Assembly: GCA_013003535.1 (NCBI GenBank) | Contig: JABDIY010000059.1 | Location: forward strand, 1 to 32,567 | Reading direction: 5' to 3' | Source of the DNA: Acidimicrobiales bacterium | Lineage (GTDB): Bacteria > Actinomycetota > Acidimicrobiia > Acidimicrobiales > SZUA-35 | Length of the DNA: 32,567 nucleotides | Part shown: positions 1 through 32,567 of the stretch, piece by piece | Layout: each line of letters opens with the position of its first letter | How positions within the stretch are numbered: the first letter of the stretch is position 1 | Notes under the pieces: generated by a model | Told to the model about the DNA's origin: nothing | The model's database searches: none | Seen by the model: only the letters and a program-made list of their open reading frames with translations | Program-made: the position numbers and the translations under genes

Positions 1-216
1 CACCTGACCGTTCGCGGTTCGGTGATCACCGACAACACGGCCAATGAGGGCGGCGGCGGGATCTTCTATGTCAGCAACAACCGTCTCGGTACGATGATGT
101 TGGACGAAGTGGTGATGGCTCGCAACCCCAGTCTCGGCTTCGAAACCGCCGGCCTCCCCGGCATCTTCTACCTAGGCAGCGGCAACCCTGTCATCACTGG
201 ATCCAGCCTGCGTTAG
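1..216 (+). CDS. C-terminal end of a beta-helix repeat protein (partial)
   Basis: The reading frame is open from the first base and ends with TAG, giving the last 71 residues of a protein that starts outside the window. The visible part has the short Gly/Asn-rich turns of right-handed parallel beta-helix proteins (for example SVITDNTANEGGGGIFYVSN), with the pattern of polymorphic outer-membrane or pectate-lyase-like repeats. Such proteins are usually secreted or surface-exposed adhesins or polysaccharide-binding proteins; that is family knowledge, since no catalytic domain is in view. No anchor or sorting signal follows the repeats; the protein simply stops after GSSLR. Confidence 0.6.
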   Translation, partial: HLTVRGSVITDNTANEGGGGIFYVSNNRLGTMMLDEVVMARNPSLGFETAGLPGIFYLGSGNPVITGSSLR

Positions 217-281
217 TTCAACCTTCCGTCGACACCGATTTGCTGTGGCGGACTGCAAGAAGCGGCGGCTGCAAGCGCTGG

Positions 282-360
282 CAATTTCCTGTTGTCAGCC
301 ACAATCGGGCGTTCTGGCCCTTTGATAGCCACACTGAATGTGGGTATCAACAGGAATTTG
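282..360. repeat. Nested inverted repeat between beta-helix gene and tRNA-Val
   Basis: Outer arms CAATTTCCTGTTG (282-294) and CAACAGGAATTTG (348-360) are complementary at 12 of 13 positions. Inside lies a second hairpin, TGATAGCCACA (323-333) and TGTGGGTATCA (339-349), with a 5-nt loop and one G-G mismatch. It sits where transcription from the plus-strand gene and from the minus-strand tRNA-Val converge, so a bidirectional terminator is the simplest reading. No clear U-tract follows on either strand, which weakens that reading. Confidence 0.5.
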
Positions 361-368
361 CGGGGTGG

Positions 369-442
369 TGGGCGTTGAGGGACTCGAACCCCCGACCCTC
401 TCGGTGTAAACGAGATGCTCTAGCCAACTGAGCTAAACGCCC
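369..442 (-). tRNA. tRNA-Val (TAC anticodon)
   Basis: The minus strand folds as a complete cloverleaf. The acceptor arm is GGGCGTT paired with AACGCCC plus discriminator A. The D arm contains GCTCAGTTGGCTAGAGC, the anticodon stem is CTCG/CGAG with loop TTTACAC (anticodon TAC), and the T loop is TTCGAGT. CCA is not encoded. The gene lies 15 nt downstream of the stop codon of the inositol-phosphatase-family gene on the same strand, so it may be cut from a shared transcript. Confidence 0.96.
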
Positions 443-457
443 CTGAGTTGAGTGAGG

Positions 458-1189
458 CTATCGCAGTTTGGCAGCGGTGAGCGTGGATTTGATCTCGGTC
501 AACAGTTGGGGCGTTGCGGCCACCAGGGGACCTCGGCGGGCGGCCATGTCCAGCACCACCAGTTCAGCGTCGTTCAGTTCACCGATCGCGCAGCCGGACT
601 CGGCACAGAACAGGTACGCCCCCAGATAATCCCAGACCCCGTGCGCGGCGTCTACATCGATGTACGCATCGAAGGCACCAGTTGCGACCGAACAGATGTC
701 CAGAGCGGCCGCACCAAAGGTTCGATACTGCCGCCAGCCCAGATGAGCCGACGGCCAGCCGGAGAACGACACGATGGCCTTGCTCAGCGCCGTACACCCC
801 GACGGGGTCACCTCGGTTCCCTCGCCCCGTACGGCGACGAACCGATCGCCGAGAGCCAAGTTGTAGACCCCGCTCGCCAGCGGTCCGTCCGCGTCCACTG
901 CGCACAGACTGGTAGCGAACCACGGCAATCCCCTGGCGGCATTGGTGGATCCATCAACCGGGTCAACCACCACGGTGATCTCTCCGTCGCCCGAAATTCC
1001 TGACTCCTCGGTGAGCGCCCGAAGACCCGCGTCGAGAAGCGGTGCCACGATCAGTTCATCGGCCATCACGTCATGGACATACTGCCCCGGCACGGCACCG
1101 GTGATGCCCCAATCGCTGTGGCTGGCGAGCGCCTCGCCCAGCTCGAACGCGAGCCGATCAAACAGCGTGACCAGGTCTTCTGGAGCCAT
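458..1189 (-). CDS. Inositol monophosphatase family protein
   Basis: This 243-residue protein belongs to the Mg2+-dependent inositol-monophosphatase/FBPase/CysQ superfamily, which hydrolyses small phosphate monoesters. The metal-binding signature is clear: EE at 61-62, DPVDGST at 76-82 followed by a Gly-Leu-Pro turn, and the C-terminal WDYLGA motif at 186-191 with the following ESG. Length is near the family norm of about 250-270. The substrate (inositol phosphate, histidinol phosphate or PAP) cannot be told from motifs. The start lies 6 nt after the stop of the upstream unknown gene, so the two are probably co-transcribed and translationally coupled; tRNA-Val follows 15 nt downstream. Confidence 0.88.
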   Translation of the reverse strand: MAPEDLVTLFDRLAFELGEALASHSDWGITGAVPGQYVHDVMADELIVAPLLDAGLRALTEESGISGDGEITVVVDPVDGSTNAARGLPWFATSLCAVDADGPLASGVYNLALGDRFVAVRGEGTEVTPSGCTALSKAIVSFSGWPSAHLGWRQYRTFGAAALDICSVATGAFDAYIDVDAAHGVWDYLGAYLFCAESGCAIGELNDAELVVLDMAARRGPLVAATPQLLTEIKSTLTAAKLR

Positions 1190-1195
1190 CGGGAT

Positions 1196-1762
1196 CTAGA
1201 GAACTTCGTCGAGCCAGAACGGACAGCGATCCAGAATGTACTCGCTCACTTCCCGGCAGCGCTCGAAGGGATCACACAGTGACTCTTTCTCCATGAACAG
1301 GTCGCCGAGCGAGAGCGGGACCCGGGAGGTGACGGCCAATTTGCGTTCGGGGGCGTCGGTCGCCGAAGCGGTGGAGTCGATCGCCGAGACCTCCAGCGGC
1401 AGCGAGGTCCCACCGATGCCGGCCAACTCGGTGGCGAGCACCAACAAATCTGGTGGTTTCACCAGCGGTGGCAACGCCCAGCTGAAGATGAGCGGGAAGG
1501 CGAACCCTTGGGGCGGCTCTGCGTCCTCGGGCAACGAGATCATGGCGTCTTCAAATGTGAGCAGCGTTCGTGGATCCACCTCGAGAGCCAGATGCAGATC
1601 CAACGGTCCGCCACAGGCCCGCTCTGGGTGCAGGTCCACCTCGAACGCTTGACTCATGCTGTAGGTTTCCACGAAGTGCCGCTCGTCGTGGACATGAAAC
1701 CCGTGATCGGCGGCGTGACCTTTCAAATCGGTGATGAAACCCGGCACATCGATGAGCGCCAC
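1196..1762 (-). CDS. Conserved-looking protein of unknown function
   Basis: I do not recognise this family. The protein is about 188 residues, acidic, without signal peptide or membrane segment, and with blocks such as EVDLHPERACGGPLDLHLAL and FPLIFSWALPPLV that look like beta-sheet segments. The start chosen is GTG at 1762, because AGGAGG sits 5 nt upstream; an ATG at 1789 would add nine residues that mostly encode this ribosome-binding site and has no such site of its own. The C-terminus is rich in Cys, Trp and acidic residues. It is followed after 6 nt by the inositol-phosphatase-family gene, suggesting a two-gene operon, but this does not identify its role. Confidence 0.7.
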   Translation of the reverse strand: MALIDVPGFITDLKGHAADHGFHVHDERHFVETYSMSQAFEVDLHPERACGGPLDLHLALEVDPRTLLTFEDAMISLPEDAEPPQGFAFPLIFSWALPPLVKPPDLLVLATELAGIGGTSLPLEVSAIDSTASATDAPERKLAVTSRVPLSLGDLFMEKESLCDPFERCREVSEYILDRCPFWLDEVL

Positions 1763-1826
1763 TTGGACCTCCTGAGAACGACCACCCATCGTGCCACATC
1801 TTTAGGGCAATCCGACACCGTTCTCA

Positions 1827-1832
1827 TAACCT
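1827..1832 (+). promoter_or_regulatory. -10 box of leaderless acyl-CoA synthetase transcript
   Basis: TAACCT lies 6 nt upstream of the GTG start at 1839 and there is no Shine-Dalgarno sequence between them. This places the transcription start at or next to the start codon. The same spacing recurs before several other genes in the window. No convincing -35 hexamer is seen. Confidence 0.5.
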
Positions 1833-1838
1833 GACCCC

Positions 1839-3290
1839 GTGAATCACGGCGCCAACGCCAACATCTACCTCGATCTCCTGGCTGCCGGTAACGACGATCC
1901 CGACCGACCGTTGTTCCATCGACCCGAAGCGGGTGACACCCTCTCCTACGGTGACGTCGCCCACCGATCCCAAGCCATGGCAGCAGCGCTCGCCCACATC
2001 GGCATGGTTCCCGGTGATCGGCTGGTGGTTCAGGTGGATAAGTCGACCGATGCCATCGCCCTCTGGTTGGCCTGTTTGCGGACGGGTGTGATCTTCGTCC
2101 CGCTCAACACGGCCTACACCGACGCCGAGGTGGACCACTTCTTGGCCGATGCCGAAACCACCTATCTGATCTCCACTCCCGAACGGGGTCGCGGCCTCAC
2201 CCTCGGCACCGACGGCTCAGGAACCGTTCCTGATCTGATTGCCCAGCTGGCCGAGACCGGCGGGCCCACACCACCAATCTATAACGCCCGGCCGGAAGAC
2301 CCTGCCGCCATGCTGTTCACCTCAGGAACCACTGGTCGTTCCAAAGGCGCTCTCCTGACCCATCGGGGCCTCTTGACCAACGGCCGGGCGCTGGCGTCGG
2401 TATGGGAGATCACCAGTGACGACCATCTTCTCCACTCCCTGCCGGTCTTCCACGTGCACGGGCTGTTCGTTGCACTTCACCCATTGATGTTGCAGGGCGC
2501 CAAGGTCACGTTTCTCCAGCGCTTCTCGCCCGAGGCCGTGGTGGAACTCCTCCCTCACTGTTCGGTGCTGATGGGTGTTCCTACGCATTACACCCGCCTG
2601 CTCGATCACGATGCCTTCACGCGCCAGGTGGCGGCCGACGTGCGCCTTTTCACCAGCGGTTCGGCTCCGATGACCATGCCGGTGCACCGCCGGTTCGCCG
2701 AACGAACCAGCCGCACGATCACCGAACGCTATGGCATGACCGAGTGTGGGATCATCGCCTCCAACGCGCCGGGAAATCCACGGGTCGGGACGGTCGGGAC
2801 GGCTCTTCCGGAGATGAAGCTTCGGGTCGGTGATGGCAGCGTGGTGGAGGTGAAAGGACCGCACCTCCTCCACAGCTATTGGCGACGCCCCGAAGCCACG
2901 GCTGCCGCTTTCACCGACGATGGCTGGTTCATCACCGGCGACATCGGCACGCTTGATCCCGATGGTGTGCTCACCCTTTCCGGACGAGCCTCAGACATGA
3001 TCATCTCGGGTGGCTACAACATCTACCCCAAGGAGGTCGAGCAGGTTCTGGACCGAGACCCCCAGATCGCCGAGGCGGCAGTGGTCGGCTGGCCCGACCA
3101 AGAATGGGGAGAGCAGGTAGTCGCGTTCGTGGTGTTAAACGCCGACACCACCGAGGAGACGTTCCGCCAACCTGAGCTCGCCGAGCTGGCCCGTTTCAAA
3201 CACCCTCGCCAGTTCGTGTTCGTCTCCGAACTGCCCCGCAATGCCATGGGGAAGGTCCAGAAATCGGTTCTCCGCAATGCGAGTCGCTGA
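1839..3290 (+). CDS. Acyl-CoA synthetase (AMP-forming), malonyl-CoA synthetase-like
   Basis: A 483-residue enzyme of the ANL superfamily that activates a carboxylic acid with ATP and joins it to CoA through an acyl-adenylate. Core motifs are all present: the P-loop LFTSGTTGRSKGALLTH (159-175), the ERYGMTE adenylate-binding motif (296-302), the GWFITGD hinge-region motif, GGYNIYPKEVE, and the C-terminal catalytic-lysine segment PRNAMGKVQKS. The short length and lack of an N-terminal extension resemble MatB/ACSF3-type malonyl- or methylmalonyl-CoA synthetases more than long-chain fatty-acid ligases, but substrate specificity is inference. It starts with GTG and appears leaderless. It converges on trkH with an 18-bp gap and has no operon partner. 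Confidence 0.88.
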   Translation: MNHGANANIYLDLLAAGNDDPDRPLFHRPEAGDTLSYGDVAHRSQAMAAALAHIGMVPGDRLVVQVDKSTDAIALWLACLRTGVIFVPLNTAYTDAEVDHFLADAETTYLISTPERGRGLTLGTDGSGTVPDLIAQLAETGGPTPPIYNARPEDPAAMLFTSGTTGRSKGALLTHRGLLTNGRALASVWEITSDDHLLHSLPVFHVHGLFVALHPLMLQGAKVTFLQRFSPEAVVELLPHCSVLMGVPTHYTRLLDHDAFTRQVAADVRLFTSGSAPMTMPVHRRFAERTSRTITERYGMTECGIIASNAPGNPRVGTVGTALPEMKLRVGDGSVVEVKGPHLLHSYWRRPEATAAAFTDDGWFITGDIGTLDPDGVLTLSGRASDMIISGGYNIYPKEVEQVLDRDPQIAEAAVVGWPDQEWGEQVVAFVVLNADTTEETFRQPELAELARFKHPRQFVFVSELPRNAMGKVQKSVLRNASR

Positions 3291-3308
3291 GTGCGGTCTC
3301 CCAAAGCC

Positions 3309-4826
3309 TCAGGTCCCCAGACCGGACCGGGACTTCTCGATCTGCCGGCGCAGGGTGGCCGGTGATGCCCGGGTGAACGCCAGAAGGGCCAGCACCACTG
3401 GGTAGATCTCCAACCGGCCCAGGATCATCGTGACGAAGGCAACGGTGATCGCCGGCGTTGGCAAGGTGAGGAAGTCCGACTTCGGGCCCACCAGATTCAA
3501 CCCCGGCCCAACGTTACCGAAGCTGGTTGCTGCCGCAGAGAACGCGGTCACCATGTCCGTCCCTGAGATGGCGATGAGGAGCGACGACAGCCCGAAGATC
3601 GACAAGGCCAGAACCAGGAAGCCGAGCACCCGGAACGCCACGGCGTCGCTGAGTGTGGTCTTGCCGATCCGAACCGGGCGGACGATCCGAGGGTGCAGCT
3701 GCCGCAATGCTTCTCGCCGAGCAAACGAACCAACGGCAAGAATTCTGATCATCTTCACACCGCCCGCAGTAGAGCCCGCCATGCCTCCCAGCGGCATGAG
3801 CAGCAGGATGATCGCTCGGGCGGCGTCACCCCAGAGATCGAAATCGGCGGTTGCATAGCCCGTTGTGGAAACCACAGCATTCACCGTGAACAGCGCATCA
3901 CGGAAGCCGTCCCACCCGGCGGTTCCATCGCCGGCGGTGAACATCACGATCACAGTGGCCACGACCACCACCCCCAGATACAACTTGAACTCCGCTGATT
4001 GGAGAAATGCACCGGGTCGGCCTCGTAGGGCCCGGAAGAGCAGCGTGAAGCTGGTTCCGGCGATGAACATGCAGACGATCGCGATCCACTCGATGAGGCC
4101 CGAGTCGAAAGCGTGAATGCTGTCGTTGTAAGGCGAGAACCCGCCGGTGGAGACCGTGGTGAACGAGTGGTAGATGGCGTCGTAGATGCCCATGCCGGCG
4201 ATCAGGTAGGCCAGCATGACGGCCCCCGTGAAGCCAAGGTACAGCGCCCACAGCCGGCGGGCGGTGTGCCGTACCCGAGGCGTGAGTCGCTCCCCGGTCG
4301 GGCCCGGGGCCTCGGCTTGAAGCAGGTCCATACCACCGGCTCCCACGGTGGGGAGCACAGCAACCACCAAGACGATGACTCCCATACCACCGAGCCACTG
4401 GGTGATCGCCCGCCAGAAAAGGATGCCCTTGCTCACGTCTTCGATTGGTCGCAGCACTGTGGCTCCGGTGGTGGTGAACCCCGAGATAGATTCGAAGAGC
4501 GCGAGGTCGAACCGGCCAAGCGTGCCGCTGAGCATGTAGGGAACGGCTCCGATCAGCGACAGAACAACCCAGGCCCCCGTCACGGTGATAAAGACGTCGA
4601 CCACCTGTATTCGGCTGGGGATCGCCGTCACCCGCCAGCCGACATATCCACCGACGGTTGTGAGGATGCCCGGAATCAAGAGTTCCAAGACGTTCGGACC
4701 GCTCGTCAGTGCCTCAACCGCAGCAGAGATGATGATGCCCAGACCGGTCACCACCATGATCAGGCCGCACACGTGAGCCAACATGCTCTCCACCTTGCGG
4801 GAGCCCTGGAACTCGGACCTTTCCAC
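3309..4826 (-). CDS. trkH: TrkH-type potassium transporter, membrane subunit
   Basis: Integral-membrane ion-conducting subunit of the Trk/Ktr K+ uptake system. The four pore loops of the SKT fold are visible: ESISGFTTTGA (112-122), SFTTVSTGGF (221-230), NAVVSTTGYA (316-325) and ATSFGNVGPG (433-442). The family signature GGMAGSTAGGVKMIR (347-361) precedes the third-to-fourth repeat linker. About ten or more hydrophobic segments are present and the length (505) is usual. It starts 5 nt after the trkA stop, so the pair is one operon. The start is uncertain: GTG at 4826 keeps the usual charged N-terminus, while ATG at 4784, with GGTGGAG just upstream, is an alternative. Confidence 0.93.
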   Translation of the reverse strand: MERSEFQGSRKVESMLAHVCGLIMVVTGLGIIISAAVEALTSGPNVLELLIPGILTTVGGYVGWRVTAIPSRIQVVDVFITVTGAWVVLSLIGAVPYMLSGTLGRFDLALFESISGFTTTGATVLRPIEDVSKGILFWRAITQWLGGMGVIVLVVAVLPTVGAGGMDLLQAEAPGPTGERLTPRVRHTARRLWALYLGFTGAVMLAYLIAGMGIYDAIYHSFTTVSTGGFSPYNDSIHAFDSGLIEWIAIVCMFIAGTSFTLLFRALRGRPGAFLQSAEFKLYLGVVVVATVIVMFTAGDGTAGWDGFRDALFTVNAVVSTTGYATADFDLWGDAARAIILLLMPLGGMAGSTAGGVKMIRILAVGSFARREALRQLHPRIVRPVRIGKTTLSDAVAFRVLGFLVLALSIFGLSSLLIAISGTDMVTAFSAAATSFGNVGPGLNLVGPKSDFLTLPTPAITVAFVTMILGRLEIYPVVLALLAFTRASPATLRRQIEKSRSGLGT

Positions 4827-4831
4827 CAGGG

Positions 4832-6184
4832 TCAGCTTTCCCCGGTGAACAGTGACCGGGCATCAGCCAGGCTCTGCGGACGGGTGAAGAGCACGATGGA
4901 ATCTCCCGCCGCCAACACGGTATGACCCCGAACGATCTCGGACTTGCCAGCCGAACGGATCACCGCCCCCAACAGAACGTCCTTGGGCATTTCCAGTTCG
5001 GACACCACTGCGCCATCGGCCAGAGATCCTGCACTGACCTCGATCTCATCAACCTCGGCATCACTTTCCAGGAAGGTGGCCACGGTGGAAGTGTTGCCTC
5101 GAATGTGGCGCAGAACGGCGTTGGCCGAAGCGGTCCGAGGACTCAGCGCCGCATCAACACCGAACCTGGAAACCAAAGGCAGCAGCGCCAGCCGATGCAG
5201 AACCGCGACGGTGAACGAGGCACCCTCCGATGCTGCGAAGGCGCACGCCAGCACGTTGGAAGCATCCTCGCCGGTGGCCGCAACAACCGCGTCCATCCGG
5301 CCAATGGCCTCTTCTGCCAGAAGGTCGGTGTCCGTGACATCGCCGCCGATGACCACCACTCGGTCCAGCTCGGCCGCCAGTTCCGCCGCTCGATGCATGT
5401 CTCGTTCCACGAGGACAACTTCTGCACCCTCGTCCTGCAACTGGGTGGCCAGTCGAGTTCCGATCGCTCCCCCACCCAAAACCATCACCCTGCGGGCCAA
5501 CGCGCCAGGGACGCCTAATTGCTCGAGCATCCGTTTCTTGTAGGAATCGCGACACAGCACCCGGACGTGGTCGCCGGGAAGTATCCGTTGATCACCGCGC
5601 GGGATGACCGTGGTTCCACCACGGGAGATAGCACCAAACAAGAACTCCAGTTCAACACCAAGGGATCGCCCAATGTCGGCCAAGGATTGGTTCGCCACCG
5701 CTGCCCCCTCGCGGACCACAGCACCGATCACCACGAGGTCGCCACCCATCCGGTACACCTCGTCGGTGCCGGTGGCGTGCACGAGTTCAAGGATCTCGTC
5801 GGCGGTGTCCTGGTCGGGGTCGATCACCAAATTTGCGCCAACCCTGGCCCGCAGTTGCTCGGCGGCCAAACCTCGAAAGGCCGGGTTTTGAAGACGGATA
5901 ACCGTGTTCGCTACGCCGTTCTGTTCCGCCACCAGCGACGCCAAAAGATTCACTTCGTCGTTCTCGGTGACGGCGGCAACAAAGTCGGCCTTTGCGATTC
6001 GGGCCTTTCGCAGAACGTTGGGATGCGACCCGCTCCCCACTACAACCTGGACGTCGAGCCGTTCACTTACCTCCTCGGCGCGGCCAGGGTTTTGCTCCAC
6101 CACAACGATGTCATGATCCTCCGCCGCCAAAATCTCCGCTAGGTAGAACCCAATCTCGCCGGCACCGACAATGACCACATGCAC
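4832..6184 (-). CDS. trkA: TrkA, cytosolic NAD-binding regulator of K+ uptake
   Basis: Peripheral RCK protein that gates the TrkH pore in response to nucleotide binding. Two Rossmann domains are visible, VVIVGAGEIGFYLAEIL at the N-terminus and VMVLGGGAIGTRLATQL in the middle, each followed by a strand ending in an acidic residue (VVEQN, LVERD) that binds the ribose, and each followed by a TrkA-C domain. The length, 450 residues, matches two-domain TrkA. The frame is open further upstream, but GTG at 6184 was chosen because the Rossmann strand starts right there and a TAGCCT box lies exactly 7 nt upstream. Probable operon with trkH. Confidence 0.92.
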   Translation of the reverse strand: MHVVIVGAGEIGFYLAEILAAEDHDIVVVEQNPGRAEEVSERLDVQVVVGSGSHPNVLRKARIAKADFVAAVTENDEVNLLASLVAEQNGVANTVIRLQNPAFRGLAAEQLRARVGANLVIDPDQDTADEILELVHATGTDEVYRMGGDLVVIGAVVREGAAVANQSLADIGRSLGVELEFLFGAISRGGTTVIPRGDQRILPGDHVRVLCRDSYKKRMLEQLGVPGALARRVMVLGGGAIGTRLATQLQDEGAEVVLVERDMHRAAELAAELDRVVVIGGDVTDTDLLAEEAIGRMDAVVAATGEDASNVLACAFAASEGASFTVAVLHRLALLPLVSRFGVDAALSPRTASANAVLRHIRGNTSTVATFLESDAEVDEIEVSAGSLADGAVVSELEMPKDVLLGAVIRSAGKSEIVRGHTVLAAGDSIVLFTRPQSLADARSLFTGES

Positions 6185-6191
6185 GGGCCAT

Positions 6192-6197
6192 AGGCTA
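6192..6197 (-). promoter_or_regulatory. -10 box of leaderless trkA transcript
   Basis: On the minus strand TAGCCT is followed by 7 nt (ATGGCCC) and then the GTG start of trkA at 6184. No Shine-Dalgarno sequence intervenes. The arrangement is the same as before glyS. Confidence 0.5.
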
Positions 6198-6218
6198 CTT
6201 GGCTCGCCAGCGCGCACC

Positions 6219-6231
6219 GGCGACTGTCGCC
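6219..6231. repeat. 13-bp perfect palindrome upstream of trkA
   Basis: GGCGACTGTCGCC is a perfect inverted repeat with a single central base. It lies between the P450 stop codon and the trkA -10 box. It could be an operator for trkA-trkH or a short terminator stem for the P450 gene; no U-tract follows. Confidence 0.4.
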
Positions 6232-6248
6232 ACTTCAGCCGCCAAGGG

Positions 6249-7490
6249 TCAGCGCGTCGATGCCTGCATGTGCTTGATGCCGTGGATGAAGCTCGCTTCC
6301 AGCAAGTCTGGTTCACCCGTCACGTGAAGGTTTGGTAGCCGAGTAAAGATCTGGCGGAACAACTCGGTGATCTCCATCCGGGCCAGATGGGCACCTAGGC
6401 AGAAATGGGGACCGGGACCGCCGAATCCCACGTGAGGATTAGGAGTGCGACCCACGTCGAAACGGAGTGGATCCGCGAAGACGTCAGGGTCGCGATTGGC
6501 GGCGAGGTAGTTCAGCAGAACCTTGTCGCCCTGGTGCATTTCCACGCTGTCCACAATCGTGTTTCGAAGCAGCGTCCGCCGCATGTACGTGACCGGGCTG
6601 GCCAGGCGGACGATCTCCTCAACCGCTGTTCCCGCCAAACCGTCGAAATCATTGGTCCACCGCTGCCGCTGATCCGGATTGTCAGCGAGATACTTCATGC
6701 CCCAGCTACTGGCATTCCTGGTGGTTTCGTTTCCCGCCACCACGAGAAGAATGAAGAAGCTGGCCAGGTCTGCCGGAGAAAGCTCATCCTCCTCCAAACA
6801 GGCGTTCACCAATTGACTGGTGAGATCGGTCCCGTCACCGCCTCTCTTGGTGGCTGCCACCGTATTCATGAGTTCAGCGAGGTCACCACCCGCAGTGAGA
6901 ACGGCGGTCACGATGTCTCCGGATTCCGGGAAATACTCGGGATCCCCAACGCCCAGAATCACATTCGTCCGGTCGAAGACGAACTGGTATTCCGAATTCG
7001 GGATTCCCATCAGGTCACAAACGATCCTCAGCGGCAGAGCCGCAGCCACGTCGACCACGAAATCCAGCTGTTCTTTTTCTTGTGCAACCCGCAAAATGTC
7101 GGCTGTCACCGATGCAACCTTCTCCTCGAGGCGCGCCATGATCCGTGGCGTGAAACCCTTGGAAACGATTCGTCGCAGCCGAGCATGCCGAGGATCGTCC
7201 ATCGCAATCATCGACGAATAGAACTCGTTGAATTCGGCCGGTACGTCGGTTACCACGATTCCAGCGGCCGACGAAAACGTTCGAGGATTCTTCGACGCAA
7301 CCAGAATCTGCCTGTGCTTGGTGAGCACCCAGGCACCAGGACCGTGTGATAGCCCAATCCCCACCGGTGGGACCGGTTCTTCGAAGAACTGCGGCCCAGC
7401 CGCGCGAATCTCAGCAAGGTCGGCGTCGATCTGGTCCGCTTCTCGTACCCAGAAACTGGGGCGGATTGGGTTTGGCCGAGGTACGGACAT
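6249..7490 (-). CDS. Cytochrome P450, CYP124-like
   Basis: A 413-residue soluble bacterial P450 mono-oxygenase. The I-helix oxygen-activation motif AGNETT is at 252-257, the K-helix ExxR at 292-295 (EIVR), and the haem-ligand loop FGGPGPHFCLG at 356-366, with Cys364 as the iron ligand. From memory, the segments ASFFILLVVAGNETTRNA, ASPVTYMRRTL and FIHGIKTL are almost those of mycobacterial CYP124, an omega-hydroxylase of methyl-branched lipids; relatives CYP125 and CYP142 act on the cholesterol side chain. So a branched-lipid or sterol substrate is inferred. No ferredoxin gene is adjacent. It is divergent from a GntR-like regulator, which is the natural candidate to control it. A TAGGTT box lies 8 nt upstream of the ATG. 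Confidence 0.92.
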   Translation of the reverse strand: MSVPRPNPIRPSFWVREADQIDADLAEIRAAGPQFFEEPVPPVGIGLSHGPGAWVLTKHRQILVASKNPRTFSSAAGIVVTDVPAEFNEFYSSMIAMDDPRHARLRRIVSKGFTPRIMARLEEKVASVTADILRVAQEKEQLDFVVDVAAALPLRIVCDLMGIPNSEYQFVFDRTNVILGVGDPEYFPESGDIVTAVLTAGGDLAELMNTVAATKRGGDGTDLTSQLVNACLEEDELSPADLASFFILLVVAGNETTRNASSWGMKYLADNPDQRQRWTNDFDGLAGTAVEEIVRLASPVTYMRRTLLRNTIVDSVEMHQGDKVLLNYLAANRDPDVFADPLRFDVGRTPNPHVGFGGPGPHFCLGAHLARMEITELFRQIFTRLPNLHVTGEPDLLEASFIHGIKHMQASTR

Positions 7491-7577
7491 CGCTCAAAAA
7501 CCTAGCGGTCGTCCACGGCGAGGGAAGACTCGGCGACGCTAAGTACTCCTATCGGCGCAGATGGTCACGGTCTGCGA

Positions 7578-7583
7578 TATTAT
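7578..7583 (+). promoter_or_regulatory. Possible -10 box for the tandem GntR-like regulator
   Basis: TATTAT is the closest match to the sigma-70 -10 consensus in the 180-bp region between the divergent P450 and regulator genes. No clear -35 is seen at the right distance. If used, the transcript would have a leader of about 80 nt that includes the short upstream reading frame at 7651. Confidence 0.25.
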
Positions 7584-7650
7584 CCCAGGTGGCGGATCCT
7601 GAGCCGAGAGGTTCCGCAACGAGCGAACAGCCGCAATCGGCAGGGTGAGC

Positions 7651-7674
7651 ATGAAAGAATCGGGCGATTCATGA
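7651..7674 (+). CDS. Seven-codon upstream reading frame overlapping the regulator start
   Basis: ATG at 7651 opens a frame encoding MKESGDS that ends in TGA at 7672-7674. The stop overlaps the ATG of the regulator as ATGA, the classic arrangement for translational coupling. A purine-rich AGGGTGA lies just upstream of this ATG, whereas the regulator ATG itself lacks a good ribosome-binding site. It may serve to deliver ribosomes to the main gene. A chance ORF of this length cannot be excluded. Confidence 0.35.
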   Translation: MKESGDS

Positions 7675-8549
7675 GCAAACGGGCATTGACGGTCGTGGAC
7701 TTGATTGAGCTGTCGGCAGCCGAACGCGGCTGGAAACCAGGCCTCATGCTTGGCGATGAGACAACGCTCATGAACGAATATGGTGCCGGCCGAAGCGTGC
7801 TCCGGCAAGCCATTCGACTGGCCGAGCACCTCGGCGTTGCATCCATGCGGCGCGGTCGTAGCGGTGGGCTCACCATCGCTGTGCCCTCACCCGGTCCAAT
7901 GGCCCTCTCACTCCGAATCGCTTGGTCTCAGGCCCGCTTGGTCCCCCGAGCCGTTGAACGGTTGGAGGATCAAATCAACGACTGGGTCACATCCGCCCCA
8001 CCGGGCGCAGAGGTTGTGGGCACAGCTGTGCTCATGGCATCGGAGCGGTACAGGGTCCCCGCTCCAGCGCCCTGGAAGAGCGACGGAACCGACCGAAACC
8101 CGGCCAAACTGGGCGAGCAGATCGCCAGCCAGCTGTTGGCCAGCATCTTCGATGAGCCCATGGACGCTGACGTTCTAGGTTCAGAGGCCCAGCTGATGAA
8201 AACCCACCACGCCGGTCGCGCCGCCCTACGCGAAGCCGTACACATCCTCGAACTCCATGGGGCCGCCGCCATGCAACGCGGCCCCGGGGGCGGGCTCCTC
8301 ATCCTTCACAAACCAACCAGTGGGGCCATCCCTCGCTCGCTCCGGGCACAACTTCGTAGTAAGGGACTGTGCGACGATCAGATTTGCTTGGTGCTCAACA
8401 GCCTTCTCGTTGCGCTCCCTGACAATGACAGTGTGCCCGCGGCCGCGGCATTACGTCTCGGCGCTCAGGAACTACGAGCCGAGTTGGCAGTCCAGCCTCC
8501 CTTGGAAGAGGCCATCGACCTCCGGGTGGCGCCGTCTATCGGTGGATAA
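7671..8549 (+). CDS. Regulator with two tandem GntR-like winged-helix domains
   Basis: This 292-residue protein carries two copies of a GntR-type DNA-binding domain and no recognised FCD or UTRA effector domain. Copy 1 spans about residues 10-70, with LMNEYGAGRSVLRQAIRLAE and then MRRGRSGGLTI as the wing. Copy 2 spans about 150-212, with LMKTHHAGRAALREAVHILE and MQRGPGGGLLI. Each is followed by a helical stretch of 60-80 residues that is also loosely similar between copies, so the whole protein looks like an internal duplication of about 145 residues, a covalent dimer. It is divergent from the CYP124-like gene, which it may regulate (inference). The ATG at 7671 overlaps the stop of a seven-codon upstream frame. 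Confidence 0.75.
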   Translation: MSKRALTVVDLIELSAAERGWKPGLMLGDETTLMNEYGAGRSVLRQAIRLAEHLGVASMRRGRSGGLTIAVPSPGPMALSLRIAWSQARLVPRAVERLEDQINDWVTSAPPGAEVVGTAVLMASERYRVPAPAPWKSDGTDRNPAKLGEQIASQLLASIFDEPMDADVLGSEAQLMKTHHAGRAALREAVHILELHGAAAMQRGPGGGLLILHKPTSGAIPRSLRAQLRSKGLCDDQICLVLNSLLVALPDNDSVPAAAALRLGAQELRAELAVQPPLEEAIDLRVAPSIGG

Positions 8550-8607
8550 ACCGATTGCCAATCGTTCACAGCGGCGAAATCATGCCGATCGGGGAGACGG
8601 AGTTGTT

Positions 8608-8622
8608 AGACTTCACAAGTCT
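8608..8622. repeat. Short inverted repeat just upstream of tRNA-Asn
   Basis: AGACTT and AAGTCT are separated by 3 nt and end 3 nt before the mature 5' end of tRNA-Asn. It may be part of the tRNA promoter or a processing structure in the precursor; nothing more can be said from sequence. Confidence 0.3.
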
Positions 8623-8625
8623 CAA

Positions 8626-8701
8626 TCCGGGGTAGCTCAGTTGGCAGAGCAACCGACTGTTAATCGGTTTGTCGTGGGTTCGAGCCCCACCCCCGGAGCC
8701 A
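8626..8701 (+). tRNA. tRNA-Asn (GTT anticodon)
   Basis: A full cloverleaf is present. The acceptor is TCCGGGG paired with CCCCGGA and discriminator G at 8698. The anticodon stem ACCGA/TCGGT encloses CTGTTAA (anticodon GTT), and the T arm is GTGGGTTCGAGCCCCAC. The terminal CCA (8699-8701) is encoded, unlike in the two other tRNAs here. It precedes tRNA-Met by 45 nt on the same strand. Confidence 0.96.
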
Positions 8702-8746
8702 CGTTTATCTACGCCCACCGGGCTCGCCCGTGCGGGTGTCCCCCTT

Positions 8747-8820
8747 GGGGCGGTAGCTCAGTTGGTTAGAGCACGGCACTCATAATGCTTTTGTCGTGGG
8801 TTCGAGCCCCACCCGCCCCA
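8747..8820 (+). tRNA. tRNA-Met (CAT anticodon), probably elongator
   Basis: The acceptor is GGGGCGG paired with CCGCCCC and discriminator A; CCA is not encoded. The D arm GCTCAGTTGGTTAGAGC and T arm GTGGGTTCGAGCCCCAC are standard. The anticodon loop is CTCATAA, with CAT as anticodon. Position 1 pairs with 72, so this is not initiator tRNA. The anticodon stem has a C-T mismatch at 27-43 and a G-T pair at 28-42. A CAT anticodon modified by TilS would make it tRNA-Ile2, which cannot be excluded by eye. Confidence 0.88.
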
Positions 8821-8824
8821 CAGT

Positions 8825-8971
8825 AACTCCCTCCGGGGGCCGCTCAAACGCCGCGGAAGCTCTGCCTTCGGCACTGCAACAAATCCTCGGCAACGGCCCG
8901 CCCGACTGCTCAAAAACTCCCTCCGGGGGCCGCTCAAACGCCACGGACACTGCAATTCCCTCCGCGGCCTG
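8825..8971. repeat. Direct repeats of a GC-rich 28-bp unit after rpoD
   Basis: Two identical 28-bp units begin with AACTCCCTCCGGGGGCCGCT and continue CAAACGCC; they lie at 8825-8852 and 8915-8942, 90 bp apart. Similarity continues for about five more bases (CGGA). A shortened, diverged copy (AATTCCCTCCGCGGCCTG) ends at 8971, at the rpoD stop codon. The stretch lies between tRNA-Met and rpoD and holds no convincing gene. It may be a dispersed intergenic repeat that has seeded here more than once, or contribute to rpoD transcription termination. Confidence 0.6.
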
Positions 8972-10183
8972 TCAGTCGAGGTAGCCGCGGAGTTTGTCGG
9001 AGCGGAGAGGATGGCGGAGCTTGGCGAGGGTTTTGTTCTCGATCTGGCGAATCCGTTCGCGGGTGACGCCGAACTCCCGACCTACCTCTTCCAGGGTTCG
9101 AGGGTGACCATCATCGATCCCAAACCGCAACTTCACCACTTCGGCTTCGCGCTCAGACAGCTCCTGCATCACTTCCGAAACTGCCTCGGCCAAAAGGTGA
9201 CGGGCTGCAACGTCCATTGGTGTTGCGCCGCCGTCGGGTATGAAGTCAGCCATTGAGGAGTCGTCGTCACCCACCGGCGAATCCAAGCTGAAGGCTTCTT
9301 GGCGCACGATGCGCATGATCTCTTCAACGCGCTCCTCGGTCATGTCCACATCTTTGGCCAACTCAGCCAGAGTTGGCTCTCGCTCGAGCTTCTGGTTGAG
9401 CGTCCGTTGTGAACGAACAACACGATTCATCGACTCCACCATGTGCACCGGCACCCGGATGGTTCGGGACTGGTCTGCGATCGCTCTGGTGATCGCCTGA
9501 CGAATCCACCATGTTGCATATGTGGAGAACTTGAAACCTCGGGCGTAATCGAACTTCTGTACGGCCCGCATCAGACCCAAGTTGCCTTCCTGGATGAGAT
9601 CGAGCATCGGGACGCCTCGACCCGTATACCGCTTGGCGATCGAGACGACCAGTCGAAGATTTGCGGCCGTGAGATCGTTATTGGCTCGCTCGCCATCGGC
9701 CACAATCCGACGAATTCGGCGCCGTTCAGCCGGGTCCAGTTGATCCCAACGGCCCGAGATCACCAGTTCGGTTTGCTCCTTCGATTGGGCCGCCCCCTGC
9801 TCGATGCGTTTGGCCAATTCCACCTCCTCACTGGCAGCCAGGAGAGGAACCCGTCCGATTTCTTTCAGGTACATCCGGACCGGATCAGACGAACCGGACG
9901 CCCGGGCCACGGCCTGCGCCGCGATAGCTGCTGAATCGGGCCGTCGGCGCCGACGAGAGGACCCGGGCGGTTCTACGGCAACGCTTTCCTCTACCTCGTC
10001 GTGATCGAAGGGAATCCGCTCCTTGGCCAGGAACTCCTCCACCTCGGAAAGCAGTTCTGGGGTCAGAACGATGTTGTGCATGACTTCAACTACGTCATCG
10101 GGAGTGAGCGTTCGTCCCGCCTTGGCGCGCAGCCGGAGTCGGTCCTGATGTTCCTCGCTGAACACAAAACTCAACTCCGTCAT
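8972..10183 (-). CDS. rpoD: Principal RNA polymerase sigma factor (sigma-70, RpoD/SigA type)
   Basis: Directs RNA polymerase to housekeeping promoters. Region 1.2 begins at [17 protein letters not shown]. Region 2 has [16 protein letters not shown], then [20 protein letters not shown] and [16 protein letters not shown] for -10 recognition and melting. Region 3 follows with RVPVHMVE. Region 4 has [17 protein letters not shown] and [20 protein letters not shown] for the -35. The N-terminal part is a shortened, acidic region 1.1 followed by a basic SSRRRRR stretch. At 403 residues it is compact for a primary sigma. It starts with ATG 4 nt after the dnaG stop, so it is in the glyS-dnaG-rpoD operon. 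Confidence 0.96.
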
Positions 10184-10187
10184 CTGG

Positions 10188-12047
10188 CTAACCGGCCTCC
10201 TCAGACGTTGACATTAACCACGCTAGCAAGTCCGCCACCGTCTGTTCTTTCGTAGTGGCTTCACGAAGTGCTTCTTTGGTAGCCTGGAACCACCGCAACT
10301 CGGCGGTGAGAGCTTCCATGTCTTGCCCGGTCCCGGTGTGGTATTGGCGCATTCGCTTGTCCTTTTCGACAGCGAGGAAGCGGCCCCACAACAATGACGC
10401 CACGTCCACGGGGTCAGCGTCGGTGGACTCCACCGATAGCCGGTACAGCAGTTCCGTTGACTCCGAATCTGCCAGTTCGATGACCCGATTGATATTGCGA
10501 TGCTCGGTGATGAGTGCGTAGATGTCGCCAAGATGTTGCTCGGTGAAAAGCTCAGGCACCACCAAGCCAGCGATCTCGTCGGTGCGATGGAGCACCAGAC
10601 GGAGCGCCTCCAATTCGGTGGCCGGAACCGGCCTGGTGGCACGGGCGAGTGTTGAGACAACCCCACCCCGACGCTCTGCATCAGGGGGTTGGTTGGCGAC
10701 GGCCCGGTTGTTCCCGGTTGCGTCAGAACCCGAACGGCCCACTGCGGTGCTCCGCTCCCCCGGTTTGCGTGGTGTGGCCCGCTTGAGCATGGCTCTGATC
10801 GTGTCGGGGGCCATCTGCGTGTGATCAGCTATCTGCAAGGCATAGGCGTCCTGCACCAGAGCGTCGGGGTGTTCGACAAGGACGCTCAACGCGTCCTCGG
10901 CGGCTCGGGCTCGGCCCTCCACCGAATCAATGGAGGCCGCTTTCAACACCCGATTGACCCGGAACTCCAGGAATGGTCGGGCCTCGGTCACAGCCTGAGC
11001 CAACTGCTTCGGGTTGGACAGCGCCAGATCACCCGGATCGACACCCTCAGGAAGGTCGACCACACGGACGTCCAGATCGTAGGTGCGCTCCCACGCATAG
11101 AACTTCTCTGCCGCGGCCTGGCCGGCCTTGTCACCGTCGAAACTCAACACCACTCGACTGCCAAACTTCTTGAGAAGCTTCACGTGTTCTTCGGTCAGGG
11201 CGGTCCCGCACGTTGCAACAGCCCGGGGCACACCGGCGATGTGGTACCCGATGACGTCGGTGTACCCCTCGCAGATCACCACTTCCCCGGCGTTGACAAT
11301 GTCGCTCTTGGCTCGGTCCAACCCATACAGCACGCCGCTTTTGTTGTAGACCACCGAGTCCCGACTGTTGATGTACTTCGCGCCCTCGCCTCCGGGCATG
11401 ACGCGGCCGCCAAATCCAACCGGGTTGCCTTGCGCGTCAGCGATGGGAAACAAGATCCTGCCGCGAAACCAGTCTTGTTGTCGATTCCGACGGTTTACCA
11501 GGCCCAACCCAGAATCGGTGAAGTCTTTATCTGAGGCCCGCAGGTGTTTGGCCAGCGCATCCCACTGGTCGGGGGCCCAGCCGATCTTGAACTGCCGAAC
11601 CAGCTCACCGTTGAGCCCTCGCTGACGGAGATAGGCCCTTGCCGGCGCCGCCTCGGGACTGGTGAGAAGCAGTTCGTGATACCAGTCCGCAGCCTGACCG
11701 ATCAGCTCGGACAGCTTGGCTTTCCGTTGCCGATCCTTTCCTTGACCGGCATCGGTATAACGGAGTTGGAGGCCCATCTTCTGGGCGAGCCACTCGACCG
11801 CGCCCACGAAATCAAGGCCCTCTTTCTCCCGCACGAAAGTAATGACATCGCCTTTGGCCTGGCAGCCGAAGCAATAATACAGATTGTCGGCGGCGTTGAC
11901 CGAGAACGATCCGGAGCGTTCGGAATGAAACGGGCAAAGTCCGGTGAAACGGGTGCCACTGCGTTTGAGTTGGGTGTAACCACTGATGACCTGAACGATG
12001 TCGGAGTCCTTCCGCACCCTGTCAAGATCGTCGTCGTGTATCCCCAC
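10188..12047 (-). CDS. dnaG: DNA primase
   Basis: Synthesises the RNA primers for chromosome replication. The N-terminal CHC2 zinc-binding domain has C38, H41, C59 and C62 (CPFH...CFGC). The TOPRIM catalytic domain has [14 protein letters not shown] with catalytic Glu260 and FDGD at 303-306. The C-terminal part is the variable helicase-interacting region. I chose GTG at 12047 (619 residues): the family N-terminus ([19 protein letters not shown]) begins immediately after it, and TATCCT lies 6 nt upstream. The frame is open to 12128, but that extension overlaps glyS and is low in similarity. It lies 52 bp after glyS and 4 bp before rpoD. Confidence 0.95.
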
Positions 12048-12053
12048 AGGTGC

Positions 12054-12059
12054 AGGATA
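12054..12059 (-). promoter_or_regulatory. -10 box of a leaderless dnaG transcript
   Basis: On the minus strand TATCCT is followed by GCACCT and the dnaG GTG at 12047. This would be a promoter inside the glyS-dnaG gap, giving dnaG-rpoD an expression route independent of glyS. No -35 is recognised. Confidence 0.45.
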
Positions 12060-12099
12060 GGCGACCCCTGTGACCCCCGCTCCACGGAATGCGCACGGA

Positions 12100-13422
12100 C
12101 TACAGGTTGTCCCGTAGCCACTGGACAACCCCAGTGATGGGAATCCGGACCTGCTCCATGGTGTCTCGATAGCGAATGGTGACCGCTTCGTCGTCGAGCG
12201 AGTCGAAATCGAACGTGACGCAATACGGCGTGCCGATCTCGTCCTGACGGCGGTATCGGCGGCCGATAGCCTGTGTCTCGTCGAAATCAGTGCTGAAATG
12301 CTCAGCCAACTCGCTGAACAGCTTCTGTGCCGGCTCCATCAGCTGCGGCTTTTTCGACAAGGGCAAGACAGCCACGGTGAACGGGGCGATGGAAGGATGA
12401 AGGCGCAGGACAGTGCGTTCGTCATCGTTCACGGTGTCGGTGTCATAGGCCGCCATGAGGAAGGCCATCATCGTTCTGGTGGCACCCGCAGCCGGTTCAA
12501 TGACGTAGGGAACGTAGCGAACTTCGTTGGCTTGATCGTAGAAATCGAGCGCCTTGCCGGAGTGTTCGGCATGCTGCTGGAGGTCATAGTCGCCCCGGTT
12601 GGCGATCCCCTCCAGCTCACCCCAACCCCACGGGAAGAGGAATTCAATGTCGCTCGTACTGGAAGAATAGTGACTCAGTTCGTCATCTTCGTGCGGCCGC
12701 AGCCGCAGCAGGTCCGGGCTGATCCCTAGTTCGATATACCAGTTGAGACGCTCGTTGCACCAGTACTCGTACCACTTGGCGGCTTCATCGGGCGGAACGA
12801 AATATTCCATTTCCATCTGCTCGAATTCCCTGGTCCGAAACACGAAATTTCCCGGCGTGATCTCGTTTCGGAAACTCTTACCGATCTGGGCGATACCGAA
12901 CGGAGGCTTCTTTCTCGTGGAGGTCTGAACATTGGCATAGTTGACGAACATTCCCTGCGCCGTCTCCGGCCGCAGGTAGGCATCGGCTCCGGAACCGGTC
13001 ACCGGACCCGCTTGGGTCTTGAACATCAGATTGAAATTGCGGGCCTCGGTGAAGGAATCAGTGCTGCCGCAGTTTGGGCAGGTCCCGGGATCGTTCAACG
13101 TGTCTTCACGAAAACGCTGACCGCACTCTCTGCAATCCACCAGAGGGTCGGTGAAGTTCTGAAGATGACCCGACGCCTCCCAGATCTGGGGGGGACCCAG
13201 GATCGCAGTGTCGAGTCCAACCACGTCGTGGCGGCGCTGAACCATCGTCCGCCACCAGGCATCCTTGACGTTGCGGAGCATCAGAACACCCACGGGCCCG
13301 TAGTCATATGTTGACCGAAAGCCCCCGTAGATCTCGGCTGATTGGAAGACGAAACCTCTGCGTTTACAGAGGTTCACCACCTGATCGAAGAGTTCTGGTT
13401 TTGGGGAGGGTCCGTCGGACAT
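12100..13422 (-). CDS. glyS: Glycyl-tRNA synthetase (dimeric, class II)
   Basis: Charges tRNA-Gly with glycine. It is the alpha2 type of about 440 residues. Class II signatures include RPETAQGMFVNY (151-162) and the motif-2 loop KSFRNEITP (182-190), with a C-terminal anticodon-binding domain (TVAVLPLSKK onward). A zinc-ribbon insertion has C97, C100, C115 and C118. The start chosen is ATG at 13422, because the family N-terminus (SPKPELFDQVVNLCKRRGFV) follows directly and a TAGCCT box lies exactly 7 nt upstream. The frame is open to TTG at 13449, which is less likely. First gene of glyS-dnaG-rpoD and divergent from the RDD gene. Confidence 0.95.
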   Translation of the reverse strand: MSDGPSPKPELFDQVVNLCKRRGFVFQSAEIYGGFRSTYDYGPVGVLMLRNVKDAWWRTMVQRRHDVVGLDTAILGPPQIWEASGHLQNFTDPLVDCRECGQRFREDTLNDPGTCPNCGSTDSFTEARNFNLMFKTQAGPVTGSGADAYLRPETAQGMFVNYANVQTSTRKKPPFGIAQIGKSFRNEITPGNFVFRTREFEQMEMEYFVPPDEAAKWYEYWCNERLNWYIELGISPDLLRLRPHEDDELSHYSSSTSDIEFLFPWGWGELEGIANRGDYDLQQHAEHSGKALDFYDQANEVRYVPYVIEPAAGATRTMMAFLMAAYDTDTVNDDERTVLRLHPSIAPFTVAVLPLSKKPQLMEPAQKLFSELAEHFSTDFDETQAIGRRYRRQDEIGTPYCVTFDFDSLDDEAVTIRYRDTMEQVRIPITGVVQWLRDNL

Positions 13423-13429
13423 GGGCAAA

Positions 13430-13435
13430 AGGCTA
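13430..13435 (-). promoter_or_regulatory. -10 box of leaderless glyS transcript
   Basis: On the minus strand TAGCCT, then TTTGCCC, then the ATG of glyS at 13422. There is no ribosome-binding site. This is the likely main promoter of the glyS-dnaG-rpoD cluster. Confidence 0.5.
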
Positions 13436-13509
13436 ACCCGTCGGCGCAAACACCCACGGTCTCACGAACTATCCAACTTTTCTGCGCAAAAAACGGGCAG
13501 AGTAGAGGG

Positions 13510-14700
13510 GTGATCACACCTTCCCAAACCGATGTGCTGCCCCGTCGCATCGCTGCCTCCGCAGTTGATCTTGGGTCGGTTCTACTTATCTGGGGCATCG
13601 TCCTCTACCGCTTGGCGGTCCGCTTCCAAATCAGCAATCGAAGCCCGGAAGGTCGTCCGATCTATTCCGAGTTCCAGAGGCGGCAACTGGAGGCGATCGA
13701 TGAAGGACTGAACTTCGGAACCACAATTGGTGATTACTACTACTCCCTTCACGGCCGAGGCCTTGTACTGAGCGCGCTCTCTCTCCTGATCTTTTCGTTG
13801 ATCGCGTGGGTGCTCATCCCTGCCAACACGGGTTGGTCGCTTGGCCACCGGGCGCTGAACCTTCGAGTCACCGACCTTCACGGGCAGAAACCGCCTCTCG
13901 ACAGCTACCTCCGGAGGTACTTGGTTGGCGTGGTCGATCTCTTCCCGTTCGTGGTGCCCGGTCTGCTGGGGTGGGTGATTGCGTCACGCAACGAACGCCG
14001 ACAACGAATTGGCGACCTCACCGCCGACACGGTTGTGGTCGATGCCGCCGATGCAGTGATATTCGAGGGTCCCGAAGTCACCACCACCGTCATCCGCGGG
14101 GCAGACAAAGATTCCGCCGCCAAGGGTGTCGTCGTGGCTTCCAACCGCGGGATCACAGATGCGCCAGCCCCACCGGAGAGCGACGATTTGATCAGCGTCG
14201 ATCTCGACCGAGCGCTCACCGGAATCGGTTCCGCAGACTTCCCCGTTCTCGACTTGGAGGAAACCGCATCGGTGCCGATTGTTGGGTCCGACGCTCTCAC
14301 CCCCGATCCGGTGCCCTCCCCTGCTACTTCCAGTGGTCTCAGCGAGTCCACCACCGATCACGAGATCGAAGTGATTACCGATCGCGACGACCCGCTTCCC
14401 CAAAGCACCTACGCATCCGAGTGGCATTTCCCCGAATCTGCAGACGCCCCCGTCTGGACGCCCGACTCCACCACCAACCGAGGTCCATCACCCGCCGCCA
14501 CCGAATCGCCATCGGAAAAACGAGAGGCTGACGCGTCCACATCAACGGCTGCCGCGTCCGCATTGTCGGCTGGCTTGGGTAAGCCGGTATGGAACGAGGA
14601 GTGGTCGGCGTGGCTCTATTGGGACGCCAACGGCAAGCGTTGGCTACGGCACGACGAGGCCAAGGGTTGGGTACCGATCGAGGACACCCAGAGCGTTTAG
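13510..14700 (+). CDS. RDD-family membrane protein with acidic linker and Trp-rich C-terminal module
   Basis: The N-terminal 180 residues form an RDD domain: PRRIAASAVDLGSVLLIWGI as the first membrane helix with its Arg-Asp signature, a second helix around LSALSLLIFSLIAWVLIP, SLGHRALNLRVTDLHG, and a third helix ending at IASRNERRQRIGDLTADTVVV. A long Ser/Thr/Pro/Asp-rich linker of about 160 residues follows. The last 30 residues (WNEEWSAWLYWDANGKRWLR, then HDEAKGW) look like a small Trp-based module similar in style to DUF2510. RDD proteins are of poorly defined function, some linked to ion transport. The GTG at 13510 is chosen since the helix starts soon after; CAGAGT lies 6 nt upstream. 396 residues. 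Confidence 0.75.
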   Translation: MITPSQTDVLPRRIAASAVDLGSVLLIWGIVLYRLAVRFQISNRSPEGRPIYSEFQRRQLEAIDEGLNFGTTIGDYYYSLHGRGLVLSALSLLIFSLIAWVLIPANTGWSLGHRALNLRVTDLHGQKPPLDSYLRRYLVGVVDLFPFVVPGLLGWVIASRNERRQRIGDLTADTVVVDAADAVIFEGPEVTTTVIRGADKDSAAKGVVVASNRGITDAPAPPESDDLISVDLDRALTGIGSADFPVLDLEETASVPIVGSDALTPDPVPSPATSSGLSESTTDHEIEVITDRDDPLPQSTYASEWHFPESADAPVWTPDSTTNRGPSPAATESPSEKREADASTSTAAASALSAGLGKPVWNEEWSAWLYWDANGKRWLRHDEAKGWVPIEDTQSV

Positions 14701-14718
14701 GTGGCCGACAAGTAGCGG

Positions 14719-14724
14719 TACGGT
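14719..14724 (+). promoter_or_regulatory. Possible -10 box for uppS
   Basis: TACGGT lies 6 nt upstream of the uppS GTG at 14731, in the 30-bp gap after the RDD gene. No ribosome-binding site is seen, so uppS may have its own leaderless start as well as read-through from upstream. Confidence 0.35.
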
Positions 14725-14730
14725 AAGACG

Positions 14731-15423
14731 GTGATCGACCCTGAACGCATCCCCGTGCACATCGCATGCGTGATGGATGGCAACGGGCGTTGGGCGAACG
14801 AACGGAACATGGTTCGCACCGAGGGGCATGCTGCCGGTGAACAAGCGCTGGTCGATGCCGTTGATGCGGCCCTCGAGCTAGGCGTGTCGTGGCTCACTGT
14901 CTACGCGTTCAGCACCGAGAATTGGCGTCGGCCAATATCTGAGGTGCGTTATCTCATGAATTTCAATGAACAGCTTTTGCTCCGGCGCCGGGACGACCTC
15001 AACGCCAAAGGTGTTCGCATCAGATTTGTAGGGCGGCGCGATTGGCGGATCCCGCGGAAACTATTGCGTCGTATCGAGGAAACCGAAGCGCTCACGGCAG
15101 GGAACGACACGCTCACACTGTCAATAGCCTTCAATTATGGCAGCCGCGCCGAATTGGTGGATGCCGTCAAGGCACTGAACGAGGCCGGGGTGGAACCGTC
15201 AGAGGAGGCGTTGTCGGCTCGGATGTACGACCCCGAAATGCCCGACGTGGATTTATGGGTGCGGACCTCAGGCGAACATCGCATATCCAACTTTCTCCTT
15301 TGGCAATCGGCCTATGCTGAGTTTGTCTTCGTCGACGCCTTTTGGCCAGACTTCGGGCGCGACGAGATGTTCGCTGCGGTCACAGAATTCCAGCGGCGCA
15401 CGCGCCGTTTCGGCGGGCTCTAA
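14731..15423 (+). CDS. uppS: Isoprenyl (undecaprenyl) diphosphate synthase
   Basis: A cis-prenyltransferase that elongates isoprenyl diphosphate with isopentenyl diphosphate to form the lipid carrier for cell-wall synthesis. The catalytic motif HIACVMDGNGRWA (10-22) carries the essential Asp16 and the following phosphate-binding residues. YAFSTENWRRP is the second signature, and LWVRTSGEHRISNFLLWQSA with YAEFVF and FWPDF are the C-terminal signatures. At 230 residues it is slightly shorter than UppS of E. coli. Chain length of the product is not readable from sequence; actinobacteria often have two such enzymes. Located between the RDD gene and recO on the same strand, as is common in Actinomycetota. 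Confidence 0.94.
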   Translation: MIDPERIPVHIACVMDGNGRWANERNMVRTEGHAAGEQALVDAVDAALELGVSWLTVYAFSTENWRRPISEVRYLMNFNEQLLLRRRDDLNAKGVRIRFVGRRDWRIPRKLLRRIEETEALTAGNDTLTLSIAFNYGSRAELVDAVKALNEAGVEPSEEALSARMYDPEMPDVDLWVRTSGEHRISNFLLWQSAYAEFVFVDAFWPDFGRDEMFAAVTEFQRRTRRFGGL

Positions 15424-15461
15424 CACCGCTTCGGCTCCCCGTCATTTCTCGGTGAGAAGCG

Positions 15462-15467
15462 TAGGAT
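15462..15467 (+). promoter_or_regulatory. Upstream copy of the recO -10 box
   Basis: TAGGAT lies 6 nt before GTG at 15474. As part of the first copy of the tandem duplication it would start a leaderless transcript whose first start codon is out of frame with recO. Confidence 0.4.
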
Positions 15468-15508
15468 CGCAGCGTGGCTCTCTATCGTGACCAGGGTGGT
15501 GAGAAGCG

Positions 15509-15514
15509 TAGGAT
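15509..15514 (+). promoter_or_regulatory. recO-proximal -10 box
   Basis: TAGGAT lies 6 nt before the in-frame recO GTG at 15521, with no Shine-Dalgarno sequence between. It is in the second copy of the 47-bp duplication. Confidence 0.45.
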
Positions 15515-15520
15515 CGCAGC

Positions 15521-16234
15521 GTGGCTCTCTATCGTGACCAGGGTGTGGTGCTCCGCACCCACAAGCTGGGAGAAGCCGATCGGATTATCACCCTCTTCAC
15601 CGCTCAACACGGCAAGATCCGAGCCGTAGCAAAAGGCGTTCGCCGGACTCGATCAAAGTTCGGATCCCGACTCGAACCAATGTCGTGGGTCAACGGTCAG
15701 TTCTATGAAGGGCGAAACCTCGACATCGTCACGCAGGTGGAAACAGCGCACCGCTTCGACCACCTTCGAATCGATTCTGACCGCCTCCACCGGGCCGCGG
15801 TAATGCTGGAAGCCGTTGAATTCACCACCAGCGACGGAGGAGTTGATCGATCGATCTTCAATCTCCTCACCGGTGCCCTCAAGGAACTGGACCGCACCGG
15901 AAATCACAGTGTGCTGCCGGCGTTCGTGGCGAAGCTCTTGACGCTGGAAGGAATTCAGCCGCTGGTAGACGAGTGCGTGGTGTGTGGTGCCACCGAAGAA
16001 CTCCAAGCAATCAACCTTCATCAGGGCGGCGTCCTGTGCCGTGAGCACCGGTCAGGTCAGATCATTACACCCGAGGTTCGGACGGCGTTGGGGCTGGTTT
16101 TCTCCGGCGAGGTGCGACGAATGATCGACGAGACGCCGCCAGCTGTAGCCGATGCCACAGAGTTCCTGGCCGTGCAGTTGCTGGAACAACATCTGGAGCG
16201 GCGGCTCAAATCGGCCACAGTGTTCGGAATGTGA
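15521..16234 (+). CDS. recO: DNA repair protein RecO
   Basis: RecO works in the RecFOR pathway, annealing SSB-coated DNA and loading RecA at gaps. The N-terminal OB fold is recognisable from ALYRDQGVVLRTHKLGEADR and IITLFTAQHGKIRAVAKG, followed by RRTRSKFGSRLEP. The C-terminal zinc-binding region has CVVCG and VLCREH. Length (237) is normal. The start is GTG at 15521, the second of two identical start regions created by a 47-bp tandem duplication. It converges on the Thr/Pro-rich gene with only 4 bp between stops. In many actinobacteria recO directly follows era; here the two are about 4 kb apart and on opposite strands. Confidence 0.94.
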   Translation: MALYRDQGVVLRTHKLGEADRIITLFTAQHGKIRAVAKGVRRTRSKFGSRLEPMSWVNGQFYEGRNLDIVTQVETAHRFDHLRIDSDRLHRAAVMLEAVEFTTSDGGVDRSIFNLLTGALKELDRTGNHSVLPAFVAKLLTLEGIQPLVDECVVCGATEELQAINLHQGGVLCREHRSGQIITPEVRTALGLVFSGEVRRMIDETPPAVADATEFLAVQLLEQHLERRLKSATVFGM

Positions 16235-16238
16235 CGAG

Positions 16239-17057
16239 CTAAGGCGGCGGATCGCCCGTTCCCTGCCATGTTGGCGGAGCGAACGTGATGTCGGGAATGG
16301 TGATCTGCGTTGTTGGGGGTGCCGTTGTTGTGGGCCGACGTGTTGTGGGTGGCCGAGTGGTGGCCGGGCGAGCGGTTGTGGGCGGGGTCGTTGTGGGCGC
16401 AGCGGTTGTGGGCGGGCGGGCAGTTGTGGGCGGGGTCGTTGTAGAACTGGATGAGGCGGCCGTTGAAGAGGTAGTGCTAGCGGCAGTGGTTGATGGCGCT
16501 TCAGTGGTTGTGGTTACAACGGTGGTCGGTGTGGTAGGCGGTTCCGGCACGGTGGCCACGGTGGTCACTCCACCAACGGTTGGTTCGGTAGTGGATTCCA
16601 CCGACGCATCGGACTCCCGCCCGAGAATCGTGAGTACTACCGACCCTGAAAAGGCGGCAACGAAGAGCACAGCGAGGGTGACCGTAACCGGCTGAGCCGC
16701 GGGACTCCGGCGAGTACCCGAGGGCGCCGCGGTGCCGATGCTGCGCCTGCGAATCGTAGAGGAAGGGTGGCTGGTGGCGACTGGCCGGATGGAACTGACC
16801 GGTCGTTCAGAACCTGTCAGCGGGCGTCTGCCGACGATTGCCGCTGCCGGTTCGGGCCGACCGAATACGCTTCCTGCCACGACGTCCTCGATAGCTCGCG
16901 ACGTCCGTCGATCGTTCGGAGCGCTGAGAATCGCCGCATCGAGCTGTTGCACCGTGGGGGAATCCATTGCCAACAATGCTTCGGCGAGCGACATCGCCTC
17001 GTCGTCCCGAAAAACACTTCCGTCGGAAGATTCCTGGTTTTCCGGCGTGTTCGACAT
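16239..17057 (-). CDS. Single-pass membrane protein with Thr/Pro-rich outer tail
   Basis: No family is recognised. The first 120 residues are cytoplasmic-looking and include an acidic helical part (DDEAMSLAEALLAMDSPTVQ) and a basic region ending in TRRSPAAQ. One membrane helix follows (VTVTLAVLFVAAFSGSVVLT). The remaining 110 or so residues are a low-complexity Thr/Pro/Ala tail, TTTTEAPSTTAAST and PPTTARPPTTAAPTTTPP, ending with a short ordered-looking segment (ITIPDITFAPPTWQGTG). The layout resembles anti-sigma or envelope spacer proteins, but this is only a shape argument. ATG at 17057 is preferred over TTG at 17072. Divergent from the DinG-like helicase with a 76-bp gap. Confidence 0.65.
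   Translation of the reverse strand: MSNTPENQESSDGSVFRDDEAMSLAEALLAMDSPTVQQLDAAILSAPNDRRTSRAIEDVVAGSVFGRPEPAAAIVGRRPLTGSERPVSSIRPVATSHPSSTIRRRSIGTAAPSGTRRSPAAQPVTVTLAVLFVAAFSGSVVLTILGRESDASVESTTEPTVGGVTTVATVPEPPTTPTTVVTTTTEAPSTTAASTTSSTAASSSSTTTPPTTARPPTTAAPTTTPPTTARPATTRPPTTRRPTTTAPPTTQITIPDITFAPPTWQGTGDPPP
16310..16443. repeat. Low-complexity GTTGTGGGCGG-type repeats
   Basis: Degenerate units of GTTGTGGGCGG are repeated with spacings in multiples of three, encoding the Thr/Pro-rich tail on the minus strand. A longer unit beginning AGCGGTTGTGGGCGGG appears twice (from 16371 and 16401). Such sequence is prone to slippage, so the length of the tail may vary between strains. Confidence 0.6.
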
Positions 17058-17120
17058 GGGTGAAGTCAGCAAAGGGTCGCAGAGATTACGACGCCAACGC
17101 CTAAAGCTTAAGATATCTCC

Positions 17121-17126
17121 TAACCT
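17121..17126 (+). promoter_or_regulatory. -10 box of leaderless dinG-like transcript
   Basis: TAACCT is followed by 7 nt (CGGGTCC) and then GTG at 17134. No ribosome-binding site is present. This supports GTG 17134 as the helicase start although the frame is open much further upstream. Confidence 0.45.
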
Positions 17127-17133
17127 CGGGTCC

Positions 17134-19050
17134 GTGTCGAAGATCCCGAACCTTCTGGGAAGAGTTACTCACGAGGTCGCCGGTGGCGGGGAGGAACGCC
17201 CAGGTCAGGCGGAGATGGCCGAGATCGTGGCCCAGATAGTAGGCAAAGCCGGCGAAGCGGTTGCCATCCAGGCCGGGACCGGCACGGGCAAGAGCATTGC
17301 GTATCTGACCCCAGTAGTGGACGCTTTGGCGCATCGACGGATCGAACGGGCCGTCATCGCCACCGCCACCATCGCCCTCCAGGACCAGCTCCTGAGTTCA
17401 GATCTCCCCACCACTATCAAGGCATTGGAGGTAGATGTGAGCGCGGCGGTGTTGAAGGGGCGCTCCAACTATCTCTGCCTTCAACGGCTGGATGAACTCA
17501 ATGAATCGAACCTTGCTGAACAACAACAGCTCCTGGCAGGAAGCGATGCCCAGTCTCACCTGCCGGCGCTGAACGAATGGGCCAAGGTCACCACCCAGGG
17601 AGACCGGGAGGAACTCGTCCCCGCTCCCCCGGCGACCATTTGGCGGGCGATCAGCGTCGGCCCCGACGAATGCCCTGGGGCGGCCCGCTGCCCCCGGGGT
17701 GATGACTGTTTTGCCGAAACCGCCCGCAACGCTGCCGCCGATGCGGACATCGTAATCACCAACCATCATTTCTACGGCATCCACATGGCCTCGGAAGGAA
17801 CGTTACTTCCACCCCATGACGTAGTGATCTTCGATGAGGCCCACAATCTGCCCGAGGTCATCAGCGCCACGACCGGCGCCGAAATCAGCGGCGGCCGTTT
17901 CCGCAACATCGCCCGCCGAGTTCGGAGTCTGTTCACCGACGGCGACATCGCCGACCTCTTGATTCGCTCGGCCGACGACCTTCCGGATGAACTTCGCGAC
18001 CACACGGGCAATCGCATCACAGTCAGCGCCCAACTGATGGCAGTGCTGCTGGCTGGTCGGGCCCGCTGCGAGAACGCGGGAAAAGGTCTTCGCAAGGTGA
18101 GCGAAACCGCCAAGAGCGGTGGAACCCCCCTGGATACAAAGACGGCTACTCGTATCGAGCGGGCCATGCGCCTACTCACTTCGCTCATCGAGGACATCGA
18201 TCTCGTCATGGCCTCAGAGCCCGACACCACGGTGCTCTGGGTGGATGGCACCTACGCGAACCCGGTGCTCCGGGCCACGCCAATCGACGTAAGCCCAATC
18301 TGTGCGGCACAACTGTGGCCGGGTCAGTCCGTGATTCTCACAAGCGCCACCGTGCCATCTTCCCTTGGAGCGTCGCTGGGTCGCCCGGAGTTGGAGCATC
18401 GGAGTGTGACCTCGCCATTCGACTACGCCGAGTTGGGGTACCTGTATTGCCCAGTGCACCTTCCCTTGCCGAACAGCCCGGACTTCGCCAAAGCCAGCCG
18501 CGAGGAGATCGTTCGCCTCGTCACAGCGGCCGGGGGGCGTTCATTGTGCCTCTTCACCTCCTACCGGGCGATGGAAGGGGCGGCCGAGCATTTCGAGACC
18601 GAACTGGACGAAGAGATAACCGTCTTGGTGCAAGGCACCGAGTCGAAGTCCGAACTCATCCGCCGATTTGTGGAGACCGACCGCGTGGCGCTCTTGGCCA
18701 CCATGAGTTTCTGGCAGGGAGTTGACCTTCCCGGCGACGACCTCACGCTGGTCACGATCGACCGCATCCCGTTTCCCCGGCCGGACGACCCAGTCTTGTC
18801 CGCTCGTCGAGATCGGCTGGGGAACAGAGCATTTGGTGCGATCGACCTTCCTCGAGCCGCCACCCTTCTCGCTCAGGCGGCTGGCCGGCTCGTGCGCCGC
18901 AGCACAGACCGCGGGGTGGTGGCGGTCCTGGACAAACGACTGGCCACATCCAAGAGCTACCGGTGGGACCTCATCAATGCTCTTCCACCCTTCGAACGAA
19001 CCAAGGATCCCGAGGTGGTCTATGAGTTCCTCCAGTCGCTCGACGGCTAA
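17134..19050 (+). CDS. DinG/XPD-family ATP-dependent DNA helicase
   Basis: A 5'-3' superfamily-2 helicase of the iron-sulfur XPD/DinG type, expected to act on R-loops, D-loops or damaged DNA. Walker A is AGTGTGKS (47-54), with IALQDQLL as motif Ia. Four cysteines at 115, 180, 186 and 192 (YLCLQ, CPGAARCPRGDDC) fit the 4Fe-4S cluster. Walker B is DEAH (234-237). C-terminal motifs include ATMSFWQGVDLPGD and the Arg-finger motif QAAGRLVRRSTDRG. Length is 638. I set the start at GTG 17134, since upstream codons overlap the divergent gene and lack domain similarity. It converges on the SGNH gene with a 17-bp gap. Confidence 0.9.
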   Translation: MSKIPNLLGRVTHEVAGGGEERPGQAEMAEIVAQIVGKAGEAVAIQAGTGTGKSIAYLTPVVDALAHRRIERAVIATATIALQDQLLSSDLPTTIKALEVDVSAAVLKGRSNYLCLQRLDELNESNLAEQQQLLAGSDAQSHLPALNEWAKVTTQGDREELVPAPPATIWRAISVGPDECPGAARCPRGDDCFAETARNAAADADIVITNHHFYGIHMASEGTLLPPHDVVIFDEAHNLPEVISATTGAEISGGRFRNIARRVRSLFTDGDIADLLIRSADDLPDELRDHTGNRITVSAQLMAVLLAGRARCENAGKGLRKVSETAKSGGTPLDTKTATRIERAMRLLTSLIEDIDLVMASEPDTTVLWVDGTYANPVLRATPIDVSPICAAQLWPGQSVILTSATVPSSLGASLGRPELEHRSVTSPFDYAELGYLYCPVHLPLPNSPDFAKASREEIVRLVTAAGGRSLCLFTSYRAMEGAAEHFETELDEEITVLVQGTESKSELIRRFVETDRVALLATMSFWQGVDLPGDDLTLVTIDRIPFPRPDDPVLSARRDRLGNRAFGAIDLPRAATLLAQAAGRLVRRSTDRGVVAVLDKRLATSKSYRWDLINALPPFERTKDPEVVYEFLQSLDG

Positions 19051-19067
19051 CGGTTAGCCACTACGCG

Positions 19068-19781
19068 TCACGGTGCCATGGCCCCGGCGGGAAGGACGCT
19101 GCGGGCGTCGAGGCCGAGGGCGTCAGCGATCATCCGATGCAGAACATCGATCCCGTCGAAGTTTGGATGAATACCATCGCTGCGCAGGAGTTCCGCGGTG
19201 GCCGTAGCCTTCCAGTCCACCAGTGTGACGTGCTCATGTCGGTCGGCAACCGCCGAGATCGCTTCATTGGCCCCCGCCGCCCATGGTCGATCCACGGCCA
19301 CGTTCACCAGTACAACTCGACGATCAGCCAACTGCGTCACGGCGACGTCGAGTAGCTGCTCGGCGTCTGGCCAGAACCCATTTGACCCCAGATGAATGAC
19401 CACGCGCCCCGGGATACCGGCTCCGCTGAGTTCGACCTCGGCGAGGACCGCGTCGAGAGCCATGACACTCCGAGAGACTTCTGTGGCATAGACCGTGCGG
19501 TAGCCAAACGCTTTGTTGGTGAGATGCAAGCTTTCGAGGATTGAGTCGCCGATTACCAAGACGCCGCCGTCGTGTTCCTGTACAACCGCCTTCGGCGCAG
19601 TCGACGACGGCGGGATGCTGCTGGTCGGAACGGTCGTCACGATGGCCGACGTGGAGTTACCACCGGTTGCGGCCACTATTTGCGGGACGGGGAGATCGTC
19701 ACCGGGGACGAAACCGCTGAGAACCAACGCTGTACAAATGGCCGCACCACACCCCAGAAGCGACGCAAGGAACGGTCTCAT
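19068..19781 (-). CDS. Secreted or membrane-anchored SGNH-hydrolase-like protein
   Basis: The first 25 residues (RPFLASLLGCGAAICTALVL) form a signal peptide or anchor, followed by a Ser/Thr/Pro linker of about 40 residues. The folded part has SGNH blocks: VLVIGDSI with the nucleophile Ser, HLGSNGFW with the oxyanion Asn, and SDGIHPN with the Asp-His pair. Proteins of this design remove or transfer acyl groups on envelope polysaccharides, and related domains are fused to acyltransferase-3 proteins; that role is inference. The neighbours, a helicase and a cold-shock gene, do not help. Length is 237. Confidence 0.8.
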   Translation of the reverse strand: MRPFLASLLGCGAAICTALVLSGFVPGDDLPVPQIVAATGGNSTSAIVTTVPTSSIPPSSTAPKAVVQEHDGGVLVIGDSILESLHLTNKAFGYRTVYATEVSRSVMALDAVLAEVELSGAGIPGRVVIHLGSNGFWPDAEQLLDVAVTQLADRRVVLVNVAVDRPWAAGANEAISAVADRHEHVTLVDWKATATAELLRSDGIHPNFDGIDVLHRMIADALGLDARSVLPAGAMAP

Positions 19782-19929
19782 CAGGAGCTATCGGCAACTC
19801 AAATCCGGCTCTGAGCGATCCGGAAACGGATTGGCCAGGATGGTCCCGTTCGATCGAGCCCCGGTTGGGGCTCATCAACCCGCCAAGATCCTTTGGAGCA
19901 GTTGCAGGGGGAAGTGCCTTGGTTTGACC

Positions 19930-19935
19930 TATGAT
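19930..19935 (+). promoter_or_regulatory. Possible -10 box for the cold-shock gene
   Basis: TATGAT matches the consensus at five of six positions. Use of it gives a leader of roughly 45 nt that turns AT-rich (AAATTAAAGAAAAGTGAATT) before the ATG, which is common for cold-shock genes. No good -35 is seen. Confidence 0.35.
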
Positions 19936-19987
19936 GATCCGTGAGCAGGCCGCGTTGGCTTGTTCAAATTAAAGAAAAGTGAATTAA

Positions 19988-20185
19988 ATGCAAGGCACCG
20001 TAAAGTTTTTCAACGTCGACAAGGGCTTCGGCTTCATCTCTCGCGAAGGTGGTGATGACGTCTTCGTTCATTACTCCAATATCGCGGGTGACGGGTACAA
20101 GTCCCTCGACGAAGGTCAGTTGGTCGAGTTCGATGTGGCCCCCGGTCGCAAGGGCGAAGAAGCCCAGAACGTTCGTCCTGTCTAA
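19988..20185 (+). CDS. Cold-shock domain protein
   Basis: A 65-residue single cold-shock domain that binds single-stranded RNA/DNA and melts mRNA structure. Both RNA-binding motifs are intact: RNP1 KGFGFISRE and RNP2 DVFVHYSNI. The length is exactly that of CspA-type proteins. ATG is preceded by a purine-rich, AT-rich leader without a perfect ribosome-binding site. It is a monocistronic unit, ended by a strong terminator 18 bp after the stop. It converges with era. Confidence 0.95.
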
Positions 20186-20202
20186 GTAACCATCAGGTCG
20201 CT

Positions 20203-20242
20203 AAACGCCGTCAGCCTTCGGGTTGGCGGCGTTTGTTGTTTT
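20203..20242 (+). terminator. Strong intrinsic terminator of the cold-shock gene
   Basis: A 14-bp stem, AAACGCCGTCAGCC (20203-20216) with GGTTGGCGGCGTTT (20221-20234), is capped by the very stable TTCG tetraloop and followed by GTTGTTTT. It lies between the convergent csp and era genes. The T-run is interrupted by one G. Confidence 0.9.
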
Positions 20243-20258
20243 AGGATCATCGCGTCAA

Positions 20259-21140
20259 CTATTCGATGTTGAGCAGTCGCTCCACACCCTCGGGATCCCG
20301 CTGCCAGTTGCTTTCGACGTTGACCACGAGCTCCAAGTGAAATCCCGGTGCCAACTGCTTGCGTACGTTGGTTCCAACTTTTTTCAGAACGCTCCCTCCG
20401 TGGCCGATCACAATTCCTTTCTGGCTATCGCGCTCCACCAGAATCTCCACGGTGATGTGTTGGTCGTTCCACTGGATCACCCGAGTAGCGACAGAATGAG
20501 GCAGCTCCTCTCGGAGTACCCGGAACAGTTGCTCCCTCACGAGTTCGGCTACCCAATGAGCGTCGCTGATATCGCTGACCGCATTCTCGGGGAACCATTG
20601 CGGGCCTTCCGGGAGCCGATCGATCAGGTGAGTAACCAGTGGTTCGATTCCTGCGCCGGTGAAGCCTGACACCGGAAAGTATGCCGAACAGTTCAATCCA
20701 CCAACCAGCATCAGCTGTTTGGCGACGGCCTCACGTTTCATCCCGTCGATCTTGTTGAGCACAACGATCGTCCGAGCTGGATCCAAGGTCTTGGCCAAAA
20801 AGGCATCACCCTTCCCATAGCCGCTGCGGGCATCCACAACGAAACAGACCAAGTCCGCCTCGCCTTGACCTTTGGCTGCGGTCCTGTTGAGTTTCTCCCC
20901 GAGGGCCGTACGAGGCTTGCCAACACCCGGAGTATCGACGAAGATCACTTGCGCATCGGGACGGGTGAGTACGCCGCGGATCTGATGGCGCGTGGTCTGG
21001 GCAGTGTTAGAAGTGATCGAAACCTTCTCGCCGATGATGGCGTTGACGATCGTGGATTTTCCGGTATTCGGGCGGCCGTACATCGCCACGAAACCGGACC
21101 GATACCCGGGAACGGTCTCAGGGATCAACGCGTCGGTCAC
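20259..21140 (-). CDS. era: GTPase Era, 30S ribosomal subunit maturation
   Basis: Binds the 3' end of 16S rRNA and helps complete the small subunit. The GTPase domain has G1 GRPNTGKS (22-29), switch region AQTTRHQIRG, G3 DTPG (69-72) and G4 NKID (129-132). The C-terminal KH domain has KGIVIGHGGSVLKKVGTNVR, the RNA-binding GxxG loop. Length (293) is typical. The GTG start overlaps the stop of the CBS-domain gene as GTGA, so it is the last gene of phoH-ybeY-corC-era. Confidence 0.96.
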   Translation of the reverse strand: MTDALIPETVPGYRSGFVAMYGRPNTGKSTIVNAIIGEKVSITSNTAQTTRHQIRGVLTRPDAQVIFVDTPGVGKPRTALGEKLNRTAAKGQGEADLVCFVVDARSGYGKGDAFLAKTLDPARTIVVLNKIDGMKREAVAKQLMLVGGLNCSAYFPVSGFTGAGIEPLVTHLIDRLPEGPQWFPENAVSDISDAHWVAELVREQLFRVLREELPHSVATRVIQWNDQHITVEILVERDSQKGIVIGHGGSVLKKVGTNVRKQLAPGFHLELVVNVESNWQRDPEGVERLLNIE

Positions 21141-22420
21141 GTTCCGACCTCATGTTCCACTGGGGCCGCAGCTCGGATACGAACGCGGGTAATGCGACGC
21201 CCCTGAACTTTCTGGACCCGCAGCAGGTGGCCCGCAACCTCGCACGACTCACCCACCGAAGGTACGCGGCCGAACAGGTCGATAACGAGCCCACCAACCG
21301 TGTCGTAGTCCCCCTCTGGCAGGCCGAGGTTTCCCAGAGAGTTGAGTTCATCGATAGGGATGCGGGCGTCTACACCAAGGGTGCCGTCAGCCTGCCGGAC
21401 CACCAACGGTTCCTCGCGGTCGTATTCGTCGACGATCTCACCAACGAGTTCCTCGATCAGATCTTCGAGCGTGACGAGGCCGGCGATCCCGCCATACTCG
21501 TCCACCACCATGGCCATGTGAAATGCTTGCTGCTGCATCTCTCGAAGCAACTCAGCAACCTTCTTGGTCTCGGGAACGAAGTGGGCGTCGCGCAGGAACT
21601 TCGTTACGGGAGAATCCACCCGCCCGTCCAGCTCGGCGCGGATGAGATCCTTTACATACACCAGTCCTAAGACATCATCGGTGTTCTCGCCCACGACGGG
21701 AATTCTCGAGAAGCCGACCGCGCCACTGAGTTCTAGCGCACTCTCGACAGGCACGACAGCATCGAACACGGTCATGTCAGGGCGGGGCACCATCACTTCC
21801 CGCACAATCGTCTGACCGAACTCGATCACGCTTTCGATCAAGTCCCGATCGTCCTGTTCGATCACTTCATCGGCCACAGCGGCGTCGGCCAACGCAATGA
21901 ATTCCTCGGCCACGGCGAAGGGGCCACGCCGGAGTCCCTTGCCAGGCACGATCACGTTAGTGAGACCGATCAGCGCTTTTGTGAAAAGCCTGATTGGAGC
22001 GAAACCAACGAAGGCCGCCACTGGCCGACCGAGCGACATCGCCAGGCGATCGGAATGGAGAATGCCCCAGGTCCGAGGGACCGCCTCGGCGATTACAAAA
22101 ACGACAAGGAGGTTCACCGTGGCGACCACGACCACCCAAGCAGTGGAGAGCCAACTCTGGGCGAGCAACGCCACCAATGTGGCTTGAGCCAGTATCACGC
22201 CGGTGGCTACGAGCCGAAGCGGGTTGACCAGCGATTCGGGTTGGCTGAGAAGGTGAGCGATCTTGGCCGACCGGGCATCTGACTTGGGATCATCGCCGTT
22301 GAGATGATGAAGGCGAAACGCCGAGGTATTGGAAAATGCCTCCTCCATCATCACCAGGAACATGGCGATGGCAAGGAGCAGGACTGCGGCGATAACAGCT
22401 ACCAGTTCACCGCTGCTCAC
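21137..22420 (-). CDS. CNNM/CorC-HlyC type membrane protein with CBS domains
   Basis: The N-terminal DUF21/CNNM transmembrane domain spans about residues 1-170, with hydrophobic helices such as LVAVIAAVLLLAIAMFLVMM and AWVVVVATVNLLVVFVIAEA and the conserved acidic turn EAVPR. A pair of CBS domains follows (VMVPRPDMTVFDA, ALELSGAVGFSRIPVVGE, MAMVVDEYGGIAGLVTLEDL). The C-terminal CorC_HlyC domain ends with VGGLVIDLFGRVP and RITRVRIR. Homologues are implicated in Mg2+ or Co2+ transport, and many are misnamed haemolysins. The 427-residue gene overlaps ybeY (GTGA) upstream and era (GTGA) downstream, a placement conserved in many bacteria. Confidence 0.92.
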   Translation of the reverse strand: MSSGELVAVIAAVLLLAIAMFLVMMEEAFSNTSAFRLHHLNGDDPKSDARSAKIAHLLSQPESLVNPLRLVATGVILAQATLVALLAQSWLSTAWVVVVATVNLLVVFVIAEAVPRTWGILHSDRLAMSLGRPVAAFVGFAPIRLFTKALIGLTNVIVPGKGLRRGPFAVAEEFIALADAAVADEVIEQDDRDLIESVIEFGQTIVREVMVPRPDMTVFDAVVPVESALELSGAVGFSRIPVVGENTDDVLGLVYVKDLIRAELDGRVDSPVTKFLRDAHFVPETKKVAELLREMQQQAFHMAMVVDEYGGIAGLVTLEDLIEELVGEIVDEYDREEPLVVRQADGTLGVDARIPIDELNSLGNLGLPEGDYDTVGGLVIDLFGRVPSVGESCEVAGHLLRVQKVQGRRITRVRIRAAAPVEHEVGT

Positions 22421-22983
22421 AGCTGATCACCGGGATGAGTGATACCGAAGCGGCTGAGGTATCTAGCCTCCAACGTTTGCATGGCGGTTCGCTCGGCGTC
22501 GGTGTGATGGTCGTGGCCGAGCAGGTGCAGTGCGGCGTGCACCGCCAACAAGACCATCTCGTCCTCGAAGGTTCCGGCGTGCTGAGATGCCTGGGCTTGC
22601 GCTATTACCGGGCAGATCACGATGTCGCCGGCATGGGGGGTGAACCCGAACACGTCACCTTCGGAAGGGTCGTCCAGTGGAAAGCTGAGGACGTCCGTGG
22701 GACCAGCGCCGCCGAGGTGCTCGGCATTCAATGCGGCGATCCGGTCTTCCGCCACGAAGAACACGTGGCTCGTAGCGTTCTGCACCCCCTCGCCGATGAA
22801 CACGTCGTGCACAGCCGCGGAAATCCGTTCGATCAAATCTGCCGGTAACGGTTCTGCGTCAGCACTCCCATCACGCTGACGCTCGTCGCTTGTGGAGACC
22901 ACAATCCCCTGGACCGCCAGGGAAACATCGAGACTGGGTGCGACCGAATGATCGACGGGTAGAGAAACATGCGGGTCGATCAT
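22417..22983 (-). CDS. ybeY: Endoribonuclease YbeY, rRNA maturation factor
   Basis: Metal-dependent RNase involved in 16S rRNA 3'-end processing and quality control. The catalytic zinc motif HAALHLLGHDH places ligands at His149, His153 and His159. The upstream family motif LNAEHLGGAGPTDVLSFPL is intact. The protein has 188 residues and an N-terminal extension of about 30-40 residues compared with E. coli YbeY. Its ATG overlaps the phoH stop as ATGA, and its own stop overlaps the CBS gene start, so translation is coupled along the operon. Confidence 0.95.
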   Translation of the reverse strand: MIDPHVSLPVDHSVAPSLDVSLAVQGIVVSTSDERQRDGSADAEPLPADLIERISAAVHDVFIGEGVQNATSHVFFVAEDRIAALNAEHLGGAGPTDVLSFPLDDPSEGDVFGFTPHAGDIVICPVIAQAQASQHAGTFEDEMVLLAVHAALHLLGHDHHTDAERTAMQTLEARYLSRFGITHPGDQL

Positions 22984-23912
22984 GATGATCGCGGGCCCCT
23001 ACTGATTGTGTCTTTGGCTTCGGAATTGCGTTCATACGCCTCGACGATGTCCTGCACGATGCGGTGGCGCACAACATCGCCGGCGGTCAGGCGCACAAAC
23101 GCAAGACTGTCTACCTCGCCAAGGATTTCCTCGGTGCCGGCAAGGCCGCTGCGGCCGTTGATCACATCGACTTGGGTGATGTCCCCGGTAACGACAACCT
23201 TTGAACCAAAGCCGATCCGGGTGAGAAACATTTTCATCTGCTCAGGGGTGGTGTTCTGAGCTTCGTCGAGAATCACGAAACTGTCGTTGAGCGTGCGGCC
23301 CCGCATGAACGCCAACGGCGCAACCTCCACCGCATTGCGCTCAAAGAGTTTGGCCATCCCTTCCGCACCGACCATGTCCTGCAGAGCGTCGTACAGTGGT
23401 CGAAGATAGGGATCTACTTTGCTCATCAGGTCGCCCGGGAGGTATCCCAGACGCTCCCCGGCCTCGACAGCGGGGCGAGTGAGCAGAATCCGCTCCACCT
23501 CGCGGTTCTGAAGCGCCCGGACTGCGCACGCTACGGCCAACCAGCTCTTGCCTGTGCCAGCCGGACCGATTCCGAAGGTCACCATGTTGGTCCGAATGGA
23601 ATCGAGATACCGCTTTTGGCCGGCCGTCTTGGCCCGCACGGACTTCCCTCGAGCAGTGGTGAGGACGCGGTCACTGAACACATGGGAGGGGCTCTGATTC
23701 TCAGCCACCATGGTGACGGCTCGTCGCACCTGGGAGCGCTCGATTGCCTCACCCCGTTCTGCGATCAAAACGAGCTCGGTAACCACTTGGGCGGCTTTGG
23801 ACGCCTCCGGGCCATCGATTGTGATCTCGTTGCCGCGTACGTGAATCGTTGCGTCGAGGTTCTCGGTGATGGCGTCGAGATTCTCGTCCCGGCTACCCAG
23901 CAACTGCACCAT
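22980..23912 (-). CDS. phoH: PhoH-family ATPase
   Basis: P-loop ATPase of the PhoH/YbeZ family, which works with YbeY in RNA processing. An N-terminal KH-like region is followed by Walker A GPAGTGKS (116-123), the RPAVEAGERLGYLPGD motif, Walker B FVILDEAQN and VVVTGDITQVD. The interval given uses the first canonical start, ATG at 23912. However, the same frame continues upstream with ASTTTPIKINVPANHL, which looks like the expected first strand of PhoH, and stays open to a TGA at 24024-24026 without any ATG, GTG or TTG. A TAGCCT box lies 7 nt before an in-frame ATA at 23963, so the real start may be there. Confidence 0.93.
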   Translation of the reverse strand: MVQLLGSRDENLDAITENLDATIHVRGNEITIDGPEASKAAQVVTELVLIAERGEAIERSQVRRAVTMVAENQSPSHVFSDRVLTTARGKSVRAKTAGQKRYLDSIRTNMVTFGIGPAGTGKSWLAVACAVRALQNREVERILLTRPAVEAGERLGYLPGDLMSKVDPYLRPLYDALQDMVGAEGMAKLFERNAVEVAPLAFMRGRTLNDSFVILDEAQNTTPEQMKMFLTRIGFGSKVVVTGDITQVDVINGRSGLAGTEEILGEVDSLAFVRLTAGDVVRHRIVQDIVEAYERNSEAKDTISRGPRSS

Positions 23913-23970
23913 TAGGTGATTGGCAGGAACGTTGATCTTGATGGGGGTGGTAGTCGAAGCTATGTGCGTC

Positions 23971-23976
23971 AGGCTA
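23971..23976 (-). promoter_or_regulatory. -10-like box upstream of phoH
   Basis: On the minus strand TAGCCT is followed by 7 nt (GACGCAC) and ATA at 23963, in frame with phoH. The box and spacing are the same as before trkA and glyS, where the seventh nucleotide is followed by GTG or ATG. It could alternatively produce a leader of about 50 nt for the ATG at 23912. Confidence 0.4.
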
Positions 23977-24154
23977 TCGCTTGCTTTGGCGCTGCGCCCA
24001 GCACTACCCGTTGGTCGCTGATATCAGCTAAGGAGCCGTTATCGTTTGGATCTCCGCTTCGAGGCTGGCGGCCAGAGTAGAGCTGATGAGCTCGCACTCC
24101 AATCCTCCCCCAATCCACCATCGGACAACCTGATCCGAACCTCCGGAGGAAACC

Positions 24155-25237
24155 GTGTCTTGGAACGATCCCAACACCGAAACAGATTTGACCGTCCGGT
24201 CCACACTGCAACTCCCCGTTGACGCATTCGGAGTAGTCATCAGTGACGGCGCCGACGGTGTAGCCATAGTGACCAAAGATCACAGCGGACCCCTTCCAGG
24301 GCCCGGTCGCACTTCAGAGGAGCACCACCATGCTGTCTCCCGGGAATGCAGTTGGCTCAGAGCTGCGGAGGGAATTCCTGGTGTCGTAGACCTGGTTGAG
24401 CGAGAGTCAGGAAATGGCACTGCGGCAGTAACCACCGTGTTCGCCGGGGGTCAGACACTGCGCTCGGCACGGTTGACGCCGGTGGACACCGCCCACGCCT
24501 TAGAGGGTGTCGGCCAGTCGCTAGCGGAGTTGCAGGAACGCAACCTCAACCACGGGGCAATCACCCCAGAGCATGTGATCATCGCCAGCGATGGGCGCGG
24601 CGTGCTCTGCAGCCCCAACACCTCTCTGAACCCGGACGAACACGTAGATGACCTCGCCGCCCTTGGCCAGTGCATAACGTTTTGTCTGGACCGATGGGCC
24701 CGAGAAGCCACACCACCAGCCAACCTCAGCCTCTGGCTTGTTCTCGCCAAACGACTGGAGGAGCGGGACCCGGTGATGAGCGCCCGGCGAGCCACAACCA
24801 TGGTCTCAGAGCTGACTATGCTGGCGCCGGTCGATTCAAGTGTCAGGCGGCGGGGCTGGCGTGTGGTTGCGGTGATCGTGCTGGTCTCTGTTCTCGCCCT
24901 CGTCGCTGCGAGGTTCACCCGAAACGACCCGGTGACCGGTCCCCAGCTTCAGGTGCGTGATGCCCTGGTGAGGGTGGGAACTGCGGGCAACATCGCCATT
25001 GCACTGGAGCCCCCTGTGGACTGTCCTGGTTCCGAGATCTATGTTCTGGACCCGGCAACATCATGGGTATGGACCTTCGATGACATTCACGCGCCTTCGC
25101 CCGGCAAACTGTTGGTTCAGATCGCTGGCGCCACCGGTTTGGCGGTGGACCGAGAGAAGGGGCCGTGTCCCGTTGTTATCGCGTCAGGCCCCGCCGGACA
25201 GGTGCAGGTACCAACCGGTTCACGACGAACCGAGTAG
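24155..25237 (+). CDS. Membrane-anchored protein-kinase-like protein (probable pseudokinase)
   Basis: The first 225 residues have the outline of a Ser/Thr kinase fold without its catalytic residues. LNHGAITPEHVIIASDGRGV (131-150) aligns with the catalytic loop HRDLKPENI, but the catalytic Asp is Ala135, the Lys is Thr137 and the Asn is His140. The DFG motif is replaced by CSP (152-154). DDLAALGQCITFCLDRW matches the following helix. One membrane helix (RVVAVIVLVSVLALVAARF) leads to an outer domain of about 105 residues with two cysteines. A kinase-like scaffold such as MviN-type regulators is a comparison, not an identification. GTG at 24155 is preceded by GGAGGA at good spacing. Divergent from phoH and convergent with bldD. 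Confidence 0.65.
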   Translation: MSWNDPNTETDLTVRSTLQLPVDAFGVVISDGADGVAIVTKDHSGPLPGPGRTSEEHHHAVSRECSWLRAAEGIPGVVDLVERESGNGTAAVTTVFAGGQTLRSARLTPVDTAHALEGVGQSLAELQERNLNHGAITPEHVIIASDGRGVLCSPNTSLNPDEHVDDLAALGQCITFCLDRWAREATPPANLSLWLVLAKRLEERDPVMSARRATTMVSELTMLAPVDSSVRRRGWRVVAVIVLVSVLALVAARFTRNDPVTGPQLQVRDALVRVGTAGNIAIALEPPVDCPGSEIYVLDPATSWVWTFDDIHAPSPGKLLVQIAGATGLAVDREKGPCPVVIASGPAGQVQVPTGSRRTE

Positions 25238-25251
25238 GCGAACACCTGGGC

Positions 25252-25779
25252 TCAGGAAATCCGGGTGAGGCCGAGGTCGAGCAGGCGATCAACCGCGTGG
25301 TCCACCTCAACGCCGAGGATGCAGGCGACGGCGCGCAGGTCGTCTTCGCGAATGGTGAGTACCCGACCGTTGAAGTCCTGCCGTTGAACCTGGATCATCC
25401 CCAAGTATCGCGACAGCATGTCGCCCTCGGCACCGGCCAACTCGTGTAGGTGAGTGAGATCGATCGTTACGCCGGCCCGACCGGTTTTGTCGGTGAGATC
25501 CACGACGCTGGGTTTCACGCCAACTTTCGTAGCTCGGGGAAGCAGTTGATCCACTGGCACCTGATAGAACTCGGCCAAACGTTGCAGACGGGGAACTGAG
25601 ATGGCGCGTTCGCCTCGCTCGTAGGCGCCCAAGACGGACGCTTTGAACTCCTGGCTGGACTCAGACTCCACGTCCTGCAGCGACAAGCGCTTCTGGCGGC
25701 GAATGGCGCGCAAACGCTCACCAACGCGAGCTCCATACTCGGAGTCATTTGCCTCTGATGTGGTTTCGCTGTCTTGCAT
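25252..25779 (-). CDS. bldD: BldD-like transcription regulator with c-di-GMP signature
   Basis: In Streptomyces, BldD is a master repressor of development that dimerises on binding c-di-GMP. The N-terminal Xre-type helix-turn-helix (residues 17-80, RLRAIRRQKRLSLQDVE through YERGERAISVPRLQRLAEFY) matches BldD closely from memory. The C-terminal domain (106-175, IDLTHLHEL, MLSRYLGMIQVQRQDFNGRV) has the c-di-GMP motif RxD-X8-RxxD at R133, D135, R144 and D147. ATG at 25779 is chosen because the frame upstream is not domain-like. The 175-residue gene is probably monocistronic, 115 bp after rsmE and convergent with the pseudokinase gene. Its role in a probably non-sporulating organism is unknown. 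Confidence 0.85.
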   Translation of the reverse strand: MQDSETTSEANDSEYGARVGERLRAIRRQKRLSLQDVESESSQEFKASVLGAYERGERAISVPRLQRLAEFYQVPVDQLLPRATKVGVKPSVVDLTDKTGRAGVTIDLTHLHELAGAEGDMLSRYLGMIQVQRQDFNGRVLTIREDDLRAVACILGVEVDHAVDRLLDLGLTRIS

Positions 25780-25894
25780 CGTTTCTCGATCCTTTGCCGT
25801 AGGCGCTCCCCGAGCGGCGCCCCGAGAACCGTAATCCCATCGCCGTGCGGGTTCAACCACGAAGGGTGTTGAATTCTTGAGAAACTTGCATGGC

Positions 25895-26587
25895 CTATTG
25901 CGAAACGAGCACGACGGCTGCGGTGATCGCCGCGGTCTCGGCCCGCAAGATTCCACCGGGTAGAGCCACCAAACGCGCATGTTCGGCCTCTGCGGGCGAC
26001 CAGCCGCCTTCGGGTCCAATTGCGAGGCTGGTGATCAAGGAATCGCTGCCCATAGCGGTTTTGAACACATCACCGGCGGGATCACAAAGGCGCGTTTCGG
26101 GGTTCTGGGAGACCAATTCCTGGACCGATTTTGGTCCCAGGATCTCGGGGCGGATGAGCCGTCGGCTCTGCTGACATGCCTCGGTTACCACGGTCTGCAG
26201 TTTCCTCAGTAAACGCTCAGCACGCCCCCTGTCGTAGGAGACAACCGACCGTTCTGTTTGAAGAATTCCGATTCGGTCGATTCCCAACTCGGTCAACTTC
26301 TGAACCACCCATTCTGGCTTCACTCCTTTGGTTGGCGTGAACATCACGGTGAGAACAACCGAAGATGGTGGCGTCATGACAACAGGGCCCGTGACCGCTA
26401 CTCCGGCATCGTCGTCGGTCAACACTGCTGGAGCCCAACCGCCCAGCCCATCTGCCACGTTCACCGGATCTCCCGGCCCGAGACGGAGTGGACCGGTGAG
26501 ATGGCGGCGGCTGGAAGCGCTCAACACCGGCGCCGACAGGTCTTCCACATACGCCAGCGGAAAGCGGCGCAGCGTTGGGTCGATCAC
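25895..26587 (-). CDS. rsmE: 16S rRNA m3U1498 methyltransferase RsmE
   Basis: A SPOUT-family methyltransferase that modifies U1498 of 16S rRNA. Signatures seen are HLTGPLRLGPGDPV of the PUA-like N-terminal domain, KGVKPEWVVQKLTELGIDRI, TEACQQSRR, and the trefoil-knot AdoMet site IGPEGGWSPAE with LPGGILRAETAAITA. It has 230 residues and starts with GTG 8 nt downstream of the dnaJ stop. The hrcA-dnaJ-rsmE order is widely conserved. Confidence 0.94.
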   Translation of the reverse strand: MIDPTLRRFPLAYVEDLSAPVLSASSRRHLTGPLRLGPGDPVNVADGLGGWAPAVLTDDDAGVAVTGPVVMTPPSSVVLTVMFTPTKGVKPEWVVQKLTELGIDRIGILQTERSVVSYDRGRAERLLRKLQTVVTEACQQSRRLIRPEILGPKSVQELVSQNPETRLCDPAGDVFKTAMGSDSLITSLAIGPEGGWSPAEAEHARLVALPGGILRAETAAITAAVVLVSQ

Positions 26588-26595
26588 GCCAACGG

Positions 26596-27711
26596 TTACT
26601 GCCGGATCGCGGACTTGATTCGACTCATGAAACCCTCTGGAGCTTCTTCTACTGCGTCGCCCCGGGCTTCGGCAAACTGTCGGAGGATGGTCTCTTGTTC
26701 AGGTGTGAGGTCGGTGGGCGTGATCACGTCCAACTCCAAAAGGAGATGCCCGCGTCCTCGACCCCGCAGATGCGGCACGCCCCGATCTGCAACTTTGAAG
26801 ATCCGACCGGATTGGGATGCCCGTGGCACCAGCACCTCGACCGGACCATCGAAGGTGTCGAAAGCGACGGTGGCGCCCAACGCAGCCTGAGTGAACGGGA
26901 TCGAAAGCTTCGCCCGAAGGTTGTCACCTTCACGAGCAAACACTTTGTGAGGTTTCACCCGTACCTCTACGTAAAGGTCACCAGCCGGGCCACCACGCGG
27001 TCCGACCGCGCCCCGGCCATTGAGTCGTAGCGTGCGGCCGTTATCGATACCGGCGGGAACGTCGATGGTGTAGTTGGTGTCTTGGATGACCCGACCCTCA
27101 CCGTTGCACTTCGGGCACGGATCGCTGACTGTCTTGCCCTCGCCGCCGCAACGGGGACACGCCGACGTTGTGACCATCTGGCCCAAAATCGACTGACGAA
27201 CTTGACGCACCTGACCGGCGCCCTGACACTGCCCGCACGTCTCTACCTTGGCACCGGGCGCCGCTCCGGAAGAATCACACGTATCGCAGGAGAGCGCGGT
27301 CCGCACCTTCACCTCGCTGGCAGTACCGGCGATGGCATCATCTAGCGTGATCTCGAGAACGGTCTCCAAATCCACGCCACGGTTGGAAACGCGGGGCCCA
27401 CTGGACTGACCGCCCACGTTGAAGAACGCCTCGAAAATATCGCCGAGACCTCCTCCGCCGAAGACGTCGCCTCCGAAGCCCCCGAAACCGCCCGGCCCGC
27501 CCGCATTGCCGAAACGGTCATAGTTGCTGCGTTTCGCCGGGTCAGAAAGTATCTCATACGCCGATGCCAGGGCCTTGAATCGCTCCTCGGCATGAGCATC
27601 GTGGGGGTTGGCGTCGGGATGGAGCTCACGGGCTTTCTTGCGGTAGGCCTTCTTGATCTCTTCGGCCGACGCGCCCTTGGAGACGCCAATAATGTCATAG
27701 AGGTCTGCCAT
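26596..27711 (-). CDS. dnaJ: Chaperone DnaJ (Hsp40)
   Basis: Delivers unfolded clients to DnaK and stimulates its ATPase. The J domain has the HPD tripeptide at 31-33, followed by the Gly/Phe-rich region (GGPGGFGGFGGDVFGGGGLG). The zinc-binding domain has four CxxCxGxG-type repeats (CDTCDSSG, CGQCQGAG, CPRCGGEG, CPKCNGEG; the first ends SSG). The C-terminal substrate-binding domains are complete, 371 residues in all. The ATG follows AGGGG at good spacing and lies 7 bp after hrcA. No dnaK or grpE is in the window, so this is the HrcA-linked copy. Confidence 0.96.
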   Translation of the reverse strand: MADLYDIIGVSKGASAEEIKKAYRKKARELHPDANPHDAHAEERFKALASAYEILSDPAKRSNYDRFGNAGGPGGFGGFGGDVFGGGGLGDIFEAFFNVGGQSSGPRVSNRGVDLETVLEITLDDAIAGTASEVKVRTALSCDTCDSSGAAPGAKVETCGQCQGAGQVRQVRQSILGQMVTTSACPRCGGEGKTVSDPCPKCNGEGRVIQDTNYTIDVPAGIDNGRTLRLNGRGAVGPRGGPAGDLYVEVRVKPHKVFAREGDNLRAKLSIPFTQAALGATVAFDTFDGPVEVLVPRASQSGRIFKVADRGVPHLRGRGRGHLLLELDVITPTDLTPEQETILRQFAEARGDAVEEAPEGFMSRIKSAIRQ

Positions 27712-27718
27712 GAGGCCC

Positions 27719-28714
27719 CTACCTTTCGTTCAATCGACGCTCGAGTTGGCGGCTCACCATGGAAACCGCCGCCAGGGACTCTCGATAATGCATTCGGGTG
27801 GGGCCGAGGACGGCGATAGAACCACTGATTTCTCCGTCAATTCGGTAGGGGGACACAACAACGCTGCAGTCTTCCAACGGCGCAACGCCGGTTTCGGTTC
27901 CAATCGCCACTCGCATGCCGCGATCAAGCACATCAGAAATCAATTTCACAACGAGCAACTGCTGTTCGAGAATGGACAGCACTTGCCGGACCGACTCGAC
28001 CGCCTCGAAGGACTGCGCAACGTTGGACGCCCCGTTTACGTAGACCCGATCGTCGTCACTTCCTCGGACGAACTGATGAAAGACTTCGAGCGCGAGGCGA
28101 TCGACCAGGGGCTCGCCAGTGGGTGCGGGAGCGCTGAGGTTTGTGTCAACTCTCCGCCCTTCGAGACTTCCCCGCAGCGACGCCTGGATTTTCTCGGTGC
28201 TGTCTTCGTTGACGTCGCTGTCGGTTTCCAGGGAGAAACGGGAGATCTCACCGTTGGCATCGATCACCACGGCCAGGAGGTGTCTGGGGCTGAGCCGGAC
28301 AACCTGCACCGACCGAATCTCCGCCGGCGAGGCAGCCAGATCTACGACGACGGCGGCGTATTTCGTGAGGTTGCTCAGCAGACCAGCAGTTTGTTCGAGC
28401 TGCCCCTCCAATTGGCCCTCCATGTGCCGGAAAAATTGTGACACTTGTTGCGACTGCGCGCCTTCCATCGTGACCTCGCCGAGACGGTCAACGAAGTGGC
28501 GATAACCCTTTTCGGTCGGGACCCGCCCGGCGCTGGTGTGTGGCTGGAACAGGTAGCCATCGCTTTCGAGGCTGGCCATCTCGTTCCGGATCGTTGCAGA
28601 AGACACGCTGATTGCCGTGGATTGCAGGACCGCGCTGGAGCCGACCGGTTGAGCGGTCTCGATGTATTGCCCAACAATGGCGTTCAAAATTGCGGCTTTG
28701 CGATCATCAAGCAC
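27719..28714 (-). CDS. hrcA: Heat-shock repressor HrcA
   Basis: Represses heat-shock genes by binding CIRCE operators and is kept active by GroEL. The N-terminal winged helix contains RKAAILNAIVGQYIETAQPV, SVSSATIRNEMASLESDGYL and HTSAGRVPTEKGYRHFVD, all family hallmarks. The GAF-like middle and the C-terminal ending GPTRMHYRESLAAVSMVS are normal. Length is 331; the start is GTG. No good CIRCE element (TTAGCACTC-N9-GAGTGCTAA) is visible upstream, so autoregulation through a local operator is not supported. It lies 37 bp after the photolyase gene. Confidence 0.96.
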   Translation of the reverse strand: MLDDRKAAILNAIVGQYIETAQPVGSSAVLQSTAISVSSATIRNEMASLESDGYLFQPHTSAGRVPTEKGYRHFVDRLGEVTMEGAQSQQVSQFFRHMEGQLEGQLEQTAGLLSNLTKYAAVVVDLAASPAEIRSVQVVRLSPRHLLAVVIDANGEISRFSLETDSDVNEDSTEKIQASLRGSLEGRRVDTNLSAPAPTGEPLVDRLALEVFHQFVRGSDDDRVYVNGASNVAQSFEAVESVRQVLSILEQQLLVVKLISDVLDRGMRVAIGTETGVAPLEDCSVVVSPYRIDGEISGSIAVLGPTRMHYRESLAAVSMVSRQLERRLNER

Positions 28715-28751
28715 GATGGTTTGTGTGTCTCCCTGAGTGGTCTGGAGGATT

Positions 28752-30107
28752 TTAGCGCTTTCCGGGGCGCTGCTCGTACCGAGCCAACGCTTCCCGTCGA
28801 GCTTCGGCGTGATTCACGATCGGCGCCGGGTAGTTTGCCGGCGCTCCGTTGGGGTCTGTAGACGGGTCGTGAATAGTCTTTTTCCCCAGGTGAGCCAGTT
28901 CGGGCAGCCATTGGCGCAAGTAGTCCCCGGCGGGGTCGAACTTGGCGCTTTGCGTCGTGGGATTGAAAACCCGGTAATACGGCGATGCATCGGTGCCGGT
29001 GCCTGCCACCCACTGCCACCCGTGGTTGTTGCTGGCCAGATCGCCATCCACCAAATGTTCCATGAAGTACCGAGCTCCCCACCACCAAGGGAGGTGAAGG
29101 TCTTTTATCAGGAACGATGCCGTGATCATTCGAACTCTGTTGTGCATCCAGCCCTGCGTATGTAGTTGGCGCATCCCGGCATCGACGATCGGGTAGCCGG
29201 TCTTGCCTTCACACCAGAGTCCGAACCGTTCAGCGGCGGCCGCATCGGTGTCTGACCGAACCACGTTTTTTTCCACATAGGCGGACCGGGCCGAGTCGGG
29301 GCGGTTGAACAGAATCTCTGCATAGAAATCGCGCCAACACAGCTGCCGGATGAAACTTCGTTCGCCGGGGCTGTCGCCAAGGTGATCTATCAGCTGATGC
29401 GGGTGGATCGTCCCCCACTTCAGATACGGCGAGAGCCGCGATGTGCCGTCGGTACCGGGAAAGTTTCGGGTCTCGTCATAGTAGTTGACGATTTTGTCCT
29501 TGAACTGGGCGAAACGATCCCACGCAGCGTTCTGTCCGGCCGGAGGGAGATCCGGCGCTGTCGGTGCCGGATCCGTGGGAATGAGCTCGGACGCCACCCC
29601 GTCGACCCAGGTGATCGGACCAGTCTGTGCCGATTCGGTGAAGAGTTTGGTCAACCAAAGCTTGTAGAAGGGCGTGAACACCTTGTACGGCGTGCCCGAT
29701 TTGCTCAGCAATGTGCCGGGAGCGACTGCGTAGTTGCTGGACCGGTAGTGGGTGGAGATACCCCGTGCGGCCAGTGACTCCCCCACCAGCGTGTCTCGCC
29801 GATGGCCATAGGGGCCATAGTCGGCAGTGGCCCAGATCTGCGTGGCGTCCACTTCATCGGCGAGTTGATGCAGGACATCTTCGGGGCACCCGCTACGAAC
29901 CACGAGCCGACCATCCAACGACTCGTCCAGATCGCGCAACGAGGCGTACATGAATGCCAGTCGATTGGCACCAGCGGGCCCTGTCAATGCGTCGTCGAGA
30001 ACGAACACTGGCAGTATTGGCCCCATTGCGGCCGCCAACTCCAACGCTTCGTTCGCCTGAATCCGAAGGTCGCGTCGAAACCAAAACAGGACCGGTGCGT
30101 CGCTCAT
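28752..30107 (-). CDS. phrB: Deoxyribodipyrimidine photolyase
   Basis: Light-dependent flavoenzyme that splits cyclobutane pyrimidine dimers. The N-terminal antenna-binding Rossmann domain begins with LFWFRRDLRIQANEAL. FAD- and DNA-binding signatures are WCEGKTGYPIVDAGMRQLHT, GWMHNRVRMITASFLIKDLH and WQWVAGTGTDASPYYRVFNP. At 451 residues it matches class I CPD photolyases. It starts 3 bp after the lepA stop, firmly inside the lepA-hrcA-dnaJ operon, where many genomes carry hemW instead. Presence suggests exposure to sunlight in the habitat (inference). Confidence 0.95.
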   Translation of the reverse strand: MSDAPVLFWFRRDLRIQANEALELAAAMGPILPVFVLDDALTGPAGANRLAFMYASLRDLDESLDGRLVVRSGCPEDVLHQLADEVDATQIWATADYGPYGHRRDTLVGESLAARGISTHYRSSNYAVAPGTLLSKSGTPYKVFTPFYKLWLTKLFTESAQTGPITWVDGVASELIPTDPAPTAPDLPPAGQNAAWDRFAQFKDKIVNYYDETRNFPGTDGTSRLSPYLKWGTIHPHQLIDHLGDSPGERSFIRQLCWRDFYAEILFNRPDSARSAYVEKNVVRSDTDAAAAERFGLWCEGKTGYPIVDAGMRQLHTQGWMHNRVRMITASFLIKDLHLPWWWGARYFMEHLVDGDLASNNHGWQWVAGTGTDASPYYRVFNPTTQSAKFDPAGDYLRQWLPELAHLGKKTIHDPSTDPNGAPANYPAPIVNHAEARREALARYEQRPGKR

Positions 30108-30110
30108 AAC

Positions 30111-31895
<1,785 letters not shown>

Positions 31896-31987
31896 GGGAA
31901 AGAACGGGATTCGTTTCGTTGAGCGGTCGCCTTGGGGGAAGTTCAGCGCATATAGACGGTAGCTGTGGTGGGGGCGTCTGAGGGCGC

Positions 31988-31993
31988 TATCCT
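31988..31993 (+). promoter_or_regulatory. Possible -10 box for rpsT
   Basis: TATCCT in the 161-bp lepA-rpsT divergent region would start transcription near 32000, leaving a leader of about 57 nt. The leader contains AAGGT upstream of the GTG start of rpsT. No -35 is recognised. Confidence 0.3.
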
Positions 31994-32056
31994 TCACCGG
32001 TCCGTCCGACAACGAATCCCGTCGGTCCGGGAACACGTCGAACAAGGTAAATCTCT

Positions 32057-32317
32057 GTGGCAAATATCAAGTCCCAAATCAAGCGCAATCGCCAGAACGA
32101 AAAGGCTCGTCTTCGCAACCGCGCGGTTCGCGCCGAGTTGAAGACCCGCGAGAAGGCCGCCGAGGCAGCCGCCGGCACCGACACCCAAGAAGACACCCTT
32201 CGTCTGGCCATCAAGCGCATCGATATGGCCCAGCAAAAAGGCGTGCTCCACAAGAACACTGCCGCCCGACGCAAGTCTCGGCTGATCCACCGGGTTCGCT
32301 CAACCGAATCGACCTAA
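32057..32317 (+). CDS. rpsT: 30S ribosomal protein S20
   Basis: An 86-residue very basic helical protein of the small ribosomal subunit that binds 16S rRNA. The N-terminus [20 protein letters not shown] and the region [15 protein letters not shown] are family hallmarks. It starts with GTG; AAGGT lies about 9 nt upstream. The divergent placement beside lepA is widely conserved. A strong terminator follows 18 bp after the stop, so it is monocistronic. Confidence 0.97.
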
Positions 32318-32335
32318 ACGCCGCTCGGCACGCTC

Positions 32336-32368
32336 ACCGCCTGCCACTGCGGGCGGTTTTTGCGTTTT
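32336..32368 (+). terminator. Intrinsic terminator of rpsT
   Basis: A 9-bp stem, ACCGCCTGC (32336-32344) with GCGGGCGGT (32349-32357), has a CACT loop and is followed by TTTT, GCG, TTTT. An outer pairing of AAACGC (32316-32321, starting at the stop codon) with GCGTTT (32362-32367) is also possible and would enclose the terminator. Confidence 0.88.
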
Positions 32369-32445
32369 CACCCCTTCGACATACGTGGCAGCGCACAATA
32401 GCGAAGCCCCGTTCTGGCAGCCCAAGATCGCGCCAGCGCCAATGT

Positions 32446-32513
32446 TATGTCGCGGGACTTCCCTCAGGCTTTTTGGGGTGTGGTCCGGCGGGTATGTCGC
32501 GGGACTTCCCTCA
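32446..32513. repeat. Two direct copies of a 21-bp element, possible insertion-sequence end
   Basis: TATGTCGCGGGACTTCCCTC plus A occurs at 32446-32466 and 32493-32513, identical, 47 bp apart. Both contain TGTCGCGGGACTTCCCTCA, which has the TG start typical of insertion-sequence terminal repeats. The second copy lies immediately beside a possible transposase stop codon. The region 32369-32445 between the rpsT terminator and the repeats holds no feature I can support. Confidence 0.5.
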
Positions 32514-32515
32514 CA

Positions 32516-32567
32516 CTATCGGGTGGGTTGTTTTCGGAGTCGGTAGGTGTGGCGTTGGGGGTCAAAG
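32516..32567 (-). CDS. Possible C-terminal tail of a transposase (partial)
   Basis: The minus strand reads from the window edge as FDPQRHTYRLRKQPTR and then TAG. An xDPxRxY pattern near the C-terminus is common in IS481-type transposases, and the stop lies beside the repeated TGTCGCGGGACTTCCCTCA element, as expected for an element end. Only 16 codons are visible, so this is a suggestion supported by context rather than an identification. Confidence 0.3.
   Translation of the reverse strand, partial: FDPQRHTYRLRKQPTR

Follow-up and report, generated by a model that had tools for sequence, protein, structure and literature searches.

The window, meaning the whole stretch of 32,567 nucleotides analysed here, corresponds to contig C16 in a draft genome that totals 3,995,572 bases in 221 contigs. 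On its forward strand, an uppS-like prenyltransferase gene (14731–15423; assigned by Pfam) is located upstream of recO (15521–16234), which encodes a protein of 237 amino acids with the Pfam domains RecO_N and RecO_C. The spacer between the two genes contains a short exact tandem duplication. A direct-repeat comparison within the window revealed that 15451–15497 and 15498–15544 are adjoining direct repeats, identical at 47/47 positions. The match at an offset of 47 extends over 48 bases, the extra matching base being 15545; 48 consecutive matches cannot be a chance event. TRF reported the array as 15451–15545 with a period of 47, 100% matches and a score of 190, the top of its 14 rows in the window. 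The perfect 47-bp tandem duplication claimed in a first-pass annotation of this DNA was thus confirmed. Both copies lie on the forward strand, and each contains TAGGAT-N6-GTG together with eight recO codons. The -10-like TAGGAT and the GTG are at 15462–15467 and 15474 in copy 1, and at 15509–15514 and 15521 in copy 2, the latter GTG being the recO start. The spacer from the uppS-like gene to recO is 97 bases and would be 50 bases with one copy.

The assignment of GTG 15521 as the predicted RecO start is secure, because an in-frame TAG at 15509 lies ahead of it and RecO from all the relatives examined aligns from residue 1 (29/29). These 29 relatives, four of them in the same genus, were compared using tblastn and came from 57 with a recO match; their RecO N-terminus is mostly a form of M/V-A-L-Y-R-D. 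Because 47 bases do not make a whole number of codons, only GTG 15521 opens RecO and GTG 15474 opens another frame, in agreement with the first-pass annotation. The upstream GTG gives an out-of-frame ORF of 51 codons on the forward strand (15474–15629), whose stop (15627–15629) falls inside recO. A Pfam search with this 51-residue frame gave no match. The duplication leaves recO whole, and the gene is read from the second copy.

Perfect tandem repeats are expected to vary in copy number, and this expectation is what speaks for a hypermutable phase-variation locus, the phase-type switch raised in the first-pass annotation. In a phase-variable gene, changes in copy number shift the gene in and out of frame, a pattern not found at recO. 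The 47-bp unit carries a start codon and the first eight codons, so that the last copy keeps recO in frame, and hence readable, at any copy number; a frame-based classical on/off switch was ruled out for this reason. There are also only two copies here, and no array, or more than one copy, was present at recO in any of the 29 relatives examined. Phase variation is thus an extremely unlikely reading of the locus, and the earlier suggestion was abandoned.

The position of TAGGAT in the two copies matches a signal that is widespread in this genome. The motif TANNNT was counted ahead of 2748 candidate starts of 669 long ORFs in sampled contigs, with recO itself left out; the genome sample comprised 46 unmasked pieces out of 61 (803,733 bases). 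The gap between TANNNT and the candidate start was exactly 6 bases in 74 cases and 7 bases in 44, over a background at gaps 12–49 that averaged 10.1 per position and never exceeded 16. In a smaller sample of the same genome (2025 starts), the counts at gaps 6 and 7 were 56 and 29, respectively. Both recO copies have the motif at gap 6. Since TANNNT peaks 6–7 bases before starts genome-wide, the leaderless-promoter reading, which had been proposed for each copy from the motif, is well supported, and TAGGAT is in each case probably a working -10 element of a leaderless transcript. A sigma-70 consensus scan of 15300–15700 returned no promoter, as is expected of TANNNT promoters that lack a -35 consensus; 85 TANNNT-start examples from this genome, inspected by eye for such a consensus, had no column that stood out strongly. 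The earlier statement that the recO promoter had been duplicated holds for TAGGAT-N6-GTG, which is in both copies, but not for the sequence at the -35 position. The identity of the two copies begins 11 bases 5' of the -10 hexamer and the -35 positions differ, and the strengths of the two predicted promoters therefore need not match.

The promoter itself is not conserved, as shown by the absence of TANNNT at gap 6–7 before recO in two of the four same-genus relatives and in all 25 of the more distant ones. The other two same-genus relatives have TANNNT-N6-start at recO, and in the two without it the recO start is close behind the upstream gene. None of the 25 distant relatives has TANNNT at gap 6–7; one has it at gap 9.

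In the arrangement predicted from these motifs, the copy-2 promoter would produce an mRNA starting at 15521 and encoding RecO. The copy-1 promoter would produce a longer mRNA starting at 15474, in which the first frame would be the 51-codon out-of-frame peptide. A decoy mRNA from the upstream promoter, or a mild change in dosage, is possible on this basis. One reading is that the duplication alters recO expression, either because a decoy or upstream-ORF transcript lowers RecO or because two promoters raise it, with copy number tuning the level. The leaderless start signature present in this genome is in keeping with such an effect. Against it, neither selection nor copy-number variation is in evidence, the relatives have one copy, and the 51-residue frame matches nothing in Pfam. 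Folding the RNA at each predicted 5' end showed nothing unusual either, with z of -1.43 and -1.06. The longer transcript may also be less of a decoy than it first appears. AGGA inside TAGGAT is seven bases before GTG 15521, and Shine-Dalgarno-like tetramers are mildly enriched in this genome at gaps 5–8 (71, 61, 56, and 56, vs 37). Internal initiation of RecO on the longer transcript could occur through this AGGA, and the upstream transcript may therefore not be a pure decoy; such initiation would be weak at most. Overall, RecO is probably little affected, and altered expression is, in our judgement, improbable. A more elaborate version holds that recO has become a two-promoter gene, that translation of RecO faces competition from a leaderless out-of-frame ORF built of recO's own opening codons, and that slippage between the copies reversibly sets the capacity for recombination repair; this we consider very improbable.

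Comparison with relatives bears on the age of the duplication. From -250 to +120 of recO, an exact tandem repeat with a period of 12–149 was found in none of the 29 relatives examined, all of them other species, and the single copy at recO in 29/29 marks the duplication as the derived state. Among 150 loci, a 19-mer spanning the junction matched loci of this genome and no others. Of the named records with a related RecO, the closest four are all metagenome-assembled Acidimicrobiales. Because the repeat is missing from all the relatives examined and the junction occurs only in the genome's own loci, the duplication is probably recent and specific to this lineage. The recency proposed in the first-pass annotation, where it was read from the lack of differences between the copies, is likewise probable in view of these comparisons.

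The same observations could be produced by an assembly error or by chimeric reads formed during amplification, in which case the cell would have one copy and the second would have been made by the laboratory or the assembler. The draft state of the genome, the perfect identity of the copies and the lack of two copies in every relative examined (n = 29) all fit this reading. On the other side, a single ordinary read should be able to span the 95-base array, and the junction is not something that a k-mer assembler would be expected to invent, with any k above 48 resolving the array. Exact duplications of similar size are also found in G042, a relative assembled as one contig. An artefact keeps some weight but is unlikely, because common reads exceed the array in length and comparable exact arrays are found in a one-contig assembly.

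As a kind of event, the recO duplication is ordinary in this order. The 803,733 unmasked bases sampled from this genome contain two exact arrays with a period of 16 or more, the recO duplication and one in which a 17-base unit is present about five times. In 400 kb of G042, which belongs to the same order, exact arrays were present in 9 of 20 pieces, with units that include 47, 56, and 72 bases. In 400 kb of a second one-contig relative, G038, they were present in 2 of 20 pieces, one with a 9-base unit. The 47-base array of G042 (L126:16689–16782) is an exact tandem duplication whose sequence is unrelated to the recO repeat, and the shared length looks like a coincidence.

We regard it as likely that the locus records a recent, spontaneous and near-neutral 47-bp tandem duplication around the recO start in one lineage. 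Replication slippage or template switching is the likeliest origin of the second copy; the overlap at the junction is one base. Small hairpins at both ends perhaps assisted the process. On the forward strand, an inverted repeat at 15446–15458 spans the left boundary of the duplication and another at 15547–15559 is two bases to the right of the right boundary; both are perfect, with a 5-bp stem and a 3-base loop. Of all window positions, 9.5% have such a hairpin within 3 bases, which puts the chance that both boundaries do at about 1%, for a pattern that was noticed after the fact. The second copy is likely to vanish again through slippage or recombination between the copies.

Bacteria are known to acquire short tandem duplications spontaneously, also near gene starts; those upstream of rpsC in Neisseria elongata, as outlined in PMC8758062, were drug-selected and tested by transformation. 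The recO duplication resembles them in being a short exact tandem copy at or over a gene start region in one lineage, but is tied to no phenotype. In Actinobacteria, a TANNNT -10 element has been described for leaderless genes (PMC3160421, PMC3898074). The recO TAGGAT, six bases before GTG and at the TANNNT peak of this genome, is like the elements outlined there; unlike them, the predicted recO element is present in duplicate, once for each of two frames. In mycobacteria, mRNAs that begin with a leaderless small ORF have been described (PMC4633059); similarly, the GTG at the predicted 5' end of the longer recO transcript starts a short frame in front of a gene. In contrast to the mycobacterial ORFs as presented there, the 51-codon frame was made by duplication, overlaps recO out of frame and is not conserved. 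A literature search on short tandem duplications that carry promoters found little that was specific. If the duplication is real, it is a natural illustration of how, in a leaderless-rich genome, all of a gene's expression signal is copied in one step by a short duplication at its start. The gene would stay intact while an overlapping small ORF arises, which is instructive for annotation. The recO duplication does not open a new mechanism.

The window contains other repeats. Directly after tRNA-Asn and tRNA-Met, a dispersed repeat with the core ACTCCCTCCGGGGGCCGCTCAAACGCC occurs twice at 8822–8960, the units being about 90 bases apart; as a query, this segment gave 45 matches in the genome, most of them to the dispersed-repeat part and some to the tRNA part. 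Imperfect repeats of 15–18 bases were found at 16311–16434, within a reverse-strand ORF (16239–17072) whose product is Thr- and Pro-rich near the C-terminus. The final 138 bases of the contig (32430–32567) contain a pair of 21-base direct repeats lying 47 bases apart and are shared at 98–99% with the ends of contigs C17, C18, and C19; a multi-copy element that breaks the assembly probably ends here.
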